A stretch of 64,000 nt of DNA from Gallionella sp. (lineage in GTDB: Bacteria; Pseudomonadota; Gammaproteobacteria; Burkholderiales; Gallionellaceae), in the NCBI GenBank assembly GCA_028688275.1, contig JAQTYN010000006.1, positions 1 to 64,000 on the forward strand, in the 5' to 3' direction. The translations under genes and the position numbers were made by a program. Positions 1 to 64,000 of the stretch are shown here, piece by piece; within the stretch, counting starts at the first letter, position 1, and every line of letters starts with the position of its first letter. The notes below the pieces were generated by a model, which worked only from the letters and a program-made list of their open reading frames with translations, was not told where the DNA came from and searched no databases.

Positions 1-258
1 TGGTTTGCAATGAAAATATGTTATAAAAACAAGAAGCCGAAAATGAAAATAACGATCTGGTTTGAAAAAAATCCACCCAACGCTGAAACAGGTCTTCAGA
101 ATCGGGTTTTTCTACAGCGTCGTTAGATAAGGAAGTTTGGTCAGCTTCAGCGTAAATCAAAAATCAATCGCAAAATCAACGAAGACGTGCCAATAGCATG
201 GCGGGTGTTGGGCGACGCAATCCTAAAAATGGCTGTTTGCTTTTCAACACGGGGAGGG
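1..258. other. Left edge, no gene identified
   Basis: Short reading frames run off the left edge on both strands, but none has a recognisable motif or a convincing start. The stretch is fairly AT-rich. Nothing further can be supported here. Confidence 0.5.
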
Positions 259-528
259 TTATTTTTGTGCCGTGTGCAGGATGGTCAGTATCTGTACTTC
301 ATCATTCTTGACGCGATACACCGCAAGGTAATGCTTGTGCAAAACCAGTTCCTTCGTACCAAAAACCCGTCCTGCCGTGCCGAGATGATGCGACTGCAAA
401 ACAGTTATCCTATCGCGTAGCTCTGTCACAAATGTTTTTGCGCGTTCGGGGCTGTCTTGGGCAATGTAGTTTGCAATCTCATCCAGCCTGCCAAGTGCTC
501 GATTCGTCCAGCGAATGCTACGCGCCAT
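259..528 (-). CDS. ParE/RelE-family toxin
   Basis: Small basic protein of 89 residues with the ParE/RelE layout: N-terminal RSIRWTNRALGRLDEIANYI, a helix with DSPERA, then a strand-rich C-terminal half with LVLHKHYLAVYRV and a terminal IL.ILH.AQ motif. Family members are mRNA interferases or gyrase poisons; which one this is cannot be told from sequence. The start at 528 was chosen over an in-frame ATG at 585 because the family begins at this point and it gives an 11-nt overlap with the antitoxin stop, typical of translational coupling. It is the second gene of a two-gene toxin-antitoxin operon. Confidence 0.85.
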   Translation of the reverse strand: MARSIRWTNRALGRLDEIANYIAQDSPERAKTFVTELRDRITVLQSHHLGTAGRVFGTKELVLHKHYLAVYRVKNDEVQILTILHTAQK

Positions 529-784
529 ATTTGGCGAAGACCGCGTTGACTTGGGCATCGGTCGCAAAATCCCCCCGATCTGCATCCGCTATCCCTGCTT
601 CAATGTCTTTCACCTGCCAGCTTTGGGCTTCGAGGTAATGAGAAAGTGCTTCGAGTGTCACGAAACTCTTAGTGCGCGCAGTCGCCTTGGCTAACGCTTC
701 GAGTTGCTGATACACGCCCGCAGGGACGCGCACATTGATCGTGCGGGTTGGGGCATCCTTGAGTGTTGTGGTCGTCATTGTCAT
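518..784 (-). CDS. Ribbon-helix-helix antitoxin, ParD/CopG-like
   Basis: 88-residue protein. The N-terminal segment TRTINVRVPAGVYQQLEALA is a ribbon-helix-helix DNA-binding strand-helix, followed by KATARTKSFVTLEALSHYLE. The acidic C-terminal tail (DIEAGIADADRGDF) is the usual toxin-binding part. It should neutralise the overlapping ParE-like toxin and autorepress the operon. Start codons at 784 and 778 are both possible and neither has a strong ribosome-binding site. The upstream bases around 790-825 contain imperfect TTGTAA/TTACAA-type half-sites that could be its operator, which is inference. Confidence 0.85.
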   Translation of the reverse strand: MTMTTTTLKDAPTRTINVRVPAGVYQQLEALAKATARTKSFVTLEALSHYLEAQSWQVKDIEAGIADADRGDFATDAQVNAVFAKYGA

Positions 785-878
785 ATACGGTAATGATTGT
801 AATACAGCGCATTGTAAGTGATTGCTTCTAAGTTTTCGTGTATTTTCGATTCGTCAGTGAGTGCAAAAACGAACGTGT

Positions 879-950
879 AGGGTGGATAAGCTGCGCGCAT
901 CCACAATTTTTTACAATATATTCAGGTGGATGCGCGCAGCTTTCCACCCT
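879..950. repeat. Long palindromic intergenic repeat I
   Basis: Two arms (879-904 and 926-950) are near-perfect inverted copies, about 25 bp each with one indel, around a 21-bp AT-rich loop. The arm begins AGGGTGGATAAGCTGCGCGC. No reading frame is attached. The related half-sequence TGCGCACTGCGCTTACCCACCC at about 17953-17974 suggests a dispersed MITE- or REP-like family. Confidence 0.8.
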
Positions 951-1014
951 ACCGACTTTTTGACCGTATCTGGAAAAATAGTATCTATTCAGCCCCTCTT
1001 TTTAAGCAAGGGAT

Positions 1015-1091
1015 GTGGGAGCGCACAAATTGCGCGATGGTTTCCGTGATGTGTATCGCAAAGACTATCGCGCAATAAATTGCGCTCCCAC
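1015..1091. repeat. Long palindromic intergenic repeat II
   Basis: Arms 1015-1037 and 1068-1091 are inverted copies with the shared core GTGGGAGCGCA and TTGCGCGA, separated by about 30 bp. It could fold as a long cruciform or RNA hairpin. It is distinct in sequence from the neighbouring palindrome at 879-950. Confidence 0.75.
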
Positions 1092-1176
1092 GTCACGTTT
1101 CCGAAAAACCGTTGCGAGGCAATCCACCATCCACCAATCGCCCCTTTGCCACGCGAACCACCCCGCCATTCTCCGT

Positions 1177-1182
1177 TATAAT
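1177..1182 (+). promoter_or_regulatory. Candidate -10 box of mfd
   Basis: TATAAT lies 32 bases before the mfd start codon. The -35 region 17-18 bp upstream is poor (CGAACC), so this is a candidate only. Confidence 0.45.
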
Positions 1183-1214
1183 CCCCGCCCCTTTCCTATT
1201 CGGTTTCCATCCCC

Positions 1215-4200
1215 ATGCTGTTCTCTTCTTCCCATTCTCGCCCGCGTTATACCCAGTTAATCGGTTCGGCGGATGCGTTGGCGTTGGCGCAGTTGGCGGG
1301 GAAGGCTGCGCCGTTGGTGGTGATTGCGGCGAATGCGTTGGAGGCGCAGCGGTTGGTGGAGGAAATCGCGTTTTTCGCGCCGAAGTTGCGGGTGCATTTG
1401 TTGCCTGATTGGGAAACGCTGCCTTACGACCATTTTTCGCCGCATCAGGATTTGATTTCGGAACGCTTGGCGACCTTGCATCACGTTCGCAGTCAGTCGT
1501 GCGATGTGTTGGTTGTGCCTGTGACCACGGCGTTGTATCCGCTGCCGCCTGCGGCATACTTGGCGGCTTATACGTTTTTCTTGAAGCGCGGGGCGAAGTT
1601 GAATGTGCCGATTTTGCGCGAGCAATTGGCGTTTGCGGGTTATAGCCACGTTCAGCAAGTGTTGTCCCCTGGGGAGTTTTGCGTGCGCGGCGGGATTATT
1701 GATTTGTTCGCCATGGGTAGTGTATTGCCGTATCGCATTGATTTATTTGATGATGAGATCGACAAGCTGGCGACCTTTGATGTGGATACGCAACGCACTT
1801 TGTATCCCGTGCCCGAAATTCGGCTGTTGCCCGCCCGCGAATATCCGTTGGATGACGCGGGGCAAGCGCGTTTTCGGCAAAATTTCCGCGAGCGTTTTGA
1901 GGGCGATCCCTCGCGTTCGCATCTGTACAAAAGCGTCAGCAAGGGCATCGCGCCTGCGGGGATTGAGTATTATTTGCCGCTGTTTTTTGAGCAAACCGCG
2001 ACCTTGTTTGACTATCTGCCGAAGAATGCCACGCTGTGTTTGCATCACGATGTGGATGCGGCGATTAGCCAGTTTGCCAGCGACACCCAGTCGCGCTACA
2101 ACCTGCTACGCGGCGATGCGCAACGTCCGTTGTTGCCACCTAAAGATTTGTTTTTAAACAATGAAGCGTTTTTTGCCGCTGCCAAAGCCTTTGCGCGGGT
2201 GGATATTTTGCCGAATGGTAACGTGCCGCAAAACGCCACGCTGTGTCCGACCGCTACCTTGCCCGACATTGCCGTCAATCGCCGCGCCGATGTGCCGACG
2301 CAAGCGTTTGCCGATTTTTTAAGCAATTTTAGTGGGCGCACGTTGCTGTTGGCGGACAGCATTGGGCGGCGCGAGCTGCTGGCGGGGTATTTGCAGGAAT
2401 ACGGCATCAAGCCCGTGGTGTGCGAAAACTACGCGGATTTTGTCAGCGGTTCGCAGCGGTTGATGTTGGCGGTGGGTGTGTTGCACGCGGGGTTTTTGTT
2501 GCCCGATGCAGCGGTGGCGGTGGTCACGGAAAGCGAGTTGTACGCCACGCAAGCACGCGGGCGGGTGCGGCGCAGCGGTAAAAAAACCAATGTCGAAGGG
2601 CTGTTGCGCGATTTATCTGAGCTAAAAATTGGCGATCCCGTGGTGCATGAACAGCACGGCATTGCGCGTTATGAAGGCTTGGTGACGCTGAATTTAGGCG
2701 AAGGTGAAACCGAATTTTTGGTATTGGAATACGCGGGCGGTGACAAATTGTATGTGCCCGTTTCGCAATTGCAGGTCATCAGTCGCTACAGCGGCGCGGC
2801 GGCGGAAAGCGTGCATTTGCACAAATTGGGCAACGGCGCGTGGGAGCGCAGCAAACGCCGCGCCATGCAGCAAGCCCGCGACACAGCGGCGGAATTGTTG
2901 AATTTATACGCCCAACGCGCCTTGCGCAAAGGCGAAGCCTGCAAACTCACCCCGCACGATTACGAAGCCTTCGCGGCGGGATTCGGCTTTGAAGAAACGC
3001 CCGACCAGATGGCGGCGATTCAGGCGGTGATTCAAGATTTGCAGTCGGGCAAACCGATGGATAGATTGATTTGCGGCGATGTGGGCTTTGGCAAAACCGA
3101 AGTGGCGTTGCGCGCCGCCTTTGTCGCGGCGATGGATGGCAAACAAGTCGCCGTGCTGGTGCCGACCACCTTGTTGGCCGAGCAACATTTCCAAAATTTC
3201 TCCAGCCGCTTTGCCGAATTACCGATCCGCATCGCCGAATTGTCCCGTTTCCGTTCCGCCAAAGACCAAGCGCAATCCTTAAAAGAAATGGCGGAAGGCA
3301 AGCTGGACATCATCATCGGCACGCACAAGTTAATCCAAAAAGAGGTTAAATTTCATAATCTTGGCTTGGTAATTATCGACGAAGAACACCGTTTTGGCGT
3401 ACAGCAAAAAGAACGCCTCAAAGCGTTGCGCGCTTCGGTGCATATATTGACCCTGACCGCCACGCCGATTCCGCGCACCTTGGCGATGTCGCTGGAAGGG
3501 CTGCGCGATTTTTCGATTATCGCCACTGCGCCACAACGGCGGTTGTCGATTAAAACCTTCGTGACGCAAAGCAGCAACGGCATTATCCGCGAGGCGGTGT
3601 TGCGCGAACTCAAGCGCGGCGGGCAGGTGTATTTCTTGCACAACGAAGTGGAAACCATTCCTAACGTGTTGGAAAAATTGGAAAAACTGCTGCCCGAAGC
3701 GCGCATCCGCGTAGCACACGGGCAAATGGGCGAGCGCGATTTGGAATCTGTGATGCGCGATTTTTATCAGCAACGCTTCAACATTTTGCTGTGCACCACC
3801 ATTATTGAGACGGGCATCGACATCCCCACTGCCAACACCATCATTATGAATCGGGCGGATCGCTTCGGTTTGGCGCAGTTGCACCAATTGCGCGGGCGGG
3901 TCGGGCGGTCGCACCATCAGGCGTATGCCTATTTGTTGGTGGAAACCGAAGCCCTAACGGCGCAAGCCAAAAAACGACTCGACGCAATTCAGTCGATGGA
4001 ACAACTCGGCAGCGGCTTTTACCTCGCCATGCACGACTTGGAAATTCGCGGCGCGGGCGAAGTGTTGGGCGAATCGCAAAGCGGCGAAATGCAGGAAATC
4101 GGTTTCGCGCTTTACACCGATATGTTGAATGCGGCGGTATCGTCGTTAAGGCTAGGGCGCGAACCCGATATGGCGCATCCGCTGGGCGTGACCACGGAAA

Positions 4201-4622
4201 TCAATTTGCACTGCCCTGCCCTGTTGCCGAATGACTATTGCAACGACATACACCAACGGCTGATGTTGTACAAACGCTTGGCAAATGGCGCGAATTTGGA
4301 CGACATTGACGAACTGCATCAAGAATTGATCGACCGCTTCGGCTTATTGCCCGAAGCCGCGAATACCTTGCTAGACAGCCACCGCTTGCGCATCTTGGCA
4401 AAACCGCTGGGGATCAGCAAAGTCGATGCTTCTACCGAATCCATCCAAGTCCAATTTATCCCCAACCCGCCGATAGACCCGATGCGGGTGATGAAAATGA
4501 TCCAAACCAAACGCCAATACAAATTGGTGGGGCAGGATAAATTGAAAATCGAATTGAAATACAGCGAAGTCGCTCAAAGGATTTTGGCGATCAAGGCTTT
4601 CTTCAAGGAGTTAATTGCTTAA
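1215..4622 (+). CDS. mfd: Transcription-repair coupling factor Mfd
   Basis: 1135-residue protein, close to the 1148 of E. coli Mfd. It displaces RNA polymerase stalled at DNA lesions and recruits UvrA. In order: UvrB-like N-terminal modules (VLSPGEFCVRGGIIDLFA), the RNA-polymerase-interacting CarD-like domain (KIGDPVVHEQHGIARYEGL), the helicase with Walker A GDVGFGKTE at 621-629 and DEEHRFG from 722, helicase C with the QLRGRVGRS motif, and the C-terminal TRCF domain. All key motifs are intact. It is a monocistronic gene with a good -10 box upstream. An old inverted hairpin repeat follows its stop. Confidence 0.97.
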   Translation: MLFSSSHSRPRYTQLIGSADALALAQLAGKAAPLVVIAANALEAQRLVEEIAFFAPKLRVHLLPDWETLPYDHFSPHQDLISERLATLHHVRSQSCDVLVVPVTTALYPLPPAAYLAAYTFFLKRGAKLNVPILREQLAFAGYSHVQQVLSPGEFCVRGGIIDLFAMGSVLPYRIDLFDDEIDKLATFDVDTQRTLYPVPEIRLLPAREYPLDDAGQARFRQNFRERFEGDPSRSHLYKSVSKGIAPAGIEYYLPLFFEQTATLFDYLPKNATLCLHHDVDAAISQFASDTQSRYNLLRGDAQRPLLPPKDLFLNNEAFFAAAKAFARVDILPNGNVPQNATLCPTATLPDIAVNRRADVPTQAFADFLSNFSGRTLLLADSIGRRELLAGYLQEYGIKPVVCENYADFVSGSQRLMLAVGVLHAGFLLPDAAVAVVTESELYATQARGRVRRSGKKTNVEGLLRDLSELKIGDPVVHEQHGIARYEGLVTLNLGEGETEFLVLEYAGGDKLYVPVSQLQVISRYSGAAAESVHLHKLGNGAWERSKRRAMQQARDTAAELLNLYAQRALRKGEACKLTPHDYEAFAAGFGFEETPDQMAAIQAVIQDLQSGKPMDRLICGDVGFGKTEVALRAAFVAAMDGKQVAVLVPTTLLAEQHFQNFSSRFAELPIRIAELSRFRSAKDQAQSLKEMAEGKLDIIIGTHKLIQKEVKFHNLGLVIIDEEHRFGVQQKERLKALRASVHILTLTATPIPRTLAMSLEGLRDFSIIATAPQRRLSIKTFVTQSSNGIIREAVLRELKRGGQVYFLHNEVETIPNVLEKLEKLLPEARIRVAHGQMGERDLESVMRDFYQQRFNILLCTTIIETGIDIPTANTIIMNRADRFGLAQLHQLRGRVGRSHHQAYAYLLVETEALTAQAKKRLDAIQSMEQLGSGFYLAMHDLEIRGAGEVLGESQSGEMQEIGFALYTDMLNAAVSSLRLGREPDMAHPLGVTTEINLHCPALLPNDYCNDIHQRLMLYKRLANGANLDDIDELHQELIDRFGLLPEAANTLLDSHRLRILAKPLGISKVDASTESIQVQFIPNPPIDPMRVMKMIQTKRQYKLVGQDKLKIELKYSEVAQRILAIKAFFKELIA

Positions 4623-4644
4623 GGAGACACTAATTTATTCGTCA

Positions 4645-4662
4645 TTCCGACGAAGGTCGGAA
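4645..4662. repeat. Short REP-like hairpin
   Basis: TTCCGA and TCGGAA pair around CGAAGG, within the context CATTCCGACGAAGGTCGGAA. Sequences of this pattern occur as dispersed extragenic palindromes in many proteobacteria. It lies 23 bases after the mfd stop. Confidence 0.6.
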
Positions 4663-4684
4663 TCCAGTCCGTTGATACAGAAGT

Positions 4685-4704
4685 GTTTTTGCTTCAGCAA
4701 AAAC
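4685..4704 (+). terminator. Possible mfd terminator hairpin
   Basis: Perfect 8-bp stem GTTTTTGC/GCAAAAAC with a TTCA loop, 62 bases after the mfd stop. It lacks a clear downstream T-run, so factor-independent termination is uncertain. Confidence 0.35.
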
Positions 4705-4821
4705 GACAAAACCGAATAAATCAGCTCATCCTTAATGCGAGATCACCGCATCTTTGTAGTTCCGTAACGATGCAAAGCTGGATTTTACGGTTCAAGACTG
4801 CGTACTGGCGAAAATCTGTGA

Positions 4822-4944
4822 TGGACACTCAACATCAGCCCCTCCACCGTCAAACAATAGGAAATCGGCGATAAACACCCCAGCGGGTCGTCGCAAAAAC
4901 TGTTGAATTTATTGGAACGCAAAGGCTTGGATGTGTTGATTTAA
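4822..4944 (+). pseudogene. Decayed XRE-type HTH antitoxin fragment
   Basis: Translating the frame that ends at TAA 4942-4944 gives LNISPSTVKQ-stop-EIGDKHPSGSSQ followed by KLLNLLERKGLDVLI. This is the recognition-helix and C-terminal part of XRE antitoxins of the NadS/HigA kind, in which the stop position is normally Trp (QWEIG..HPSG). Here TGG has become TAG at 4858-4860, and a second stop (TGA) lies upstream at 4819-4821. No full-length gene can be assembled, so this is a remnant of a lost toxin-antitoxin locus. Confidence 0.65.
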
Positions 4945-4990
4945 CAGGGGGAGTTGCTTTTTTATCGCATGAGGGGGAGTCATTGCGGGG

Positions 4991-5059
4991 AGGGCAGGTT
5001 CGCACAGTAACCCGCCGATTTTGAAAGTAAAAAGGCGGATTGCCTTGCGGTAGATTTGC
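4991..5059. repeat. Double-hairpin repeat, copy 1
   Basis: About 70 bp that match 5761-5832 in the same orientation. Both copies share two palindromes, CGGGTT..AACCCG type and GGCGGATTGCC..GG.AAATCCGCC type, with the spacer GATTT.GAA.GTAAAAA. Copy 1 has drifted more (its second palindrome ends TAGATTTGC). The two copies bracket the HigBA-like pair. Confidence 0.75.
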
Positions 5060-5182
5060 TTTCGAGTTCACAAAGCACTTCATCAAAGTTCACAAATAAG
5101 CTAACCTTGCCGCGTGAACTGAGCCATCCATTATTACAACACGCGGGTTAAATCCGAGGTTTTTTCATGGTCAGCGGGCATT

Positions 5183-5443
5183 TTGGCGGATTATCGTCGG
5201 CTGCTCAGTTTGATGGAAGAACACGGTGCGGATTTGCGTTTGCAACACTCCCGCGCCATGGGGGAAGGTTTATTTGAATTGCGCTGCAAAGGCGCGGAAG
5301 GCATCGGGCGGGTGTTTTACTGCACTATGGTCGGACGGCAGATCGTGATTTTGCACTGCTTTATCAAGAAAACCCAAGAAACGCATGACCGAGAATTGAA
5401 CACTGCCCGCAAACGATTAAAAGAGGTAAAACGTCATGCTTGA
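5183..5443 (+). CDS. HigB-like toxin, 5' end damaged
   Basis: The sequence AMGEGLFELRCKGAEGIGRV, then FYCTMVGRQIVILHCFIKKT and a basic C-terminus are those of HigB-type RelE-fold toxins (phage Gp49-like family). These cleave mRNA on the ribosome and are paired with a downstream XRE antitoxin, as here with an 8-nt overlap. Family members usually carry about 20-25 more N-terminal residues. Those residues are encoded in frame from 5123 (IHYYNTRVKSEVF) but without any ATG or GTG after the TGA at 5120-5122. Only TTG 5183 offers a start, giving a truncated 86-residue product. The toxin is therefore either inactive or uses an unusual start. Confidence 0.7.
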   Translation: MADYRRLLSLMEEHGADLRLQHSRAMGEGLFELRCKGAEGIGRVFYCTMVGRQIVILHCFIKKTQETHDRELNTARKRLKEVKRHA

Positions 5444-5750
5444 ATCCGCCGAAACATTTGCACCCGTGCCGCATACCGCCGAGGACGATGCGCGTTTGTT
5501 TGCCGACCCCGCATTCAAAACCGCGTGGGATGCGTTGGAAGAGGAATACGCCGCGCTAGGCGAATTGTTGCAAGCGCGCAAACAAGCGGGATTGACCCAA
5601 GCGGAAGTCGCCGCCCGCATGGGCACAACCAAAAGTGCCGTGTCCCGCCTAGAAGCCTCTCTCCGCAGCGAACACCACTCCCCGTCCTTCGCCACTTTGC
5701 GCAAATACGCCCATGCCTGTGGTAAACGGTTGGTGATTAAAATGGTTTGA
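5436..5750 (+). CDS. HigA-like XRE antitoxin
   Basis: 104-residue protein with an acidic N-terminal half (FADPAFKTAWDALEEEYAAL) followed by a helix-turn-helix (ARKQAGLTQAEVAARMGTTK then SAVSRLEA) and SFATLRKYAHACGKRLVIKMV, typical of HigA antitoxins encoded downstream of HigB. The start ATG at 5436 overlaps the toxin stop. It looks intact even though the toxin start is doubtful. A hairpin repeat follows 10 bases after its stop. Confidence 0.88.
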   Translation: MLESAETFAPVPHTAEDDARLFADPAFKTAWDALEEEYAALGELLQARKQAGLTQAEVAARMGTTKSAVSRLEASLRSEHHSPSFATLRKYAHACGKRLVIKMV

Positions 5751-5760
5751 GGGGGATGGC

Positions 5761-5832
5761 AGGGCGGGTTCGCGTAGCAACCCGCCGATTTAGAAGGTAA
5801 AAATGGCGGATTGCCTCGCGGCAAATCCGCCT
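5761..5832. repeat. Double-hairpin repeat, copy 2
   Basis: Better preserved partner of 4991-5059. The first stem is GCGGGTT/AACCCGC (about 5764-5784) and the second GGCGGATTGCC/GGCAAATCCGCC with loop TCGC (about 5805-5831). It sits between the HigA-like gene and the AT-rich ElyC-like gene and could act as a terminator for the antitoxin operon. Confidence 0.75.
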
Positions 5833-5864
5833 TACGGGTTAATGATAAAAGAGAAAAAAAATTC

Positions 5865-6638
5865 ATGTTTGAGATGTTTCTGTTCATAGAGAGTCTTTTA
5901 GTATCACCTCCATCAAGCATTATTATGTGGGGGTTGGTAATGTTCATCATTGGAAAATACAAGAAGAACTATATGGTTACCTACGCTTACATTTTCATAA
6001 CATATTTATTATTTATGCCAGTAACAACAAATTACTTGATGGGATTGTTGGAGTGTAAATACACTAAATACGATTTAGATAAACCTGCAAAAGCAATTGT
6101 CGTGCTAGGGGGCGGATTAAACCTAAATGCTTGGGATTATGGTGGAGTTTCTGTAAGCACTACTGAGTTAGAGAGACTTAGACATGCGGCAAAACTATAC
6201 AGAGATACGGGACTGCCTATTTTAGTCGCGGGGGGTGACCCATTAAAAACTGGGTATTCTGAAGCCGTCTATATGAAGAAAATTCTTGAGGAGGAGTTCA
6301 AAGTACCTGTCAAATTTATCGAAAAACAAAGCAGAACTACTGACGAAAACATAACCTTTGCAAGCGATATTTTGTATAAAAACAACATAGATGCTGCTTT
6401 TGTTGTAACCAACTCATGGCACATGAGAAGAACATTATCCATTACCCAAAGGCAAAATCGGATACGCTATTACCCATCGGCAGCATCATCAGATGTGAGT
6501 ACAAACAAATCGATCTCTTTGTCTTCTATTGGGAGTTACATCCCATCTACTACATCATTTGTACAGATAAGAATAATGACTCATGAGTTGGGGGGCTGGA
6601 TCACAGGAAAAGTAAATTCACATGGAACATTATTTTAA
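5865..6638 (+). CDS. YdcF/ElyC-family membrane-anchored protein (DUF218)
   Basis: 257 residues from ATG 5865, the same size as E. coli ElyC. Two N-terminal membrane segments (about residues 5-30 and 36-60) are followed by the DUF218 fold with AKAIVVLGGG near 75, an LVAGGDPL loop, the signature RTTDENITFASD, and VTNSWHMRRT. ElyC and SanA act in envelope or peptidoglycan-lipid-carrier integrity; the exact substrate is unknown. The upstream in-frame ATG at 5811 lies inside a hairpin repeat and was rejected as the start. Base composition is much more AT-rich than flanking genes, suggesting transfer. The 3' end overlaps the convergent next gene by 9 bp. Confidence 0.85.
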   Translation: MFEMFLFIESLLVSPPSSIIMWGLVMFIIGKYKKNYMVTYAYIFITYLLFMPVTTNYLMGLLECKYTKYDLDKPAKAIVVLGGGLNLNAWDYGGVSVSTTELERLRHAAKLYRDTGLPILVAGGDPLKTGYSEAVYMKKILEEEFKVPVKFIEKQSRTTDENITFASDILYKNNIDAAFVVTNSWHMRRTLSITQRQNRIRYYPSAASSDVSTNKSISLSSIGSYIPSTTSFVQIRIMTHELGGWITGKVNSHGTLF

Positions 6639-7133
6639 GTAGCTCTCTATAATCGATTTGACTAGACCTACGAAAATATCTTTTGTAAAAGAAAATGATG
6701 ACGAAACAATTTTACTTATGCGTTCTTTACCCTTAATTTTCTTCACAATGAACTCTAAAATTTCATACAACAAATCTTCATCAAAATTATTTACACAATA
6801 AACACTGATCACTCCATCCTGACTTTTCAATGAGTCAACGGAGAACGTAACTATCAAATCGTAGTCCCTGTTTTTGTCGTGCAAAGTTTCTTTGCCCTCC
6901 GTTTGAATAGCAATTGATTGCCAAACTTGTTCACTTAAAGTCTCATCCGAAATAAAAACATACAGATTTTTCTCGTCAACATCCCCGATCCCTTTTATGG
7001 TATCCAAGGTAATTAATGGATATTTGTGTCGAGAAATACCTCTTGATATGTCAACTATAATGTAATTCAAATAATTGGAGCTATTCTCGTATAGCTGCCT
7101 GAGTGATACTAGCTCTACTGTTTTGGTTAGCAT
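6630..7133 (-). CDS. Unrecognised AT-rich protein
   Basis: 167 residues, not recognised. The start at 7133 has a strong AGGAGGA ribosome-binding site. The protein is mixed alpha/beta in appearance: hydrophobic strands NYIIVDIS, LYVFISDET, YDLIVTFSVD and VISVYCVNN alternate with charged stretches, and it ends in an amphipathic basic segment (FIVKKIKGKERISKIV) and a hydrophobic tail. There is no signal peptide. It is co-oriented with and 17 bp downstream of the 394-residue membrane protein, so the two probably form one operon. Codon use is AT-rich, like its neighbours in this patch. Confidence 0.6.
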   Translation of the reverse strand: MLTKTVELVSLRQLYENSSNYLNYIIVDISRGISRHKYPLITLDTIKGIGDVDEKNLYVFISDETLSEQVWQSIAIQTEGKETLHDKNRDYDLIVTFSVDSLKSQDGVISVYCVNNFDEDLLYEILEFIVKKIKGKERISKIVSSSFSFTKDIFVGLVKSIIESYLK

Positions 7134-7150
7134 TTTTCCTCCTTATTTGT

Positions 7151-8335
7151 TTAGTTTCCATGCAAATAGAAAAAATCCATTTGCCTCACCATTGAATAAT
7201 CCTCTTGACCACTCTCAGCTAATTTCGCTGCTTTTTCATCCATGACTCTAATGTATTCTTGCTTGATTGTTGAGAAATTACCATCCTTGCATGCACCAAA
7301 AACTTTTCTAAGTTTATGAGCATAGATAATTTCGTCCTGATTGCAGCCACAAGAAAATGCGATGTCCACTGATTTATGTAGGTATGTCTCAAAATCAGGG
7401 AATATTTCATGGTATTTGCCTTTCGTATGCCCATACTTCTCTTTGATTTTGATATACGCTCCATATTTAATGTCATAGAAGCGACATTCTGTCATAAACT
7501 TGGTGACAATCCAGTCTTCAAATGTTACCCGTCCCCGCAGCTTCATTGCCCAATACTCTGGCTGAATAATCATCCCTAAAATTTTCTGCACACCTCCAGA
7601 AGCCTCTTTATTTTCTAAGCTTTCAGTTATTTCAGAAACATATCTTGCATTTGAAATTAAGTGGGCAATTACATGATTGCCGTCATCCCTTTTGTAAATA
7701 TAAACAGTGAAATGTTTTGTAATAACGAAACCAATTATTGAAAAAGGAATTACAAAAATAACGTAAATAATCATGAAAATTGCTGGGCAATTCAACAGCC
7801 ACTCCCTAAACACGATTACATCGACCTCTCGTATATATTTTTTAAAAAACGCCAATGGGCGGCTAATAAATTCTGACATTTCTTTGCCGTCACCTAAAAA
7901 TATAGACGCATCATTTTCGAATGTATCATAGGCTATGCTGTAGAAAATACATCGCATTTCATAATAACGCTCAAGTAAGTAACGGTTATTAGTTAGCAAC
8001 CAAATTATTCTTGTAATCCATCTAAAACCGTTTAGTGACAACCCAACAAGCCCCCTGGACAACTGCCTTGAGTGAACAAACTCTTCTTTTATTGACTCGT
8101 ATACGTTTTGGTGAATATTTTGATTAGACTTCTCTTCAGGTGACGTCTTCTGGGATTCAACCTTTGACTCTTCATGAAGAATGCTGATATTCGCTCTGGA
8201 TTTGTCTTTAGATGCTTCATGATATGCAAGTTTTAAGACTTCTATTTCGTAGCTTTGGCAAGTAACAAAAGCAAATCTTCCTGTGTATATAGCTTTTATT
8301 TTTTTGGTGACGGTATCAATTTTCGTAAAATACAT
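7151..8335 (-). CDS. Unrecognised membrane protein
   Basis: 394 residues from ATG 8335, which has GGGGAT eight bases upstream. A longer frame starts at 8446 but would run into polA. It has a Lys/Glu/Ser-rich segment around residues 50-90 (SKVESQKTSPEEKSNQNIHQ), then one or two membrane spans at about 178-208 (PAIFMIIYVIFVIPFSIIGF), and a soluble C-terminal half with CxC (FSCGCNQ) and many aromatic residues. No known family is recognised. It is probably cotranscribed with the downstream 167-residue gene. Composition is strongly AT-rich relative to polA, 55 bp upstream. Confidence 0.6.
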   Translation of the reverse strand: MYFTKIDTVTKKIKAIYTGRFAFVTCQSYEIEVLKLAYHEASKDKSRANISILHEESKVESQKTSPEEKSNQNIHQNVYESIKEEFVHSRQLSRGLVGLSLNGFRWITRIIWLLTNNRYLLERYYEMRCIFYSIAYDTFENDASIFLGDGKEMSEFISRPLAFFKKYIREVDVIVFREWLLNCPAIFMIIYVIFVIPFSIIGFVITKHFTVYIYKRDDGNHVIAHLISNARYVSEITESLENKEASGGVQKILGMIIQPEYWAMKLRGRVTFEDWIVTKFMTECRFYDIKYGAYIKIKEKYGHTKGKYHEIFPDFETYLHKSVDIAFSCGCNQDEIIYAHKLRKVFGACKDGNFSTIKQEYIRVMDEKAAKLAESGQEDYSMVRQMDFFYLHGN

Positions 8336-8390
8336 AAAAACTATCCCCAATTTGGTAATGAAATATAAATAGATAGGATTACAATATTTC

Positions 8391-11174
8391 CTAATGCGCC
8401 TCTTCCCAATTCTTCCCCACCCCAACTTCCACCAACAACGGCACATCTAATTTCGCGACATTGCACATCAAGCTCGGCAGGGTCGCAATCACTTTTTCTT
8501 TTTCACTATCAACCACTTCCAACACCAACTCATCATGCACTTGCATAATCAATCGGCTTTGCATTTGTTCGGTTTCTAGCCAATTTTGCACGGCGATCAT
8601 GGCGAGTTTGATTAAATCTGCTGCTGTGCCTTGCATGGGGGCGTTGATGGCGGCGCGTTCGGCACCTTGGCGTTTCATGCCGTTGCTGCTGTGGATGTCG
8701 CGCAGCCATAAGCGGCGACCGAACACGGTTTCGACGTAGCCTTGTTGTTTGGCGAGTTCGCGGGTGCGTTCCATGTAGTCCGCCACGCCAGGGTAGCGGG
8801 CGAAGTAGCGGGCGATGTAGGCTTGCGCTGCGCTGCGTTCGATGCCGAGTTGTTTGGCGAGTCCGAAGGCGGACATGCCGTAAATCAGCCCGAAGTTGAT
8901 GACTTTGGCGTAGCGGCGTTGTTCGTTGCTGACTTCGTCGGGGGCGAGCATAAAAATTTCGGCGGCGGTGGCGCGGTGTACGTCTTGCCCGTGGGCGAAG
9001 GCGTGCAGCAAGCCCGCATCATTTGACAAATGCGCCATGATGCGCAGTTCAATTTGCGAATAATCTGCTGAGACAATGCTGCTGCCCGCAGGGGCGATAA
9101 AGGCTTCGCGGATGCGCCGTCCTTCGGCGGTGCGCACGGGGATATTTTGCAAATTGGGATCGCTGGAAGCCAGCCGCCCCGTGATGGCGACGGTTTGGGA
9201 ATAGCTGGTGTGGACGCGCCCCGTGTGGCGGTTGACCATCAGCGGCAATTTGTCGGTGTAGGTGGATTTCAGCTTCGCCATGCTGCGATGTTCCAGCAAT
9301 AATTTGGGCAGCGGGAAGTCGAGGGCTAAGGTTTCCAACACCGATTCGTCGGTCGATGGCACGCCGCTGGGGGTCTTTTTGACCACGGGCAAACCGAGCT
9401 TGCCGAATAAAATTTCGCCCAGTTGCTTGGGCGAATTGAGGTTAAACGGTTGTTCGGCGAGGGCGTGGGCGCGGGCTTCCAAGGCGCACAACTTTTCGCC
9501 CAACTCGCGGCTTTGCACCCGCAGCAACGCGCTGTCCAGCAACACGCCGTTGCGTTCCATCACCCACAAGACGCGCAAGCTGGGCAGCTCGATGTCACGA
9601 TACACGCGGCGCAAGCCTGCTTCGTGGGCGATCAGCGGAGTGAAATGCTGGTGCAATTGCAAGGTGATGTCGGCATCTTCGGCGGCGTAGCGCGTGGCGG
9701 TGTCTAAATCGACTTGGTCAAAACAAATTTGCTTCGCGCCTTTGCCCACCACATCGGCGTAAGTCATCGTCGTGATGCTCAAATGGCGCAGTGCTAAGCT
9801 GTCCATATTGTGCAGTTCGTGACTTTCTAAAACGTAAGATTCCAGCAGCGTGTCCTCAGCAATGCCCGCCAAGGTGATGCCGTGATTAGCGAAAATATGC
9901 GCGTCGAATTTGAGGTTTTGTCCCAGCTTGGCGTGCAGCGGACTTTCTAACCACGGCTTGAGTTTGGCTAATGTTTGTGCAAAATCAAGTTGTTGCGGTG
10001 CACCCGTGTAGTTGTGCGCTAACGGTAAATACGCGGCTTGGTGCGGGGCGATGGCGAAGGAAATCCCCACCAATTGCGCTTCCATTACATTCAAGCCCGT
10101 GGTTTCGGTATCCACGCACACCAAATCCGCTGCTAGGATGTTGGCGAGCCATTCGTCTAAATCGGCTTCGGTCAAAATCGTTTGATAATGCGCGGTGGGT
10201 GGGGCGGGCGGTTCGGCGAATAAATCGCCTGATTGAAACGGTGCGGGTGGGGCGGCGAACATATCGGCTTGCGCTGAACTGGCGGAAGGGGCGAGAGCGA
10301 ACGGTTCGCTAGGAGCTGCAACTTTCCCCGCCTCACCCAATTCCCGTAACCATGTTTTAAAATTCAGCCGTTCAAACCAATAGCGCAACTCGGTTGGATT
10401 AGTCGGCAACGCGCCGAGTTGGTCATAACGATGCGGCAGTTCCACATCGCATTTAATCGTCACCAAGCGGCGCGACAGCGGTAACCAGTCCAAGGCGGTG
10501 CGCAAATTCTCGCCCACTTTACCGCCAACATCTGCCGCGTGTTCAATCAAGTTGTCTAAATTATCGTATTGTGCCAACCACTTAGCAGCGGTTTTTGGTC
10601 CGACTTTATCCACGCCAGGGATGTTATCCACCGTGTCGCCCGTCAAGGTCAAAAAATCCACAATGCGCGCTGGCGGCACGCCAAACTTGGCAATCACACC
10701 CGCGATGTCTAGCGTTTCGTTGTTCATGGTGTTAATCAGCGTGGTGTTGGCATTCACCAATTGCGCCAAATCTTTGTCGCCCGTCGCCACCACACAATCC
10801 ACGCCGTCCGCCGCCGCTTGTTGTGCCAACGTGCCAATCACATCGTCCGCTTCCACCCCCGTCAACGCCAACACATGCCACCCAGATGCGGCAATTAGTT
10901 GATTTAATGGCTCAATTTGCAATGCCAAATCTTCTGGCATGGACGGGCGATGGGCTTTGTAGTTTGGATACCAATCATCGCGGAAGGTTTTGCCTTTGGC
11001 ATCAAATACGCACAGGCTATAATCCGCGGGGTAATCCTGACGCAAGCGGCGCAACATATTCATCACGCCATACACCGCCCCCGTAGGTTCGCCCTGCGAA
11101 TTGCGCATATCGGGCATGGCGTGAAATGCACGGTACAAAAAAGACGATCCATCAACTAATAATAATTTTTTCAT
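8391..11174 (-). CDS. polA: DNA polymerase I
   Basis: 927 residues, as in E. coli (928). The N-terminal 5'-3' exonuclease domain (about 1-290) begins LLLVDGSSFLYRAFHAMP. The proofreading 3'-5' exonuclease keeps its acidic residues (CVDTETTGLN, GQNLKFDAHIF, YAAEDADITLQ). The polymerase domain has motif A SADYSQIELRIMAH, motif B RRYAKVINFGLIYGMS and motif C MQVHDELVLEV. An Ala/Pro-rich linker near 290-330 joins the exonuclease domains. It fills gaps in excision repair and replaces RNA primers. It is transcribed alone; the two AT-rich genes lie downstream on the same strand. Confidence 0.97.
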   Translation of the reverse strand: MKKLLLVDGSSFLYRAFHAMPDMRNSQGEPTGAVYGVMNMLRRLRQDYPADYSLCVFDAKGKTFRDDWYPNYKAHRPSMPEDLALQIEPLNQLIAASGWHVLALTGVEADDVIGTLAQQAAADGVDCVVATGDKDLAQLVNANTTLINTMNNETLDIAGVIAKFGVPPARIVDFLTLTGDTVDNIPGVDKVGPKTAAKWLAQYDNLDNLIEHAADVGGKVGENLRTALDWLPLSRRLVTIKCDVELPHRYDQLGALPTNPTELRYWFERLNFKTWLRELGEAGKVAAPSEPFALAPSASSAQADMFAAPPAPFQSGDLFAEPPAPPTAHYQTILTEADLDEWLANILAADLVCVDTETTGLNVMEAQLVGISFAIAPHQAAYLPLAHNYTGAPQQLDFAQTLAKLKPWLESPLHAKLGQNLKFDAHIFANHGITLAGIAEDTLLESYVLESHELHNMDSLALRHLSITTMTYADVVGKGAKQICFDQVDLDTATRYAAEDADITLQLHQHFTPLIAHEAGLRRVYRDIELPSLRVLWVMERNGVLLDSALLRVQSRELGEKLCALEARAHALAEQPFNLNSPKQLGEILFGKLGLPVVKKTPSGVPSTDESVLETLALDFPLPKLLLEHRSMAKLKSTYTDKLPLMVNRHTGRVHTSYSQTVAITGRLASSDPNLQNIPVRTAEGRRIREAFIAPAGSSIVSADYSQIELRIMAHLSNDAGLLHAFAHGQDVHRATAAEIFMLAPDEVSNEQRRYAKVINFGLIYGMSAFGLAKQLGIERSAAQAYIARYFARYPGVADYMERTRELAKQQGYVETVFGRRLWLRDIHSSNGMKRQGAERAAINAPMQGTAADLIKLAMIAVQNWLETEQMQSRLIMQVHDELVLEVVDSEKEKVIATLPSLMCNVAKLDVPLLVEVGVGKNWEEAH

Positions 11175-11372
11175 TTTGACTTAATAAGGTAGTTGCCTAA
11201 CTGAAGCTTCAGCTTGGGAGACGCTGATTTGTTCGATTTGGTAGTGCTTTCGGGTGAGTACTTGTCCACACTAAAAATCACCAAAATTCACCCACAATGC
11301 CAAACAGGACATGTGCATAGAGTATACTATCCACGCTAAACTTGTTCACTCACAACTAATCTAGAGACAAAG

Positions 11373-11999
11373 ATGAAAAAAATAATTTTGCTGGCAGGAC
11401 TACTGGCATCCACAGGTACGTGGGCTGCGGAGAATGATTTTTATGTATTGGGACAACTGGGACAAACCCGATTGACTTATCCTCAAGTAAGCACGGATGC
11501 GCGCTTGCAACAATCGTTGCCCGCTCCTACCAGCGTGCAATCGGTGGTCAACAAAAACCCCGCCGCATATAAATTACAACTCGGTTATCAAATAGATGCG
11601 CGCTGGGCAATTGAAGGGGGTTATGCTGATTTAGGGCAAGTATCCTACCATGCGACAGGTACATCAGCAGGTCTCCCCTTTACCGCCTCTGAAATTGCGA
11701 GAATCAAGGCATGGAATATCAATGCAATCGGTAAAATTCCCGTCAACGAACAATTTAGTATATTGGGCAAAGTCGGTTTTAGCCGCGTCGATGTCACCAA
11801 TAACGCCACCTTCCCTGCGGTAGGGGTGGCCAGTTGGGTCAACGCCAATACGATCAAAACAGGCTTCACCTACGGTGTAGCGATGCAAATAGACATCAAC
11901 AAACAGATCTCCGCTCGAGCCGATATGGACAGCTATGACACAGGCGTGGCGACAGGACGCATCAACGTGTGGACATTAGGTTTAGGTTATAAATTCTAA
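11373..11999 (+). CDS. OmpA-type outer-membrane beta-barrel protein
   Basis: 208 residues with a Sec signal peptide (MKKIILLAGLLASTGTWA, cleavage before AEND). The mature part has the alternating strands of an 8-stranded barrel (NDFYVLGQLGQTRL, AYKLQLGYQIDARWAIEGGY, WNINAIGKIPVNEQFSILGK) and ends in an aromatic residue (LGLGYKF), the BAM-recognition signature. It lacks the peptidoglycan-binding OmpA C-terminal domain. Ligand unknown. A TATACT box lies at 11323-11328 about 45 bases upstream. It converges on the next barrel gene across a perfect 14-bp hairpin. Confidence 0.8.
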   Translation: MKKIILLAGLLASTGTWAAENDFYVLGQLGQTRLTYPQVSTDARLQQSLPAPTSVQSVVNKNPAAYKLQLGYQIDARWAIEGGYADLGQVSYHATGTSAGLPFTASEIARIKAWNINAIGKIPVNEQFSILGKVGFSRVDVTNNATFPAVGVASWVNANTIKTGFTYGVAMQIDINKQISARADMDSYDTGVATGRINVWTLGLGYKF

Positions 12000-12006
12000 T
12001 GTATGG

Positions 12007-12047
12007 GAACCTATTTACGATCTATCCGAGAGGTCGTAAATAGGTTC
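12007..12047. terminator. Bidirectional hairpin, short form of the GAACC element
   Basis: Perfect 14-bp arms GAACCTATTTACGA (12007-12020) and TCGTAAATAGGTTC (12034-12047) around a 13-bp loop, placed between two convergent genes (stops at 11999 and 12063). Its ends match those of the longer element at 13198-13339, so it may be an internally deleted copy that now serves as a terminator. Confidence 0.6.
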
Positions 12048-12062
12048 TCAGTGGCGGTACAT

Positions 12063-13127
12063 TTAAAATATCCAACGTGCGCCGAAGCTGGTGAACCCGT
12101 ACAAACGTCCAAACTTACTCGCCGTACTGCTGTTATATGTAAACGGCATTTCACCCACGAATTGGTTACTCATCACCTGTCCACGCGCAAAGAGTGCGAG
12201 GTGCTTGTCCATTTTACGTTCAATTTCAGCCACAACAATGTGATTGGTTTTGTACGCAATTCCGCCGCGCTGCACAATCGCCGCATCAACTTGATCACGG
12301 TTTAGATACTGGAATTGATAACCTGTATTGACTTGCCAATTTTCCTTACGCCACTGAAACTGCCCCCCCAACTGATAATACTGGCTGGTGTAGCTTAGCC
12401 ATTGGGCGAGGGTTGAAGGGGAGGAATAACTTGCAGACGTGAGATTATTGCAAGGGGCATTCAAACTGGCATAAGTCCCCTGTGCGTTGGACACAATATT
12501 GTAATCGCAGCCGTTGACTTTACCTGTTAATGTCCCCACGGCAATACGACTCACGCCCGCACCGATAAAAGCCGATAATTGGCTTTGCATGCCCATCGCC
12601 CAAGTACCAATAAGATCAGCTTGCACTTGAAAATCTTGTGGTTTACTCACGGAAACGCTTTGTAAATTGATATTAGGAATGCTGGTGGCAGAGTTCTTGG
12701 TCACAATAGGCGCAACATTCCCCCACATCCCCAAACGTACGGCATATTGCCCTGCTTGAGAACCTTGGTCAGTGAGACGATATTGTGTTGCGAGTTGCCA
12801 ACTCGTGATATTTTCTTGCTCATTGCGGTATGCGATGTTACGTTGCCATACGCCGCCATCGACCCATAATTTTTCGGTGATGGCATAGCCGCCACGCAAG
12901 TGGAATCCATTGTAATCTCCCACATTCGTGCCACCATAAACAGGATCTTTAGCGCGAACGCCGAATACATCCAAAGTATTATTGATGACATCATAGCCCA
13001 GCTCCAATTTGGCTGCGCCTGCCTTGTCGTTGGGAACGGCGGTCAGCAATGCGTCTAAGGGTGCAGCTAACGTTGATTGTGTCCAACATCCTGCTAGCAA
13101 TAACACGGTCAGCGTGGTGTTTTTCAT
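12063..13127 (-). CDS. Outer-membrane beta-barrel (porin-like) protein
   Basis: 354 residues with a signal peptide (MKNTTLTVLLLAGCWTQSTLAA) and a C-terminal aromatic end (FTSFGARWIF) typical of outer-membrane barrels. Many strands are visible: GFHLRGGYAITEKLWVDGGV, WQLATQYRL, YYQLGGQFQWRKENWQVNTG, HLALFARGQV. Two cysteines (CDYN and CNN) in a Ser/Asn-rich loop may form a disulfide. The specific porin family is not recognised. It faces the OmpA-type gene convergently and is followed upstream by a repeat element and a lipoprotein gene on the same strand. Confidence 0.75.
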   Translation of the reverse strand: MKNTTLTVLLLAGCWTQSTLAAPLDALLTAVPNDKAGAAKLELGYDVINNTLDVFGVRAKDPVYGGTNVGDYNGFHLRGGYAITEKLWVDGGVWQRNIAYRNEQENITSWQLATQYRLTDQGSQAGQYAVRLGMWGNVAPIVTKNSATSIPNINLQSVSVSKPQDFQVQADLIGTWAMGMQSQLSAFIGAGVSRIAVGTLTGKVNGCDYNIVSNAQGTYASLNAPCNNLTSASYSSPSTLAQWLSYTSQYYQLGGQFQWRKENWQVNTGYQFQYLNRDQVDAAIVQRGGIAYKTNHIVVAEIERKMDKHLALFARGQVMSNQFVGEMPFTYNSSTASKFGRLYGFTSFGARWIF

Positions 13128-13197
13128 AGTGATTTTCCAAAAAATTAGGGAATGAGCGAACCCATTCCCTATGCTACTTAAATTAAAGCCTGTGATT

Positions 13198-13339
13198 AGA
13201 ACCTGTTTACGATCTTACTGCGAGGCCGTGATCGGGGTTCATGCGCTGCTCGAAATCCTCATTTACACCCGTAAACTGCGGTTTCTGCGCGGCTCTTCGC
13301 CCCGCTGACGACCTCTCGCTACAGATCGTAACTGGTTCT
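13198..13339. repeat. GAACC-ended inverted-repeat element (MITE-like)
   Basis: About 142 bp bounded by imperfect inverted ends AGAACCTGTTTACGATCT (13198-13215) and AGATCGTAACTGGTTCT (13323-13339). It is flanked by TTA on both sides, which could be a target duplication. No coding capacity. Its right end touches the stop codon of the lipoprotein gene. The same termini occur in the short hairpin at 12007-12047. Confidence 0.65.
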
Positions 13340-15246
13340 TAGTTCAATGTAACGATGACGCTCTTACCTTGCCCCAATACTTGTGCGAGTGAGCCAGTGA
13401 CGGCAACAATGTTATTAGACAGGTATTGCGTTCCCGTATTTTGGAAACCCGCTAAGTTGCTAACAGCCAAAGGAACGACAGGATAAGTAGGGTTGGTCGC
13501 ATCCAGAAGCGAAACCGCCATACTGACGTTAAAGGAACCCTTGATGCCAGTCAAGTTCGCAAAACCCGTGTTACCACCCACCCCTGCTAATGTGGAAAAC
13601 AAAGCAGCAATATCAAGTGTCACATCCGTACTATTTGGCAATCCCGTTGCGTTATTCAGTGCAGTGGTCAACAACGTGGCAGGCAAATTTTGCATTGTCA
13701 CATTAAAACTGGCATTTCTTGAATTATTGCCAAAAGCCGACAAAGTTGCACCTGCCAAACTGGTGATATGCATCCCAGTTGCATCCACGGTCACGGGGAT
13801 ATTGTGAATGACAGCTTGAATACGACGACCATCCGCTATATTCGTTGAATTAACACTAACCCCAATGCTCGCAAGATATTGCAGTGGATTAACGGAGTTT
13901 TGCATCAGGGTAATCATGCCACTATTTGGAATGAGTGTCATCACCGCACTTTGCAACCCAACAGGCGCGCCTACCGCCCCCGCAGGAATGTTGTACGAAC
14001 CACCCAACACTGAAGTCACCGCACCAACACCTGAAGCCGCAACAGGCGCAGAGCCATTACCTGCCACGGATAAACCATTAAAGACCCAAGTACTTGGGAA
14101 AGTCGCGGCAGGTGCAACCACCAACGTGATATTGGTAATACCCACAGTAGTCAATTGATTCACGACATTGTTGATATTGGTAATATTATTGGCGGTGTAG
14201 CCTCCTTGGTAGATGACGTTGTAAACCCTGTTAATTTGAGTGACCTGATTATTGTTATAAACAGGTGCATTGAAGTTATTGATGGTTTGTCTGACTACAT
14301 TCAAGGTTTGATTGATGGCAACGATGTTTTGAACTGAGTTGCTCGCAGAGGCTTGAATCCCAATCGCCGTTGTTTGAGTCAAAGTAGGTGCGACGCTGCT
14401 CGCAACGCCTGTTTCAGCAATATTGACCACGTTAACCACATTATTGGCGGACAAAGTCGTGGCACCAACGGGTGGCAGCACACTGACAGCAGCCGTTAGT
14501 ACAGAATTGACAATCGTTCCCACACCTGTCGTCGCAAAGTTCATCACCGCGCCGCCTGTAGCAGAGATGTTAGTCGCTAAGGTGTTCATCGCGGCATTAT
14601 AAGAGGCGGTCAACAAGGTCGTCGAGGTTCCCATCGCGTTGGCTGCCGTCGCAACAGACTCTTCAACCAAAGACTGAACCGCCGTTTCCGCAGCCAATAC
14701 AGGTTCATTACCTGGTGCGAGAGAATCAGTTCTGTCCAATCTCGTCCCTGTGGTTAAACGGAACGAACTCACCACCCGTGAGTTAGCTTGGACAAATGAA
14801 GCAGAACTCACCACTGTTCCCGCAGGCAGACCCGACATAGCTTGCAACATCGCCAAGGTTGTCAACGGTGAAATTTGAATTCCGCCCGCTGGGGAAAATA
14901 GCGGCGCATTCATGGTGAGCCCCGTATAGGAATCAACCCCACCCACGCTAATCAGCATATGCGTATTAGTGGCTTCTGTCAGTCCGTTTGGATAGTAGCA
15001 AATATATGTGCCATCAGCCGCAGTCGTACCACATTGAATATCTGCATTGCTATGACGATGGTCATCGTCGATATCCAGATAAATACGGCTACCGCCCACA
15101 TGCCCCGCAGAAACACGGCTGGGCGAACCTGGACTGGTCATCGGCGTTACCCCATTGATCACACCGCCTCCACCGCCACAAGCGGTCAAGGTAGCCGCGA
15201 GTGCAGCAGTCAACATGACACCCTTCAATTGATTTTTTAGTTCCAA
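13339..15246 (-). CDS. Large Asn/Thr/Val-rich lipoprotein
   Basis: 635 residues. The N-terminus KNQLKGVMLTAALAATLTAC ends in a lipobox (LTAC), followed by GGGGG, so it is a lipid-anchored secreted protein. A TTG start at 15246 with AGGA upstream keeps the positively charged n-region; the ATG at 15216 would lose it. Residues 50-130 contain an acidic Ca-binding-like stretch (YLDIDDDHRHSNAD) and two Cys (IQCGTT, YICYYPNG). The rest is low-complexity, rich in Asn, Thr, Val and Ala, suggesting a beta-solenoid or adhesin-like surface protein. Function unknown. The stop codon lies at the edge of a repeat element. Confidence 0.7.
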   Translation of the reverse strand: MELKNQLKGVMLTAALAATLTACGGGGGVINGVTPMTSPGSPSRVSAGHVGGSRIYLDIDDDHRHSNADIQCGTTAADGTYICYYPNGLTEATNTHMLISVGGVDSYTGLTMNAPLFSPAGGIQISPLTTLAMLQAMSGLPAGTVVSSASFVQANSRVVSSFRLTTGTRLDRTDSLAPGNEPVLAAETAVQSLVEESVATAANAMGTSTTLLTASYNAAMNTLATNISATGGAVMNFATTGVGTIVNSVLTAAVSVLPPVGATTLSANNVVNVVNIAETGVASSVAPTLTQTTAIGIQASASNSVQNIVAINQTLNVVRQTINNFNAPVYNNNQVTQINRVYNVIYQGGYTANNITNINNVVNQLTTVGITNITLVVAPAATFPSTWVFNGLSVAGNGSAPVAASGVGAVTSVLGGSYNIPAGAVGAPVGLQSAVMTLIPNSGMITLMQNSVNPLQYLASIGVSVNSTNIADGRRIQAVIHNIPVTVDATGMHITSLAGATLSAFGNNSRNASFNVTMQNLPATLLTTALNNATGLPNSTDVTLDIAALFSTLAGVGGNTGFANLTGIKGSFNVSMAVSLLDATNPTYPVVPLAVSNLAGFQNTGTQYLSNNIVAVTGSLAQVLGQGKSVIVTLN

Positions 15247-15558
15247 AACGAAATCCTTTGCTTAAATTAAAAATAAGTCGTACGTAATACACCCTCAGGC
15301 GAATTTGAGCCTTACGGAAAATACAGGGAGAGCTAGTTATGATTATGTAGATAATAAAATTGACGTTTAAAACCCCTTGCAAACCACAGCAGGCATGGTA
15401 CGCAAGGGGTTAAAATAATGCAATGTGATTGGTAGGGAAAAGGCGAATATAGTCACGCCCCCTTCACGCAAAGTGAGGTGGGGTCACGCATCCTCGGAAG
15501 GCTTGTATCAGCGCATCAAGGATAATTTTGTCTTGTTTGTGCAGGGTGATTTGACTAG
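15247..15558. other. Intergenic region with a hairpin
   Basis: 312 bp between the lipoprotein start and the MCP stop. It contains a 10-bp perfect inverted repeat AACCCCTTGC (15371-15380) / GCAAGGGGTT (15402-15411), in the leader of the lipoprotein gene or at the end of the MCP transcript. A second imperfect inverted repeat with GTCAC ends lies around 15453-15490. No gene seen. Confidence 0.6.
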
Positions 15559-17784
15559 TTACTTATAAATACTAATACTATCGCGCAAACGATCCACCAC
15601 TTTGCTGATATCTGCTGACGATTCTTTGCTTTGTTGGGTGCTGGCCACAAATTGCGTGGTCACTTTGTTGATGTCTTTCATGGCGTTAGTGACTTGTTCC
15701 AGCCCTAGAAATTGCTGTTTTACCACCGCCGTGATTTGATGGCTGGCAATCGTGGTTTCTCGCACCACGTCATTTAATTGTCTCATCACATCACCGCTGC
15801 GTTGCACCGACAACATACCCGCATCTACACCTTTGCTGCCTTCTTCAGTCGCCATGACTGCACGATCAGTGGCGTGGCGGATGTCTTGCAGGATCTTTTG
15901 CACTTGCGCGGTGGATTGTTGCGATTGTTCTGCCAACTCGCGCACTTCCGCTGCTACCACCGCAAAACCTTTACCTGCTTCGCCTGCTTTGGCGGCTTCA
16001 ATCGAAGCATTCAGTGCCAACATCTTGGATTGTTGCGCCAAATTGGTCACCACGCCTGTGATTTCGCCAATTTGCTGAATTTGTTCGCTCAATGCCAAAA
16101 TCGTCTGCGCGATGCCTTCCATGCGATGCAATATCCCCGCCATCCCTGCAATAGCTTGTTCTACCGCCACCCCACCCAGCTCGCTTTCGCGACGACTACG
16201 CTCAGCCGTTTCGCCTAGCATCTGCACCCGCTCCATCGCTTGTGCTGCCATGCCTTTGATTTGATCCAACGCTGCCGTGGTTTCGTTCACCGCAGCGGCT
16301 TGCTCCGACGCGCCTGACGACTGATTGTTGATCGCACCTTGCAATTCATTCAAAGTACTTTGAATCACATTCACCGCATCAGTGGTACCTGATGCGATGG
16401 AGGCAAGATTCTCGGTCATCATGTTGAGGTTGTGACCTAATTGTGATAAATCATCATTGCCTGTCACCAGCATACGGCGGGTCAAATCCCCTGAAGCAAC
16501 CCGCACAATATGCTCACGCAGTGCCATCACACGATCTTGGATGTCCGCCGCTTTGCGCAGCTCCTCCAGTTGGTCATGTTCACGCTGCTGACTTTCCGCT
16601 TGCTGCTGTGCCATGTGATTAAAGGCCGCCGCTACTTTGCCTATCTCATCTCGATTGAGATTACTCAGGCGAACCGAAGTATCTCCCTGAGCAAAGCTGT
16701 TCAGTCCCAATAGAATTCGGGTGAGCGGGTGCACAAACCAAGTGCGAGAGAGCCATAAGCCGATGGTTAAGGCAGCGATCAATGCAACCGCCGCTAGCAA
16801 ATAGAATATTCGCTGAAATCTTGCCACAGAACTCAACACAGTCGCACGCTGCGCAACATTGACCACGACCCAACGATCTGATTTATTGTTTGCATTGGGA
16901 TATATCAGGGAATACGCCATGAGTTGACCGTCTAAGTCTTTCATGGTGCCGTGTTGTTGATCGGTGGTTGCCAAATTGGCGAGGCTCATGTCCTTGAACA
17001 GGTTATTGGGTGTATTCAGATCCATACCCCAAGTCTTAGTCTTATCCTCGTTAAATAAATAATAACCCTCCTTGTTCACCATCATAAATTGCCCCAACGT
17101 GGTCGAAGTCCCTTTTGGAATAAAGTCCAAAAGGTATTGTCCCAGTACATTGAGTACTAAGATCCCACGACGTTGCCCCGCACTGTTAAATACGGGAATA
17201 CCAAATCGCACCACGGGGATATGAGGTTCTGTAACGCGCCCTCCCTCACGATCAAGATTGAAGGATGAAACATATACTTGTCCCGCTGCCAATTTCATGG
17301 TTTCAATAAAATAGGGGGATTTAGCTTGATTTTGTAACTCGGTAGAGGGGGCGATTCGCGCTTTTCCTTCTTTGAAATCGACGCGTATCATTTCATTACC
17401 CTGCTCATCAAGGTAGCGCAACTTGTAATAATGGGGCTTTGCCATAGCAAAATTTGCAAAAATCATGCTCAGTCGCCCGCGCCATTCCTCATAACTGGAC
17501 TTGTCTTGCTCATCATAGCCATTGTTTTCACGGGCGCGAGCAATGCCCCGTACGGACGGCACTCCAATAATAAAATCCGCATCCCATTTGACCATATCGA
17601 CAAAGGTTTGGATATGAGAGGCAACGTCCTGTACTGTAGAATCCATCGAAGCTAAGGCATTCGTTTCCAGTGCCTCTTTGCTACTGGAGACGGCGTGGTA
17701 GGCAATGACTATCAACGGCAGTAACGCCGCCAAGACAAGCACAATGATAATTTTGTGTCCGATTGTAATGTCTTTGATTGTCAC
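15559..17784 (-). CDS. Methyl-accepting chemotaxis protein, dCache type
   Basis: 741 residues. TM1 is at about 10-30. A double-Cache periplasmic sensor (about 35-320) has KLRYLDEQGNEMIRVDFKEG, the typical Cache strand pattern. TM2 is at about 330-352, followed by a HAMP and a second HAMP-like unit (VRVASGDLTRRMLVTGNDDL) and a methylation/signalling helix bundle whose tip contains [20 protein letters not shown]. There is no C-terminal NWETF-type pentapeptide. The signalling half is almost identical to that of five other receptors in this window. It is tandem with its paralogue at 18044-20278. Ligand unknown; Cache sensors often bind small organic acids or amino acids. Confidence 0.9.
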   Translation of the reverse strand: MTIKDITIGHKIIIVLVLAALLPLIVIAYHAVSSSKEALETNALASMDSTVQDVASHIQTFVDMVKWDADFIIGVPSVRGIARARENNGYDEQDKSSYEEWRGRLSMIFANFAMAKPHYYKLRYLDEQGNEMIRVDFKEGKARIAPSTELQNQAKSPYFIETMKLAAGQVYVSSFNLDREGGRVTEPHIPVVRFGIPVFNSAGQRRGILVLNVLGQYLLDFIPKGTSTTLGQFMMVNKEGYYLFNEDKTKTWGMDLNTPNNLFKDMSLANLATTDQQHGTMKDLDGQLMAYSLIYPNANNKSDRWVVVNVAQRATVLSSVARFQRIFYLLAAVALIAALTIGLWLSRTWFVHPLTRILLGLNSFAQGDTSVRLSNLNRDEIGKVAAAFNHMAQQQAESQQREHDQLEELRKAADIQDRVMALREHIVRVASGDLTRRMLVTGNDDLSQLGHNLNMMTENLASIASGTTDAVNVIQSTLNELQGAINNQSSGASEQAAAVNETTAALDQIKGMAAQAMERVQMLGETAERSRRESELGGVAVEQAIAGMAGILHRMEGIAQTILALSEQIQQIGEITGVVTNLAQQSKMLALNASIEAAKAGEAGKGFAVVAAEVRELAEQSQQSTAQVQKILQDIRHATDRAVMATEEGSKGVDAGMLSVQRSGDVMRQLNDVVRETTIASHQITAVVKQQFLGLEQVTNAMKDINKVTTQFVASTQQSKESSADISKVVDRLRDSISIYK

Positions 17785-17866
17785 TTACGAATACCTCAAC
17801 TGAATTTATTTATGTTTTGTAGGTGACAAATAATATCGCAAAACGATGGGCTTGTTTAAGAACAAT

Positions 17867-18043
17867 GTTAGTCGTTAGCTATTAGTCGCTAGCTTTTAGT
17901 TAGCGAGGTGAAAATATAAGCATATCTTATTGAATATATTGCTGAAATATTTTGCGCACTGCGCTTACCCACCCTACCAACTACCAACTACCAACTACCA
18001 ACTACCAACTACCAACTACCAACTACCAACTAACGACTAACAG
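17867..18043. repeat. Inverted heptamer array A
   Basis: The left part (17867-17908) reads in 7-bp steps: TTAGTCG, TTAGCTA, TTAGTCG, CTAGCTT, TTAGTTA. An AT-rich core follows, then eight perfect copies of CTACCAA (17974-18029) plus two degenerate units (CTAACGA, CTAACAG) running up to the stop codon of the next gene. Read on the minus strand, the right side is TTGGTAG and TCGTTAG, the same heptamer family inverted. Each unit carries TAG or TAA; with a 7-bp period this closes all reading frames. Confidence 0.85.
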
Positions 18044-20278
18044 CTATAACTGGTAAATACTCACGCTTTCATGTAGTTGCTCAACCACTTTGGAGATTTC
18101 TTCGGACGCAGCCTTGCTTTGGTGAGTGTTGATGACGAACTGGGAGGTTACCTTGTTAATATCCTTCATTGCAGAAGTAACTTGTTCTAGGCCGATGAAC
18201 TGCTGTTTCACGACAGCCGCAATTTGATGGCTGGCTACGGCGGTTTCACGCACCACTTCTCCTAATTGACGCATGACTTCGCCGCTCCGCTGCACCGACA
18301 ACATCCCTGCATCTACACCTTTACTACCTTCTTCCGTTGCCATGACCGCACGGTCGGTAGCGTGACGAATGTCTAGCAGAATCTTTTGCACTTGCGCGGT
18401 GGATTGTTGCGATTGCTCAGCCAGTTCGCGCACTTCCGCTGCCACCACCGCAAAGCCTTTGCCCGCTTCACCCGCTTTGGCGGCTTCAATTGAAGCATTC
18501 AGTGCCAACATTTTGGATTGTTGCGCCAGATTCGTCACCACGCCTGTGATTTCACCGATTTGCTGGATTTGCTCGCTCAATGCCAAAATTGTTTGGGCAA
18601 TGCCTTCCATACGATGCAAGATACTTTCCATGCCCGCAATCGTTTCATCCACTGCCGCACTGCCCTGTTCGCTTTCTCGACGACTACGATCAGCCGTTGC
18701 ACCCAAAAGATGCACGCGCTCCATCGCTTGCGCCCCCATGCCTTTAATTTGTTCCAACGCAGCAGTGGTCTCATTGACCGCAACGGCTTGTTCTGATGCA
18801 CCAGAGGACTGGTGATTGATTGCACTTTGCATCTCTTGCAGCGTGCTTTGGATAGCACTCACCACCTCGGTGGTACCCAATGCGATGGAGGCGATATTTT
18901 CGGTCATCATGTTGATGTTATGACCCAATTGCGACAGATCATCGTTGCCCGTCACCACCAACCGCTGCGTCAAATCCCCTGATGCAACCCGCACGATATG
19001 TTCACGCAACGTTGTCACGCGGCCTCGAATATCAGCAGCTTCCCGCAACTCTTCCAGTTGCTCACGTTCACGCAGCTGACTTTCTGCTTGCAGTTGCGCC
19101 ATGTGATTAAAGGCTGCGCCTACTCTACCTATCTCATCCTCACTAGGATTGCGAAACCGAACTGCGGTATCGCCATGTGTAAATCGATTCAACACCAACA
19201 ATATTCGAGTCAATGGATTAACAAACCATGTTCGAGATAGCCAGACGCCTATCATCATCGTGATAAGCAATGAAAGCGCAACCAGCAAATAAAGCGTGCG
19301 CTGAAAGCTCTTCACGGAGCTCAGTATATTCACTCGCTGCTCAACGTTGAGTACGATCCAGCGGTCAGTCAGATCTTTAGCATTGGGATAGATAAGCGCG
19401 TATGCCATCAACTGGTCATCAAACTCGTTCAATGTACCGTGTTGCTTCGGGGTGGTTGCCAGATTTGCCAAGCCCGCATCCTTAAACAGATTGTCAGGTC
19501 GATTGAGATCGCCCCCGAATACCTTGGTTTTATCTTGGTGTGATAAATAATAACCGTTTCTATCCACCATAATAAATTGACCTCGCATCACCCCATCTTC
19601 TTTCGGAATTAAATCCAGAAAGAATTGACCCAGCATACTGATAACCACGATGCCTTGACGCTCGCCTGCCTTGCTAAAAACAGGAACAGAAAAACGCACC
19701 ACAGGGATATAGGGTTCTGAAACGCGGTCTTCTTCACGATTAAGATTAAGGGGGGACACATACACTTGTCCCTGAGATAACTTCATGGTCTCAACAAAGT
19801 AGGGGCGATCATTTTTATTTTGTAAAGCGGCAGACGGGGCTAGACTAGCCTTCCCGTCTTTGAAATTGATGCGTACAATCTCATTACCCTGCTCATCGAT
19901 GTAGCGTACTTTGAGGAAATTCGCGTTGGTTTTGCCGAACGCAGTGTAGATGGTATTTAAACGATCCATCCACGCTTGCTCGGTCAGCCCCGCTTCTGCA
20001 TCGAACCCATTATTCTGGCGCGCGCGAACTAGGCCATGTAGCGCAGGCACATCGGCCAAAAACAATGCATTTGACTCACCGACTTCGAGGAATGTTTGGA
20101 TATGAGTGGCAATTCCTTGCACTTTAAAATCCATGGAATCCAGGGCTTGTGCCTTCAACGCCTGAGTGCTTTTTAAATTAGCGTAGTAGGCTACAACCAA
20201 CATCGGCAACAAGGCAGCCAAGGTTATCAGTAGGACAATTTTGTGCCTAATTGCAAGATCTTTTATTGCCATTTTCAC
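18044..20278 (-). CDS. Methyl-accepting chemotaxis protein, dCache type
   Basis: 744 residues, closely paralogous to the receptor at 15559-17784 over the whole length (MAIKDLAIRHK versus MTIKDITIGHK at the start, KVRYIDEQGNEIVRINFKDG in the Cache domain). It has two TM segments, tandem HAMP units and an essentially identical signalling tip. The annotated start is a GTG at 20278; an ATG two codons later (20272) is equally plausible. The sensor halves differ far more than the signalling halves, consistent with duplication followed by ligand diversification. A heptamer array begins directly at its stop codon. Confidence 0.9.
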   Translation of the reverse strand: MKMAIKDLAIRHKIVLLITLAALLPMLVVAYYANLKSTQALKAQALDSMDFKVQGIATHIQTFLEVGESNALFLADVPALHGLVRARQNNGFDAEAGLTEQAWMDRLNTIYTAFGKTNANFLKVRYIDEQGNEIVRINFKDGKASLAPSAALQNKNDRPYFVETMKLSQGQVYVSPLNLNREEDRVSEPYIPVVRFSVPVFSKAGERQGIVVISMLGQFFLDLIPKEDGVMRGQFIMVDRNGYYLSHQDKTKVFGGDLNRPDNLFKDAGLANLATTPKQHGTLNEFDDQLMAYALIYPNAKDLTDRWIVLNVEQRVNILSSVKSFQRTLYLLVALSLLITMMIGVWLSRTWFVNPLTRILLVLNRFTHGDTAVRFRNPSEDEIGRVGAAFNHMAQLQAESQLREREQLEELREAADIRGRVTTLREHIVRVASGDLTQRLVVTGNDDLSQLGHNINMMTENIASIALGTTEVVSAIQSTLQEMQSAINHQSSGASEQAVAVNETTAALEQIKGMGAQAMERVHLLGATADRSRRESEQGSAAVDETIAGMESILHRMEGIAQTILALSEQIQQIGEITGVVTNLAQQSKMLALNASIEAAKAGEAGKGFAVVAAEVRELAEQSQQSTAQVQKILLDIRHATDRAVMATEEGSKGVDAGMLSVQRSGEVMRQLGEVVRETAVASHQIAAVVKQQFIGLEQVTSAMKDINKVTSQFVINTHQSKAASEEISKVVEQLHESVSIYQL

Positions 20279-20363
20279 GAATACCCTACTTAAAATTGAT
20301 TAGCCTCTGCGTTTGATTATATATCAATTTAGTTGAGTGTATTGACCGCTATATATGGGCTAC

Positions 20364-20398
20364 AGCAATTCCCACTTCGTGCAAATAGTGGGGGTTGC
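20364..20398. terminator. Hairpin after moaA
   Basis: Inverted repeat GCAATTCCCAC (20364-20374) / GTGGGGGTTGC (20388-20398), with two mismatches, immediately beyond the moaA stop on its transcript. There is no T-run, so terminator function is tentative. Confidence 0.4.
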
Positions 20399-20401
20399 GG
20401 G

Positions 20402-21436
20402 CTATCCGCCGATATAGGACATTTCAATTTTTTGCCTAGGTAGTTGGATGACAGCTTGGCGTAGCGCGGAATAGCGGTCGGCACGGGGTTGCCAGCATTG
20501 AACAATGGCTTGCTGTATCTCAGCATCTTGCTTGCCTAAGCGCAATAGATTTCGGAGGTCAGCACGCGCTTGATCGGCAAATAAACAGGTATAAAGTTTG
20601 CCATCCGTCGATAAGCGAATACGGGTACATTCATGGCAAAAGACTTGGGTAACGGAAGCGATTTGACCGATTTCCCCCGCGCCATCTTGATATACCCAAC
20701 GATGCGCCACTTCCCCTATGCAAGTGGGAGCAATGGGGGACAGGGGATATTGCGCAGAAATGAGGTCGATAATGGCTTGCGCAGGCATGACCTCATCCAT
20801 CACCCACCCATTGCTACTGCCCACATCCATGTATTCAATAAAACGAAGAACAATGCCCGTATGGCGGAAATATGCTGCCATCGGTAAAATTTCTTGGTCA
20901 TTCACGCCGCGCTGCACCACCATATTGACTTTGATCTGGGTAAATCCCACGCGTTGTGCCGCCGCTATCCCCGCTAACACGGTCGAGATTTGAACGTTTG
21001 TACCTGTCATGCGTTGGAAAATGTCTTGATGGAGTCCGTCTAAGCTGACCGTAATACGGGACAAACCAGCCTCTTTGAGGGCTTGTGCTTTAGTAGCGAG
21101 CAACGCCCCATTGGTGGTCATGGTCACTTCAACCAGCTCACCTTGCGGTGTACGGAGTGCCGCCAATTGCGCGACTAATCGCTCAATGCCGCGTCTTAGC
21201 AAGGGCTCACCCCCTGTCAGCCGAATCTTACGCACTCCCAAACGGACAAAAACTTGAGCAACCCGCACAATTTCTTCAAAACTCAGCAATTCTGCACGCG
21301 GCAGAAAAGTGTGATGCTGATCGAAAATTTCGCTCGGCATACAATAGGCACAACGAAAGTTGCACCTGTCCGTCACCGAAATACGCAAATCCAGCATGGG
21401 ACGCTGCAAACTATCCAGCAGCACGGGTGGGTTCAT
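20402..21436 (-). CDS. moaA: GTP 3',8-cyclase MoaA
   Basis: Radical SAM enzyme for the first step of molybdenum cofactor synthesis (GTP to 3',8-cyclo-GTP). It has the N-terminal SAM cluster motif CNFRCAYC (C25, C29, C32 from this start), the KIRLTGGEPLLR loop, a C-terminal cluster with CHECTRIRLSTDGKLYTCLF, and the required C-terminal GG (MSYIGG). About 344 residues, usual size. ATG 21436 was chosen; a GTG at 21451 would overlap the upstream 75-residue gene. No other moa gene is nearby. The cofactor could serve nitrate reductase or other molybdoenzymes elsewhere. Confidence 0.95.
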   Translation of the reverse strand: MNPPVLLDSLQRPMLDLRISVTDRCNFRCAYCMPSEIFDQHHTFLPRAELLSFEEIVRVAQVFVRLGVRKIRLTGGEPLLRRGIERLVAQLAALRTPQGELVEVTMTTNGALLATKAQALKEAGLSRITVSLDGLHQDIFQRMTGTNVQISTVLAGIAAAQRVGFTQIKVNMVVQRGVNDQEILPMAAYFRHTGIVLRFIEYMDVGSSNGWVMDEVMPAQAIIDLISAQYPLSPIAPTCIGEVAHRWVYQDGAGEIGQIASVTQVFCHECTRIRLSTDGKLYTCLFADQARADLRNLLRLGKQDAEIQQAIVQCWQPRADRYSALRQAVIQLPRQKIEMSYIGG

Positions 21437-21440
21437 GTAT

Positions 21441-21668
21441 TTAATCGTCACCTAACTGCGGTGCAGCAGCACGAATCTCATTAAGCAAATCCTCTGCTTG
21501 GAATTCCGAATCTGCATAGATCATCTTAATAGTTGCAGGTGAATTCTGGTCAAGTTCGGCGCGTAGCTGCTTCACGCGAGCAGACGAGTCTCGATAGCTA
21601 TCATGTTGCTCCAGCTTTTTCAACATCTTGATCGGCTGGGCGGTGATTTGATAAATATAGTAGGGCAT
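21441..21668 (-). CDS. Small conserved-looking protein, unknown
   Basis: 75 residues beginning MPYYIYQITAQPIKMLKKLE, followed by a charged helix with RDSSARVKQLRAEL and the C-terminal segment IKMIYADSEFQAEDLLNEIR. The pattern (strand, long helix, strand, helix) resembles small regulatory or adaptor proteins but no family is assigned. It ends 5 bp before the moaA ATG on the same strand, so the two are likely translationally linked. No Cys or His clusters. Confidence 0.65.
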   Translation of the reverse strand: MPYYIYQITAQPIKMLKKLEQHDSYRDSSARVKQLRAELDQNSPATIKMIYADSEFQAEDLLNEIRAAAPQLGDD

Positions 21669-21706
21669 CGTTTACTCGTTGGTTGATAGCCCAAATGGGC
21701 AACATC

Positions 21707-22276
21707 TTACGCACTGGGTTGTTTCAGGAAAGTAACAACATGGGTGTCGGGTGCATTTTTAGTGGCACAACTCCCCTCCCCCACACCTGCCAGCTGCTCG
21801 GCTTCATGCAGCAAGTTAATCACATCGACATAGTGCTTCTGTTTTACCATCATCAGCGCGGTGTAGCCACCTTCGTTGCGCGCCAATACATCCGCACCCG
21901 CTTGCAACAGCATATCCACAATTTCAGTTTCGCCATAACCTGCCGCCAGCATCAAGGGACGCACGCCATAACCAATTGCCGCCTCCAGATTTGCCCCCAC
22001 TGCAATCAACACCTGTACCACGTCGGGGAAACCACATTTGGCTTCGGCATTAAAAACAGCCTTCGCCAACGGCGTCCAACCAGCCGCATCATGGGCATTG
22101 ACTTCCGCCCCTGCTGCCAGCAATACCAAAACCATCTCGACATTGCCAGCATGCGCCGCCAACATCAGCAAGGTCGCACCTGCTTCGTCACGCCCATTGG
22201 CATCTGCGCCCGCTTTTAAGAACTGCATGGCACTAGCTACATTACCAGCTTGAACGGCTTCGAGTAAATTGATCAT
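21707..22276 (-). CDS. Ankyrin-repeat protein
   Basis: 189 residues made of about five ankyrin repeats: GNVASAMQFLKAGADANGRD, GATLLMLAAHAGNVEMVLVL, GWTPLAKAVFNAEAKCGFPD, GVRPLMLAAGYGETEIVDML, GYTALMMVKQKHYVDVINLL. No signal peptide, so probably a cytoplasmic protein-protein scaffold. Partner unknown. It lies 19 bp downstream of a secreted protein gene on the same strand, and 38 bp before the small protein and moaA, so the four genes may be one operon. Confidence 0.85.
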   Translation of the reverse strand: MINLLEAVQAGNVASAMQFLKAGADANGRDEAGATLLMLAAHAGNVEMVLVLLAAGAEVNAHDAAGWTPLAKAVFNAEAKCGFPDVVQVLIAVGANLEAAIGYGVRPLMLAAGYGETEIVDMLLQAGADVLARNEGGYTALMMVKQKHYVDVINLLHEAEQLAGVGEGSCATKNAPDTHVVTFLKQPSA

Positions 22277-22295
22277 CTTTATTTCTCAAGAAAAA

Positions 22296-23201
22296 TTATT
22301 TTTGCACGGTCTTTTGTAAGGCGATACGGATGGCTTCTGGCGTTTTCATAATATTCATAAAACTATTGGAACCCATCATGCTTAAGTCGGGGAAATTGAT
22401 GGCAATACGAAAACGCGCATACAAGGCATACACTTTATTTCCCGACACCAGCACTTCGTAAGGTAGATGCGCGGTGGATTTTACATCGTGAAAATCAATC
22501 TCACTCATAATGAACTTGTCGTCCATATATTTTTTGTCTCCACTGCCCTTCAACGCCACGCCAAATACGCTTTCAGGTTTTCCTGGTATATCAATACGAT
22601 AAACCTTAGAAACGCCATTAGCATTGCTTGCCAATTTGCTATCAACCGCTTGAATCGCGGCTTCATGGCTATCATATTCTGCCAATACACTGGGTTCATC
22701 AAAGTATTCCATACCTATGGTGTAATGGTATTTACGCACCTGTTTAGCGGTCATGCCTTGCGCGCCAAACTCTTCCACCTTACCCAATGCGCCTGCCAGA
22801 GCTGTTGCAACCCCACTCAGTTCACCTTTCATACGATACGCATTCGCCATATAGACGGGATTCGTGTAGCTCACCTGTACCATACCGCCCACGTCGGTCA
22901 GTGAAACGCGCTGGGCTGCGCCGTAGCCACCGAACTCTGAGGCAGCCGCATTCTTCTTGAGCTCATCGTTGGTAATAATCAGCAAATTCGCGCCCGAAAA
23001 AGGCGCATATTCACCCACCACTGAAAAACCAGCAGCGGTCAGAGCGGCTTTTACCTGTACTGATTTTTCAGCTAACTTTCCAGCATCTTTGGAAGCCAGC
23101 ACGAATGGTTTGAGTATCACGTCAGCGGCATAGGTGTGGCTCGCACTCACCAATAACAATGCGGACAGCAACATACTCTTGAATTTCATTCCTACCATCA
23201 T
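22296..23201 (-). CDS. Secreted protein of unknown function (DUF302-like)
   Basis: 301 residues with a signal peptide (KFKSMLLSALLLVSASHTYA, cleaved near AADV). The mature part has FVLASKDAGKLAEKSVQVKA, then FSVVGEYAPFSGANLLIITN and QVSYTNPVYMANAYRMKGEL, an arrangement like DUF302-type domains in which a helix is followed by a G.Y.PF.G strand. The C-terminal part carries HYTIGMEYFDEPSVLAEYDS. Start 23201 has AGGAG close upstream; ATG 23189 is also possible. Probably periplasmic. It precedes the ankyrin gene and follows the dsr-cysG block across a repeat. Confidence 0.65.
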   Translation of the reverse strand: MMVGMKFKSMLLSALLLVSASHTYAADVILKPFVLASKDAGKLAEKSVQVKAALTAAGFSVVGEYAPFSGANLLIITNDELKKNAAASEFGGYGAAQRVSLTDVGGMVQVSYTNPVYMANAYRMKGELSGVATALAGALGKVEEFGAQGMTAKQVRKYHYTIGMEYFDEPSVLAEYDSHEAAIQAVDSKLASNANGVSKVYRIDIPGKPESVFGVALKGSGDKKYMDDKFIMSEIDFHDVKSTAHLPYEVLVSGNKVYALYARFRIAINFPDLSMMGSNSFMNIMKTPEAIRIALQKTVQK

Positions 23202-23248
23202 GCTTCTCCTAAGGGTTGATTGAACTGCGGATAATTACTAAGGAAACG

Positions 23249-23364
23249 CTGATTAAATCTTCCGTTCGTGGTGAGCTTGTCGAACCATGAATGGAAGATT
23301 TAATAAAATAAATAGATTAAATCCATTCACCCTTCGACAAGCTCAGGGTGAACGGATTTAATCA
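23249..23364. repeat. Large inverted repeat after cysG
   Basis: Left arm 23249-23294 begins CTGATTAAATC and contains GTGAGCTTGTCGAACC. Right arm 23323-23364 contains CCTTCGACAAGCTCAGGGTG and ends GGATTTAATCAG. The arms pair over most of 42 bp around an A/T-rich loop. TTCGACAAGCTCA elements are dispersed repeats in many environmental bacteria. Its position 9 bp beyond the cysG stop suggests it caps the dsr transcript. Confidence 0.75.
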
Positions 23365-23372
23365 GTACCTCC

Positions 23373-24752
23373 CTAAGTTTGCTGAGGGTGAAACCACGCC
23401 AGTTTTTCACGTAGTTCTACCACGCCACCCACGATAATCAGGGTCGGGGCTTGCGGTTGTTCACGTTCGGCAATCGCTGGCAAGGTTGCCAACGTGCCTG
23501 TGATCACACGCTGATTTTGGGTTGTCCCTTGTTGCACAATCGCAATCGGCGTAGTGTCGGGCATCCCATGTTTAACAAGCTCAACACACAGCGTTTCCAA
23601 TCCGTGCAGCCCCATATACACCACCACGGTTTGTTTAGGACGCGCCAGTGCATCCCAATCCAGATTCATCGTGCCATCTTTGAGGTGACCTGTGACGAAC
23701 ATACAAGATTGGGCATAATCACGATGCGTGAGCGGAATACCTGCATAGGAAGCCACGCCCGATGCGGCAGTAATCCCAGGCACAACTTGGAAAGGGATAT
23801 TTTCCGCCGCCAGCGTTTCGATTTCCTCGCCACCCCGTCCGAAAATAAACGGATCCCCGCCTTTAAGACGCAACACGCGTTTACCGTCCTTCGCCAAGCG
23901 CACCAGCAACTCGTTGATTTCTTCTTGACGCAAGGTGTGATCGGCACGCTTTTTGCCGACGAAAATCCGTTCCGCATCGCGCCGCGTCATGTCCACAATC
24001 GCTTTCGCCACCAGATTGTCATACACCACGACATCGGCTTTTTGCATCAATCTCAGGGCACGGAAAGTCAATAAATCAGGATCGCCAGGACCTGCGCCGA
24101 CCAAATAAACTTCACCGCGCTGAATGTTGTCCTCATTTTCCAGCATCTTTTGCAACATCGCTTCCGCGCTTTGCTCATCGCCCGTCAGCACTTTTTCGGC
24201 AACCACGCCTTCTAGTGCGTTTTCCCAGAAAATGCGGCGTTTGGCAGGATTCGATACCTTGGTTTTAACCTCTTCACGGAAACGCTCCGCGAAAGCCGCC
24301 AAACGACTATAGTTTTGCGGAATCACGGTTTCCAATTTTCCCCGCATCATGCGCGTTAACACAGGCGATGCGCCGCCGCTGGAAAATGCCACCATCAGCG
24401 GTGAGCGATCCAAAATAGCGGGCATAATAAAAGAACATAGCTCAGGATCATCCACCACATTGACAGGAATGTTGCGCGCCTGAGCCAACTCAGAAACTTG
24501 CTGATTGACCTTGCGATCATTGGTGGCGGCAATCACCAACATCACGTCATCCAAATGCGAAGGCTCGAAACACGCCACAATCGGCATCACCTTGTCATCG
24601 TTGCGCAACTCGTCCGCAATCTCAGGGGCAACGACGCGCACTTTCGCGCCTGCTTCTAGCAGTACGCCCGCTTTACGCTTCGCGACTTCCCCTCCACCCA
24701 CCACCAGACAGAGTTTATTTCTGACATTTGCGAAAATTGGCAGGAAATCCAT
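23373..24752 (-). CDS. cysG: Trifunctional sirohaem synthase CysG
   Basis: 459 residues, as in enteric CysG. The N-terminal NAD-dependent precorrin-2 dehydrogenase/ferrochelatase has [20 protein letters not shown], and the central dimerisation part [19 protein letters not shown]. From about residue 213 the uroporphyrinogen-III methyltransferase follows, with [38 protein letters not shown] and [20 protein letters not shown]. It makes the sirohaem needed by DsrAB. Its ATG shares one base with the TAA of the dsrN-DUF4202 gene (TAATG), so it belongs to the dsr operon, where dsrR and dsrS would be expected in Allochromatium. Confidence 0.95.
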
Positions 24753-26830
24753 TATTGAACCGCCTTTAAAATTAAGGGCACTAGTGCTTCTGGCAATTTG
24801 ATTTTGCCTGCCAGTGCAAATTCATGGGCACGAGCAGACATTTTGTTCCATGTTTTCTTGATAATCAGTATCCACTTCGCTTCGTCATATTCAGGATGAC
24901 CAGAGGCAAAAGCCACCATGTAATGTTCGATAAACACCAAATCGACAATATCTTCCATCATCTGCGTTTCTGGATTGGTCTTGAGTTCCTTTTTGCTCAC
25001 AATGGTTTTGACGCGATCTATCATGTCGTCGTCATATCCCACGCTGCGCATCAAATTTCCCGCTGTTTCCGCATGGAATTTATACAAGGTGGTGCGCCAT
25101 AACATATAGCCAGGTTTGTCCATGGCGTAGTCACTACGAGGAATTTTCCAGCGTTGGATATGCTGAGCCCGAACGGCAAGCTTGACGGCTTCGGGTGCTT
25201 CAGGCGCAAAACGTTCCTGCATTTCAGTCATGCGTTGCGCGTAGAGCAGTTCTTTAGGATATGACTGACCGTCGGCCAATTCTTTGTTTGGATCTTCGGC
25301 GTTTGCTAAATCAAATGCTGCAATAGCTGCTTGGTAATGTGGTTGTGTCATTTTTGTATTCTCAATAGGTTGAATTTGATCGCGTGTTTTATGTTGCCGA
25401 ATAAAGGCAACGAATCGGGTTGCCCAATAACAGCGACCGATGGTGCGCAAATGCGTATAGGAAGCGAGCAAATTATGAACGATCAGTCCATCCCTATCGC
25501 CGTCTATGCCATATCCGCGTTCAACATGGTAAGCGAAGCACGAGTCAGAAGGAAGATTTTCAAGGCTGGAATAATGAAATTCATGGGCACGAATTTGCTG
25601 GGCGGGCAGTTCAGGACGTGGCCAAGGATGGGTCAGCTCTTCGCGCAAATGCACATAACCCCGACCAATCGGCTTATCGTGCATTTTCACATCACCAGGA
25701 ATTGCTCCCACCATGTCATAAACACGCCCCTGATAATCTATGCTGCGTGACAAATACATCAGCCCACCACATTCTGCATAGGCGGGCATGCCATTTTCAA
25801 TCGCCTGCCGAATTTCCTGACGTAATGTCACATTGGCTTCCAAGGCCTCAGCACACGTTTCAGGAAATCCCCCTCCGATATACAAGCCATCGACTTCAGG
25901 CAAATGCTCATCCCGCAAGGCATCAAATGGCACTAATTCTGCCCCTGCTTCTTCGAGCGCATCCAGATCATCTGCGTAATAAAAACCAAAAGCCCGATCA
26001 CGGGCAATGGCGATGCGCACTTTTGTGTTCCTTCCCCCTTGCAGGGGGAAGGCTAGGAAGGGGGTTGAACTGATAGGGCTGCTAGAAATTGACGTTTCAA
26101 CCCCCTCCCCAACCCTCCCCGTGTAAGAGGGAGGGAGTTGTTCACTATCGCCTAACGACACTTGCGAGTAGGCAAGTACTTTGTCCAAATCAACTTGTTC
26201 AGCAATCGCTTCGCCTATCTGTTTGATTTTGGCAGTCGCGACGTGGGATTCATTACTGGGCATTAAACCCAGATGTCGTTCGACAATACTCAAGCGCGCA
26301 TCGTGATGAATCGCGCCTATTACAGGCACATCGGTGTAATGTTCAATAACTGCACGTAATTTGGACTCGTGACGTGATCCACCAAGATTATTGAGGATGA
26401 CGCCAGCAATCTGAATATCACGATCAAACGCTTGATAGCCTAAGATTAACGGCGCAATACCACGGGTCATACCGCGTGCGTCGATCACCAAAAAAACGGG
26501 CAAATCCAGCATCTTAGCCAATGCCGCATTGCTGTTACTCCCGTCCAGTGCCAGACCGTCGTACAAGCCCTTGTTGCCTTCTACTAGATTGACAGCTTTG
26601 CGATGTTGCTCAAAGGTAGCAACCACCTCACCTTGCGCCATTAGGTAGAGATCAAGATTGCGACAAGGATGACCTGCTGCCTGACCCAGCCACATTGGGT
26701 CAATGTAATCTGGCCCCTTTTTGAACGGCTGAACCACGTGACCACGTGCGGTCAGCGCGGCACATAAGCCGATGCTGACCATGGTTTTTCCTGAAGATTT
26801 GTGTGCTGCCGAAATAAGCATTTGGTTCAT
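24752..26830 (-). CDS. dsrN: DsrN (CbiA-like glutamine amidotransferase) fused to DUF4202
   Basis: 692 residues. Residues 1-493 are a cobyrinate a,c-diamide synthase homologue of the DsrN type: the ATP-binding start [27 protein letters not shown], and the amidotransferase with [11 protein letters not shown] (nucleophile Cys) and EFHYSS. DsrN is thought to amidate sirohaem for DsrAB. Residues 494-692 are a complete DUF4202 domain (starting [17 protein letters not shown]), which is normally a separate protein. No stop intervenes, but an ATG with TGAGAA upstream persists at the junction (25351), so DUF4202 could also be made separately. A repeat-derived, Ser/Pro/Gly-rich insertion lies at about residues 231-267. 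Confidence 0.88.
26029..26138. repeat. Palindromic element inside the dsrN coding frame
   Basis: GC-rich inverted ends: CTTCCCCCTTGCAGGGGGAAG (as a hairpin at 26031-26051) and, on the other side, CCCCCTCCCCAACCCTCCCC with GAGGGAGGGAG. The segments GGAAGGGGGTTGAA and TTCAACCCCCTCCCC pair across the middle. Such sequences are normally intergenic; here it is read through in frame and encodes a linker between the two halves of DsrN. Boundaries are approximate. Confidence 0.75.
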
Positions 26831-26880
26831 GGCAGCCTTTAGAACAGTTTAGGGGGTTCTAGAAATTCAAGGTTCTAAAC

Positions 26881-26946
26881 AAGACAAGGCGAGAACAAAA
26901 AATTTTGACGCAGCATATATGTGATATGTAAGGATAAATTTTTTGT
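26881..26946. repeat. Inverted repeat between dsrP and dsrN
   Basis: ACAAAAAATTTT (26895-26906) pairs with AAATTTTTTGT (26936-26946) around a CATATATGTGATATG core, in a 161-bp gap in the middle of the dsr operon. It may be another small mobile palindrome, an attenuator, or the site of an internal promoter. AACGAAGTTTGGATTTATAGG follows toward dsrP. Confidence 0.5.
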
Positions 26947-26991
26947 GAGCAACGCAGTATTGTAACGAAGTTTGGATTTATAGGATCCCCT

Positions 26992-28173
26992 TTAGTCAGC
27001 GATATAGTGTTTATCTTGTGGCATGAAATTCAGAACGCGCACACTCACGGTGGTGATCATAAAAGCGATAGCCAAACCCATTATCCCTACCAAGAATTCA
27101 TACACGGAGGGATGATATTCGTTAATTTGACCGTCGGCAAAGGTGCTGCCGACCTCAAACCCAGGGAAAATGCTCAAGGGAAACGCTTGTCCGCCGATGA
27201 TAAACACATATAAAAAGATAAATGCCCCCAACACGACCGCCATCGAAGCCGCCATCACACAACGTGTTTGACCTAATCCAGGCAGGTAAATCAATGCCAA
27301 TGGCACGATATTACCCAGAAACAAATAACCCCACCAAAACAAATTGGGAAATAGGCCGCCGTCAAACAAGATAAAGTGTTCAAACTCGACACGATTCGCA
27401 AAGTACAAGTTTGTGAAATGATACGTCGCGACCATATACAACGAACCTAAAACAAAGATGCCCAGCAAATTTTTCTTGCGTTGTAGGATAGTAGGATCCA
27501 GCACCTTCTCATTCCAGGCATAAATGACCGTTTGCACCACATGGAACACTGCCAGTCCCCATGCGAACGACAACACGATAAACATCGGGGGTAGTAAAGC
27601 TGAACCGTAAGCCTGACGTGCCAACAAGAATGCGAAAATCAGCCCTGTGCCAGTAGTCAGTACAAAACGCCACGCAAACACGGCGAATCCAGCGGGTTTC
27701 GTCCAGCAATTCATACGCTGTTCCATCATGGTCCACAGATACACTGCCACCAGTGAAAACATGCCAGAATACAACACGATATTCCATGCAAAAACAGAGG
27801 TGATATTGAAATTCGTCGCGGCAACAATAATGCGATCAGGTCTGCCCAAATCCAACATCAACACCGTCAGCCCACCTGCCAACATGGCGATAGACAACAA
27901 GCTGGCTAATGGTGCGCGTGCTTTGTAGATGGTTTTGCCAAACACTGAACCGATAGAGGCAACATTCAACACACCCGATGCGGCTACGATCAGGAAAATC
28001 GCGAACACATGCGGCAAGCCCCACACGATTTGGTTATTCATACCACTGATGATATGACCATGTTCTTCCATCATATGCACGGCATATAACCCCGCCAATA
28101 CCACCAAGCCACCGAGGGCGAGCAGCAGGTAATAGAGTTTGTTTTTGGTATGTAAAGCTGAGAGTGTCGCCAT
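26992..28173 (-). CDS. dsrP: DsrP, NrfD-like quinone-reactive membrane subunit
   Basis: 393 residues with about ten hydrophobic membrane segments (for example LYYLLLALGGLVVLAGLYAV near the start and GIMGLAIAFMITTVSVRVL near the end). The NrfD/PsrC-family subunit exchanges electrons with the quinone pool in the DsrMKJOP complex. It follows dsrO by 2 bp on the same strand. Length and order (J-O-P) match sulfur-oxidising bacteria. Confidence 0.95.
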   Translation of the reverse strand: MATLSALHTKNKLYYLLLALGGLVVLAGLYAVHMMEEHGHIISGMNNQIVWGLPHVFAIFLIVAASGVLNVASIGSVFGKTIYKARAPLASLLSIAMLAGGLTVLMLDLGRPDRIIVAATNFNITSVFAWNIVLYSGMFSLVAVYLWTMMEQRMNCWTKPAGFAVFAWRFVLTTGTGLIFAFLLARQAYGSALLPPMFIVLSFAWGLAVFHVVQTVIYAWNEKVLDPTILQRKKNLLGIFVLGSLYMVATYHFTNLYFANRVEFEHFILFDGGLFPNLFWWGYLFLGNIVPLALIYLPGLGQTRCVMAASMAVVLGAFIFLYVFIIGGQAFPLSIFPGFEVGSTFADGQINEYHPSVYEFLVGIMGLAIAFMITTVSVRVLNFMPQDKHYIAD

Positions 28174-28175
28174 GA

Positions 28176-28892
28176 TTACAGTCCTTGATAGCGTATGCCA
28201 GTATTAAGCTTCAAATCCGCACGCACCTGCGTCGAGGCGACAACACGTAGTTTTTGCGCAATCGGGCTAGTGGGATCATTTAGGTCACCAAACAAAATCG
28301 CCTTGTTGGGGCATGAAGTCGCACAAGCAGGTTGCAGACCTTCATCAATACGATGCACACACATAGAACACCCTTCGACAGTGCCTTTACCACGTGGCAC
28401 ATCGGGATTCTGATCGTGTATTGGTTCATGCACGAAGGAGCGCGCTTTATAAGGACACGCCATCATGCAATAGCGACAGCCAATGCAACGATGTCTATCT
28501 ACCAGCACTATCCCATCCGCACGTTTGAAAGAAGCTGCCGTGGGGCAAACATCCACGCAAGGCGGATGTTCGCAGTGCTGACACATCATCGGTAATGAGG
28601 TTTGACGACCAGTACTGATGTCCTTTATTTCGATCTTGCGTATCCACTGAGAATCAGTCGGTAATTTACCACCTGACAAACCATTTTCAGTATTACACGC
28701 TGTCACGCATTCATCGCATCCAGGTTTGCATTGATTCGTGTCAATCAACATCCCCCAGCGTACTTTGCCACTGACGGGTTCAGTGCTGCCGTGTGCCATA
28801 TCAAACAACAACATACCTGGTGCAATCGCAACGGCAGCCGCACCAAGGGAAGTCTTTAGAAAGGCACGACGCTGGTTATTGACTTCACTCAT
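28176..28892 (-). CDS. dsrO: DsrO, periplasmic ferredoxin-like subunit
   Basis: 238 residues from ATG 28892, which overlaps the dsrJ stop as ATGA and has GAGGA upstream. A twin-arginine signal (QRRAFLKT at residues 7-14, then a hydrophobic stretch) exports the folded protein. Four cysteine clusters for [4Fe-4S] centres follow: CKPGCDECVTACN, CQHCEHPPCVDVCP, CIGCRYCMMACP, and CSMCVHRI with CATSCP. It relays electrons between DsrJ and DsrP. Confidence 0.95.
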   Translation of the reverse strand: MSEVNNQRRAFLKTSLGAAAVAIAPGMLLFDMAHGSTEPVSGKVRWGMLIDTNQCKPGCDECVTACNTENGLSGGKLPTDSQWIRKIEIKDISTGRQTSLPMMCQHCEHPPCVDVCPTAASFKRADGIVLVDRHRCIGCRYCMMACPYKARSFVHEPIHDQNPDVPRGKGTVEGCSMCVHRIDEGLQPACATSCPNKAILFGDLNDPTSPIAQKLRVVASTQVRADLKLNTGIRYQGL

Positions 28893-29257
28893 TTCGCATT
28901 CCTCTTCAGCCAATAACTTTTACGAACACCTGAATGGCATTCAAAGCAATCCAGCTTAACGGCTTCGTAGCGATGACACGCCACACAGAAGCTGTCATCA
29001 CGCGCAATCACGCTATTGTCTTTCAGGCTGGCATGACATTCGACACAGGTTTTAAGGCTAATTTTGTTATCTCTCGCACCTTTGCGCACCGCTTCATCGC
29101 GCTGATGCTTCAGCAGTTGCATGTGATTTTTGCGCATCCACTGCGGATCTTTCACGCACTGACCACCTCGACCAATATCCAATTTGTATGGGGTCGATTG
29201 AGTCGCCCAAACAGATGGGATGCACCAGAACAGCAGCAAAAGTGCGATCAGCCTCAT
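28889..29257 (-). CDS. dsrJ: DsrJ, triheme cytochrome c
   Basis: 122 residues from ATG 29257, whose A overlaps the dsrL TAA. The N-terminal hydrophobic stretch (MRLIALLLLFWCIPSVW) is a signal or anchor. Three haem-binding motifs: CVECH (71-75), CVACH (91-95) and CFECH (104-108). Cys34 in GRGGQC is in the position known in the family as a possible distal haem ligand. Located in the periplasm as part of DsrMKJOP. Confidence 0.95.
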   Translation of the reverse strand: MRLIALLLLFWCIPSVWATQSTPYKLDIGRGGQCVKDPQWMRKNHMQLLKHQRDEAVRKGARDNKISLKTCVECHASLKDNSVIARDDSFCVACHRYEAVKLDCFECHSGVRKSYWLKRNAK

Positions 29258-31227
29258 TACTCGCCCAGCCCCATTTGGATGTAGCCTGTTGGACACACAT
29301 CTGCGCAAATGTGACAGCCGATGCACTTGTTGTAATCCGTGGTCACATAGCGTCCCAAGGTTGCTTCGCTCTTCTTGACACGAGACACTGCCGTTTGCGG
29401 GCAGTACACCACGCAGTTATCGCACTCAAAACACATGCCACAACTCATACAACGCTTGGCTTCTGCAACGGCCTTTTCCTGCACCAATGCGACCAAACGC
29501 TCGTCGAAATTACCCAGCGCAGTTTCTTTGTCCAAGGTGACAATGTCGCGTTGATTACGTGGCACGTAAGAAAAGTGTCCTAAGAACAACTTGTCGTGCG
29601 GAATCACATAGCGATCAGAACGATTGTCAAAGTTATGAATCGCCACATTAGAACTATTCGTACCACGCAAAGGTTCATGAACTTGTTTGATTTCAATCCC
29701 TTTTTCGACCAGCTTGCGCATTAGGTCAAATTGATGCGCATCAATCTTGGGGCGTTTATCCAACTCCATGCCCAGCATGTAGCTGTGAATACCATCCGCA
29801 GCAATCGAGCCATGACCAATAGCTGTGGTCAGCAAATGCGGACGAATCACGTCACCGCCTGCAAATACGCCAGATTGACCTTTAACCACATAGTTGCGAT
29901 CCGTTGTCACTGCGCCTTTGCCGTTGTTGAACTCTTCCAAGCCTGTGAAATCAACCGCTTGACCAATCGCGGATACGATCAGATCGGCTTCAATATCATG
30001 CTCGCTGCCTTCGATTTGTTTGATGTCTAACTTGCCACCCACCAATTTGGCTTCGCAGCGTGCCACACGTAATGCGGTAGCACGACCATCAGCACCACGG
30101 ACAATGCCAATCGGCACCAAGCTACCCATGATATGAATACCTTCAGCCAACGCTTGTTCAATTTCGTGCTGATTCGCCTGCATCTTGTCGATATTAAAGA
30201 TGGAGGTCAGTGTGACTTCTGCACCTTGCTTGGCAGAAATATCTGCCACGTCATGTGCCATGCGTCCTGCAATCGCGGATTCGGCATCAGTCGGTTTGGC
30301 ATGTTCAATATGCCCCAAACGGCGCGCCACAGTCGCCACGTCAATCGAGGTATCACCACCGCCAACCACGACCACGCGTTTGCCCACATGTTGCAAACGA
30401 CCATCGTTAAAGGCTTTTAAGAACGCCGTTGCGGTGACAACATTGGGAGCTTCCGAGTCAGGTGTGGGTAATGCACGACCTGCTTGTGCGCCCATACCCA
30501 AAAAGACAGCATCAAATTCTGCACGAATCTGATCTAGCGTAATGTCTTTACCGACATGGCAATTCAAGCGAGTCTTCACCCCTAAATCCAAAATGCGTTG
30601 GATTTCCGCATCCAATACATCACGAGGAGTACGGAAACCTGGAATCCCGTAGCGCATCATGCCGCCCAGATAGGCATGGTCATCGAAAATGGTGACTTCA
30701 TGACCTTTCAGGGTGAGCTGATAGGCACATGACAAACCCGCTGGACCGCCGCCCAAAATCGCGACTTTTTTACCTGATGGCTCTACATTCGGCTTATTGA
30801 ATGCCAACTTATTGGCAATCGCATATTCACCGAGGAAATGCTCAACCGAATTGATGCCGACATGATCTTCAACTTCATTACGATTACAACCCGATTCACA
30901 AGGCGCAGGACAAACACGCCCCATCACAGAAGGAAAAGGATTTGCTTCCGTCAAACGTCGCCAAGCATATTCCTGCCATGGCATCGTAGGCTTGCCGTCT
31001 TTGCCGACGGGTGGTTTTTCAGTGCCGCGTACAATGGCAAGGTAGCCACGAATATCTTCACCAGCTGGGCAGCCCCCTTGGCAAGGGGGCGTGGATTGAA
31101 TATAGGTTGGACATTTATGCGTATGGCTCGCCTGAATAATGACGTCGCTGAAACGCTTAGGCTTGTTATCGCCGTCTTTATAGCGGCGGAAAGTAATCTT
31201 TTGGGTTGTTTCGCTCACTGCTGACAT
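29257..31227 (-). CDS. dsrL: DsrL, NAD(P)H:acceptor iron-sulfur flavoprotein
   Basis: 656 residues. The N-terminal Cys-containing region (TPPCQGGCPAGEDIRGYLAI and CPAPCESGCNRNEV) resembles the small subunit of glutamate synthase. An FAD site follows (VAILGGGPAGLSCAYQLTLK) and an NAD(P) site (RVVVVGGGDTSIDVATVARR). At the C-terminus are two ferredoxin-type clusters: CMSCGMCFECDNCVVYCP, then CIGCHICADVCP. In sulfur oxidisers DsrL takes electrons from DsrAB to NAD(P)+. It sits between dsrK and dsrJ as in Allochromatium. Confidence 0.95.
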   Translation of the reverse strand: MSAVSETTQKITFRRYKDGDNKPKRFSDVIIQASHTHKCPTYIQSTPPCQGGCPAGEDIRGYLAIVRGTEKPPVGKDGKPTMPWQEYAWRRLTEANPFPSVMGRVCPAPCESGCNRNEVEDHVGINSVEHFLGEYAIANKLAFNKPNVEPSGKKVAILGGGPAGLSCAYQLTLKGHEVTIFDDHAYLGGMMRYGIPGFRTPRDVLDAEIQRILDLGVKTRLNCHVGKDITLDQIRAEFDAVFLGMGAQAGRALPTPDSEAPNVVTATAFLKAFNDGRLQHVGKRVVVVGGGDTSIDVATVARRLGHIEHAKPTDAESAIAGRMAHDVADISAKQGAEVTLTSIFNIDKMQANQHEIEQALAEGIHIMGSLVPIGIVRGADGRATALRVARCEAKLVGGKLDIKQIEGSEHDIEADLIVSAIGQAVDFTGLEEFNNGKGAVTTDRNYVVKGQSGVFAGGDVIRPHLLTTAIGHGSIAADGIHSYMLGMELDKRPKIDAHQFDLMRKLVEKGIEIKQVHEPLRGTNSSNVAIHNFDNRSDRYVIPHDKLFLGHFSYVPRNQRDIVTLDKETALGNFDERLVALVQEKAVAEAKRCMSCGMCFECDNCVVYCPQTAVSRVKKSEATLGRYVTTDYNKCIGCHICADVCPTGYIQMGLGE

Positions 31228-31238
31228 TTGCCTGTCTC

Positions 31239-32771
31239 CTAGTTATTCTTGCCCAGCACAATCGCATTGCTGACTAATTGATGTACACCACCGACCATCC
31301 GTCGATCAAACCCATAAATGGGCATTACCTTGGTAAATTGCGCCTTACAAATGGCGCAAATGGTCGCCATAAAATTCACCCCGTGCTCATCTACGACTTG
31401 TTGCAACACTTCCATACGCGGCAAAGCTCCCTTGACGCGTAACTCCATCAAATCGTCCGTTAACAGCCCACCACCGCCACCGCAACAGAAGGTCTGCTCA
31501 CGCGTGGTTCTGGGATCCATTTCGACATAATGATTGGCGACTGCTTTGATGATGTTGCGCGGAATCTCGAACTGTCCGCCTGCAAAATCCCCCATGCGTG
31601 AACCGCGCGCCACATTGCAAGAATCATGGAAAGTAATAATATGCTTGTCGTTCAATGATTTATCAAACGTCAAACGTTCATCTTCTATCATGTCCCATGT
31701 AAATTCACAGATATGGGTCGGTTGTTTGTAACGATGATCGAGTTGTTTTTGCAACATTTGCGCGAAGCGATCCGTCGGATCAGAGCCATCGCCTACACCA
31801 CTGAGGGTATTCCAGAAGCTGTAAGCCACACGCCAAGCATGACCGCATTCACCCACCACAATGCGCTTCACACCCAGTTCCAGCGCGGCTTCTCGAATAC
31901 GCAACGCAATTTTGCGCAACTGGTCATAGTTGCCAATAAACATACCGAAATTGCCTGCTTCAGAAGACATGGAAGACAGCGTCCAGCTGGTTCCTGTGGC
32001 ATGAAACACCTTGGCATAGCCTATCAAGCTATCAATATGCGGTTCAGCAAAGAAGTCTGCTGAAGGCGTAATGAGTAACACCTCAGCACCTTTGACATCA
32101 ATGGGAAAACGCACATCAATGCCTGTTGCTTCTTTGACATCTTCTTCCAAGCCTTCCAAGGTATCGATCAATGCGGGACCTGGTAGTCCCAAATTGTTAC
32201 CAATACGATGAACTTTGCCGATAATTTCAATGGCATATTTTTGTGAGTAACCAATCGAATCCAGTATTTCACGCGCCGCCATGGTGATTTCAGCGGTATC
32301 AATCCCATAAGGACAGAACACTGAACAACGACGGCACTCAGAACATTGGTGATAATAGTTATGCCATTCATCCAGCACTTCACGCGTCAAATCACGTGCG
32401 CCGACCAATTTAGGAAATAGTTTGCCTGGCAAGGTAAAGTAGCGGCGATACACGCTGCGCAACAAATCTTGACGCGCCACAGGCATATTTTTAGGATCTT
32501 GCGTGCCGATAAAATAGTGGCACTTATCGGAGCATGCGCCGCAATGCACACAAGCATCCAAGAAAACGCGAAGCGAACGATATTTGCCCAGTAGCTCACC
32601 CATCTTAGCAATGGCTTTGTCATGCCAGTCATCTACTAAATGACCTGGAAAGCCCAATGCTTCATTGATTTTATCACTGGATACAAAAGGCCCTTTTCCT
32701 TCCATTGCACCAGGTTTTAAAGCTGGAATGATGGGGATAACGCGATATGCGGGTGCGGTGTAATCTGCCAT
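31239..32771 (-). CDS. dsrK: DsrK, HdrD-like catalytic subunit
   Basis: 510 residues from ATG 32771, with GGAG inside the end of dsrM. The in-frame ATG at 32876 would run 104 nt into dsrM and was rejected. It has two ferredoxin-like clusters (CVHCGACSDKCH and CSECRRCSVFCP) and CCG-domain cysteines (GECGHA.., TFCCGGGGG, CAICKAQF) that bind the noncubane [4Fe-4S] used in heterodisulfide-reductase-type chemistry. It is the cytoplasmic face of DsrMKJOP and is thought to handle the DsrC trisulfide or disulfide. Confidence 0.95.
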   Translation of the reverse strand: MADYTAPAYRVIPIIPALKPGAMEGKGPFVSSDKINEALGFPGHLVDDWHDKAIAKMGELLGKYRSLRVFLDACVHCGACSDKCHYFIGTQDPKNMPVARQDLLRSVYRRYFTLPGKLFPKLVGARDLTREVLDEWHNYYHQCSECRRCSVFCPYGIDTAEITMAAREILDSIGYSQKYAIEIIGKVHRIGNNLGLPGPALIDTLEGLEEDVKEATGIDVRFPIDVKGAEVLLITPSADFFAEPHIDSLIGYAKVFHATGTSWTLSSMSSEAGNFGMFIGNYDQLRKIALRIREAALELGVKRIVVGECGHAWRVAYSFWNTLSGVGDGSDPTDRFAQMLQKQLDHRYKQPTHICEFTWDMIEDERLTFDKSLNDKHIITFHDSCNVARGSRMGDFAGGQFEIPRNIIKAVANHYVEMDPRTTREQTFCCGGGGGLLTDDLMELRVKGALPRMEVLQQVVDEHGVNFMATICAICKAQFTKVMPIYGFDRRMVGGVHQLVSNAIVLGKNN

Positions 32772-32772
32772 G

Positions 32773-33498
32773 CTAATTCTCCGATTCCATTTTGGCCGCC
32801 CATGCAGAGAGATGGCGTTTTTCTCTGGGGTTGTCGGTTTGATTGCGTGTTGGTGAGAAGAACACGCCAGGGGCATGTAAAAGCTTACTAAAAGGGAAAA
32901 TCACCAGAAGCACCGCAACCGACAACAAATGCAGCGCGAGTATCGCGTCTGCTGGCAAAGGTTGAATACTGAACTGCATCAACCCTTGAAAAAATCCTTT
33001 CACTGCGATCACATCAGTGTGCGAAACGAATTGCATCAACAGCCCAGAAGCAGCGATGACGATTAGCAGTAATAACATCAGATGATCGGAAGGCGTGGAG
33101 ATGTAGCGGATACGTTCGACCAGCAAACGGCGCGCCCACAAACCACACAAACCCAGCAACATGGTGATCCCTGCATATAAACCAAATGGTTGAATAAAGG
33201 CAACCCAAGCCCAGACAGGCTCGGTGAAGTAACGCAGGTGGCGCAACAGCACCAGTGCTAGGCTGGCGTGAAACAACCAGCCCAGTCCCCAAGTCCACAA
33301 ATTCGCCTTAAACAAACTCTCGAAGAACACCACCTCGCGGGTCATGCGGAACACCACGCCAGCTTGTGTGGTGGGGGCTGGCGTGGTGGGGATCTTAAGC
33401 GGAGCGGGTGTGACAGCGTAGATGCGAATGCGATGAGCCAAACCGACAACGAACAGTAAGGTCGCAAGATAAAAGAGTATTGCAAGCAGTGTGTTCAT
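32773..33498 (-). CDS. dsrM: DsrM, NarI-like cytochrome b subunit
   Basis: 241 residues with about five membrane helices (LLAILFYLATLLFVVGLAHR, GLGWLFHASLALVLLRHLRY, LYAGITMLLGLCGLW, LMLLLLIVIAASGLLMQF, LLSVAVLLVIFPFSKLLH) and histidines placed as haem b ligands (FHAS, RHLRY, LHLLS, KLLHAP). It connects DsrK to the quinone pool. It lies 24 bp after dsrC and immediately before dsrK. Confidence 0.93.
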   Translation of the reverse strand: MNTLLAILFYLATLLFVVGLAHRIRIYAVTPAPLKIPTTPAPTTQAGVVFRMTREVVFFESLFKANLWTWGLGWLFHASLALVLLRHLRYFTEPVWAWVAFIQPFGLYAGITMLLGLCGLWARRLLVERIRYISTPSDHLMLLLLIVIAASGLLMQFVSHTDVIAVKGFFQGLMQFSIQPLPADAILALHLLSVAVLLVIFPFSKLLHAPGVFFSPTRNQTDNPREKRHLSAWAAKMESEN

Positions 33499-33522
33499 CG
33501 TAGCGTCTAGCCCTTTTGTGAA

Positions 33523-33858
33523 TTAAACGCAGCCCGTTGGCTTAGGCAAACCTGCGATTTTGCACGCTTGTTTACCAGGGCCGTAAGGGAACAAACCATA
33601 CAGATATTCGCTATTGCCTTTGTCCGCGCCCAACTTCTTACCGATGGACTTGGTCAACACGCGTACCGCAGGTGCGATTTGATATTCTTCAAAGTATTCG
33701 CGCAGGAAATTAACCACTTCCCAGTGCTGTTCGGTCATTTCGATGCTTTCTGTTTTAGCGATGTAATCTGCTACTTCTTTATTCCATTCAGACAAGTCAG
33801 TCAAATAACCTTCTTCATCTGTTTCATAACTTTTACCGCCGACTTCGATGCTGGACAT
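33523..33858 (-). CDS. dsrC: DsrC sulfur carrier protein
   Basis: 111 residues with both redox cysteines of a genuine DsrC: Cys99 in GKQACKIAGLP and the penultimate Cys110 in KPTGCV. Persulfide sulfur from DsrEFH is loaded on DsrC and presented to DsrAB; the trisulfide form is handled by DsrK. The usual core HWEVVNFLREYFEEYQIAPA is present. This is the functional reference for the two degenerate homologues encoded at 38474 and 40353. Confidence 0.97.
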   Translation of the reverse strand: MSSIEVGGKSYETDEEGYLTDLSEWNKEVADYIAKTESIEMTEQHWEVVNFLREYFEEYQIAPAVRVLTKSIGKKLGADKGNSEYLYGLFPYGPGKQACKIAGLPKPTGCV

Positions 33859-33879
33859 AGTGAGACTCCTTTTTAGTGA

Positions 33880-34176
33880 TTAAAGCCAAGATTGGCAAGA
33901 TTTGTTGTTGGCAGTGAGATCCACGAAACCTGCATAATCCACAGGGATCACGCCTGCGCTCATATTATTACCCAATCCACGCGCTTCAAGGTCAGGCATG
34001 AGTACATGAATCTTAAACTTTCCCATTGCGGCTTTTAGCTTTGCTTCTGCGGCATTACCGCACGTAGCAGCATAAACAGCATCTTCAATGAGCAGAATAT
34101 CTCCGCCAATGGCTGTATTCAAACAACTGTCCAAAGTGGTGCTGGTCAGTGGTGATTTATTGACAATATGTAACAT
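33880..34176 (-). CDS. dsrH: DsrH sulfur-transfer subunit
   Basis: 98 residues, TusB/DsrH family. It begins MLHIVNKSPLTSTTLDSCLN with Cys18 near the position of the family cysteine, then GGDILLIEDAVYAAT. It forms the DsrE2F2H2 hexamer that passes sulfur to DsrC. Ends in SCQSWL. It lies 9 bp after dsrF. Confidence 0.92.
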   Translation of the reverse strand: MLHIVNKSPLTSTTLDSCLNTAIGGDILLIEDAVYAATCGNAAEAKLKAAMGKFKIHVLMPDLEARGLGNNMSAGVIPVDYAGFVDLTANNKSCQSWL

Positions 34177-34185
34177 AACCGCCCC

Positions 34186-34551
34186 TTAGAAACTTAAGAC
34201 CACGTCTTGCTCTTCCATCAGTGCGCCCATTTCCGCACGATTTAGAACAGTGACATTCACGAGCAAATCCGCTTCGGTGAGACCGCGTGCGGCTATAGAC
34301 TCCTCATCGACGTACAGCTTTTCGATGTCGTAATCTTCCAGTGCGCGATAGGCAGGTGAAAAGTTTTTCGTCTCAATGCCTTTGGTTTGCTGCCCTTTTT
34401 TCAACTGATACACGCCGTCGTCCATAAACACCAGCGAAACGTCTTGATCGAAAGCAGCGGTAATCAACACGACTTCCAAAGATTCCAACGCATAGATCGT
34501 GCCGTATGGAGCCTTGCGGTTAACGAACATGAATTTTTTAACAGTACTCAT
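34186..34551 (-). CDS. dsrF: DsrF sulfur-transfer subunit
   Basis: 121 residues, TusC/DsrF family, with KKFMFVNRKAPYGTIYALES and AAFDQDVSLVFMDDGVYQL typical of the DsrE fold. There is no catalytic cysteine, as usual for DsrF. Structural partner of DsrE and DsrH. It follows dsrE by 11 bp. Confidence 0.93.
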   Translation of the reverse strand: MSTVKKFMFVNRKAPYGTIYALESLEVVLITAAFDQDVSLVFMDDGVYQLKKGQQTKGIETKNFSPAYRALEDYDIEKLYVDEESIAARGLTEADLLVNVTVLNRAEMGALMEEQDVVLSF

Positions 34552-34562
34552 CTCGTTTCTCC

Positions 34563-34922
34563 TTAATCGCCGAAAGTGACCAAACGGTCACACTGCGTGC
34601 CCGCTTCGACCAACTGACCCAAGCCCGAAATACGGAAGCCAGCCGCCAAATTTTCTTCTTGAATACCACGACGCAGTGCAGCCGCAACACAGACCACTAA
34701 ATCCACCTTGTGCTCTTCTGCCAATTTCGTCCAGCGATTTACAATATGACGGTCATCCTGTGGTGGCTCAGTCAACTTGGACGCGTTGTTCACGCCATCG
34801 TGATAGAAAAACACGCGCCAAACTTCGTGTCCTTTGGCAATCGCTGCTTTGGCAAACAGATAAGCCGAGTCGCTGGCTTGATGCTGATAAGGTCCTTCGT
34901 TCACTACAATTCCAAACTTCAT
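34563..34922 (-). CDS. dsrE: DsrE sulfur-transfer subunit
   Basis: 119 residues, TusD/DsrE family: KFGIVVNEGPYQHQASDSAY, VWRVFFYHDGVNNA, and the active Cys78 in DLVVCVAAALRRGI, which receives persulfide. The presence of dsrEFH is the marker of the oxidative rather than the sulfate-reducing pathway. It follows dsrB by 13 bp. Confidence 0.96.
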   Translation of the reverse strand: MKFGIVVNEGPYQHQASDSAYLFAKAAIAKGHEVWRVFFYHDGVNNASKLTEPPQDDRHIVNRWTKLAEEHKVDLVVCVAAALRRGIQEENLAAGFRISGLGQLVEAGTQCDRLVTFGD

Positions 34923-34935
34923 TTCTGACTTCCTT

Positions 34936-36033
34936 TTAGAAACGGATGTGGGTCGAGGCGTTCAGGTTGGCACGTGAACCGCGCCAATCGTCGATCAAAT
35001 ACTTAGTAAATGGCAGCCCTGTCTTTTCAAAGAAACGTGGCCAGCCAATACGGTCAATCCAATCTGCCATGCGTTCCCAAGGACGGGCATCTTCCTTGTA
35101 AACACTGATAATGTTTTTCACGGCATCTGCCACTTCAGGCCAACGCGGTGCATTATTAGGCAAACCCGAAGCCACCATTTTCATAAAGGTTGGTTTGCCG
35201 CGTGCATTGGAGTTCTTACCGCCGACCCAAATTGCCAACTTGGAATTTTCTGGGTCATTGATTTGCATCGGTGGGCAGGGGGGGTAGCACGCACCGCAGC
35301 ACATACATTTAGATTCATCAATTTCTAAAGAAGGCTTGCCGTTGACCATCGCAGGACGAATCGCTGCCACTGGGCAACGTGCCACGACTGTTGGACGTTC
35401 ACACACGTTTGCGACCAAGTCATGATTGATGACTGGGGGCTTAGTGTGTTGCACGATGATCGCAATATCTGCCTGACCACCGCAGTTAATTTCGCAGCAG
35501 GAAGTGGACAAATGCACACGATTTGGCATTTCTTCACGACGGAATTCGTCGTACAGCTCATCCATCAAGGCTTTCACCACACCTGATGCATCCGTACCAG
35601 GAATGTCGCAATGCAACCAACCTTGAGTATGCGCAATCATCGTCACAGAATTGCCTGTGCCACCGACAGGGAAACCATTGGATTCCAGCTCAGTAATCAA
35701 CGGCGCAACTTTGCTTTCGTCCGAAACGATAAACTCAATGTTTGAGCGAATGGTGAAGCGCACACGACCTTCTGCAAAGGTATCGGCAATGTCACACAAT
35801 TTGCGAATGGTGTAGATATCCATTTGACGTTGTGTACCTGCGCGCACGGACCAAACTTGATCCCCGCTGTGCGATACATGATGTAACACGCCTGGACGGG
35901 GGCGGTCATGGTATTTCCAGTTTCCGTAATTCTTTTCGAGTGACGGATGCAGGAACTTCTTATTGTCTGGTACGCCCGTTTCTTTGGGCTTGCGCTTAGC
36001 AGCAGGTGCGGCGGCTTGAACGGCTTGGTTCAT
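34936..36033 (-). CDS. dsrB: Reverse dissimilatory sulfite reductase beta subunit
   Basis: 365 residues. Sirohaem/[4Fe-4S] ligand cysteines are at STSCCEINCGG, and the inserted ferredoxin domain has CMCCGACYPPCP, with VARCPVAAIRP preceding it. RVRFTIRSNIEFIV is the typical sulfite-reductase substrate-side segment. With DsrA it oxidises DsrC-bound sulfur to sulfite in the cytoplasm. The start at 36033 lies 21 bp after the dsrA stop. Confidence 0.97.
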   Translation of the reverse strand: MNQAVQAAAPAAKRKPKETGVPDNKKFLHPSLEKNYGNWKYHDRPRPGVLHHVSHSGDQVWSVRAGTQRQMDIYTIRKLCDIADTFAEGRVRFTIRSNIEFIVSDESKVAPLITELESNGFPVGGTGNSVTMIAHTQGWLHCDIPGTDASGVVKALMDELYDEFRREEMPNRVHLSTSCCEINCGGQADIAIIVQHTKPPVINHDLVANVCERPTVVARCPVAAIRPAMVNGKPSLEIDESKCMCCGACYPPCPPMQINDPENSKLAIWVGGKNSNARGKPTFMKMVASGLPNNAPRWPEVADAVKNIISVYKEDARPWERMADWIDRIGWPRFFEKTGLPFTKYLIDDWRGSRANLNASTHIRF

Positions 36034-36054
36034 AATTTATCTCCAGAGTGAGCG

Positions 36055-37350
36055 TTAGGCAGATTGTTTCTTAGCATTGATCTTGGCAACTTCGTCGTCC
36101 CAACCATCGGTACGAACATAAGGGTTCATACGTGGCGAATTTACCATCGCAGGATCGACATCCAGTTCCATGGCATCCAAGAAGTTCGCCAAACCAATCC
36201 GTTCGATCATTTCGCCAGTACGCTCATGTTCCAGTGCATTTTCGGCAAAGAAATCAATGGTACGTTGTGCGAAATCCACTAGCTTTTCAAGATTTTCGTC
36301 TGTATCCAGCTTGATAAATGGAATCACCACGGTGCCCATCAATCCACCAATTTTCAGGTGACTCTTACCGCCGACCAACACGGTAGCACCCTTGTCATTA
36401 CCAGGAGCCAACGCGCCCGTCATGACGTTGATGCAGTGCATACAGCGCACACAGTCTTGGTTATTGATTTCGATGCCATGCGTATCACTCACCGCAACGG
36501 TAGAAATATGCTCGCCCGTTTTGATTTTTTTCAGTTCTTTCACTTGGAAAGTCTTGGTTGGGCAACGCGCCACGATGTCATTGACCAATTCATCCATGCC
36601 GTGCTTAGCGAACCAGGTTTTCGCCAACGCTTCATCGGTGCGAATGTTGTCACGCCAAGTACCAATCACCGCCATATCCGCACGTTGCACGGAGTTCATA
36701 CAGTCATTTGGGCAACCTGAGAACTTGAATTTGAATTTGTAAGGCAGAGAAGGACGATGAATATCATCCAAGAAAGTATTGATGACCGCACGATGGGTCT
36801 TCGCTTCGTCGTAGCAGGATTGTTCGCAACGCGCTGCACCCACACATGACATCGAAGTACGTACCGCAGGACCCGCACCACCCAAATCAAAACCCATTTC
36901 ATTGAGTTCATCGAAGGCTTTTTGTACGTTTTCGGTGGTCGCACCTTGGAACATAATGTCGCCAGACTGACCATGGAATGCAATCAAACCCGAACCATGA
37001 CGATCCCAGATGTCGCAAAATTGTCGTAGCGTCGCGGTGTCGTAGTGCATCCCAGCAGGAGGCATAATACGCAAGGTATGGAATTCAGCCGCATCCTTAA
37101 ACTTCGGCGTACCGTCTTCATTCTTTAGCTCAGTAAAACGTGGAATCACCCCGCCACCGTAGCCAAAAACACCGACCGTACCACCCTTCCAATAACCTTT
37201 GCGAGTTTTGTAAGACTCTTCTAGCTGACCTAACAGATCAACCACGTAGTCTTTATCTTTAGCCAACTCTTTCAGCCCCGTCACGAAACTAGGCCAAGGA
37301 CCATCCTCAAGCTGATCTAGGTTTGGGGTATCATGCATCTGCTTCGCCAT
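36055..37350 (-). CDS. dsrA: Reverse dissimilatory sulfite reductase alpha subunit
   Basis: 431 residues. The sirohaem-cluster cysteines are CVGAARCEQSC and FSGCPNDCMNS; the ferredoxin insert has DCVRCMHCINVMTGAL. It begins MAKQMHDTPNLDQLEDGPWP, and AGGAAGA lies seven bases upstream of ATG 37350. First gene of the dsr operon; its promoter must lie in the 267-bp gap shared with the divergent small gene at 37618. Confidence 0.97.
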   Translation of the reverse strand: MAKQMHDTPNLDQLEDGPWPSFVTGLKELAKDKDYVVDLLGQLEESYKTRKGYWKGGTVGVFGYGGGVIPRFTELKNEDGTPKFKDAAEFHTLRIMPPAGMHYDTATLRQFCDIWDRHGSGLIAFHGQSGDIMFQGATTENVQKAFDELNEMGFDLGGAGPAVRTSMSCVGAARCEQSCYDEAKTHRAVINTFLDDIHRPSLPYKFKFKFSGCPNDCMNSVQRADMAVIGTWRDNIRTDEALAKTWFAKHGMDELVNDIVARCPTKTFQVKELKKIKTGEHISTVAVSDTHGIEINNQDCVRCMHCINVMTGALAPGNDKGATVLVGGKSHLKIGGLMGTVVIPFIKLDTDENLEKLVDFAQRTIDFFAENALEHERTGEMIERIGLANFLDAMELDVDPAMVNSPRMNPYVRTDGWDDEVAKINAKKQSA

Positions 37351-37617
37351 TGTTCTTCCTTTCAGTCGCGTCAGACTTCGGTTCTATGCCCTGCGGGGCA
37401 GTCATTTATCGGATATGTCCGAGTTCTATCAATGTTCAGACTCGGTTTCTTGATGGGACGCATACTACGGGGCATCCACCTATCAAACTATTACCCATAG
37501 CGGGTATCTTTTATAACCCTAATGGGTGTTATTTCTCTTCCGCGAGTAGTATTCCAAATCAGTATGATTTAACGATACACTACACGCACAAAATTAATGA
37601 CCCATAAAGGTAATCTC
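37351..37617. promoter_or_regulatory. Divergent regulatory region dsrA / Cas6-like operon
   Basis: Contains two spaced dyads, ACCC-N5-GGGT (37493-37505) and ACCC-N4-GGGT (37516-37527), centred 23 bp apart, that is, about two helical turns. TATGAT (37563-37568) is a plausible -10 box for the rightward operon. The arrangement suits one transcription factor controlling both directions. No regulator gene is adjacent. Function is inference. Confidence 0.4.
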
Positions 37618-37842
37618 ATGGCTGAAATCAGTAGTCTAGCGAAGCTCAAGGTTCCCTTGGGTTCACAAGAAATCGAATTACAGCAGATCGACCATGCGGA
37701 AGGTGGCATGAGTTTGATGCGCATTCGTATTCGAGAAGGTAAACGTTTCACCATTTTTGATATCGACCCCAGCACCGCACGTGAGTGGGCAATGGAGATG
37801 CAGAAATGGGCAGACCAACAAGACGCGACCTCCCATGAGTGA
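37618..37842 (+). CDS. Small unrecognised protein, first gene of the Cas6-like/DsrC-like operon
   Basis: 74 residues from ATG 37618, preceded by AAGG; the upstream in-frame ATG at 37597 is less likely. It reads as a small beta-rich protein: LKVPLGSQEIELQQIDH, MSLMRIRIREGKRFTIFDI, then a helix DPSTAREWAMEMQKWAD. No cysteine and no membrane segment. Its stop overlaps the next start by 8 nt, so it is translationally coupled to the Cas6-like gene. Function unknown; the position facing dsrA suggests a role in sulfur oxidation. Confidence 0.7.
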   Translation: MAEISSLAKLKVPLGSQEIELQQIDHAEGGMSLMRIRIREGKRFTIFDIDPSTAREWAMEMQKWADQQDATSHE

Positions 37843-38437
37843 TACCAGCCCAAAACTGATAGATGCCGTGTTTGATGTCAGTGGCGACACCTTACCTGCC
37901 GCCTACCCTTTTGCACTTTGGGACGCATTGCTACAGCATCTTCCTCAGCTGGCATCTGACCACTTGGTCGGTGTCGTGCCATTGCGCACCACCCACAGTG
38001 AAGCGGGTATGCTACTGCCTAAGCGTGCCAAACTCGTCCTGCGTATGCCTATCGAAATGGCGGAACACGCCGCGTCTTTGTCCATGCAGCAGCTAGACCT
38101 CGAAGGCAGCACGTTGCAGCTTGGCTGCCTTAAATTGCGCCCACTTCAGCCCTACCCCACGCTACATGCGCACTTGGTCAGTACCGATGTTGAAGAGGTG
38201 CAATTTATAGACTACGTAAATACACGACTGACGGAACTGGGAATCGTCGCTAACCTGATCTGCGGCATGCGCAATCAGTTGGAAACCCCGCAACGCAAAA
38301 TACAAGGCTACAGTCTGGTGATACACGATTTAAAACCAGATGCTTCATTACGACTGCAATACACAGGATTAGGTGCCGACCGCCATTATGGTTGCGGCAT
38401 ATTTGTGCCCTACAAAGCCATTACCGATTTGGACTAA
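37835..38437 (+). CDS. Cas6/Cmx6-like RNA-binding protein without CRISPR
   Basis: 200 residues from ATG 37835. The C-terminal glycine-rich loop TGLGADRHYGCGIFVPYK, the segment NLICGMRN, and IQGYSLVIHDLKPDASLRLQ match the Cas6 subfamily named Cmx6 (type I-MYXAN), and the N-terminus AVFDVSGDTLPAAYPFALWD matches its start. From memory, members usually have a DHGY-like motif after the GxxLP; here it is AAYPF, so a commonly used histidine is missing. Cas6 proteins bind and cut CRISPR RNA, but no repeats or other cas genes are in the window. It is embedded between sulfur-related genes, so a non-CRISPR RNA role or a pure binding role is likely. Confidence 0.75.
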   Translation: MSDTSPKLIDAVFDVSGDTLPAAYPFALWDALLQHLPQLASDHLVGVVPLRTTHSEAGMLLPKRAKLVLRMPIEMAEHAASLSMQQLDLEGSTLQLGCLKLRPLQPYPTLHAHLVSTDVEEVQFIDYVNTRLTELGIVANLICGMRNQLETPQRKIQGYSLVIHDLKPDASLRLQYTGLGADRHYGCGIFVPYKAITDLD

Positions 38438-38473
38438 TGGTGGCGTAGGTTTTTTTCATTAAACGGAGGAAAT

Positions 38474-38803
38474 ATGACTTACATCGTAGCAGGCAATGAA
38501 TTGGAAACTGACGCAGAAGGCTATTTGTTAGAAGCCGACTATAGCGATGAAGTAGTTGAAGTGATCGCAGCGGCAGAAGCCATAGAATTAACCCCTAAAC
38601 ACTGGGAAATCATCAACTTTATGCGCGAACAATATCGCGAACACGGGCATACGCCCAACTTCCGCAATATGTTAAAAGCCGTCAATGAATTTTGGCCAGA
38701 AGCAGACAGCAAAGCCTTATATGATTTATTCCCCATAGGTCCAGCCAAGCAAGCTGCAAAAGTAGCGGGCTTGCCACAACCTTTAGGCAAGGGCGGATAC
38801 TAA
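38474..38803 (+). CDS. DsrC-like protein lacking both redox cysteines
   Basis: 109 residues with the DsrC/TusE fold (DAEGYLLEADYSDEVVEVIA, PKHWEIINFMREQYREHGHT, LYDLFPIGPAKQAAKVAGLP). The residue equivalent to the inner cysteine is Ala95 (QAAK), and the C-terminus LGKGGY has no cysteine; the protein contains no Cys at all. It cannot carry sulfur as DsrC does. Regulatory DsrC-family members without these cysteines have been called RspA, so a regulatory or binding role is likely. An AACGGAGG ribosome-binding site precedes ATG 38474. The next gene starts 3 bp after its stop. Confidence 0.88.
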   Translation: MTYIVAGNELETDAEGYLLEADYSDEVVEVIAAAEAIELTPKHWEIINFMREQYREHGHTPNFRNMLKAVNEFWPEADSKALYDLFPIGPAKQAAKVAGLPQPLGKGGY

Positions 38804-38806
38804 GCG

Positions 38807-39415
38807 ATGCGTATCAAAAGTAAGTGGTTTTTGGCGGGACGCGAACACACGCCCGAAGAACTGGCGGGTGCGGTCGCCTTTAATGTGTCGCGCATCGCTG
38901 AAAACGCACTGAAAAATACCCGCAAGGCGAAATTTGAGGTGGCCATCGGCCCACAATATTTCGCCTTTCTGGCTGAATTTCTGGTGTTTTTGATACTGGT
39001 GGCGGACAGACTGGCTTATCGTCAGTTCACAGCCGAAAACCGCAACATCTTCACCAGCCGTCTTGCCAATCATGTCGCCGCCACTTATGCGGAGAATCAC
39101 AGCCGCTTGATGAACGGCGAGTTGAGCATTAGCAAACAACAATTTATCGACTTGCTGAATCAACGAGCAGGTGAATATGCAGAATTTGGCTACAGCGAAA
39201 CAGGGCCTGATTTTGCCTTTACCCGTTATCTGGCTTTCTGCATGGGACAGATTATGGACGACGGAGATCGCGACTGGATCATCGACCAAATTATGAGCAT
39301 CGAATCCCCCAATGCCATCGACATGCTGGAGAAAAACTTCCGCGATTTGCTAGATACCAAACCTCGCCCTGCCCGCCCACTGCGTCGTCGCCTTACCCCT
39401 GTCAAGACTCGCTAA
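38807..39415 (+). CDS. Unrecognised protein in the DsrC-like operon
   Basis: 202 residues, not recognised. Largely helical: an N-terminal segment SKWFLAGREHTPEELAGAVA, a hydrophobic helix FAFLAEFLVFLILVADRLAY (about 50-70), a helical middle with LANHVAATYAENHSRLMNGE, and a basic Pro/Arg-rich tail (RPARPLRRRLTPVKTR). The hydrophobic helix is followed by charged residues and may be buried rather than a membrane span. It ends one base before the TauD-like ATG (TAACATG), so translation is tightly coupled. Partner or role unknown. Confidence 0.7.
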   Translation: MRIKSKWFLAGREHTPEELAGAVAFNVSRIAENALKNTRKAKFEVAIGPQYFAFLAEFLVFLILVADRLAYRQFTAENRNIFTSRLANHVAATYAENHSRLMNGELSISKQQFIDLLNQRAGEYAEFGYSETGPDFAFTRYLAFCMGQIMDDGDRDWIIDQIMSIESPNAIDMLEKNFRDLLDTKPRPARPLRRRLTPVKTR

Positions 39416-39416
39416 C

Positions 39417-40292
39417 ATGACAAACCCTTTCGACCTTAGCAACCCTGCCGCCTATTTAGATTGGCGTGCGCATAAATTAGCTCACGCCATTACTGAGACG
39501 AATGAGCTGATGGTCGAAATCAAAGACCCCCACGCACTCACCGCTGCTGAACGCGACGCAGTACTGTCGTGCTGCCAGCGCAGCAATATGGTCGTTTATG
39601 CCTCGACCACGCCCATAGATGAACGCGGCATGCAACACTTGAGTATCCAACTGGGACTACAACGATTAGATGCCAACTGGCTGGCTGGCGAACAAGGGAT
39701 CACCCGCATTACCGTGTGCCGCGACGAAAACACGCGCCAAACCTATATTCCCTATACCGATCGCGCCATCAAATGGCATACCGACGGCTATTACAATCCG
39801 TCAGAACGTCAAATACGCGCCATGGTATTGCATTGCGTGCACGAGGCGGGGTCGGGCGGTGAAAATCGCATCATGGATCACGAAATTGCCTATTTGCTGC
39901 TGCGCGATGCGAATCCAGATTTTATCCGCGCCCTTTACGCTCCCGATGTGATGACCATTCCTGAGCGCGTCGATGAAACCGATGGCATTCGCCCCGCCCA
40001 AACGGGTTCTGTATTTTCAGTCGATGCAACAGGTCGATTACACATGCGCTACACCGCTCGCACCCGTAGCATAGCTTGGAAACAAGACGACACCACCCTT
40101 GCGGCGGTCAAGTTTTTGGAACAACTACTGGCGACTCCCTCACCGCATATCCATCAACTCAAACTTCAAGCGGGCATGGGCTTGCTATGCAACAACGTCC
40201 TACATGACCGCACCGCCTTCACCGACGACCCGAATCATCCACGCCTGCTCTACCGCGCCCGCTATCTGGATAGAATCGCCGACCTGCCGTAA
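39417..40292 (+). CDS. TauD/TfdA-type Fe(II)/2-oxoglutarate dioxygenase
   Basis: 291 residues. The iron triad is visible as KWHTDGYY (His and Asp) and NNVLHDRTAF (distal His), with an Arg-containing RLLYRARYLD downstream that could bind 2-oxoglutarate. NRIMDHEIAYLLLRD and MRYTARTRSIAWK fit the TauD fold. TauD releases sulfite from taurine, but the substrate cannot be read here and the neighbours give no taurine transporter. Coupling with DsrC-like genes suggests a sulfur-related or protein/RNA-modifying reaction. Closely packed in the operon. Confidence 0.85.
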   Translation: MTNPFDLSNPAAYLDWRAHKLAHAITETNELMVEIKDPHALTAAERDAVLSCCQRSNMVVYASTTPIDERGMQHLSIQLGLQRLDANWLAGEQGITRITVCRDENTRQTYIPYTDRAIKWHTDGYYNPSERQIRAMVLHCVHEAGSGGENRIMDHEIAYLLLRDANPDFIRALYAPDVMTIPERVDETDGIRPAQTGSVFSVDATGRLHMRYTARTRSIAWKQDDTTLAAVKFLEQLLATPSPHIHQLKLQAGMGLLCNNVLHDRTAFTDDPNHPRLLYRARYLDRIADLP

Positions 40293-40352
40293 GTCTTTAA
40301 AGAATATGGGCTGCAAGCTCACTATTTCCAAACCATAGTCAAGGAGCACCGT

Positions 40353-40682
40353 ATGGAATCCGCCCTGCCATTACTACCCGACCGAGATGAAGAAGGCTAT
40401 CTGATTGATCCCGCGCAATGGAATGAGACCGTCGCGCTGACTTTGGCGCAAGAAGCGGAACTGACTTTGAGCGAAGCACATTGGCAAGCGATCCACTTTA
40501 TGCGCAACTATTACGCAGAACACCAAGTCATCCCCGATGTTCGCCACGTCATCAAACATCTGGCAGAGGAACACGGCAGCAAAGACCGCAACCTGATCTT
40601 TACCTTATTCCCCTACGGCTATGTCGCCCAAGCCTGCAAAATCGCTGGCATGAAACGTCCTAGGGGTTGGAGTACGGGTTAA
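40353..40682 (+). CDS. DsrC-like protein with one redox cysteine
   Basis: 109 residues with DEEGYLIDPAQWNETVALTL, AHWQAIHFMRNYYAEHQVIP and LFPYGYVAQACKIAGMKRPR. Cys95 matches the inner cysteine of DsrC, but the C-terminal arm ends RGWSTG without the penultimate cysteine. It therefore cannot form the intramolecular disulfide or trisulfide. Last gene of the operon, 60 bp after the TauD-like gene with AAGGAG upstream of ATG 40353. Could bind the same partners as DsrC in a blocked form or act as a persulfide acceptor. Confidence 0.88.
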   Translation: MESALPLLPDRDEEGYLIDPAQWNETVALTLAQEAELTLSEAHWQAIHFMRNYYAEHQVIPDVRHVIKHLAEEHGSKDRNLIFTLFPYGYVAQACKIAGMKRPRGWSTG

Positions 40683-40935
40683 AAATTGCCGCTACAACTA
40701 TCACGCACATCCTATCACGATGGCAAATATTGAATAATATACAAGACCCTACGTCAATCGTATCTTCGAGCTTTCTTCTAAATCGGAAACCGAACAACCC
40801 CCATCCCGCTACGGCTTGCTGGAGTCTGCCTTGGGCGCAAAGCTAGTTCTTCAAAGGTTCGGATGCATTAACCGTGCGCCCCATTGTGCCTAACAAGTAA
40901 AATTGTGAAACCAAGGACACTTTAATCACGTGCGA

Positions 40936-41301
40936 TTAAGGAGCTAGATCTTCAATCAACTTTATTAAATCTGCCACTTTTGCAGGATTGATTGGTTTTT
41001 GTAAGACATGTACGAAACCCGCTTCTAGTGCTGACTCCATCACACCTTTTTCCGTACTGGCTGTCAACATGACCATTTTCGCGTTAATGCCCGCTTTCTG
41101 AAAGACTTTTGCAATTTCAACACCGTTGTGTTCGGGGATGTTGTAGTCCAACACCACCAAGTCAGGAGGGGATTTTTTAGCCTTAGCCAGCGCATCAGGC
41201 AAATTACCTGCTTCACTGACCTCATGTTTCTTACCCTTAGGCATACAGGCACCAAACAACATACGCGAAGTCATGCTGTCATCCACTATTAAGATTTTCA
41301 C
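40936..41301 (-). CDS. CheY-type single-domain response regulator
   Basis: 121 residues, receiver domain only. Acidic pocket Asp7-Asp8 (VDDS), phospho-acceptor Asp52 (VVLDYNIPEHNG), Thr80 (MLTAS) and Lys102 (LQKPI) are all present. Last gene of the chemosensory operon, overlapping the previous gene by four bases (ATGA). It may feed a motility machine such as type IV pili or gliding, or act as a phosphate sink for CheA. Confidence 0.93.
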   Translation of the reverse strand: MKILIVDDSMTSRMLFGACMPKGKKHEVSEAGNLPDALAKAKKSPPDLVVLDYNIPEHNGVEIAKVFQKAGINAKMVMLTASTEKGVMESALEAGFVHVLQKPINPAKVADLIKLIEDLAP

Positions 41302-41705
41302 TTTTCTTTCCTCTCACTAACCTTGTTTATCCGACTTTTCAATAACACCAATGCCTCGCTTGTGCCATGATCGAAACCGTTCGGTAATTCGTCATCACAA
41401 CACCACCCCATCTTGATCCCTGACAACAACCATTGCCAATCCTGGAAATCCACTGGCTGACCTGCCTGTTGCTGATTATGCAAATAACGTAAATAACGTG
41501 CCATACTGCGGAAATACTCTTCCTGCTCTGACCGCACACGCACCGCGATCGCCCCACCAAATAAAGTATCGTACTCTTGATACAATTGCACGAGCTGCTC
41601 ATCCGTTAAGGGTGTGCCTGCTTGCACAATTTCAGCAATCCTCACATTACGTGCACGGCAATCTTCACAAAAAGCTTGTGCTAAATTGGCCGCGATATGC
41701 TCCAT
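41298..41705 (-). CDS. Unrecognised protein between cheB and cheY
   Basis: 135 residues, mostly helical. It has a CEDC pair near the N-terminus (AFCEDCRAR) and WCCDDE near the middle, and the segments LTDEQLVQLYQEYDTLFGGA and YFRSMARYLRYLHNQQQAG. No family recognised. Overlap of four bases with the cheY start and a 13-bp gap after cheB show it belongs to the operon. Possibly an adaptor or a phosphatase-like partner of CheY, but no catalytic motif is seen. Confidence 0.7.
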   Translation of the reverse strand: MEHIAANLAQAFCEDCRARNVRIAEIVQAGTPLTDEQLVQLYQEYDTLFGGAIAVRVRSEQEEYFRSMARYLRYLHNQQQAGQPVDFQDWQWLLSGIKMGWCCDDELPNGFDHGTSEALVLLKSRINKVSERKEK

Positions 41706-41718
41706 GTACTCTCCTCAC

Positions 41719-42765
41719 TTATTCACGCACAAGGCGACTGAAGTAAGCAGACATTTTATCTGCATCAACCTTTTGATCGACTGCATCCAGTGCAATTGCT
41801 GCACCTGGCATACCATATACCACTGCACTCGTTTCATCCTGTACCACGGTATGGCTCCCCGCTTGACGTAAAGCCAATAATCCATCTGCACCATCCACTC
41901 CCATCCCTGTCAACAACGCACCTATCGCACGTGCCTGACAGGTTTCAGCAATCGACTTAAACATCAAACTGACCGAAGGGCGAAAACCATTACAGGGCGG
42001 ATCCTGACCTAAATCCACCATTAAACCCGATTCCCCGCGTCTAATCCGCAAATGCTGATCGTCAGGCGCAAAATAGACCACCCCTGCTTTCAAGACCTCA
42101 TCTTGTACGGCCAATTTGACCTTAAGCAAGGAAGTACCCGACAACCACGACACCAACCCGCCTACAAAACCTTTGGAAATATGCTGTGTCACCACGATGG
42201 GTACAGGAAAGTTAACGGGCAATAATGAAAGAATACGATGCAACACTTGAGGTCCGCCTGTAGAACAGCCTATTGCCAGCAACTCATACCCATTCTTTCT
42301 CGGGCGCACAACTTCATCATGAATCACAACTTCTTTAGGACGCGCTCTCTTTTTACCTCTAAAAAGCTTGACGCCAGCCATCGCACGAACCGTATCGACC
42401 AAATCTCGCCGAATTTTTTCAAAGTCTGGATGGCTAAATCCACGTGGCTTTTCCATTACCGCCAACGCGCCTTCTTCAATTGCACGGAAAGTAATACGAA
42501 GTTCCGCATCATCGACGCTGGAGCTTACAACCACGATGGGGGTGGGATTGTCCGCCATAATGATGCGGGTCGCCTCGAAACCATCCATGACCATCATGCG
42601 TATATCCATGGTTATCACATCTGGTTTCAATTCCTTCGCCAATTGCACACCTTCATGCCCATTCTTGGCATGACCAACCACATGCATATCCTGCTCTTGT
42701 TCAAAAATCGCCTTCAGCAGCATGGCAACCACAGACGAATCTTCTACGATCAGAATTCGCAACAT
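41719..42765 (-). CDS. cheB: Chemotaxis methylesterase CheB
   Basis: 348 residues from ATG 42765 (the upstream in-frame ATG at 42831 would overlap cheA). Receiver domain with Asp54 (ITMDIRMMVMDG). C-terminal esterase with catalytic Ser168 (AIGCSTGGPQ), His195 (VTQHISKGF) and Asp291 (GMGVDGADGL). It removes methyl groups from the receptors and may also deamidate them; it is activated by phosphotransfer from the CheA hybrid encoded just upstream. The unknown protein at 41298-41705 follows it by 13 bp. Confidence 0.96.
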   Translation of the reverse strand: MLRILIVEDSSVVAMLLKAIFEQEQDMHVVGHAKNGHEGVQLAKELKPDVITMDIRMMVMDGFEATRIIMADNPTPIVVVSSSVDDAELRITFRAIEEGALAVMEKPRGFSHPDFEKIRRDLVDTVRAMAGVKLFRGKKRARPKEVVIHDEVVRPRKNGYELLAIGCSTGGPQVLHRILSLLPVNFPVPIVVTQHISKGFVGGLVSWLSGTSLLKVKLAVQDEVLKAGVVYFAPDDQHLRIRRGESGLMVDLGQDPPCNGFRPSVSLMFKSIAETCQARAIGALLTGMGVDGADGLLALRQAGSHTVVQDETSAVVYGMPGAAIALDAVDQKVDADKMSAYFSRLVRE

Positions 42766-42808
42766 AGCAACTTTCGACCCGAAATAAATAGGAAAGGGAA
42801 GCAGGATA

Positions 42809-45136
42809 TCAAACCAACTGCTCCACAACATCTAATAATGCCTTGGTTTCAAATAGCCCCTTGACGATATAGGCATCTGCCCCCACGTCAACACCTCGCT
42901 GACGATCTTCTTCCTTAGCCAAGGAGGTAACCATAATTACAGGCATTCCTCTTAACCACTCAGTCTGTTTGATGAGATCTGTTAATTCTAAACCCGTCAT
43001 CACAGGCATTTCGACATCTGTGACAACCAAATCAAAGGACTGCTCCTGCAATAAATCCCAAGCGCGCTTGCCATCCACTTCTACCGTCACTTTATAACCT
43101 GCATGTTCTAATATGCTCTTTTCTAGACTACGAGTCGTAATGGAGTCATCCACCACCAGAATGTGTGGCACTTTCTTATCGCTGATTTCAATCTGGCTCG
43201 CACGTAAATGAGATAGACTGCTTCGGGTAGCAGAGTCCACCAAATCGGGTGGATTCAGCACCATGATGACTTCACCACTCCCCGTGAGCGTTCCCCCCAT
43301 AATATTGCGCACGGCATGGAGCGGCGGTCGGAACGGCTTGACCACGATCTCACGTTCACCGATCACTTCATCTACCAGAAACGCCACGCTCTCCCAGCCC
43401 TTATTAATGACAATCACGGGTAGTATTTTTCGCTTCAGTGCCTCGTGCGCTTTCAACTCCAACGTCATGGCCAAATCGCGTAGCGGAATACTTCGCCCAC
43501 GATGCAAAATAGCATGGCTCGCTTCAACTTCAATGATTTGATCCAGCCTGATTTCCATAATGCGATCCACAGCAGAGGTAGGAATAGCGAACACACTACC
43601 CCCAGAACGCACCAACACACCATTATCCGCCGTCATGGTAATGGGCAGCCTCATGATGAAACGCGTTCCTTTTCCTTCCTCAGTTGCAATCTGCACCGAG
43701 CCTTTCAGCTTAATCAAATTCGCGACCACTACGTCCAGCCCCACGCCGCGACCTGACATACTGGTGATAATGTCTCGCGTGGAAAATCCAGGTCGGAAAA
43801 TCAAGTCAATAATTTCAGCGTGTCCCATCGCAGCAAGCTCGATCTCTGTGACCAACTTTTTTTTACGCGCGCTAGCGGCCACTTTTTCAACTGAAATTCC
43901 CTCGCCATCATCCTGCACCGTCATCACAATTTGACGACCTTCACTACTCACCGAAATTTGTAACTTACCCTCTGCGGTCTTACCTCTACTTAATCTTTGC
44001 TCAGCCGATTCGATACCGTGATCCAGCGCATTGCGCAGCAAATGCATCAAAGGGTCACGTACGCCATCGAGCACCATGCGATCAATTTCAATATCATCTC
44101 CGACAACCACGAAGTTAACTTGCTTATTTAACTCACGCGCAATATCGCGCACCGAGCGCGACATGGGGCGTAGCAAGGTTGCGACAGGAACTAGTCGCAT
44201 CATGCGTACACTATCTTGCAATGTCTCAACCAACATACTCAATCGGCTAGTGCTTGATCTCATTTCTCGCTGCATTTGTGCGCTGGCGAGATCAAGTTCT
44301 GCAATGACATCCGCACTGGATGCCAACCACGCCTCAACATCTTGCTGGGTATACTTTACCACCCCACTCGTGTGATGACGTCGCCAGCCCGCCATCAATT
44401 CCTGTACTTTGATGCGCACCTGCTGCATCCCAGCCAAGTGGTCATCCATTTCGATTTTGGTAACCTGAAAGTCTTCCGTCAATGCAGCCAAGCTTTCGAG
44501 CTTACCTAAGTTCACCTTCACCACACTCGATGAGGCGACCGCATTCACTTCAGCTGGCTGTGTATTACTCGGCGCGACTATCCTTGCACTGGGATCCCAT
44601 GCACAAAATGCCTGCTCTTCAGTTGCCCTGTTCTCTTCAAGTACCTCACCTGAGTGATCATTTTGAACAATGGCCGCTAAAGGCGAAGCTTGCTGATCTG
44701 CTTGCCGTACTTCACCTTCTTTTTCAACTGCCATCGCGACAGTCTCTAACCTTGCAATCAATTCCGCCTTGTCAAAACCTAGCGGCTGTTGTGCACTAAA
44801 AGCAAGCATCGCCTTTTTCATTGCGTCCAATGATTCCAGCGCAATATCCGTCACTCCGCTATCTGGATTGATATTGCCACGTTTTAACACCGTGAATATG
44901 CTCTCCAAATGGTGAGCAATATCGGGTACATCAGGGATTTCTACACCTCTGGCTGCACCTTTGATATTATGCGCAGCACGAAATACGCTTTCCAGCACCT
45001 GACGACGTTCGTCTCCTGTTACACCCTTCTCCAACACCAGCAAGCCATCCGTGATCGACTGTACTTGCTCATCAAACTGGATGGCAAAAGTGTCCAACAG
45101 CATACGCATCAATTCCTGATCAAGTTCTAATGCCAT
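42809..45136 (-). CDS. cheA: CheA-REC hybrid histidine kinase
   Basis: 775 residues. N-terminal Hpt with His56 (FRAAHNIKGAARG), a linker with coiled-coil character, dimerisation and ATPase domains (LLRNALDHGIE, QDDGEGI, TSMSGRGVGLDVV), a CheW-like domain (about 500-640), and a C-terminal receiver with Asp707 (VVTDVEMPVMTG). Only one Hpt is present. CheA with fused REC is found in Wsp-type and other alternative chemosensory systems. It phosphorylates the HD-GYP regulator, CheB and CheY of this operon. Confidence 0.95.
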   Translation of the reverse strand: MALELDQELMRMLLDTFAIQFDEQVQSITDGLLVLEKGVTGDERRQVLESVFRAAHNIKGAARGVEIPDVPDIAHHLESIFTVLKRGNINPDSGVTDIALESLDAMKKAMLAFSAQQPLGFDKAELIARLETVAMAVEKEGEVRQADQQASPLAAIVQNDHSGEVLEENRATEEQAFCAWDPSARIVAPSNTQPAEVNAVASSSVVKVNLGKLESLAALTEDFQVTKIEMDDHLAGMQQVRIKVQELMAGWRRHHTSGVVKYTQQDVEAWLASSADVIAELDLASAQMQREMRSSTSRLSMLVETLQDSVRMMRLVPVATLLRPMSRSVRDIARELNKQVNFVVVGDDIEIDRMVLDGVRDPLMHLLRNALDHGIESAEQRLSRGKTAEGKLQISVSSEGRQIVMTVQDDGEGISVEKVAASARKKKLVTEIELAAMGHAEIIDLIFRPGFSTRDIITSMSGRGVGLDVVVANLIKLKGSVQIATEEGKGTRFIMRLPITMTADNGVLVRSGGSVFAIPTSAVDRIMEIRLDQIIEVEASHAILHRGRSIPLRDLAMTLELKAHEALKRKILPVIVINKGWESVAFLVDEVIGEREIVVKPFRPPLHAVRNIMGGTLTGSGEVIMVLNPPDLVDSATRSSLSHLRASQIEISDKKVPHILVVDDSITTRSLEKSILEHAGYKVTVEVDGKRAWDLLQEQSFDLVVTDVEMPVMTGLELTDLIKQTEWLRGMPVIMVTSLAKEEDRQRGVDVGADAYIVKGLFETKALLDVVEQLV

Positions 45137-45174
45137 GGTTTGATATTTTCCGTAATAGGTTGATGCACTAAGAA

Positions 45175-47394
45175 CTACAACTTGTATACACTGACGCTAT
45201 CGCGCAAGCGATCCGCCACTTTGATGATACCCGCCGACGATTCTTTGCTTTGCTGGGTACTCCCTACAAATTGTGCGGTCACTTTATTGATGTCTTTCAT
45301 CGCGTTAGTCACTTGTTCTAATCCAATAAATTGTTGTTTTACGACCGCAGAAATTTGCTGGCTGGCGATGGCAGTTTCGCGCACTACCTCATTCAGTTGA
45401 CGCATCACATCACCGCTGCGCTGTACTGAGAGCATCCCCGCATCCACGCCTTTGCTACCTTCTTCGGTTGCCATCACCGCACGATCCGTGGCGTGGCGGA
45501 TGTCTTGCAGGATTTTTTGCACTTGCGCGGTGGATTGTTGCGATTGCTCCGCCAATTCGCGCACTTCCGCTGCCACCACCGCAAATCCTTTGCCCGCTTC
45601 GCCTGCTTTGGCGGCTTCAATTGACGCATTCAGTGCCAACATCTTGGATTGCTGCGCCAAGTTCGTGACTACGCCTGTGATTTCGCCAATTTGCTGAATC
45701 TGTTCGCTCAGTGCCAAAATCGTTTGGGCGATGCCTTCCATGCGATGCAATATCCCTGCCATCCCTGAAATCGCTTGCTCTACCGCCACGCCACCCAGCT
45801 CGCTTTCGCGACGACTACGCTCAGCAGTCTCACCCAGCACTTGCACCCGTTCCATCGCTTGCGCTGCCATGCCTTTGATTTGATCCAATGCTGCGGTGGT
45901 TTCATTCACCGCAGCCGCTTGCTCCGATGCGCCTGAAGATTGCCCAGCAATGGATTGTTGTAATTCGCCAACCGCACTATAGATGGTGTTAATCGCCTCA
46001 GTGGTACCAGAAGCAACGTCAGCCAAACTTTCTGTCATCATATTCAGATTGGCGGCTAAACGCGCCAAATCATCATCACCTGAGATACTGAGACGCTCGC
46101 TCAAATCCCCTGATGCCACATTCTCGATGTGTGCACTCAACTTCGCCAACCGTTCACGCAAGTCTGCTGATTTTTGCATCTCTTCCCGTTGTTCGCGTTC
46201 ATCTTGCTGCGCCCGCTCTTCCAGTATCCCCGCCATGGCATTGAAACTGGTCGCAATGTTCGCCATCTCATCCCGCACTTCAACTTCAATACGGGTGCCC
46301 AAATTACCAGAAGCGAATGCCCAAGCACCCTCTGCCACGCGCGCGATCGCCTGATGAACCGTCAAATAAAATCCAGTAAAAAGATAAGCGGTCACCAGCA
46401 GCACCAATCCCACTAAGCTATATGCCGTCCATTCTTGCATCTGTTGCTGCATCAATCGAGATTCAAATGTAGTATTCAACACGGGGTTAACCGCCGCATC
46501 GAGTGCCCATACTTTATCTAACGCTACCGTACCTTCATTGAAATACCGTTCTGTGTCTGTGGATAAGGTCTGCATCGTCATTTCATGATCAAGGAACTGC
46601 AAATAGTTTCGTGTAGTGGTCATCGTACTATTAGCAGCCGTCTCAAGCTGAGTCCGAATTAACGGATCAGACTGATAAGCCGATTTTAGCTCAAACTCCA
46701 GTGCTTCCAGATTACTCAGTACGACTTCCTTGCCGATGTTAAGACGAGTCGCATCCTCTGGGGGCAGCATTTTATTAAAAGCCACTTCAGACGAAATACG
46801 CCGTAAATTAGCTACCGCGGAACTTAAAGCAGGAATCCGATTAAACGACAGTGTCGTCAACAAATAGCTGCCGATTTCAGGATCCAGCACCAGTTGTGCA
46901 CTGAGCGAAATATACCGATTCATGTCCTTGAGATCCGCCACTAATTTTTTGTGGGATTCAAACACCTCGGCGATGGACATAGCTTGCGATTGCTTCAGAG
47001 TATTCCAAGATTTCAATAACTCCTCGCTACGAGAATCCAGAGCCAGCCTGGCGCGACTCTTTTTATCCACCTCCATCAAGGTAACAAATAACTTATCTAT
47101 CGCCGCCTGCTTAACTGCTAATTTGCCAGTAAAGGTGCTATTACCCTGTAGTAAAGCCACTTGCATGCCGCGATGGTTGATCACTTCTTTCAGTATGCTA
47201 TTCGCCACTATGAGATACTCAATGCCTTGCTGCTCTTGGCGGGTCACTTCGGTTGCCTCTCTCAAACTATTGAGCAACATCAAACTCAGCACCAACAACG
47301 GCACCAAAAAAATAATAAAAATTAGGAAAAATTTGTTTTTATAGTTTAGTGACCCCATCAGCTTAACCGCTGGCCACATCATTTGCTTATTCAA
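45175..47394 (-). CDS. Membrane chemoreceptor, helical sensor type
   Basis: 739 residues from TTG 47394, chosen because the two following paralogues also start TTG-AAT-AAA with a purine-rich site 8 bases upstream; the ATG at 47403 sits too close to that site. TM1 is at about 20-42, a long helical periplasmic domain follows (about 45-325) with a conserved LKEVINHRG motif, then TM2 (LVGLVLLVTAYLFTGFYL), two HAMP units, and the signalling bundle shared with the other receptors. The sensor resembles NIT-like helical domains, which is inference. Directly upstream of cheA in the operon. Confidence 0.88.
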   Translation of the reverse strand: MNKQMMWPAVKLMGSLNYKNKFFLIFIIFLVPLLVLSLMLLNSLREATEVTRQEQQGIEYLIVANSILKEVINHRGMQVALLQGNSTFTGKLAVKQAAIDKLFVTLMEVDKKSRARLALDSRSEELLKSWNTLKQSQAMSIAEVFESHKKLVADLKDMNRYISLSAQLVLDPEIGSYLLTTLSFNRIPALSSAVANLRRISSEVAFNKMLPPEDATRLNIGKEVVLSNLEALEFELKSAYQSDPLIRTQLETAANSTMTTTRNYLQFLDHEMTMQTLSTDTERYFNEGTVALDKVWALDAAVNPVLNTTFESRLMQQQMQEWTAYSLVGLVLLVTAYLFTGFYLTVHQAIARVAEGAWAFASGNLGTRIEVEVRDEMANIATSFNAMAGILEERAQQDEREQREEMQKSADLRERLAKLSAHIENVASGDLSERLSISGDDDLARLAANLNMMTESLADVASGTTEAINTIYSAVGELQQSIAGQSSGASEQAAAVNETTAALDQIKGMAAQAMERVQVLGETAERSRRESELGGVAVEQAISGMAGILHRMEGIAQTILALSEQIQQIGEITGVVTNLAQQSKMLALNASIEAAKAGEAGKGFAVVAAEVRELAEQSQQSTAQVQKILQDIRHATDRAVMATEEGSKGVDAGMLSVQRSGDVMRQLNEVVRETAIASQQISAVVKQQFIGLEQVTNAMKDINKVTAQFVGSTQQSKESSAGIIKVADRLRDSVSVYKL

Positions 47395-47453
47395 AATACC
47401 CATCCTCTTTTGTCACGATCTGCTTTTATATTACAACACTGTTCATATACGTT

Positions 47454-49682
47454 TTACAACTTGTAAACGCTAATACTATCACGCAATCGATCCGCTACTT
47501 TACTGATACCTACCGACGATACTTTGCTTTGTTGAGTACTGTTCACAAATTGCGTAGTCACTTTATTGATGTCTTTCATCGCACTCGTCACTTGTTCTAG
47601 CCCCATAAATTGCTGCTTCACCACCGCAGAAATTTGATGGCTTACTGTAGCGGTTTCAAGCACGACCGTTCTCAACTTTTGCATCATTTCGCCACTACGC
47701 TGCACCGACAACATACCCGCATCCACGCCTTTGCTACCTTCTTCGGTTGCCATGACTGCACGATCCGTGGCGTGTCGAATGTCTCGCAGAATCTTTTGCA
47801 CCTGCGCGGTGGATTGTTGCGATTGTTCTGCCAGTTCACGCACTTCTGCTGCCACCACGGCAAAGCCTTTACCCGCCTCACCCGCTTTGGCAGCTTCTAT
47901 CGAAGCATTGAGTGCCAGCATTTTGGATTGTTGCGCCAGATTGGTGACCACCCCTGTGATTTCGCCAATTTGTTGAATTTGTTCACTTAGTGCCAAAATT
48001 GTCTGCGCGATACCGTTCATACGCTGCAAAATACCTGACATCACCGTAATGCCCTCCTCCACCGTAGCACTACCCTCTTCGCTTTCTCTCCGACTACGAT
48101 CAGCGGTCTCACCCAAGATCTGTACCTGCTCCATCGTTTGGGCTGCCATACCGCTGATTTGAACCAGCGCGGCGGTAGTTTCATTCACCGCTACCGCCTG
48201 CTCCGAAGCACCTGAAGACTGTTCGTTAATCGAATACTGCAACTCTTCGACCGCACTATAAATGATATTAATCGCCTCGGTTGTGCCAGAGGTAACGTCA
48301 GCCAAACTTTCCGTCATCGCATTCAGATTAACGCCTAAACGCCCCAAGTCATCATCACCTAAGATACGAATGCGCTTACTCAAATCCCCTGAGGCGACAT
48401 TCTCGATATGTGCACTCAACTTCGCCAGCCGCTCACGCAGCTCTGCTGTCTTTCTTGCTTCTTCCAGTTTGTCGTACTCATCTCGCTGCGCCCGCTCTTC
48501 CAGTATCCCTGCCATCGCATTAAAACTGGTCGCAATATTCGCCATCTCGTCCTTAACTTCAACGTCGATACGTGTACTCAATTGCCCATCAGCAACCGCC
48601 TGCGCGCCTTCCGCCACGCGTGCAATGGCTTGATGTACCGACAAATAAAAGCCCATAAAAAGATAGAGTGTCGTCAGAAGCACTACAAACACTAAAGCGT
48701 ACGCCATTATTTCTTGCATCTGCTGCCGCGCAAGACGATGCTTAAACAGAGAGATGAGTTCTGGGTTCAAGACATTATCAAGTGCCCATATTTTATCTAA
48801 TGTTACCGTACCTTGATTATAAAACTGCTCAGTTTCTTGAGTCAGTGACTCGCTATCTAGCTGATTATCTAGATATTGCATATAATTCTGTGTGGCAGCA
48901 ATTGCCGCATTCCCCACACTTTCAAGCTTACTTCGAGTATCACCATCTAGATCGGCCTGATAAGCTTTTTTCAACTCAAAATCAAGTGCGTCAAGATTAG
49001 ATAGTATTTCCTCTTTTTTAATGGCAATCAGCGTGGCATCAATCAGGGTCTGTTCATGCTTGGCGATAATATCCGACGAGAAACGCCGTAAGTTTGCAAC
49101 GGCATCCGCGAGCAAAGGCAAACGCTTAAATGAAATGGATGCGAGGAAGTAACTCTCCATTTCTGGGTCAAAAATGAGTTTAGAACTAATAGACACATGA
49201 CGTACAAGCTCATTGAGTTCAGCGATGATCTTGTTATGCGCATCCAATGCCGCATTATCAGACATCTTTTGTCCACCTTGCTTCAAGAGCACCCAATGTT
49301 TCAACAGCTCGTCACTGCGTGTACCAATTTCTAACTTTTCACGATTTGCTTTATCTTGTTCAGCCAACGCACTAAAAAGAGCATCTATTGCTCCATTCTT
49401 AAGCTTTACCCTATCCCTAAAATGATCATTTCCGCGCAACAAACCGATCAACGCACCACGATGGTCTGTCACTTCCTTGAGCAAGCTATTCAACACTAAA
49501 ATGTACTCAATCCCCGCTTTTTCCTGCAATGTCGCGGCAGTTTGCTCAGACATACTCTTAAGATGAACAAAACCAAACAGCACCATGGGCACTAGGAAAA
49601 ACATAAAAATCAACAGAAATTTAGTCTTATAGCTCAACGAGCCCATCAGCTTAGTCGCAGGGAGCATCATTCGTTTATTCAA
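47454..49682 (-). CDS. Membrane chemoreceptor, helical sensor type
   Basis: 742 residues, a paralogue of its neighbours on both sides. TTG start with GAGGGG upstream. TM1 at about 20-42, periplasmic helical domain with LKEVTDHRGALIGLLRGN, TM2 (ALVFVVLLTTLYLFMGFYL), tandem HAMP units and signalling domain. Its sensor differs clearly from those of the other two, while the signalling half from [20 protein letters not shown] on is nearly identical, so the three probably feel different signals but share one array. Confidence 0.88.
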   Translation of the reverse strand: MNKRMMLPATKLMGSLSYKTKFLLIFMFFLVPMVLFGFVHLKSMSEQTAATLQEKAGIEYILVLNSLLKEVTDHRGALIGLLRGNDHFRDRVKLKNGAIDALFSALAEQDKANREKLEIGTRSDELLKHWVLLKQGGQKMSDNAALDAHNKIIAELNELVRHVSISSKLIFDPEMESYFLASISFKRLPLLADAVANLRRFSSDIIAKHEQTLIDATLIAIKKEEILSNLDALDFELKKAYQADLDGDTRSKLESVGNAAIAATQNYMQYLDNQLDSESLTQETEQFYNQGTVTLDKIWALDNVLNPELISLFKHRLARQQMQEIMAYALVFVVLLTTLYLFMGFYLSVHQAIARVAEGAQAVADGQLSTRIDVEVKDEMANIATSFNAMAGILEERAQRDEYDKLEEARKTAELRERLAKLSAHIENVASGDLSKRIRILGDDDLGRLGVNLNAMTESLADVTSGTTEAINIIYSAVEELQYSINEQSSGASEQAVAVNETTAALVQISGMAAQTMEQVQILGETADRSRRESEEGSATVEEGITVMSGILQRMNGIAQTILALSEQIQQIGEITGVVTNLAQQSKMLALNASIEAAKAGEAGKGFAVVAAEVRELAEQSQQSTAQVQKILRDIRHATDRAVMATEEGSKGVDAGMLSVQRSGEMMQKLRTVVLETATVSHQISAVVKQQFMGLEQVTSAMKDINKVTTQFVNSTQQSKVSSVGISKVADRLRDSISVYKL

Positions 49683-49739
49683 AACAGTATCCCCTCAAGT
49701 TGAATTATTCGTTTATTCAAAATTTTATGTTAATTAAAA

Positions 49740-51959
49740 TTAAAATTTGTACACACTGACGCTATCACGCAAGCGATCCGCTACTTTGCTGATACCCGCT
49801 GAGGATTCTTTGCTTTGTTGCGTGCTACTCACAAATTGAGTCGTGACTTTGTTGATGTCTTTCATCGCGTTGGTCACTTGTTCCAGCCCTATAAACTGCT
49901 GCTTCACGACCGCTGAAATTTGCTGGCTGGCGACGGCGGTTTCTCGCACCACTTCATTCAGTTGTCTCATCACATCGCCACTGCGTTGCACGGACAACAT
50001 GCCCGCATCCACGCCTTTGCTCCCTTCTTCGGTTGCCATCACCGCGCGGTCGGTGGCGTGACGGATGTCCATTAGGATCTTTTGCACTTGTGCCGTGGAT
50101 TGTTGCGACTGTTCGGCTAACTCGCGCACTTCCGCTGCCACCACCGCGAAACCCTTGCCCGCTTCGCCCGCTTTGGCAGCTTCGATTGAGGCGTTAAGTG
50201 CCAGCATTTTGGATTGCTGCGCCAGATTTGTCACCACACCTGTGATTTCGCCAATTTGCTGGATTTGTTCGCTCAATGCCAAAATCGTTTGGGCAATACC
50301 TTCCATTCGGTGCAAGATGCTTGCCATACCCGCAATGGATTCTTCCACAGCGGCACTGCCCAGTTCGCTCTCGCGCCGACTACGATCAGCGGACTCGCCC
50401 AGCACCTGCATCCGCTCCATCGCTTGCGCTGCCATGCCTTTGATTTGATCCAATGCGGTGGTGGTTTCATTCACGGCAGCTGCTTGTTCCGATGCCCCTG
50501 CGGACTGTCCGTTAATCGAATTTTGCAACTGCTCGACCGCACTATAAATAGTGTTAATCGCCTCCGTGGTGCCTGAAGCAACATCCGCCAAACTCTCCGT
50601 CATCGCATTCAGATTGACGGCTAAACGCCCCAAGTCATCATCACCTGAGAGACTGATGCGCTTACTCAAATCCCCTGAAGCCACATTCTCAATATGTGCA
50701 CTCAGCTTCGCCAGTCGCTCACGCAGCTCCGCTGTCTTTTGCGCCTCTTCCCGTTGTTCGCGCGCATCTTGCTGCGCCCGCTCCTCCAGCACCCCCGCCA
50801 TCGCATTGAAACTGGTTGCAATGTTCGCCATCTCGTCCCGAACTTCGACGTCAATGCGGGTACTCAAATTACCCGAAGCGAATGCCCAAGCCCCTTCCGC
50901 CACCCGCGCGATCGCTTGATGGACCGCCGAATAAAAGCCTATAAACAAATAGGCGATGACCAAAAGTGTCAGCGAAACTAAGCTATAAGCCATCCACTCC
51001 TGCCGCTTCTGCTGCGCAAGACGTGTCGCAAACAGTGAACTCAAAACAGGATTGATCGCATTATCGAGTGCCCACACTTTATCCAGAACCATAGTCCCTT
51101 CATTAAAAAACACGTCGGTTTCTGTGGTGAGGGATGGATTGCTTAGCTCTCGATCAAGATATTGCAAATAATGACGCGTCGCCATGATGGCCGCAGCACT
51201 ACTTTCACCGACCAAACTCTGAATGCTGCTGTTGTCCTGATAAGCCATTTTAAGCTCATACTCCAACGCACTCAGATTCGCCAACACCGCGTTTTTTTGG
51301 GTTAAAATCTGAGCACGATCCTCTGGCAGAAATGCCTTCTTGAATGCAATTTCCGATGAAATCCCCCGCAAATTTGCCACCGAGACGGCCAAGATCGACA
51401 AGCGATTAAAAGAGATCGTTCCCAATAAATAACTCCCCATATTGGGATCAAGCACTAACTGTGAACTCAGTGATACATGCCGAATATATTCGCTCAGTTC
51501 GGTCATCAGTTTATTGTGAACCTCGAACACCTCATCGGTTGAGCTATAGGTAGTTTGCTTGAGGGTGTTCCAGTGTTTTAGCAAATCCTCACTACGCGTA
51601 CCAATGTCGAGTGCTCTGCCATTTTTTTTGTCTTGCTCCGCTAAGGATGCCAAGATGGTGTCTATCTCTGTATTTTTGAGTGCCATCTTGTCACGAAAAA
51701 AAGCATTGCCGTGCAACACAGCCACCTCCATGCCACGATGATTGATGACTTCCTTGAGCGCGTGATTTAACACTTGAAGGTACTCGATACCTGCTTTTTC
51801 TTGAATAGTCGTGCCAACCAGTCCCTCCATGTTCTTAAGCAGCCCAACACTCAGCAGCACTAATGGCACGAGAAAACAGACGAAAATCAATAAAAACTTA
51901 GCTTTGTAACTTAATGCGCCCATCAACTTAACGGCAGGCTGCATGATTAGTTTATTCAA
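49740..51959 (-). CDS. Membrane chemoreceptor, helical sensor type
   Basis: 739 residues; TTG start with AAGGGA 8 bases upstream. TM1 at about 20-42, sensor with LKEVINHRGMEVAVLHGN, TM2 (LVSLTLLVIAYLFIGFYSAV), tandem HAMP, and the common signalling tip. Third member of a tandem triplication in the operon. It follows the globin-coupled receptor gene by 27 bp. No C-terminal methyltransferase-tethering pentapeptide (ends DSVSVYKF). Confidence 0.88.
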   Translation of the reverse strand: MNKLIMQPAVKLMGALSYKAKFLLIFVCFLVPLVLLSVGLLKNMEGLVGTTIQEKAGIEYLQVLNHALKEVINHRGMEVAVLHGNAFFRDKMALKNTEIDTILASLAEQDKKNGRALDIGTRSEDLLKHWNTLKQTTYSSTDEVFEVHNKLMTELSEYIRHVSLSSQLVLDPNMGSYLLGTISFNRLSILAVSVANLRGISSEIAFKKAFLPEDRAQILTQKNAVLANLSALEYELKMAYQDNSSIQSLVGESSAAAIMATRHYLQYLDRELSNPSLTTETDVFFNEGTMVLDKVWALDNAINPVLSSLFATRLAQQKRQEWMAYSLVSLTLLVIAYLFIGFYSAVHQAIARVAEGAWAFASGNLSTRIDVEVRDEMANIATSFNAMAGVLEERAQQDAREQREEAQKTAELRERLAKLSAHIENVASGDLSKRISLSGDDDLGRLAVNLNAMTESLADVASGTTEAINTIYSAVEQLQNSINGQSAGASEQAAAVNETTTALDQIKGMAAQAMERMQVLGESADRSRRESELGSAAVEESIAGMASILHRMEGIAQTILALSEQIQQIGEITGVVTNLAQQSKMLALNASIEAAKAGEAGKGFAVVAAEVRELAEQSQQSTAQVQKILMDIRHATDRAVMATEEGSKGVDAGMLSVQRSGDVMRQLNEVVRETAVASQQISAVVKQQFIGLEQVTNAMKDINKVTTQFVSSTQQSKESSAGISKVADRLRDSVSVYKF

Positions 51960-51986
51960 AACACGATCCCTTCAGTTTTTATAAAT

Positions 51987-53528
51987 TCACAACTTATACG
52001 AGTTAACCCGATCACGCAGCTGATCCGCTATCTCACCTACCTCCTCGAACGACACCTTGCGTGCTTGTGAACTAATGGCAAACTGCGACGTGACCTTGTT
52101 AATGTCGTGCATCGCCGTGGTCATATGTTCCATTTCAAGAAACTGTTGTTTCACGACCGCCGATATTTGATGACTGACTAGGGCGGTTTCTCGTACCACC
52201 TCACTCAATTGTCTCATCACGTCGCCACTGCGCTGTACCGAAAACATCCCCGCATCCACGCCTTTGCTGCCTTCTTCGGTCGCCATCACTGCACGATCCG
52301 TGGCATGGCGAATGTCTTGCAGAATTTTTTGAACTTGCGCCGTGGCGTGTTGCGATTGTTCCGCGAGCTCGCGCACTTCTGCTGCCACCACTGCAAAGCC
52401 TTTACCCGCTTCACCCGCCTTGGCGGCTTCGATAGAGGCATTTAAGGCCAGCATCTTGGACTGCTGCGCTAAATTGGTCACTACACCCGTAATCTCACCA
52501 ATTTGTTGAATCTGTTCGCTCAATGCTAGGATCGTTTGTGCAATACCCTCCATGCGGTGCAAGATACCAGACATCCCTACCGTTGTCTGCTCTACCGCAG
52601 CACTACCCAATTCACTTTCACGACGGCTACGCTCTGCGGTTTCACCCAGCACCTGCACCCGCTCCATCGCTTGTGCTGCCATGCTTTTAATTTGCGTCAA
52701 AGACGTAGTGGCTTCATTCACCGCAGCAGCTTGCTCAGATGCCGCCACTGACTGTACCTGCACCGACTGCTGCAACGCATCCATATCTCGATAGATGGTG
52801 TTGACCATCTCTCGCGTACCCATTGCCGCATCCACCAAGCTAGCGGCCATCGCATTGAGTCCTTCACCGAGCCGTGCTAATTCGTCATCCCCTGTAATCG
52901 CTAATCGCTGACTCGCATCGCCAGAGGCAATACTGGCAAGAAATTGCTGATACTGAACCAGCCGATCATTAACATCTTCTTTATACAAACTCCCGCCACG
53001 AACCTCATTCATCATACCGTAGACATAGGTATCCATCGCCAGCTGCGAGTCTATCGAAATGATTTTAAGCACCGCCTGTAGTGCTACTTCGCGTTGACGC
53101 GCATTCCAGCGGCAATGAGAGAGCACAAGTCGCGTGAGCTCTTGACTGTACAGACTATAACTACTCAAATACCAACGCGGGGTTAGACCAATTTGGCTAT
53201 GAATCAAACCGACCTTGAGCCGACGTTCAAAATACGCATCACCATATTCCCCCTCAAACATTTCCAATAAATAACGCTTTTGGGTGATTTTAAGCCGCTC
53301 AATGCTGGAGTTAGCCCGTTCAATCACTTGTTTCAGTTCGGCATGATGGAGCAATTTCTCATAGAATGGATCGACTATCGTATCACTATGCTTTTGGATA
53401 AGGGGATATAACGCCTTAAGAGCCTGCGCATCGACCTCGGTAAAATTGACAAATCGCTTGCGCTCAGCTTGCCCCTGTAAATCAATACCTATCATTTGGG
53501 CAATGGAATGATTCTTGTTATTTTTCAT
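51987..53528 (-). CDS. Globin-coupled sensor chemoreceptor (HemAT-like)
   Basis: 513 residues, no membrane segment. Residues 1-180 are a protoglobin domain with proximal His110 in [20 protein letters not shown], the hallmark of globin-coupled sensors that bind haem and sense oxygen or other gases. One HAMP-like unit ([20 protein letters not shown]) and the same signalling bundle as the membrane receptors follow. It should report cytoplasmic oxygen to the CheA encoded in this operon, a sensible input for a microaerophilic sulfide oxidiser. Confidence 0.93.
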
Positions 53529-53635
53529 ACAACGCTCATGTTAAATTTCGGAACAGCTATTTTTCCTGACTAGACTGAATGACAAGACAACACATCCCAT
53601 ACCTTAAGCTTACTTGGCTGACGGGAGCAACAGTT

Positions 53636-54736
53636 TCATACTAGGGAAGCTATGGGTAATTCAATCCAGAAGGTACTGCCTTGACCGACGACGGATTCTA
53701 CACCAATAGTGCCGCCCATCAGCCCAATCAACTGCTTTGCAATAGACAATCCCACCCCCCCACCTTCAATACTATAAGAACGCTGCGCAAGACGACTGAA
53801 TGGCTGAAATAAGGTAGAAAGGTCATCTTCAGGAATGCCTTGCCCCGTATCCGAGATGAGAATACGTAGCCGATCAGACATGAGCAATCCAGCTAAAGTA
53901 ACCATACCCCCTGCACGGTTGTATTTTATCGCATTATCCAGCAGCTTGTTTAACACCTCGTGGAGACGGAAAGAATCTGCCAAAACGTCAACACCTACAA
54001 ATCCACACTCGGCATAATGTAGCGTAATGCCATGTTGGCCAGCGAGTGACTCAATTTGCGCACAACATTCGTAAATCACGCGACTCGCATCTATGGGTTC
54101 AATATGAAGTTCAACTTGGCGCGCATCAAGCTCAGACAAGTTCAACAACTCTTTGATAATACGGTGCAAATGCCACCCAGAACGGGTAATCATACTCAAG
54201 CTTTCGCGATGTGCCCCCATGGTTTCATCATCAGGACTCATTTCCATCACTTGCGCAAAACCAATCACCGCATTGAGCGGCGTGAGCAACTCGTGCCCCA
54301 CACGCGCCAAGAATTCGCTTTTCGCTTTACTAGCCGCTTCTGCCTGCTCTTTGGCGGCGTTGAGCTCGGCTTCGACGCGTTTGTGTTCACTTATATCGCG
54401 GATGATCCCCATCGCATGCCAACGATCATTCACTTGCACCGCCGAGATGGACAGTTCAATCGGAATTTCTTGACCATCCTTGCGTCGTGCAATCATCTCA
54501 GTAAGCTTATCGATGACCACGCCCTCACCACTTTCATAAAAGCGCGCAAGACCTCGTGCAGCCTCTTCATGGTAGCGCGCAGGCACCAGCAAATGGTGCA
54601 GAGGCTGACCCAGCACTTCCTCGCTACGATACTGAAACATTTTTTGTGCCGCAGGATTCCACTCAGTGACATGCCCTTGCTCGTCCATGACGACAATGGC
54701 ATCCCTAGATGCGGTACTGAAGAGTGAGCGTATCAT
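53636..54736 (-). CDS. PAS-domain sensor histidine kinase
   Basis: 366 residues. PAS domain 1-120 (DAIVVMDEQGHVTEWNPAAQ, MGIIRDISEHKR), short coiled coil, HisKA with His148 (ARVGHELLTPLNAVIG), and HATPase with LDNAIKYN, SDTGQGIPEDD and GGGVGLSIAKQL. No membrane segment, so cytosolic. No cognate receiver is fused; targets could be the CheY or HD-GYP regulator of the operon. It is 107 bp upstream of the globin receptor gene and 7 bp after the coiled-coil CheW gene. Confidence 0.92.
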   Translation of the reverse strand: MIRSLFSTASRDAIVVMDEQGHVTEWNPAAQKMFQYRSEEVLGQPLHHLLVPARYHEEAARGLARFYESGEGVVIDKLTEMIARRKDGQEIPIELSISAVQVNDRWHAMGIIRDISEHKRVEAELNAAKEQAEAASKAKSEFLARVGHELLTPLNAVIGFAQVMEMSPDDETMGAHRESLSMITRSGWHLHRIIKELLNLSELDARQVELHIEPIDASRVIYECCAQIESLAGQHGITLHYAECGFVGVDVLADSFRLHEVLNKLLDNAIKYNRAGGMVTLAGLLMSDRLRILISDTGQGIPEDDLSTLFQPFSRLAQRSYSIEGGGVGLSIAKQLIGLMGGTIGVESVVGQGSTFWIELPIASLV

Positions 54737-54743
54737 GCTGGAC

Positions 54744-55670
54744 TCAACGCATCACCCGCAAGGCGGGGTCATTCAATAATGCAGCCAAATTTAAAAGGGT
54801 GACTCGCCCCGCATGAATACCCAATACATACTCCATATTTGTTACCCCATCTGACCCTAAAGGAGGTGCCAACTCATCACTTTGATATTCTTCATTACCA
54901 TCCACTTCATCGACCAGCAAACCGATACGCGTCCCCGCATGTTTCACCACCACAATGCGACACTCGCCCGCCAGCGCGAGCGCAGGCATCCGAAAGAATT
55001 GTTTCAGGTCGAGTATGGTCAACAATTCACCGCGATGATTCACTACCCCTGCCACAAATGCAGGGGTGCAAGGAACGCGCGCTAGATTGCCAACATAACG
55101 CAACTCCTCCAAATACTGGTAAGGAATGCCATACAGCTCCACCGTCCCCAAACGGAAACGTAAGTACTGATCGCGCTGCTCATACTGTTGCTGCCCCACG
55201 GGAGTTGCAATCGTCCGAGCCCGCTCCGCTAATATATCGCAAGTTTCACGATCTTGCGGCATCAACCCCGCCGCAGATTGACGGGATTTTATTGTGCGTT
55301 GTTCAGGAGTAGCCGTGAGTCGTATTTCAGCGGGATAAGATAACATGGGTTGCTCTGGCGAAACGCTGGACGAAGCCGGAGCACTCCCGAGTTTTTTTCT
55401 TTCTGCTTCTATCAATGCCTTTTCCGCATCCATCTTTTGACGTTCCGCTTCGACCTGCATTCTTTCCGCGTCGAGCTGCCTCCTTTCCGCGACAACCTTT
55501 TCTCTTTCCATATCAACCTGCGTCCCTAACGCAGGGGAGGATATATCTACTGGTTTGTCCGTATTTGGTACAACCTCAGCAAAAGAAAGTGCCTGCTCAA
55601 AATCAGGTTTAGCCAGCGTAATATCTCCTAGAGAAGGAGCTTGCTGTTGCTTTGCTTTTCGTTTAGCCAT
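54744..55670 (-). CDS. CheW-like adaptor with N-terminal coiled coil
   Basis: 308 residues. The C-terminal part (about 160-305) is a CheW domain (LRFRLGTVELYGIPYQYLEE, GVVNHRGELLTILDLKQFF). Residues 53-95 are five near-perfect heptads of the pattern (E-R/K-x-x-h-x-A), a charged coiled coil. The rest of the N-terminal region is Ser/Pro-rich and disordered. Coiled-coil CheW extensions could tether the array to another structure; the adjacent ParA gene makes polar or nucleoid-guided placement plausible, as for known chemotaxis ParA systems. Confidence 0.88.
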   Translation of the reverse strand: MAKRKAKQQQAPSLGDITLAKPDFEQALSFAEVVPNTDKPVDISSPALGTQVDMEREKVVAERRQLDAERMQVEAERQKMDAEKALIEAERKKLGSAPASSSVSPEQPMLSYPAEIRLTATPEQRTIKSRQSAAGLMPQDRETCDILAERARTIATPVGQQQYEQRDQYLRFRLGTVELYGIPYQYLEELRYVGNLARVPCTPAFVAGVVNHRGELLTILDLKQFFRMPALALAGECRIVVVKHAGTRIGLLVDEVDGNEEYQSDELAPPLGSDGVTNMEYVLGIHAGRVTLLNLAALLNDPALRVMR

Positions 55671-55671
55671 T

Positions 55672-56340
55672 TTATTTTTCCATTTCTACGCTTACGCCAA
55701 GCAGTTGTTTGATTTCAAACACCAACCCAGCAAACTCATCCCGCGCAAGATGATCAGGCCACTCTGCCACCGTAAGACCGCGCGCAAGCACTTCAGAATA
55801 GGCCACGCGATAACCTAATTTATGCTGAAGTGCAAATAAACCCAATTGTTTTTCAGCCGCATCACCCAATTCATGAGCTGCGCGCGTCTGCTGGCGAAAA
55901 CGATTCCAAACAATACGCGCATTGACGTTTAAATGTCGGTCTCGCGCCTCTTGAATAATGCCAACCAAATCAGCTGTCGCCCAAATTTCTGCCACACTCG
56001 CCCCTAAGGGAATCAAACATAATCGACTCATCGCCATAATCGCACGCGTCACTTCTGCCAAACGGGGTGGACCATCAATCACCACAAAATCATTGAGTTC
56101 CACCAACTCGCGGACTTTACTTACCAGCGCACGATGATCCGCCACACTCGCCACCGTCAACTGCCCCAAAAGACCATCCCGTTTACGCAGTGCGCCCCAA
56201 GAAGCACTAGTACCTTGCGGCACATCGGCATCAATCAATGCGACGCGCGCAGACCGCGCCAGCGCAGCCGCCAAGTTGGTCGCCAAGGTAGACCGCCCCA
56301 CCCCGCCTTTTACCTGAATGATACCAATAACAATTCCCAC
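55672..56340 (-). CDS. ParA-family ATPase of the chemosensory operon
   Basis: 222 residues with the deviant Walker A KGGVGRST (11-18), LIDADVPQGTSASW and VVIDGPPRL. The start is a GTG at 56340. ParA homologues encoded in chemotaxis operons (ParC, PpfA) position receptor clusters. Here it directly precedes the coiled-coil CheW (1-bp gap), a likely partner. Confidence 0.9.
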   Translation of the reverse strand: MGIVIGIIQVKGGVGRSTLATNLAAALARSARVALIDADVPQGTSASWGALRKRDGLLGQLTVASVADHRALVSKVRELVELNDFVVIDGPPRLAEVTRAIMAMSRLCLIPLGASVAEIWATADLVGIIQEARDRHLNVNARIVWNRFRQQTRAAHELGDAAEKQLGLFALQHKLGYRVAYSEVLARGLTVAEWPDHLARDEFAGLVFEIKQLLGVSVEMEK

Positions 56341-56384
56341 TCATTTCCCCATTGACAAGATAACCGAATACACTTAACTGCCTA

Positions 56385-57944
56385 TCACAACTTACCCCCC
56401 TCACCACCTCGCAACATTTCCATCTCTTTTTCTAACACTTGTGCAAAACGACCATAAGTCATCCCCGCAGCATTATGCAATTTAAATTCTGGATTTCCCC
56501 TTTTTGCGAGTCTAAGCGAATTTTCCAAACACTTGAACGCACCCGACATATCTTTTGCTCGCACTTTCAACATACCCATTTCATAATGAGCTTCCAGAAA
56601 AGCATGATCCAAATATAAGGTTTTACGAAAGGCTTCTGCCGCTTCTGGTAGTTTATCCAGCTCGGCAAGCACCAATCCCATCAAAAAATAGGTCGTTTTA
56701 TTTACCGTATTAAGCTTCAGACTGCGTTCACACGCTTGCAATGCAAGCTCAAGACTACCTATATTGGCGAGCACTTTGGCTTTCATTTGCCAAAGGTCAC
56801 TACTTTCCGTACCTTCCAACAAAATTCTATCTACTTGCGCCAGTGCGTCATGCCAATTAGCATCATTGATTAACTGAACCAGCCCCCCCATTTCAGCATC
56901 CACCTTGCGTTTATCCACATAAGACTTCAGTGTCTTATCTGCGCTGCGTGGTGGTGAACTTTTAACAGGAACATCTACCAGCTGACTGAGCTTTTCCGAA
57001 TATATCCCAGGTATCGTTTTCGTATAAGCAGGGAGTAATGCGGTAAAAAAACTCACTTTGCGGAAATATCCCGTGCGGGAATTTTGCACCAACTCAAGAT
57101 TGGTATGCTGATAGTGTATAGGGTCTGATGCCCCCAAAATCACCACCCCACCATCGACAAGGCAATGTGCGTACTGCGCCATGCTGCGTTGCACCGCTTG
57201 CTGATCTAGATAAATGAACACATTGCGACACAAGATGATATCGAGCGCATTTGTTTCGCTCAATATTGAGGGGTAAACATCCACCGTCAAATTGAGGTAG
57301 CCAAAACGCACCATACGTTTGAGCTGCGGATGGATTTCATACTCATGCCCCTTGCGGGTAAACCAACGGTCAAGCAAATGGACCGATGTGGAGCGAAAAG
57401 ACCATTCTGAATAAGAACCACGAACGGCCTTGGCAACGACTTCGCTATTGATATCCGTACCCATGAGATGAATATGCCACTTATCAATATCTGGAAGCAG
57501 CTCTCTCAATAGGATCGCAACAGAGTAAATTTCCTGCCCCTGCGAACAGCCCGCACTCCAAATTCGCAAGGATAGATTCCCACTCTCTCGTTTGGCAGCA
57601 ATCATCTCAGGTAGTAACTGATTGCGCAGCAAATCCATTTGGTCACTGTCACGGAAAAAATAACTTTCGCCAACCGTCACCCCAGCAATCAGATATTCAA
57701 GGGGTGGTGTCAAGTCGTGTGACTGTTGTAGTGCGTGTAAATATTGAACGGCATCACGGAATGTGAAGCGTTCACACCCCTTGCGCACCGTGTCACGCAA
57801 ATTAGAGAGCTGATGATTCTGCAAGACAATACCCGTGCGCTGCACAAGCAATTTGCAAAATGCTTCCTCACAACTTGCATCCAAACCCATAACGGTTGGA
57901 GATGGATGCAAAGGAGGAGCGATGAAAAATGGGTCAACGGGCAT
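56385..57944 (-). CDS. cheR: Chemotaxis methyltransferase CheR with TPR domain
   Basis: 519 residues from ATG 57944, 2 bp after the CheW stop. The CheR domain (about 15-290) has GESYFFRD, the SAM site SAGCSQGQEIYSVAI and ILCRNVFIYLDQ. From about residue 360 there are tetratricopeptide repeats (LWQMKAKVLANIGSLELALQ, TYFLMGLVLAELDKLPEAAE, LEAHYEMGMLKVRAKDMSGA). CheR-TPR fusions are characteristic of Wsp-like systems (WspC) and match the receptors, which lack a C-terminal tethering pentapeptide. Confidence 0.94.
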   Translation of the reverse strand: MPVDPFFIAPPLHPSPTVMGLDASCEEAFCKLLVQRTGIVLQNHQLSNLRDTVRKGCERFTFRDAVQYLHALQQSHDLTPPLEYLIAGVTVGESYFFRDSDQMDLLRNQLLPEMIAAKRESGNLSLRIWSAGCSQGQEIYSVAILLRELLPDIDKWHIHLMGTDINSEVVAKAVRGSYSEWSFRSTSVHLLDRWFTRKGHEYEIHPQLKRMVRFGYLNLTVDVYPSILSETNALDIILCRNVFIYLDQQAVQRSMAQYAHCLVDGGVVILGASDPIHYQHTNLELVQNSRTGYFRKVSFFTALLPAYTKTIPGIYSEKLSQLVDVPVKSSPPRSADKTLKSYVDKRKVDAEMGGLVQLINDANWHDALAQVDRILLEGTESSDLWQMKAKVLANIGSLELALQACERSLKLNTVNKTTYFLMGLVLAELDKLPEAAEAFRKTLYLDHAFLEAHYEMGMLKVRAKDMSGAFKCLENSLRLAKRGNPEFKLHNAAGMTYGRFAQVLEKEMEMLRGGEGGKL

Positions 57945-57946
57945 AC

Positions 57947-58438
57947 TTAATGTTCGCGTGTCGTCCCGATTGGATAAAGTTCGGATTGAGTGAGCCATGC
58001 CGCATCCAGCATCAGCACCAATCCCAAGTCAGTATGTGCAGATGCACAAAACGCCGTACCATATCGACTAAATTCATCAGTGAGCTGTTGATCTTGATCC
58101 TGCAAAGTTCGGATACCAACGATGTCCTGCACTATCATACCCATGCGTTGTCGTTCATACAAACAAACTATGATAGGCGTATCTAAAGTATAGGGAGAGG
58201 TGGGTAAACCCAAGCGCATCGCCAAATCAATCACGGGCAAACTGCTCCCCGCAAAATTCATAAGCCCCACGACATAATCCGCGCTACTCGGCATTGGCTG
58301 TATAGCAACGAGCGAAATGGTGCGTTCGATATGACTCAAACCCAAACCAGTTAGCACGCCCCCCACACGACAAATCAAAATTTCTTCGGCAAATTGAAAA
58401 CCTTGTACCGTCGAACTAGCGACCACATCAACGCCCAT
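57947..58438 (-). CDS. cheW: CheW adaptor
   Basis: 163 residues from ATG 58438. CheW fold: FAEEILICRVGGVLTGLGLS, YVVGLMNFAGSSLPVIDLAM, and DTPIIVCLYERQRMGMIVQD. It couples receptors to CheA. It overlaps the upstream HD-GYP regulator by 11 bp, and cheR follows 2 bp after its stop. Two CheW-like proteins in one operon is another Wsp-like feature. Confidence 0.88.
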   Translation of the reverse strand: MGVDVVASSTVQGFQFAEEILICRVGGVLTGLGLSHIERTISLVAIQPMPSSADYVVGLMNFAGSSLPVIDLAMRLGLPTSPYTLDTPIIVCLYERQRMGMIVQDIVGIRTLQDQDQQLTDEFSRYGTAFCASAHTDLGLVLMLDAAWLTQSELYPIGTTREH

Positions 58439-59531
58439 GAGATGACTCCTTCGCATGACAATCCATCACACCCTTACGCTTTATATCTTCTAACACATCT
58501 TGGCTTCGATCCCTCTGATGAGGATCAGGTAATCGTAGATCGTCTGGACGCTCACGTAAAAGCGCGATGAACTTCCCCATCAATTGGGGATCCCATAGTC
58601 CATCAGCCGCTTCCCGTTCCATCACTTCGATCACTTTTTCAACCGAGAATGCGGGCTTATGAGGACGTTCAGTGGACAGGGCATCAAAAACATCAATAAT
58701 CTGAAAGACTCGTGCTACAAAAGGAATTTCTTCGCCTTTTAATCCATCAGGATAGCCCGTCCCATTCCATTTCTCATGATGACAGCGGACAATATCAGCC
58801 GTGCGCTGCATGCTACGCAAAGGACTGCACAACACCTCGCCGATCAACGTGTGCTGCTTCATAATTTGCCACTCTGCTGGATCCAACTTCCCTTTTTTGA
58901 AAAGTATAGCCTCGGGAATACCGAGCTTACCAATGTCATGCAACACACCACCATGACGTATCGCATCCAGATCTTCTTCCCCTAACTCCAAAGCCTTACC
59001 AAACACCCCCCCCGCGTGAACTAAACGATCACAATGGTTTCCTGCATTCTCATCTCGCGCTTCGATAAACCGCGCCATTGACAGCAACGCTGTTTCAGCA
59101 TCGGCTACGCGATCAGTCAGTCGCTTACGTTGAATCTCCGTCTTAACCCTAGTCGTCAATTCGACGCTATTAAATGGCTTGGTGATATAACCATCCGCAC
59201 CCGCCCCCATGCCTTTAGCCACATCACTAGGCGACCCCATCGAGGTCAACATAATCACGGGTAATAGCGTCAAGCCAAGATCCTGACGAATAAGTCGACA
59301 GGTTTCGAAACCATCTATACCAGGCATCATGACATCAAGCAAAACGACATCCACATCTGTTTTACGTAAAATTTCGAGTGCCTGAGCACCATCACATGCC
59401 TCGATAAGTTGAAATTCGGAAGGTTTGAGAACATATCCCAATAACTTACGATTTGTCACCATGTCATCGACAACAAGGACGACGGGCAATGCTGAACTCG
59501 TTGCTTTCTCTCTGCTTGTATCTAGTGCCAT
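58428..59531 (-). CDS. REC-HD-GYP response regulator (c-di-GMP phosphodiesterase)
   Basis: 367 residues from ATG 59531 (a TTG two codons upstream is also open). Receiver domain with Asp22/23, phospho-acceptor Asp66 (VVLLDVMMPGIDG) and Lys118 (ITKPF), then an HD-GYP domain with LHDIGKLGIPE (His198-Asp199) and HHEKWNGTGYPDGLKG (GYP 259-261). These are the residues of active c-di-GMP phosphodiesterases. First gene of the operon, so it is the probable main output of the CheA hybrid: phosphorylation would lower c-di-GMP and so favour motility over attachment. Confidence 0.93.
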   Translation of the reverse strand: MALDTSREKATSSALPVVLVVDDMVTNRKLLGYVLKPSEFQLIEACDGAQALEILRKTDVDVVLLDVMMPGIDGFETCRLIRQDLGLTLLPVIMLTSMGSPSDVAKGMGAGADGYITKPFNSVELTTRVKTEIQRKRLTDRVADAETALLSMARFIEARDENAGNHCDRLVHAGGVFGKALELGEEDLDAIRHGGVLHDIGKLGIPEAILFKKGKLDPAEWQIMKQHTLIGEVLCSPLRSMQRTADIVRCHHEKWNGTGYPDGLKGEEIPFVARVFQIIDVFDALSTERPHKPAFSVEKVIEVMEREAADGLWDPQLMGKFIALLRERPDDLRLPDPHQRDRSQDVLEDIKRKGVMDCHAKESSHGR

Positions 59532-59990
59532 TTTCAACTTTCACTTCACCTGATAATTAACCGCAGGGATTCTATGCTAATTCACCCTCAAAATGAACCA
59601 AAATTTGTCGGGAAGATCCTTCATTTTAATGCCGCCACCCCTTGACAGAGCTACAGAAAGCCGCATTGAAATATTTTTCAGTTAATCCCTACAATTCTTT
59701 GCAATATCACTCTGCAAGCAAAAATTGAACAACAAAAGATTAGATATTTGTAATCATATAGTTAAAAGACACCATTTCAAAACCCATTTCAAATCTATCG
59801 CACAAAGTCATCAGCGAGATCAAACGCAGCGGGCAAGCCGTTATTTACTGGATAAATATCAAAGATATTGAGTTACTGGTTAACAGTCGTTAGCGAGGAG
59901 AAAACAAGAGATCCGTAATTTGAATAAATTGAAAATCCCAGCGCATATCCACTAGCTAACGGCTAAAGGCTTACGTGAGAACAGCAGAAT
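59532..59990. other. Intergenic region before the chemosensory operon
   Basis: 459 bp, AT-rich, no gene seen. It contains the operon's promoter; a minus-strand TAGAAT at 59569-59574 with a weak TTCATT 17 bp further upstream is a possible candidate. The right end holds heptamer element B (59872-59974), just after the draG stop. Confidence 0.55.
59872..59974. repeat. Inverted heptamer array B
   Basis: The left side reads TTACTGG, TTAACAG, TCGTTAG, CGAGGAG in 7-bp steps; the right side reads CTAGCTA, ACGGCTA, AAGGCTT. The core is AT-rich and resembles that of array A (GCGAGG.GAAAA then GAATA.ATTG). It lies 17 bp beyond the draG stop. It is shorter and more diverged than arrays A and C. Confidence 0.6.
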
Positions 59991-60890
59991 TTAACGAGGC
60001 GCGTCGTGAAGGGCAGCTAGACTTATCAAGTCAACGGCTTGCGCTTCACATTGTTGCCTCACTTGCGAATTGAGCACTCTGAGCCAAGGGTTGGGGATAG
60101 CGGCGATACCGTAATGCGCGCCTGCTAACATGCCTGCGATAGCACCTGTGGTGTCGGCATCGCCACCACGATTGACCACGTCAATGAGGCAGGATCGAAA
60201 ATCATCCGTGTCGAAAAAACTTTGGAAAACAGCTTGTATCGTATCGACGATGTAGCCGCTGGGGTTTTGAATTTGTCGGGTGGCGCGAAATTTATATTCT
60301 GGATAGCGCGCAACCAGCGGGTGCGCATGTTGGTGTAGCAGATAATTTTTATCAGCACCGCGCAGCGCATCGTGCAGCATAAAAATCAATGTTTCACACG
60401 CAGCATCAGACAGCGCGCAATGGTGAGTCGTATGAGCTTGGGCGCGACTGGCGGCGCGGATCGCCGCTTCGCTTTGTCCAAAAGTGGCAAGCGCAACAGG
60501 CAATAAGCGCATCGCTGCACCATTGCCTGCGTCGTGATCGGAATAAGGGGCTTCGGGATTACCTGTTTTACGAAAATACAGTAAGTTGCGACGCACAGTA
60601 TTACCGATGTCCACAGGTTTGGCGCGCATCCAGTCGTCAAAGGCAATGGCAATCGCGACAGCATCCACTTTGCCTTGCGACAATATCGCATTGCCGAGCG
60701 CAAGTGCCATCGTCGTATCATCCGTCACCGCGCCAGCGGGGAGATGCAACCAGCCGCCTCCGCACAGGGTGTCGTGTACACCATATTGCGCAACGATTTC
60801 ACGGGGAATCATAAACTCCACCGTCGAACCCAATGCATCGCCAAGCGCAAGTCCGAGATAGGCAGCTGTGGCACGCTGGAGGCTATTCAT
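59991..60890 (-). CDS. draG: Dinitrogenase reductase-activating glycohydrolase DraG
   Basis: 299 residues of the ADP-ribosylglycohydrolase family. Metal ligands are in VTDDTTMALAL (Asp57/58) and VNRGGDADTTGAIAGMLAG. DraG removes ADP-ribose from nitrogenase Fe protein and so re-activates it. The partner transferase DraT is not in the window. Its location 10 bp after nifQ supports the DraG rather than a generic glycohydrolase assignment. Confidence 0.9.
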   Translation of the reverse strand: MNSLQRATAAYLGLALGDALGSTVEFMIPREIVAQYGVHDTLCGGGWLHLPAGAVTDDTTMALALGNAILSQGKVDAVAIAIAFDDWMRAKPVDIGNTVRRNLLYFRKTGNPEAPYSDHDAGNGAAMRLLPVALATFGQSEAAIRAASRAQAHTTHHCALSDAACETLIFMLHDALRGADKNYLLHQHAHPLVARYPEYKFRATRQIQNPSGYIVDTIQAVFQSFFDTDDFRSCLIDVVNRGGDADTTGAIAGMLAGAHYGIAAIPNPWLRVLNSQVRQQCEAQAVDLISLAALHDAPR

Positions 60891-60899
60891 GAGAAATAA

Positions 60900-61481
60900 T
60901 CACTCTTCTGGGCCGAAGCATTTCAAGTAATCCGCGCAATATTCACACGACGGAGCACGACAAGCATTGATGCCTTCGCGTTCGCACAACTGCTTGTAGA
61001 GGAATTTCTTCCACTTCATATCGTGCACATTTTTTGCCGCCAGCACGGGGAAATTTTGGGTCATCAAGCGACTGAGCGGTTCGCGTGACCATAAGCCAAG
61101 ATCTTGCCACAGATGATCGTTTGCCATACATGCGGCAGTGACGATGTGCGCCATCCATTGCTCAGAAATATCTTGCCCTGCACGGTGATCCAGCAATAAA
61201 GCCAATACGTCATCGCGTTCTAAGGCACGCGGATCAGCAACCTGCTCGGTGTAGCACAATGTGAGTTCAGCATCGGGAAAATGCCGAGCTAATAATGCGC
61301 TGAAATCGGGTTGAGCCAGCCCAAGGCCAGACGACAACGCACCGCCGCCGTCCAGTTGACTGGCAATCATTTGTGCAAACAGTTCATCATTCGGCAGCCC
61401 GACGGTATGCGCCATTAACACTGCATACACGCTAGGCGGCTGAGTGAGAAAGGTTTGAGTTGGCATCATATCGGGCTGCAT
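60900..61481 (-). CDS. nifQ: Molybdenum donor protein NifQ
   Basis: 193 residues from ATG 61481. The C-terminal cysteine motif C-x4-C-x2-C-x5-C (Cys174, 179, 182, 188) binds the [Mo-Fe-S] cluster that supplies molybdenum for FeMo-cofactor. GLGLAQPDFSALLARHFPDA and MKWKKFLYKQLCEREG are family segments. It lies between ferredoxin and draG genes on one strand. The longer frame from 61553 would overlap the ferredoxin and was rejected. Confidence 0.93.
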   Translation of the reverse strand: MQPDMMPTQTFLTQPPSVYAVLMAHTVGLPNDELFAQMIASQLDGGGALSSGLGLAQPDFSALLARHFPDAELTLCYTEQVADPRALERDDVLALLLDHRAGQDISEQWMAHIVTAACMANDHLWQDLGLWSREPLSRLMTQNFPVLAAKNVHDMKWKKFLYKQLCEREGINACRAPSCEYCADYLKCFGPEE

Positions 61482-61486
61482 GATGA

Positions 61487-61846
61487 TTATTTGCTGGGGT
61501 ATTCGATCAACAAATCTTCGTCGCGCAATACCATCTGGCAAGCCAAACGCCATTCAGTGGTGATAACATCATTCACCTTCATGGCTTCAATTTGTGCAGC
61601 GGTGATTTTGCCAGAGTCCTTGAGAACACTGATTTCACGATCCGTTAATGGACCCGCCATCGGGCCTTTATTGGACAAGTTGGTTACCTTGACCAAACAA
61701 GTCGAACATTCGCCATTTTCACAACCGAAATCGATGGGAATGTGATTTTCTTTGGCAAGTGACAGCACGGTTTTTTTATGACTACCTGCGACGGCATATA
61801 CCGTTTTGTCTTTGTGCAGTGGGCTAGAAAAAGTAATATTTGGCAT
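61487..61846 (-). CDS. nif-associated [2Fe-2S] ferredoxin
   Basis: 119 residues, plant-type ferredoxin with Cys42, Cys47, Cys50 (FGCENGECSTCLVKV) and Cys103 (RLACQMV). An insertion of about 15 residues (TDREISVLKDSGKITAAQIE) lies between the third and fourth cysteine; this layout is seen in nif-cluster ferredoxins. It may pass electrons to nitrogenase or to cofactor assembly. It lies 5 bp before the nifQ ATG. Heptamer array C lies upstream of it. Confidence 0.87.
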   Translation of the reverse strand: MPNITFSSPLHKDKTVYAVAGSHKKTVLSLAKENHIPIDFGCENGECSTCLVKVTNLSNKGPMAGPLTDREISVLKDSGKITAAQIEAMKVNDVITTEWRLACQMVLRDEDLLIEYPSK

Positions 61847-61880
61847 TGCATTTGCTCCTTTGGGTTGGGTTGAAAAATAG

Positions 61881-61957
61881 TTGTTAGTCGATAGTCGTTA
61901 GTCTCTAGTTGTTGGTCGCTAACAGCTCATCACTAACGACTAGCGGCTAGCGACTAA
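61881..61957. repeat. Inverted heptamer array C
   Basis: Eleven consecutive 7-bp units: TTGTTAG, TCGATAG, TCGTTAG, TCTCTAG, TTGTTGG, then the inverted set TCGCTAA, CAGCTCA, TCACTAA, CGACTAG, CGGCTAG, CGACTAA. It ends 2 bp before the stop codon of the ferredoxin gene at 61960. It has the same architecture as arrays A and B but almost no core. Confidence 0.85.
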
Positions 61958-61959
61958 AC

Positions 61960-63511
<1,552 letters not shown>

Positions 63512-63515
<4 letters not shown>

Positions 63516-63943
63516 CTTGTTTCTTCAGGTGCGGGACAAGGTTGAGAACGATGACAGATGGGACACGCTTCGGTTTCTGCCACTGGTGCATCTGCCAACC
63601 CTATCCAAGCACGCACAGCCTCGGCATTGAACCCAACACTGCGTTTTCCCGACACTTCCATCAAAGGTCGGCGAATAAGTAAAGGCTCGTCGATCATCAT
63701 CGTCAACGCAGCTTCTGCCGTCACGGCATCAGGATCGACTTCGCCTGATTTGATGCGAGGCGCACTGGGGTTAAACCACTGGGCGACAGGCGTTTCGCCA
63801 AAAAAGGAAAGTAAGCTAGGTGCATCCCATGGCTCTATCAGCAAGTTTTTTGCCTGTACGGTATGTCCAGATGCAGTCAGCCATGCCTTTTGCTTGGTGT
63901 TATTACCACAGCCTGGCTTTTCGTAAAAAATAACCGTTGCCAT
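63512..63943 (-). CDS. nifO: Nitrogenase-associated ArsC-like protein (NifO-like)
   Basis: 143 residues. Thioredoxin-fold ArsC/Spx-type domain: VIFYEKPGCGNNTKQKAWLT with the N-terminal CxxN pattern, NPSAPRIKSGEVDPDAVTAE and IDEPLLIRRPLMEV. The C-terminus carries an extra ACPICHRSQPCP cluster, possibly a metal site. In Azotobacter nifO stands between a nif ferredoxin gene and nifQ and affects molybdenum distribution. Here the order nifO, FDP, Fdx, Fdx, nifQ is an expanded version of that. Confidence 0.85.
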
Positions 63944-63953
63944 GATTTCTCCT

Positions 63954-64000
63954 TAAGCAGTCTGGGCAGGAATACCTGTTAGCGAACCTGGTGGATTCAT
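63954..64000 (-). CDS. 3' end of a gene running off the right edge
   Basis: On the minus strand the frame ...NPPGSLTGIPAQTA ends at TAA 63954-63956, 11 bp before the nifO-like ATG, with AAGGAG in between. Position suggests another nif gene (for example nifB or a ferredoxin), but too little is visible to assign it. Confidence 0.35.

Follow-up and report, generated by a model that had tools for sequence, protein, structure and literature searches.

A Cas6-family protein in a conserved gene module opposite dsrA: a candidate accessory module of reverse-Dsr sulfur oxidation

Why is a member of the Cas6 family encoded opposite a sulfur oxidation operon? The question arises from a 64,000-nucleotide stretch of a Gallionella sp. 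contig (hereafter, the window), in which six genes on the forward strand diverge from dsrA across 267 bp (Table 1), an arrangement that had been pointed out in the original prediction for this DNA. The first two genes, encoding a DUF6967 protein and the Cas6-like protein (Cas6L), overlap by 8 nt. Cas6L scores above the cut-offs of two Cas6 families (26.7 bits for PF09559 and 98.85 bits for TIGR02807), contains the Cmx6 motifs quoted when it was first noticed, and matches the Cas6 protein of PDB entry 8fcj_B (E 8.6e-9).

Table 1. Features of the divergent dsr locus, in window coordinates.
Feature	Position	Strand	Basis or remark
DUF6967 protein, 74 aa	37618..37842	+	PF22295 106.6 bits
Cas6-like protein (Cas6L), 200 aa	37835..38437	+	PF09559 174.6 bits; TIGR02807 (cas6_cmx6) 140.5 bits
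Rsp1, DsrC family without redox cysteines, GKGGY end	38474..38803	+	PF04358 115.9 bits
g4, conserved protein, 202 aa	38807..39415	+	no family above cut-off
TauD/TfdA-family dioxygenase	39417..40292	+	PF02668 78.4 bits; WHTDGYYN and CNNVLH motifs
Rsp2, DsrC-like, inner cysteine only, optional part	40353..40682	+	PF04358 105.9 bits
dsrA, first gene of divergent dsr operon, locus anchor	36055..37350	-	TIGR02064 491.9 bits
True DsrC, both C-terminal cysteines present	33523-33858	-	
Operator-like double dyad, ACCC-N5-GGGT / ACCC-N4-GGGT	37493..37527	.	between divergent genes
Promoter -10-like box TACACT, Cas6L operon	37576..37581	+	after block AGTAGTATTCCAA at 37545-37557
Promoter -10-like box TAGTAT, dsrA	37462..37467	-	TANNAT box at near-fixed distance from dyads

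The genes of the module travel together and, in the searched genomes (to which all counts refer, and whose samples overlap, with G000, G080 and others recurring), they travel with dsr. Among relatives there are 42 PF09559 places. The window accounts for one of them and fetched loci for 40; the other, G058, where a profile search puts DUF6967 and dsrA on the same contig as the PF09559 place, was left out. The sample comprises 56 fetched Cas6L loci, the first 44 of which were used for some counts and 12 of which were added later. In all 56 loci, rsp1 lies on the same strand and g4 is present; dsrA is divergent in each of the 55 loci that extend to it. PF09559 and PF22295 occur in the identical 40 genomes among 101 relatives, 39 of these 40 have dsrA, and the three mismatches in this co-occurrence all lie at contig ends (the dsrA count of 41 is made up of 39 genomes over the cut-off and two counted by judgement: G074, with split frames, and G042, with a fragment). 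In a phylum-wide sample, PF09559 is found in five of 398 genomes, all five with dsrA. Conversely, 48 of the 53 dsrA genomes in that sample are without Cas6L, showing that the sulfur pathway runs without it. Between the window and locus L034, Rsp1 and Cas6L are under purifying selection (dN/dS 0.016 and 0.083, respectively). The gene set is conserved, in 56 loci, contrary to the first condition named in the original prediction as refuting it; rsp2 does not belong to this conserved set and occurs in only six of the 56 loci, one of them with the gene on the opposite strand (L075) and one with a weak match (L126). The g4 gene, left unnamed in that prediction, is conserved as well as Cas6L: in an order-level sample of 118 genomes, it is found in the same 22 genomes as PF09559, plus one.

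Does Cas6L nevertheless process CRISPR RNA? A genuine Cas6 serving arrays elsewhere in the genome would score above the TIGR02807 and PF09559 cut-offs, as Cas6L does, and although the earlier statement that CRISPR repeats and other cas genes are lacking concerned the window, the genome does contain CRISPR-Cas systems elsewhere. These are, however, of type I-C (Cas5c) and type II (Cas9), and neither type uses Cas6. Further, 20 of 40 Cas6L genomes give no Cas1 match (association p 0.099; the Fisher test used here and the Mann-Whitney test of Cas6L basicity ignore relatedness), which also means that the Cmx6-like protein does not always accompany a type I-MYXAN locus with arrays; where Cas1 is present (20 genomes), it sits on a different contig from Cas6L in 19 cases and more than 0.6 Mb away in G080. 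A simple script, which recovered arrays in two of seven control loci, found no CRISPR array in 49 Cas6L neighbourhoods; the only one flagged (L042) contains a 67-bp tandem repeat. Of eight matches to cyanobacterial Cmx6 loci, seven were examined, and six of these contain cas3, cas5 and other effector genes. Finally, the sulfur-linked Cas6L proteins and seven CRISPR-linked Cmx6 proteins (a comparison set consisting of cyanobacterial plasmid proteins only) fall into separate clades (support 100/99). On the grounds of Cas1 absence from half of the Cas6L genomes, system types, clade and the lack of arrays in the scanned neighbourhoods, we rejected Cas6L as a genuine crRNA processor; ordinary CRISPR processing is a highly improbable explanation. 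As had been supposed, the gene set is tied to dsr rather than to CRISPR.

Cas6L and Rsp1 each have conserved residues of their own. The glycine-rich loop of Cas6L, GLGADRHYGCGIF, is kept, with Arg183 in 53 and Cys187 in 55 of 56 sequences. An Asp-His pair, which we guess to be catalytic, has its His in 17 of 56 sulfur-linked Cas6L proteins versus all seven CRISPR-linked ones; the window has Ala-Tyr. The Cas6 of 8fcj carries Asp-Asn at the corresponding position, so absence of the pair does not demonstrate that cleavage has been lost. Cys143 (53/56) and Glu121 (56/56) are found in none of the seven CRISPR-linked proteins; together with Arg64 and Lys194, they are near-invariant in Cas6L and rare or absent in its CRISPR-linked relatives. 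The Cas6L core is also less basic, with a median pI of 7.1 (range 5.8-9.4, n=44) versus 8.5-9.8 in the CRISPR-linked proteins (n=7).

These features bear on the role in RNA binding or processing that was originally proposed for the gene set. Specifically, Cas6L might bind, and perhaps cut, an RNA hairpin in dsr or other sulfur transcripts, with Rsp1 as its partner. The retained loop leaves RNA binding possible for Cas6L. RNA processing is possible too, with homology as its sole positive support; the protein is homologous to a Cas6 of solved structure in which the His of that pair is likewise missing, and a DsrC-family partner is adjacent in 56 of 56 loci. There is a precedent for such a partnership in TusE, which works with the tRNA-modifying enzyme MnmA. 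Against this, RNAalifold detected no conserved RNA structure in eight sets covering six operon spacers and two leaders (a weak test on gap-rich alignments, the rsp1-g4 spacer set consisting of two sequences only), and the sole Rfam match in positions 36500-41500 is far below the gathering score and was taken as chance. Core charge has a median of +0.1, compared with +2.2 to +13.1 in CRISPR Cmx6. The proposed RNA role is not supported by these results, and we consider an RNA regulator rather unlikely.

The DsrC-like proteins were described as having lost one or both redox cysteines, and this is the case: window Rsp1 lacks both C-terminal cysteines, while in Rsp2 only the inner one (QACKIAG) remains. 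Both also match TIGR03342 (102.5 and 94.7 bits, respectively). Across the 56 loci, the C-terminal redox cysteine is absent from every Rsp1 and every Rsp1 ends in GKGGY; the inner cysteine is present in seven of the first 44. Rsp1 forms a clade apart from DsrC (support 100/98), and is acidic (median pI 4.7). In an alignment of 22 Rsp1 rows, 21 match DsrC, the row of L043 being mis-trimmed.

How might the module be connected with dsr expression? Between the divergent genes lies a double dyad, flanked by -10-like boxes that we infer to be promoters. In 32 of 32 aligned regions, a TANACT box lies 16-18 nt past a AGTAGTATTCCAA-type block on the Cas6L side, and a TANNAT box lies at a near-fixed distance from the dyads. 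Among the 101 genomes, the strict double dyad occurs in 31. Every one of these encodes Cas6L and has the dyad in the dsrA intergenic region; a reversed-pattern control gave no matches. The strict dyad is missing from nine of 40 Cas6L genomes and found in one genus only. A looser pattern occurs at 15 further places in Cas6L genomes: 13 before tusA, one before soxYZ, and one before nothing relevant. Given the position of the dyad between the divergent promoter-like boxes and its recurrence before tusA-dsrE2, the module is probably part of a sulfur regulon, and the predicted regulatory link to sulfur genes is, in the window's genus, supported by this shared operator-like element. Lying upstream of the promoter-like boxes and before other sulfur operons, the double dyad looks like a DNA site, and is a candidate operator. 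The palindromes were also considered as an RNA substrate of Cas6, and rejected: they are upstream of the promoter-like boxes on both sides in 32/32 regions and recur before tusA. Base changes in the dyads are too few for judging covariation.

One candidate for a protein reading this site is Rsp1 itself, with the rest of the operon as effector machinery, an idea compatible with our preferred reading below. DsrC of A. vinosum is reported, in a passage of PMC5944118 that cites Grimm 2010, to bind DNA upstream of dsr; six of 22 Rsp1 proteins (versus none of five DsrC proteins) show a weak LexA-like HTH match; and the strict dyad occurs only in genomes with Cas6L and Rsp1. However, the HTH match is below the cut-off, Rsp1 is acidic, the Cas6L genomes without a strict dyad speak against it, and the regulator could equally be encoded elsewhere. 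We regard Rsp1 as an improbable transcription factor of the double dyad.

The remaining genes raise the possibility of an enzymatic function. DUF6967 is an ORF of its own in 55 of 56 loci (it is fused to Cas6L in the other, L056), and also occurs in dsr loci without Cas6L outside the order. Neither DUF6967 nor g4 has a useful match in PDB, NCBIfam or PHROG: TPR-like PDB matches of DUF6967 span only about 12 residues, and g4 has no PDB match and no family over the cut-off among Pfam and NCBIfam profiles. The WHTDGYYN and CNNVLH motifs of TauD, which we take to be the iron-binding triad HxD...H, are conserved over 44 sequences. Four loci outside the order lack Cas6L and have a tauD-DUF6967 pair that diverges from dsrA; in the two of these that were scanned a siroheme synthase is next to the pair, an arrangement that suggests a part for TauD and DUF6967 in maturation. 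The whole module could modify or assemble DsrAB, siroheme or DsrC, with Cas6L as a scaffold; TauD might, for example, act on the invariant Rsp1 tail. Yet tauD is missing from eight of the 56 loci, in six of which (L037, L043, L051, L119, L122 and L127) the fetched stretch continues well beyond, and in the window, where dsr gene names other than dsrA and dsrC were read from the sequence, cysG is found at the distal end of the dsr operon. We think a maturation module unlikely.

Tentatively, we prefer to read the gene set as an accessory module of reverse-Dsr sulfur oxidation that probably shares its regulation with dsr and that has taken a Cas6 fold out of CRISPR use. Rsp1 would be a sulfur-inert DsrC mimic whose GKGGY arm docks on a DsrC partner (DsrEFH, DsrAB or DsrMK), reporting or limiting the traffic in a relay that the TusA or rhodanese of the operon would supply. 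One or the other is encoded there in 38 of the 44 loci examined first and in all 12 further loci; in the window, this sulfurtransferase slot is empty, with neither tandem TusA nor rhodanese. Cas6L, which most likely would no longer cut crRNA, would with DUF6967 be the partner of Rsp1, a protein-level sensor or scaffold through which that state would reach dsr expression or assembly. That Rsp1 might sense the DsrEFH/DsrC state, as originally suggested, is plausible. A more specific version, which is possible but doubtful, makes a sensor of sulfur state out of a domesticated CRISPR RNA-processing fold: bound to DUF6967 (and in one relative fused to it) and paired with Rsp1 as a dead DsrC, Cas6L would use its near-invariant cysteine to read how much persulfide the TusA/DsrEFH/DsrC relay carries, and would control the dsr regulon at the RNA or protein level. 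Counted against the preferred reading is the retention of the glycine-rich loop and its Arg (53/56), as would be expected of an RNA-binding protein. Also against it are the acidity of Rsp1 and its sub-threshold HTH match, the Cas6L genomes without the strict dyad and the confinement of that dyad to one genus, the dsrA genomes that do without Cas6L, and the tauD-DUF6967 loci outside the order. The joint absence of Cas6L and Rsp1 from L115, which keeps DUF6967, tandem TusA and g4, and the L056 fusion speak for it, as does the DNA binding reported for A. vinosum DsrC, but the first two are one case each.

Discussion of Cas proteins outside immunity has centred on reduced CRISPR systems carried by mobile elements. 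In the present case, selection retains a single Cas6-family gene in an energy pathway, across many genera of a single order and without CRISPR. Full-text searches found no literature linking Cas6 with DsrC, TusE, dsrA/dsrB or sulfur oxidation, and none on cysteine-less DsrC or Cas6 in a dsr locus; in three papers that name Cas6 alongside DsrC and sulfur oxidation, the passages concerned give it in a CRISPR setting only. Exapted CRISPR variants have been described, with, according to a passage of PMC6452270, no function explored experimentally as of 2019. If the sensor reading is true, a Cas6-family protein has become fixed in energy metabolism. The module would give a handle on the control of dsr sulfur oxidation in these bacteria, supply a candidate regulon, marked by the double dyad ahead of dsr, of tusA-dsrE2 and of a single soxYZ operon, and put right the annotation of these proteins as type I-MYXAN CRISPR-associated.

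The module resembles several known systems in part. The regulatory sulfur-related DsrC homologues RspA and RspB, reportedly defined by Venceslau and colleagues in 2014 as lacking both cysteines or having one, would accommodate Rsp1 (no cysteine) and Rsp2 (one); we know of no link drawn in that work to a Cas6-fold protein, DUF6967, g4 or a GKGGY tail. With DsrC/TusE (PF04358, TIGR03342), Rsp1 shares the profile family, the core around LYxLFP and the C-terminal AGLPxP, but it has no C-terminal cysteine, ends in GKGGY, and forms a separate clade beside an intact DsrC. The TusA/rhodanese relay of Dsr oxidizers draws on the same protein families that fill the slot in the relatives' operon, although the TusA here is a tandem form containing two CPxP motifs, replaced in other families by a two-domain rhodanese. 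Lastly, Cas6L shares with Cas6/Cmx6 of types I-MYXAN and I-B (TIGR02807, PF09559; 8fcj) its family, its length, Arg70, and the glycine-rich loop with Arg and Cys. In contrast to those proteins, it has no Cas1 or array beside it, is near-neutral rather than basic, mostly lacks the Asp-His pair, and belongs to a clade of its own, in which alone Cys143, Glu121 and Lys194 are near-invariant.

The window that holds the operon is the initial 64 kb of C94, one of the 112 contigs in a 3.16 Mb draft genome. Relatives that carry a name comprise two Gallionella MAGs and one Nitrosomonadales MAG. On the minus strand, dsrA-B-E-F-H-C-M-K is followed by more dsr genes; dsrA and dsrC were named by profile, and the remaining dsr genes from reading the sequence. 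Comparison of the six operon genes with those of locus L034, whose Cas6L is 94% identical to that of the window, gives dN/dS values of 0.016 to 0.125, indicating purifying selection. The names Rsp1 and Rsp2 are modelled on RspA and RspB, reportedly of Venceslau et al. 2014. Since the TIGR02807 match exceeds its cut-off, annotation will label this sulfur-locus protein a type I-MYXAN CRISPR-associated Cas6/Cmx6.

Table. The operon and its upstream region in the window
Feature	Position	Strand	Remarks
dsrA	36055–37350	−	Divergent from the operon
Double dyad	37493–37527		Operator-like element
Six-gene operon	37618–40682	+	Opposite the dsr genes
Gene 1: DUF6967 (PF22295)		+	
Gene 2: Cas6L (PF09559)		+	Far over Pfam and NCBIfam cut-offs
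TIGR02807 match	37835–38437		NCBIfam equivalog, above cut-off
Gene 3: Rsp1		+	DsrC-like (PF04358), both redox cysteines absent
Gene 4: g4		+	No family reaching cut-off
Gene 5: TauD dioxygenase		+	
Gene 6: Rsp2		+	DsrC-like (PF04358), retains inner cysteine only

Neighbourhoods were fetched and annotated with profiles built in this analysis, giving 56 Cas6L loci: 44 from a first round (including the window) and 12 from a second. All 56 contain rsp1 and g4, with rsp1 always on the Cas6L strand, and dsrA is divergent in each of the 55 loci that extend to it. The tauD gene is present in 48 of the 56; it is absent from two loci whose contig ends just past g4 (L055, L060) and from six whose sequence runs well past (L037, L043, L051, L119, L122, L127). 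Six loci contain rsp2, with its strand reversed in L075 and a weak match (68 bits) in L126. Among the first 44 loci, the gap between rsp1 and g4 holds (i) a tandem TusA in 33, (ii) a two-domain rhodanese in five, and (iii) neither in six, the window being one of these. The same slot is filled in all 12 second-round loci (four TusA, eight rhodanese). Every tandem TusA in the slot carries two CPxP motifs, and one TusA and one rhodanese assignment were verified against Pfam. The TusA and rhodanese families are parts of the relay supplying DsrEFH and DsrC.

Two individual loci bear on which of these proteins act together. Firstly, a single 294 aa frame in L056 encodes both DUF6967 and Cas6L, each domain over its cut-off; this one fusion argues that the two proteins function jointly. 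Secondly, locus L115 (genome G527) has DUF6967, a tandem TusA and g4 opposite dsrA, with Cas6L and Rsp1 both missing; their joint absence from this single locus suggests that Cas6L and Rsp1 form a pair.

Across 101 genomes (the window's own and its relatives), PF09559 was found in 40, and PF22295 in the identical 40. By our own count dsrA is present in 41, of which 39 are Cas6L genomes (Fisher p 2e-24, a value that ignores relatedness). All three mismatches coincide with contig ends: 30 nt past dsrA in G060, 2 nt past a dsrA fragment in G042, and 177 nt past DUF6967, short of the expected dsrA start, in G031. With dsrA in 39 of the 40 Cas6L genomes and rsp1 and g4 in all 56 loci, the tie to sulfur oxidation in the original prediction is supported: the set is conserved, and goes with dsr. 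In a phylum-wide sample of 398 genomes, PF09559 occurs in five and PF22295 in ten, every one of them with dsrA; dsrA itself is found in 53 (E up to 1e-40), 43 of which are without DUF6967 and 48 without Cas6L. The module is thus a property of some lineages, and dsr as such can do without it. A sample of the order (118 genomes) has PF09559 in 22, and g4 in those 22 and G527. Two genomes, G011 and G059, carry the Cas6L locus twice on different contigs, reflecting either duplication or a mixed assembly. In G074, both dsrA copies (contig C59, locus L037, and contig C13) are split at the same point, with matches 1–127 and 160–399.

Outside the order, four loci (L098–L101) have tauD and DUF6967 divergent from dsrA, with Cas6L, Rsp1 and g4 absent. 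Next to the pair lies a siroheme synthase gene in L099 and L100 (by profile), an ORF of similar length at that position in L101, and an oppositely oriented ORF in L098. In a fifth genome (L097), dsrA is on a separate contig from tauD and DUF6967. The tauD-DUF6967 pair may thus be the older core, with Cas6L, Rsp1 and g4 as later additions, a direction that we infer.

The absence of CRISPR elements first noted for the window does not extend to the rest of the genome. Among the 40 Cas6L genomes 20 have Cas1, compared with 20 among the other 61 (p 0.099), and 12 of the 20 Cas6L genomes without it are at least 90% complete. Where Cas6L and Cas1 coexist, Cas1 is on a separate contig in 19 of 20 genomes; in G080 the distance exceeds 0.6 Mb. 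A simple script found no CRISPR arrays in 49 neighbourhoods (44 with and five without Cas6L), its reach in short stretches being limited: it detected arrays in two of seven cyanobacterial control loci. The one stretch flagged (L042, ~1483–1650) is actually a tandem repeat of 67 bp that includes a GC-rich palindrome. Elsewhere, the window's genome contains two CRISPR-Cas loci, on contigs C34 and C33 (L113 and L114): one of type I-C, with cas3, Cas5c, Cas8c, Cas7, Cas4 and Cas1, and one of type II, with Cas9 and Cas1. Neither type is known to use a Cas6.

The CRISPR-linked proteins used for comparison come from seven cyanobacterial plasmid loci (out of eight matches), in six of which cas3, cas5 and other effector genes adjoin cas6. 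The seventh, a Gloeobacter plasmid Cmx6 (L079, 5974–6765), has no cas genes within 6 kb in an incomplete gene table, and sits in a gene row that also encodes a cupin and a member of the PAPS-reductase family; this is possibly another non-CRISPR home for the Cmx6 family.

In an unrooted tree, 22 sulfur-linked Cas6 sequences stand apart from the seven CRISPR-linked ones (support 100/99). Residues were counted in 56 sulfur and seven CRISPR sequences. An Asp-His pair present in 7/7 of the CRISPR group retains its His in 17/56 sulfur sequences, and is Ala-Tyr in the window; the aligned residues in the Cas6 of PDB 8fcj are Asp-Asn, which counts against a simple loss-of-cutting account. Five positions mark the sulfur group: Glu121 (56/56 versus 0/7), Cys143 (53/56 versus 0/7), Lys194 (55/56 versus 0/7), Arg64 (55/56 versus 1/7) and His164 (50/56 versus 0/7). 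The core net charge of Cas6L has a median of +0.1 (range −4.7 to +5.3, 44 sequences), overlapping the +2.2 to +13.1 of the CRISPR group. The glycine-rich loop is retained (Arg183 in 53/56, Cys187 in 55/56; 6/7 each in the CRISPR group), and this loop, together with homology, is the extent of the positive support for the original prediction that Cas6L binds or processes RNA, a possible reading. The residue changes fit a switch of partner.

Phylogenetically, Rsp1 and Rsp2 form separate clades beside DsrC (support 100/98 and 100/99, with a program warning of long branches). Rsp1 ends in GKGGY in 56/56 sequences, and the DsrC of the fetched loci in GCV or GCI (42 sequences); the invariance of GKGGY indicates an arm held to a different sequence, not decay. 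The inner cysteine is absent from 37 of the first 44 Rsp1 sequences.

Between dsrA and DUF6967 lies the double-dyad pattern ATCACCC-N2-AGCGGNTA-N7-TAACCC-NNAN-GGGT. Allowing four substitutions at most, it matches 32 of 43 intergenic regions; a limit of six together with a more flexible spacer gives 34 of 43, versus 0 of 860 shuffled controls. The simple dyad ACCC-N3..6-GGGT occurs 1.58 times per kb of intergenic sequence versus 0.11 per kb of whole loci. In all 32 regions matched at four substitutions or fewer, a TANACT box towards the Cas6L operon and a TANNAT box towards dsrA come at near-fixed spacing, which puts the dyads upstream of both likely start sites. No dyad of this kind occurs in the four regions from outside the order. 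Of the 12 second-round regions, seven contain one single dyad or more, and two of the other five are short stretches.

Genome-wide, a strict pattern (up to three mismatches) was found in 31 of 101 genomes, all of them Cas6L genomes of the window's genus and all in the dsrA-DUF6967 region, with a second copy before tusA in G007; nine of the 40 Cas6L genomes gave no match, and the reversed pattern matched 0/101. In 61 genomes, a looser double-dyad pattern was found in 22 of 24 Cas6L genomes and one of 37 others (reversed control, six genomes). Fifteen further dyad places in Cas6L genomes have (i) tusA downstream in 13, (ii) soxYZ in one, along with a flavocytochrome c sulfide dehydrogenase gene, and (iii) nothing relevant in one. 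In 11 of the 13 tusA places dsrE2 and a FadL-type gene come next, the other two being truncated at contig ends; gene families were separately verified at L041 and L106. The double dyad is followed by ATGGAC before the tusA operons of L041, L044, L051, L058, L059, L063, L067, L068, L102–L105 and L107, eight of which have a TATAAT box 26 nt downstream. Given that the double dyad lies between the dsr and Cas6L operons and before tusA and soxYZ, a DNA-binding regulator probably joins this operon, dsr and sulfur-trafficking genes in a single regulon, in this genus at least. Rsp1 is one candidate for this regulator, because a section of PMC5944118 reports that A. vinosum DsrC binds DNA upstream of dsr.

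From the observed gene association, residue patterns and shared site, we infer a scheme of docking, sensing and signalling. Rsp1 would be a DsrC decoy, taking up a DsrC site and carrying no sulfur; Cas6L-DUF6967 would be its partner and the signal transducer. TusA or rhodanese, if present, would supply the relay, and g4 and TauD may be accessory.

With the exception of g4, the parts come from known families. Additional DsrC-like proteins per se are already known, three being described for another sulfur oxidizer in a section of PMC5944118. A search of open-access full text found no description of the combination or of a stable non-CRISPR home for a Cas6-family protein; within that literature, both seem new.
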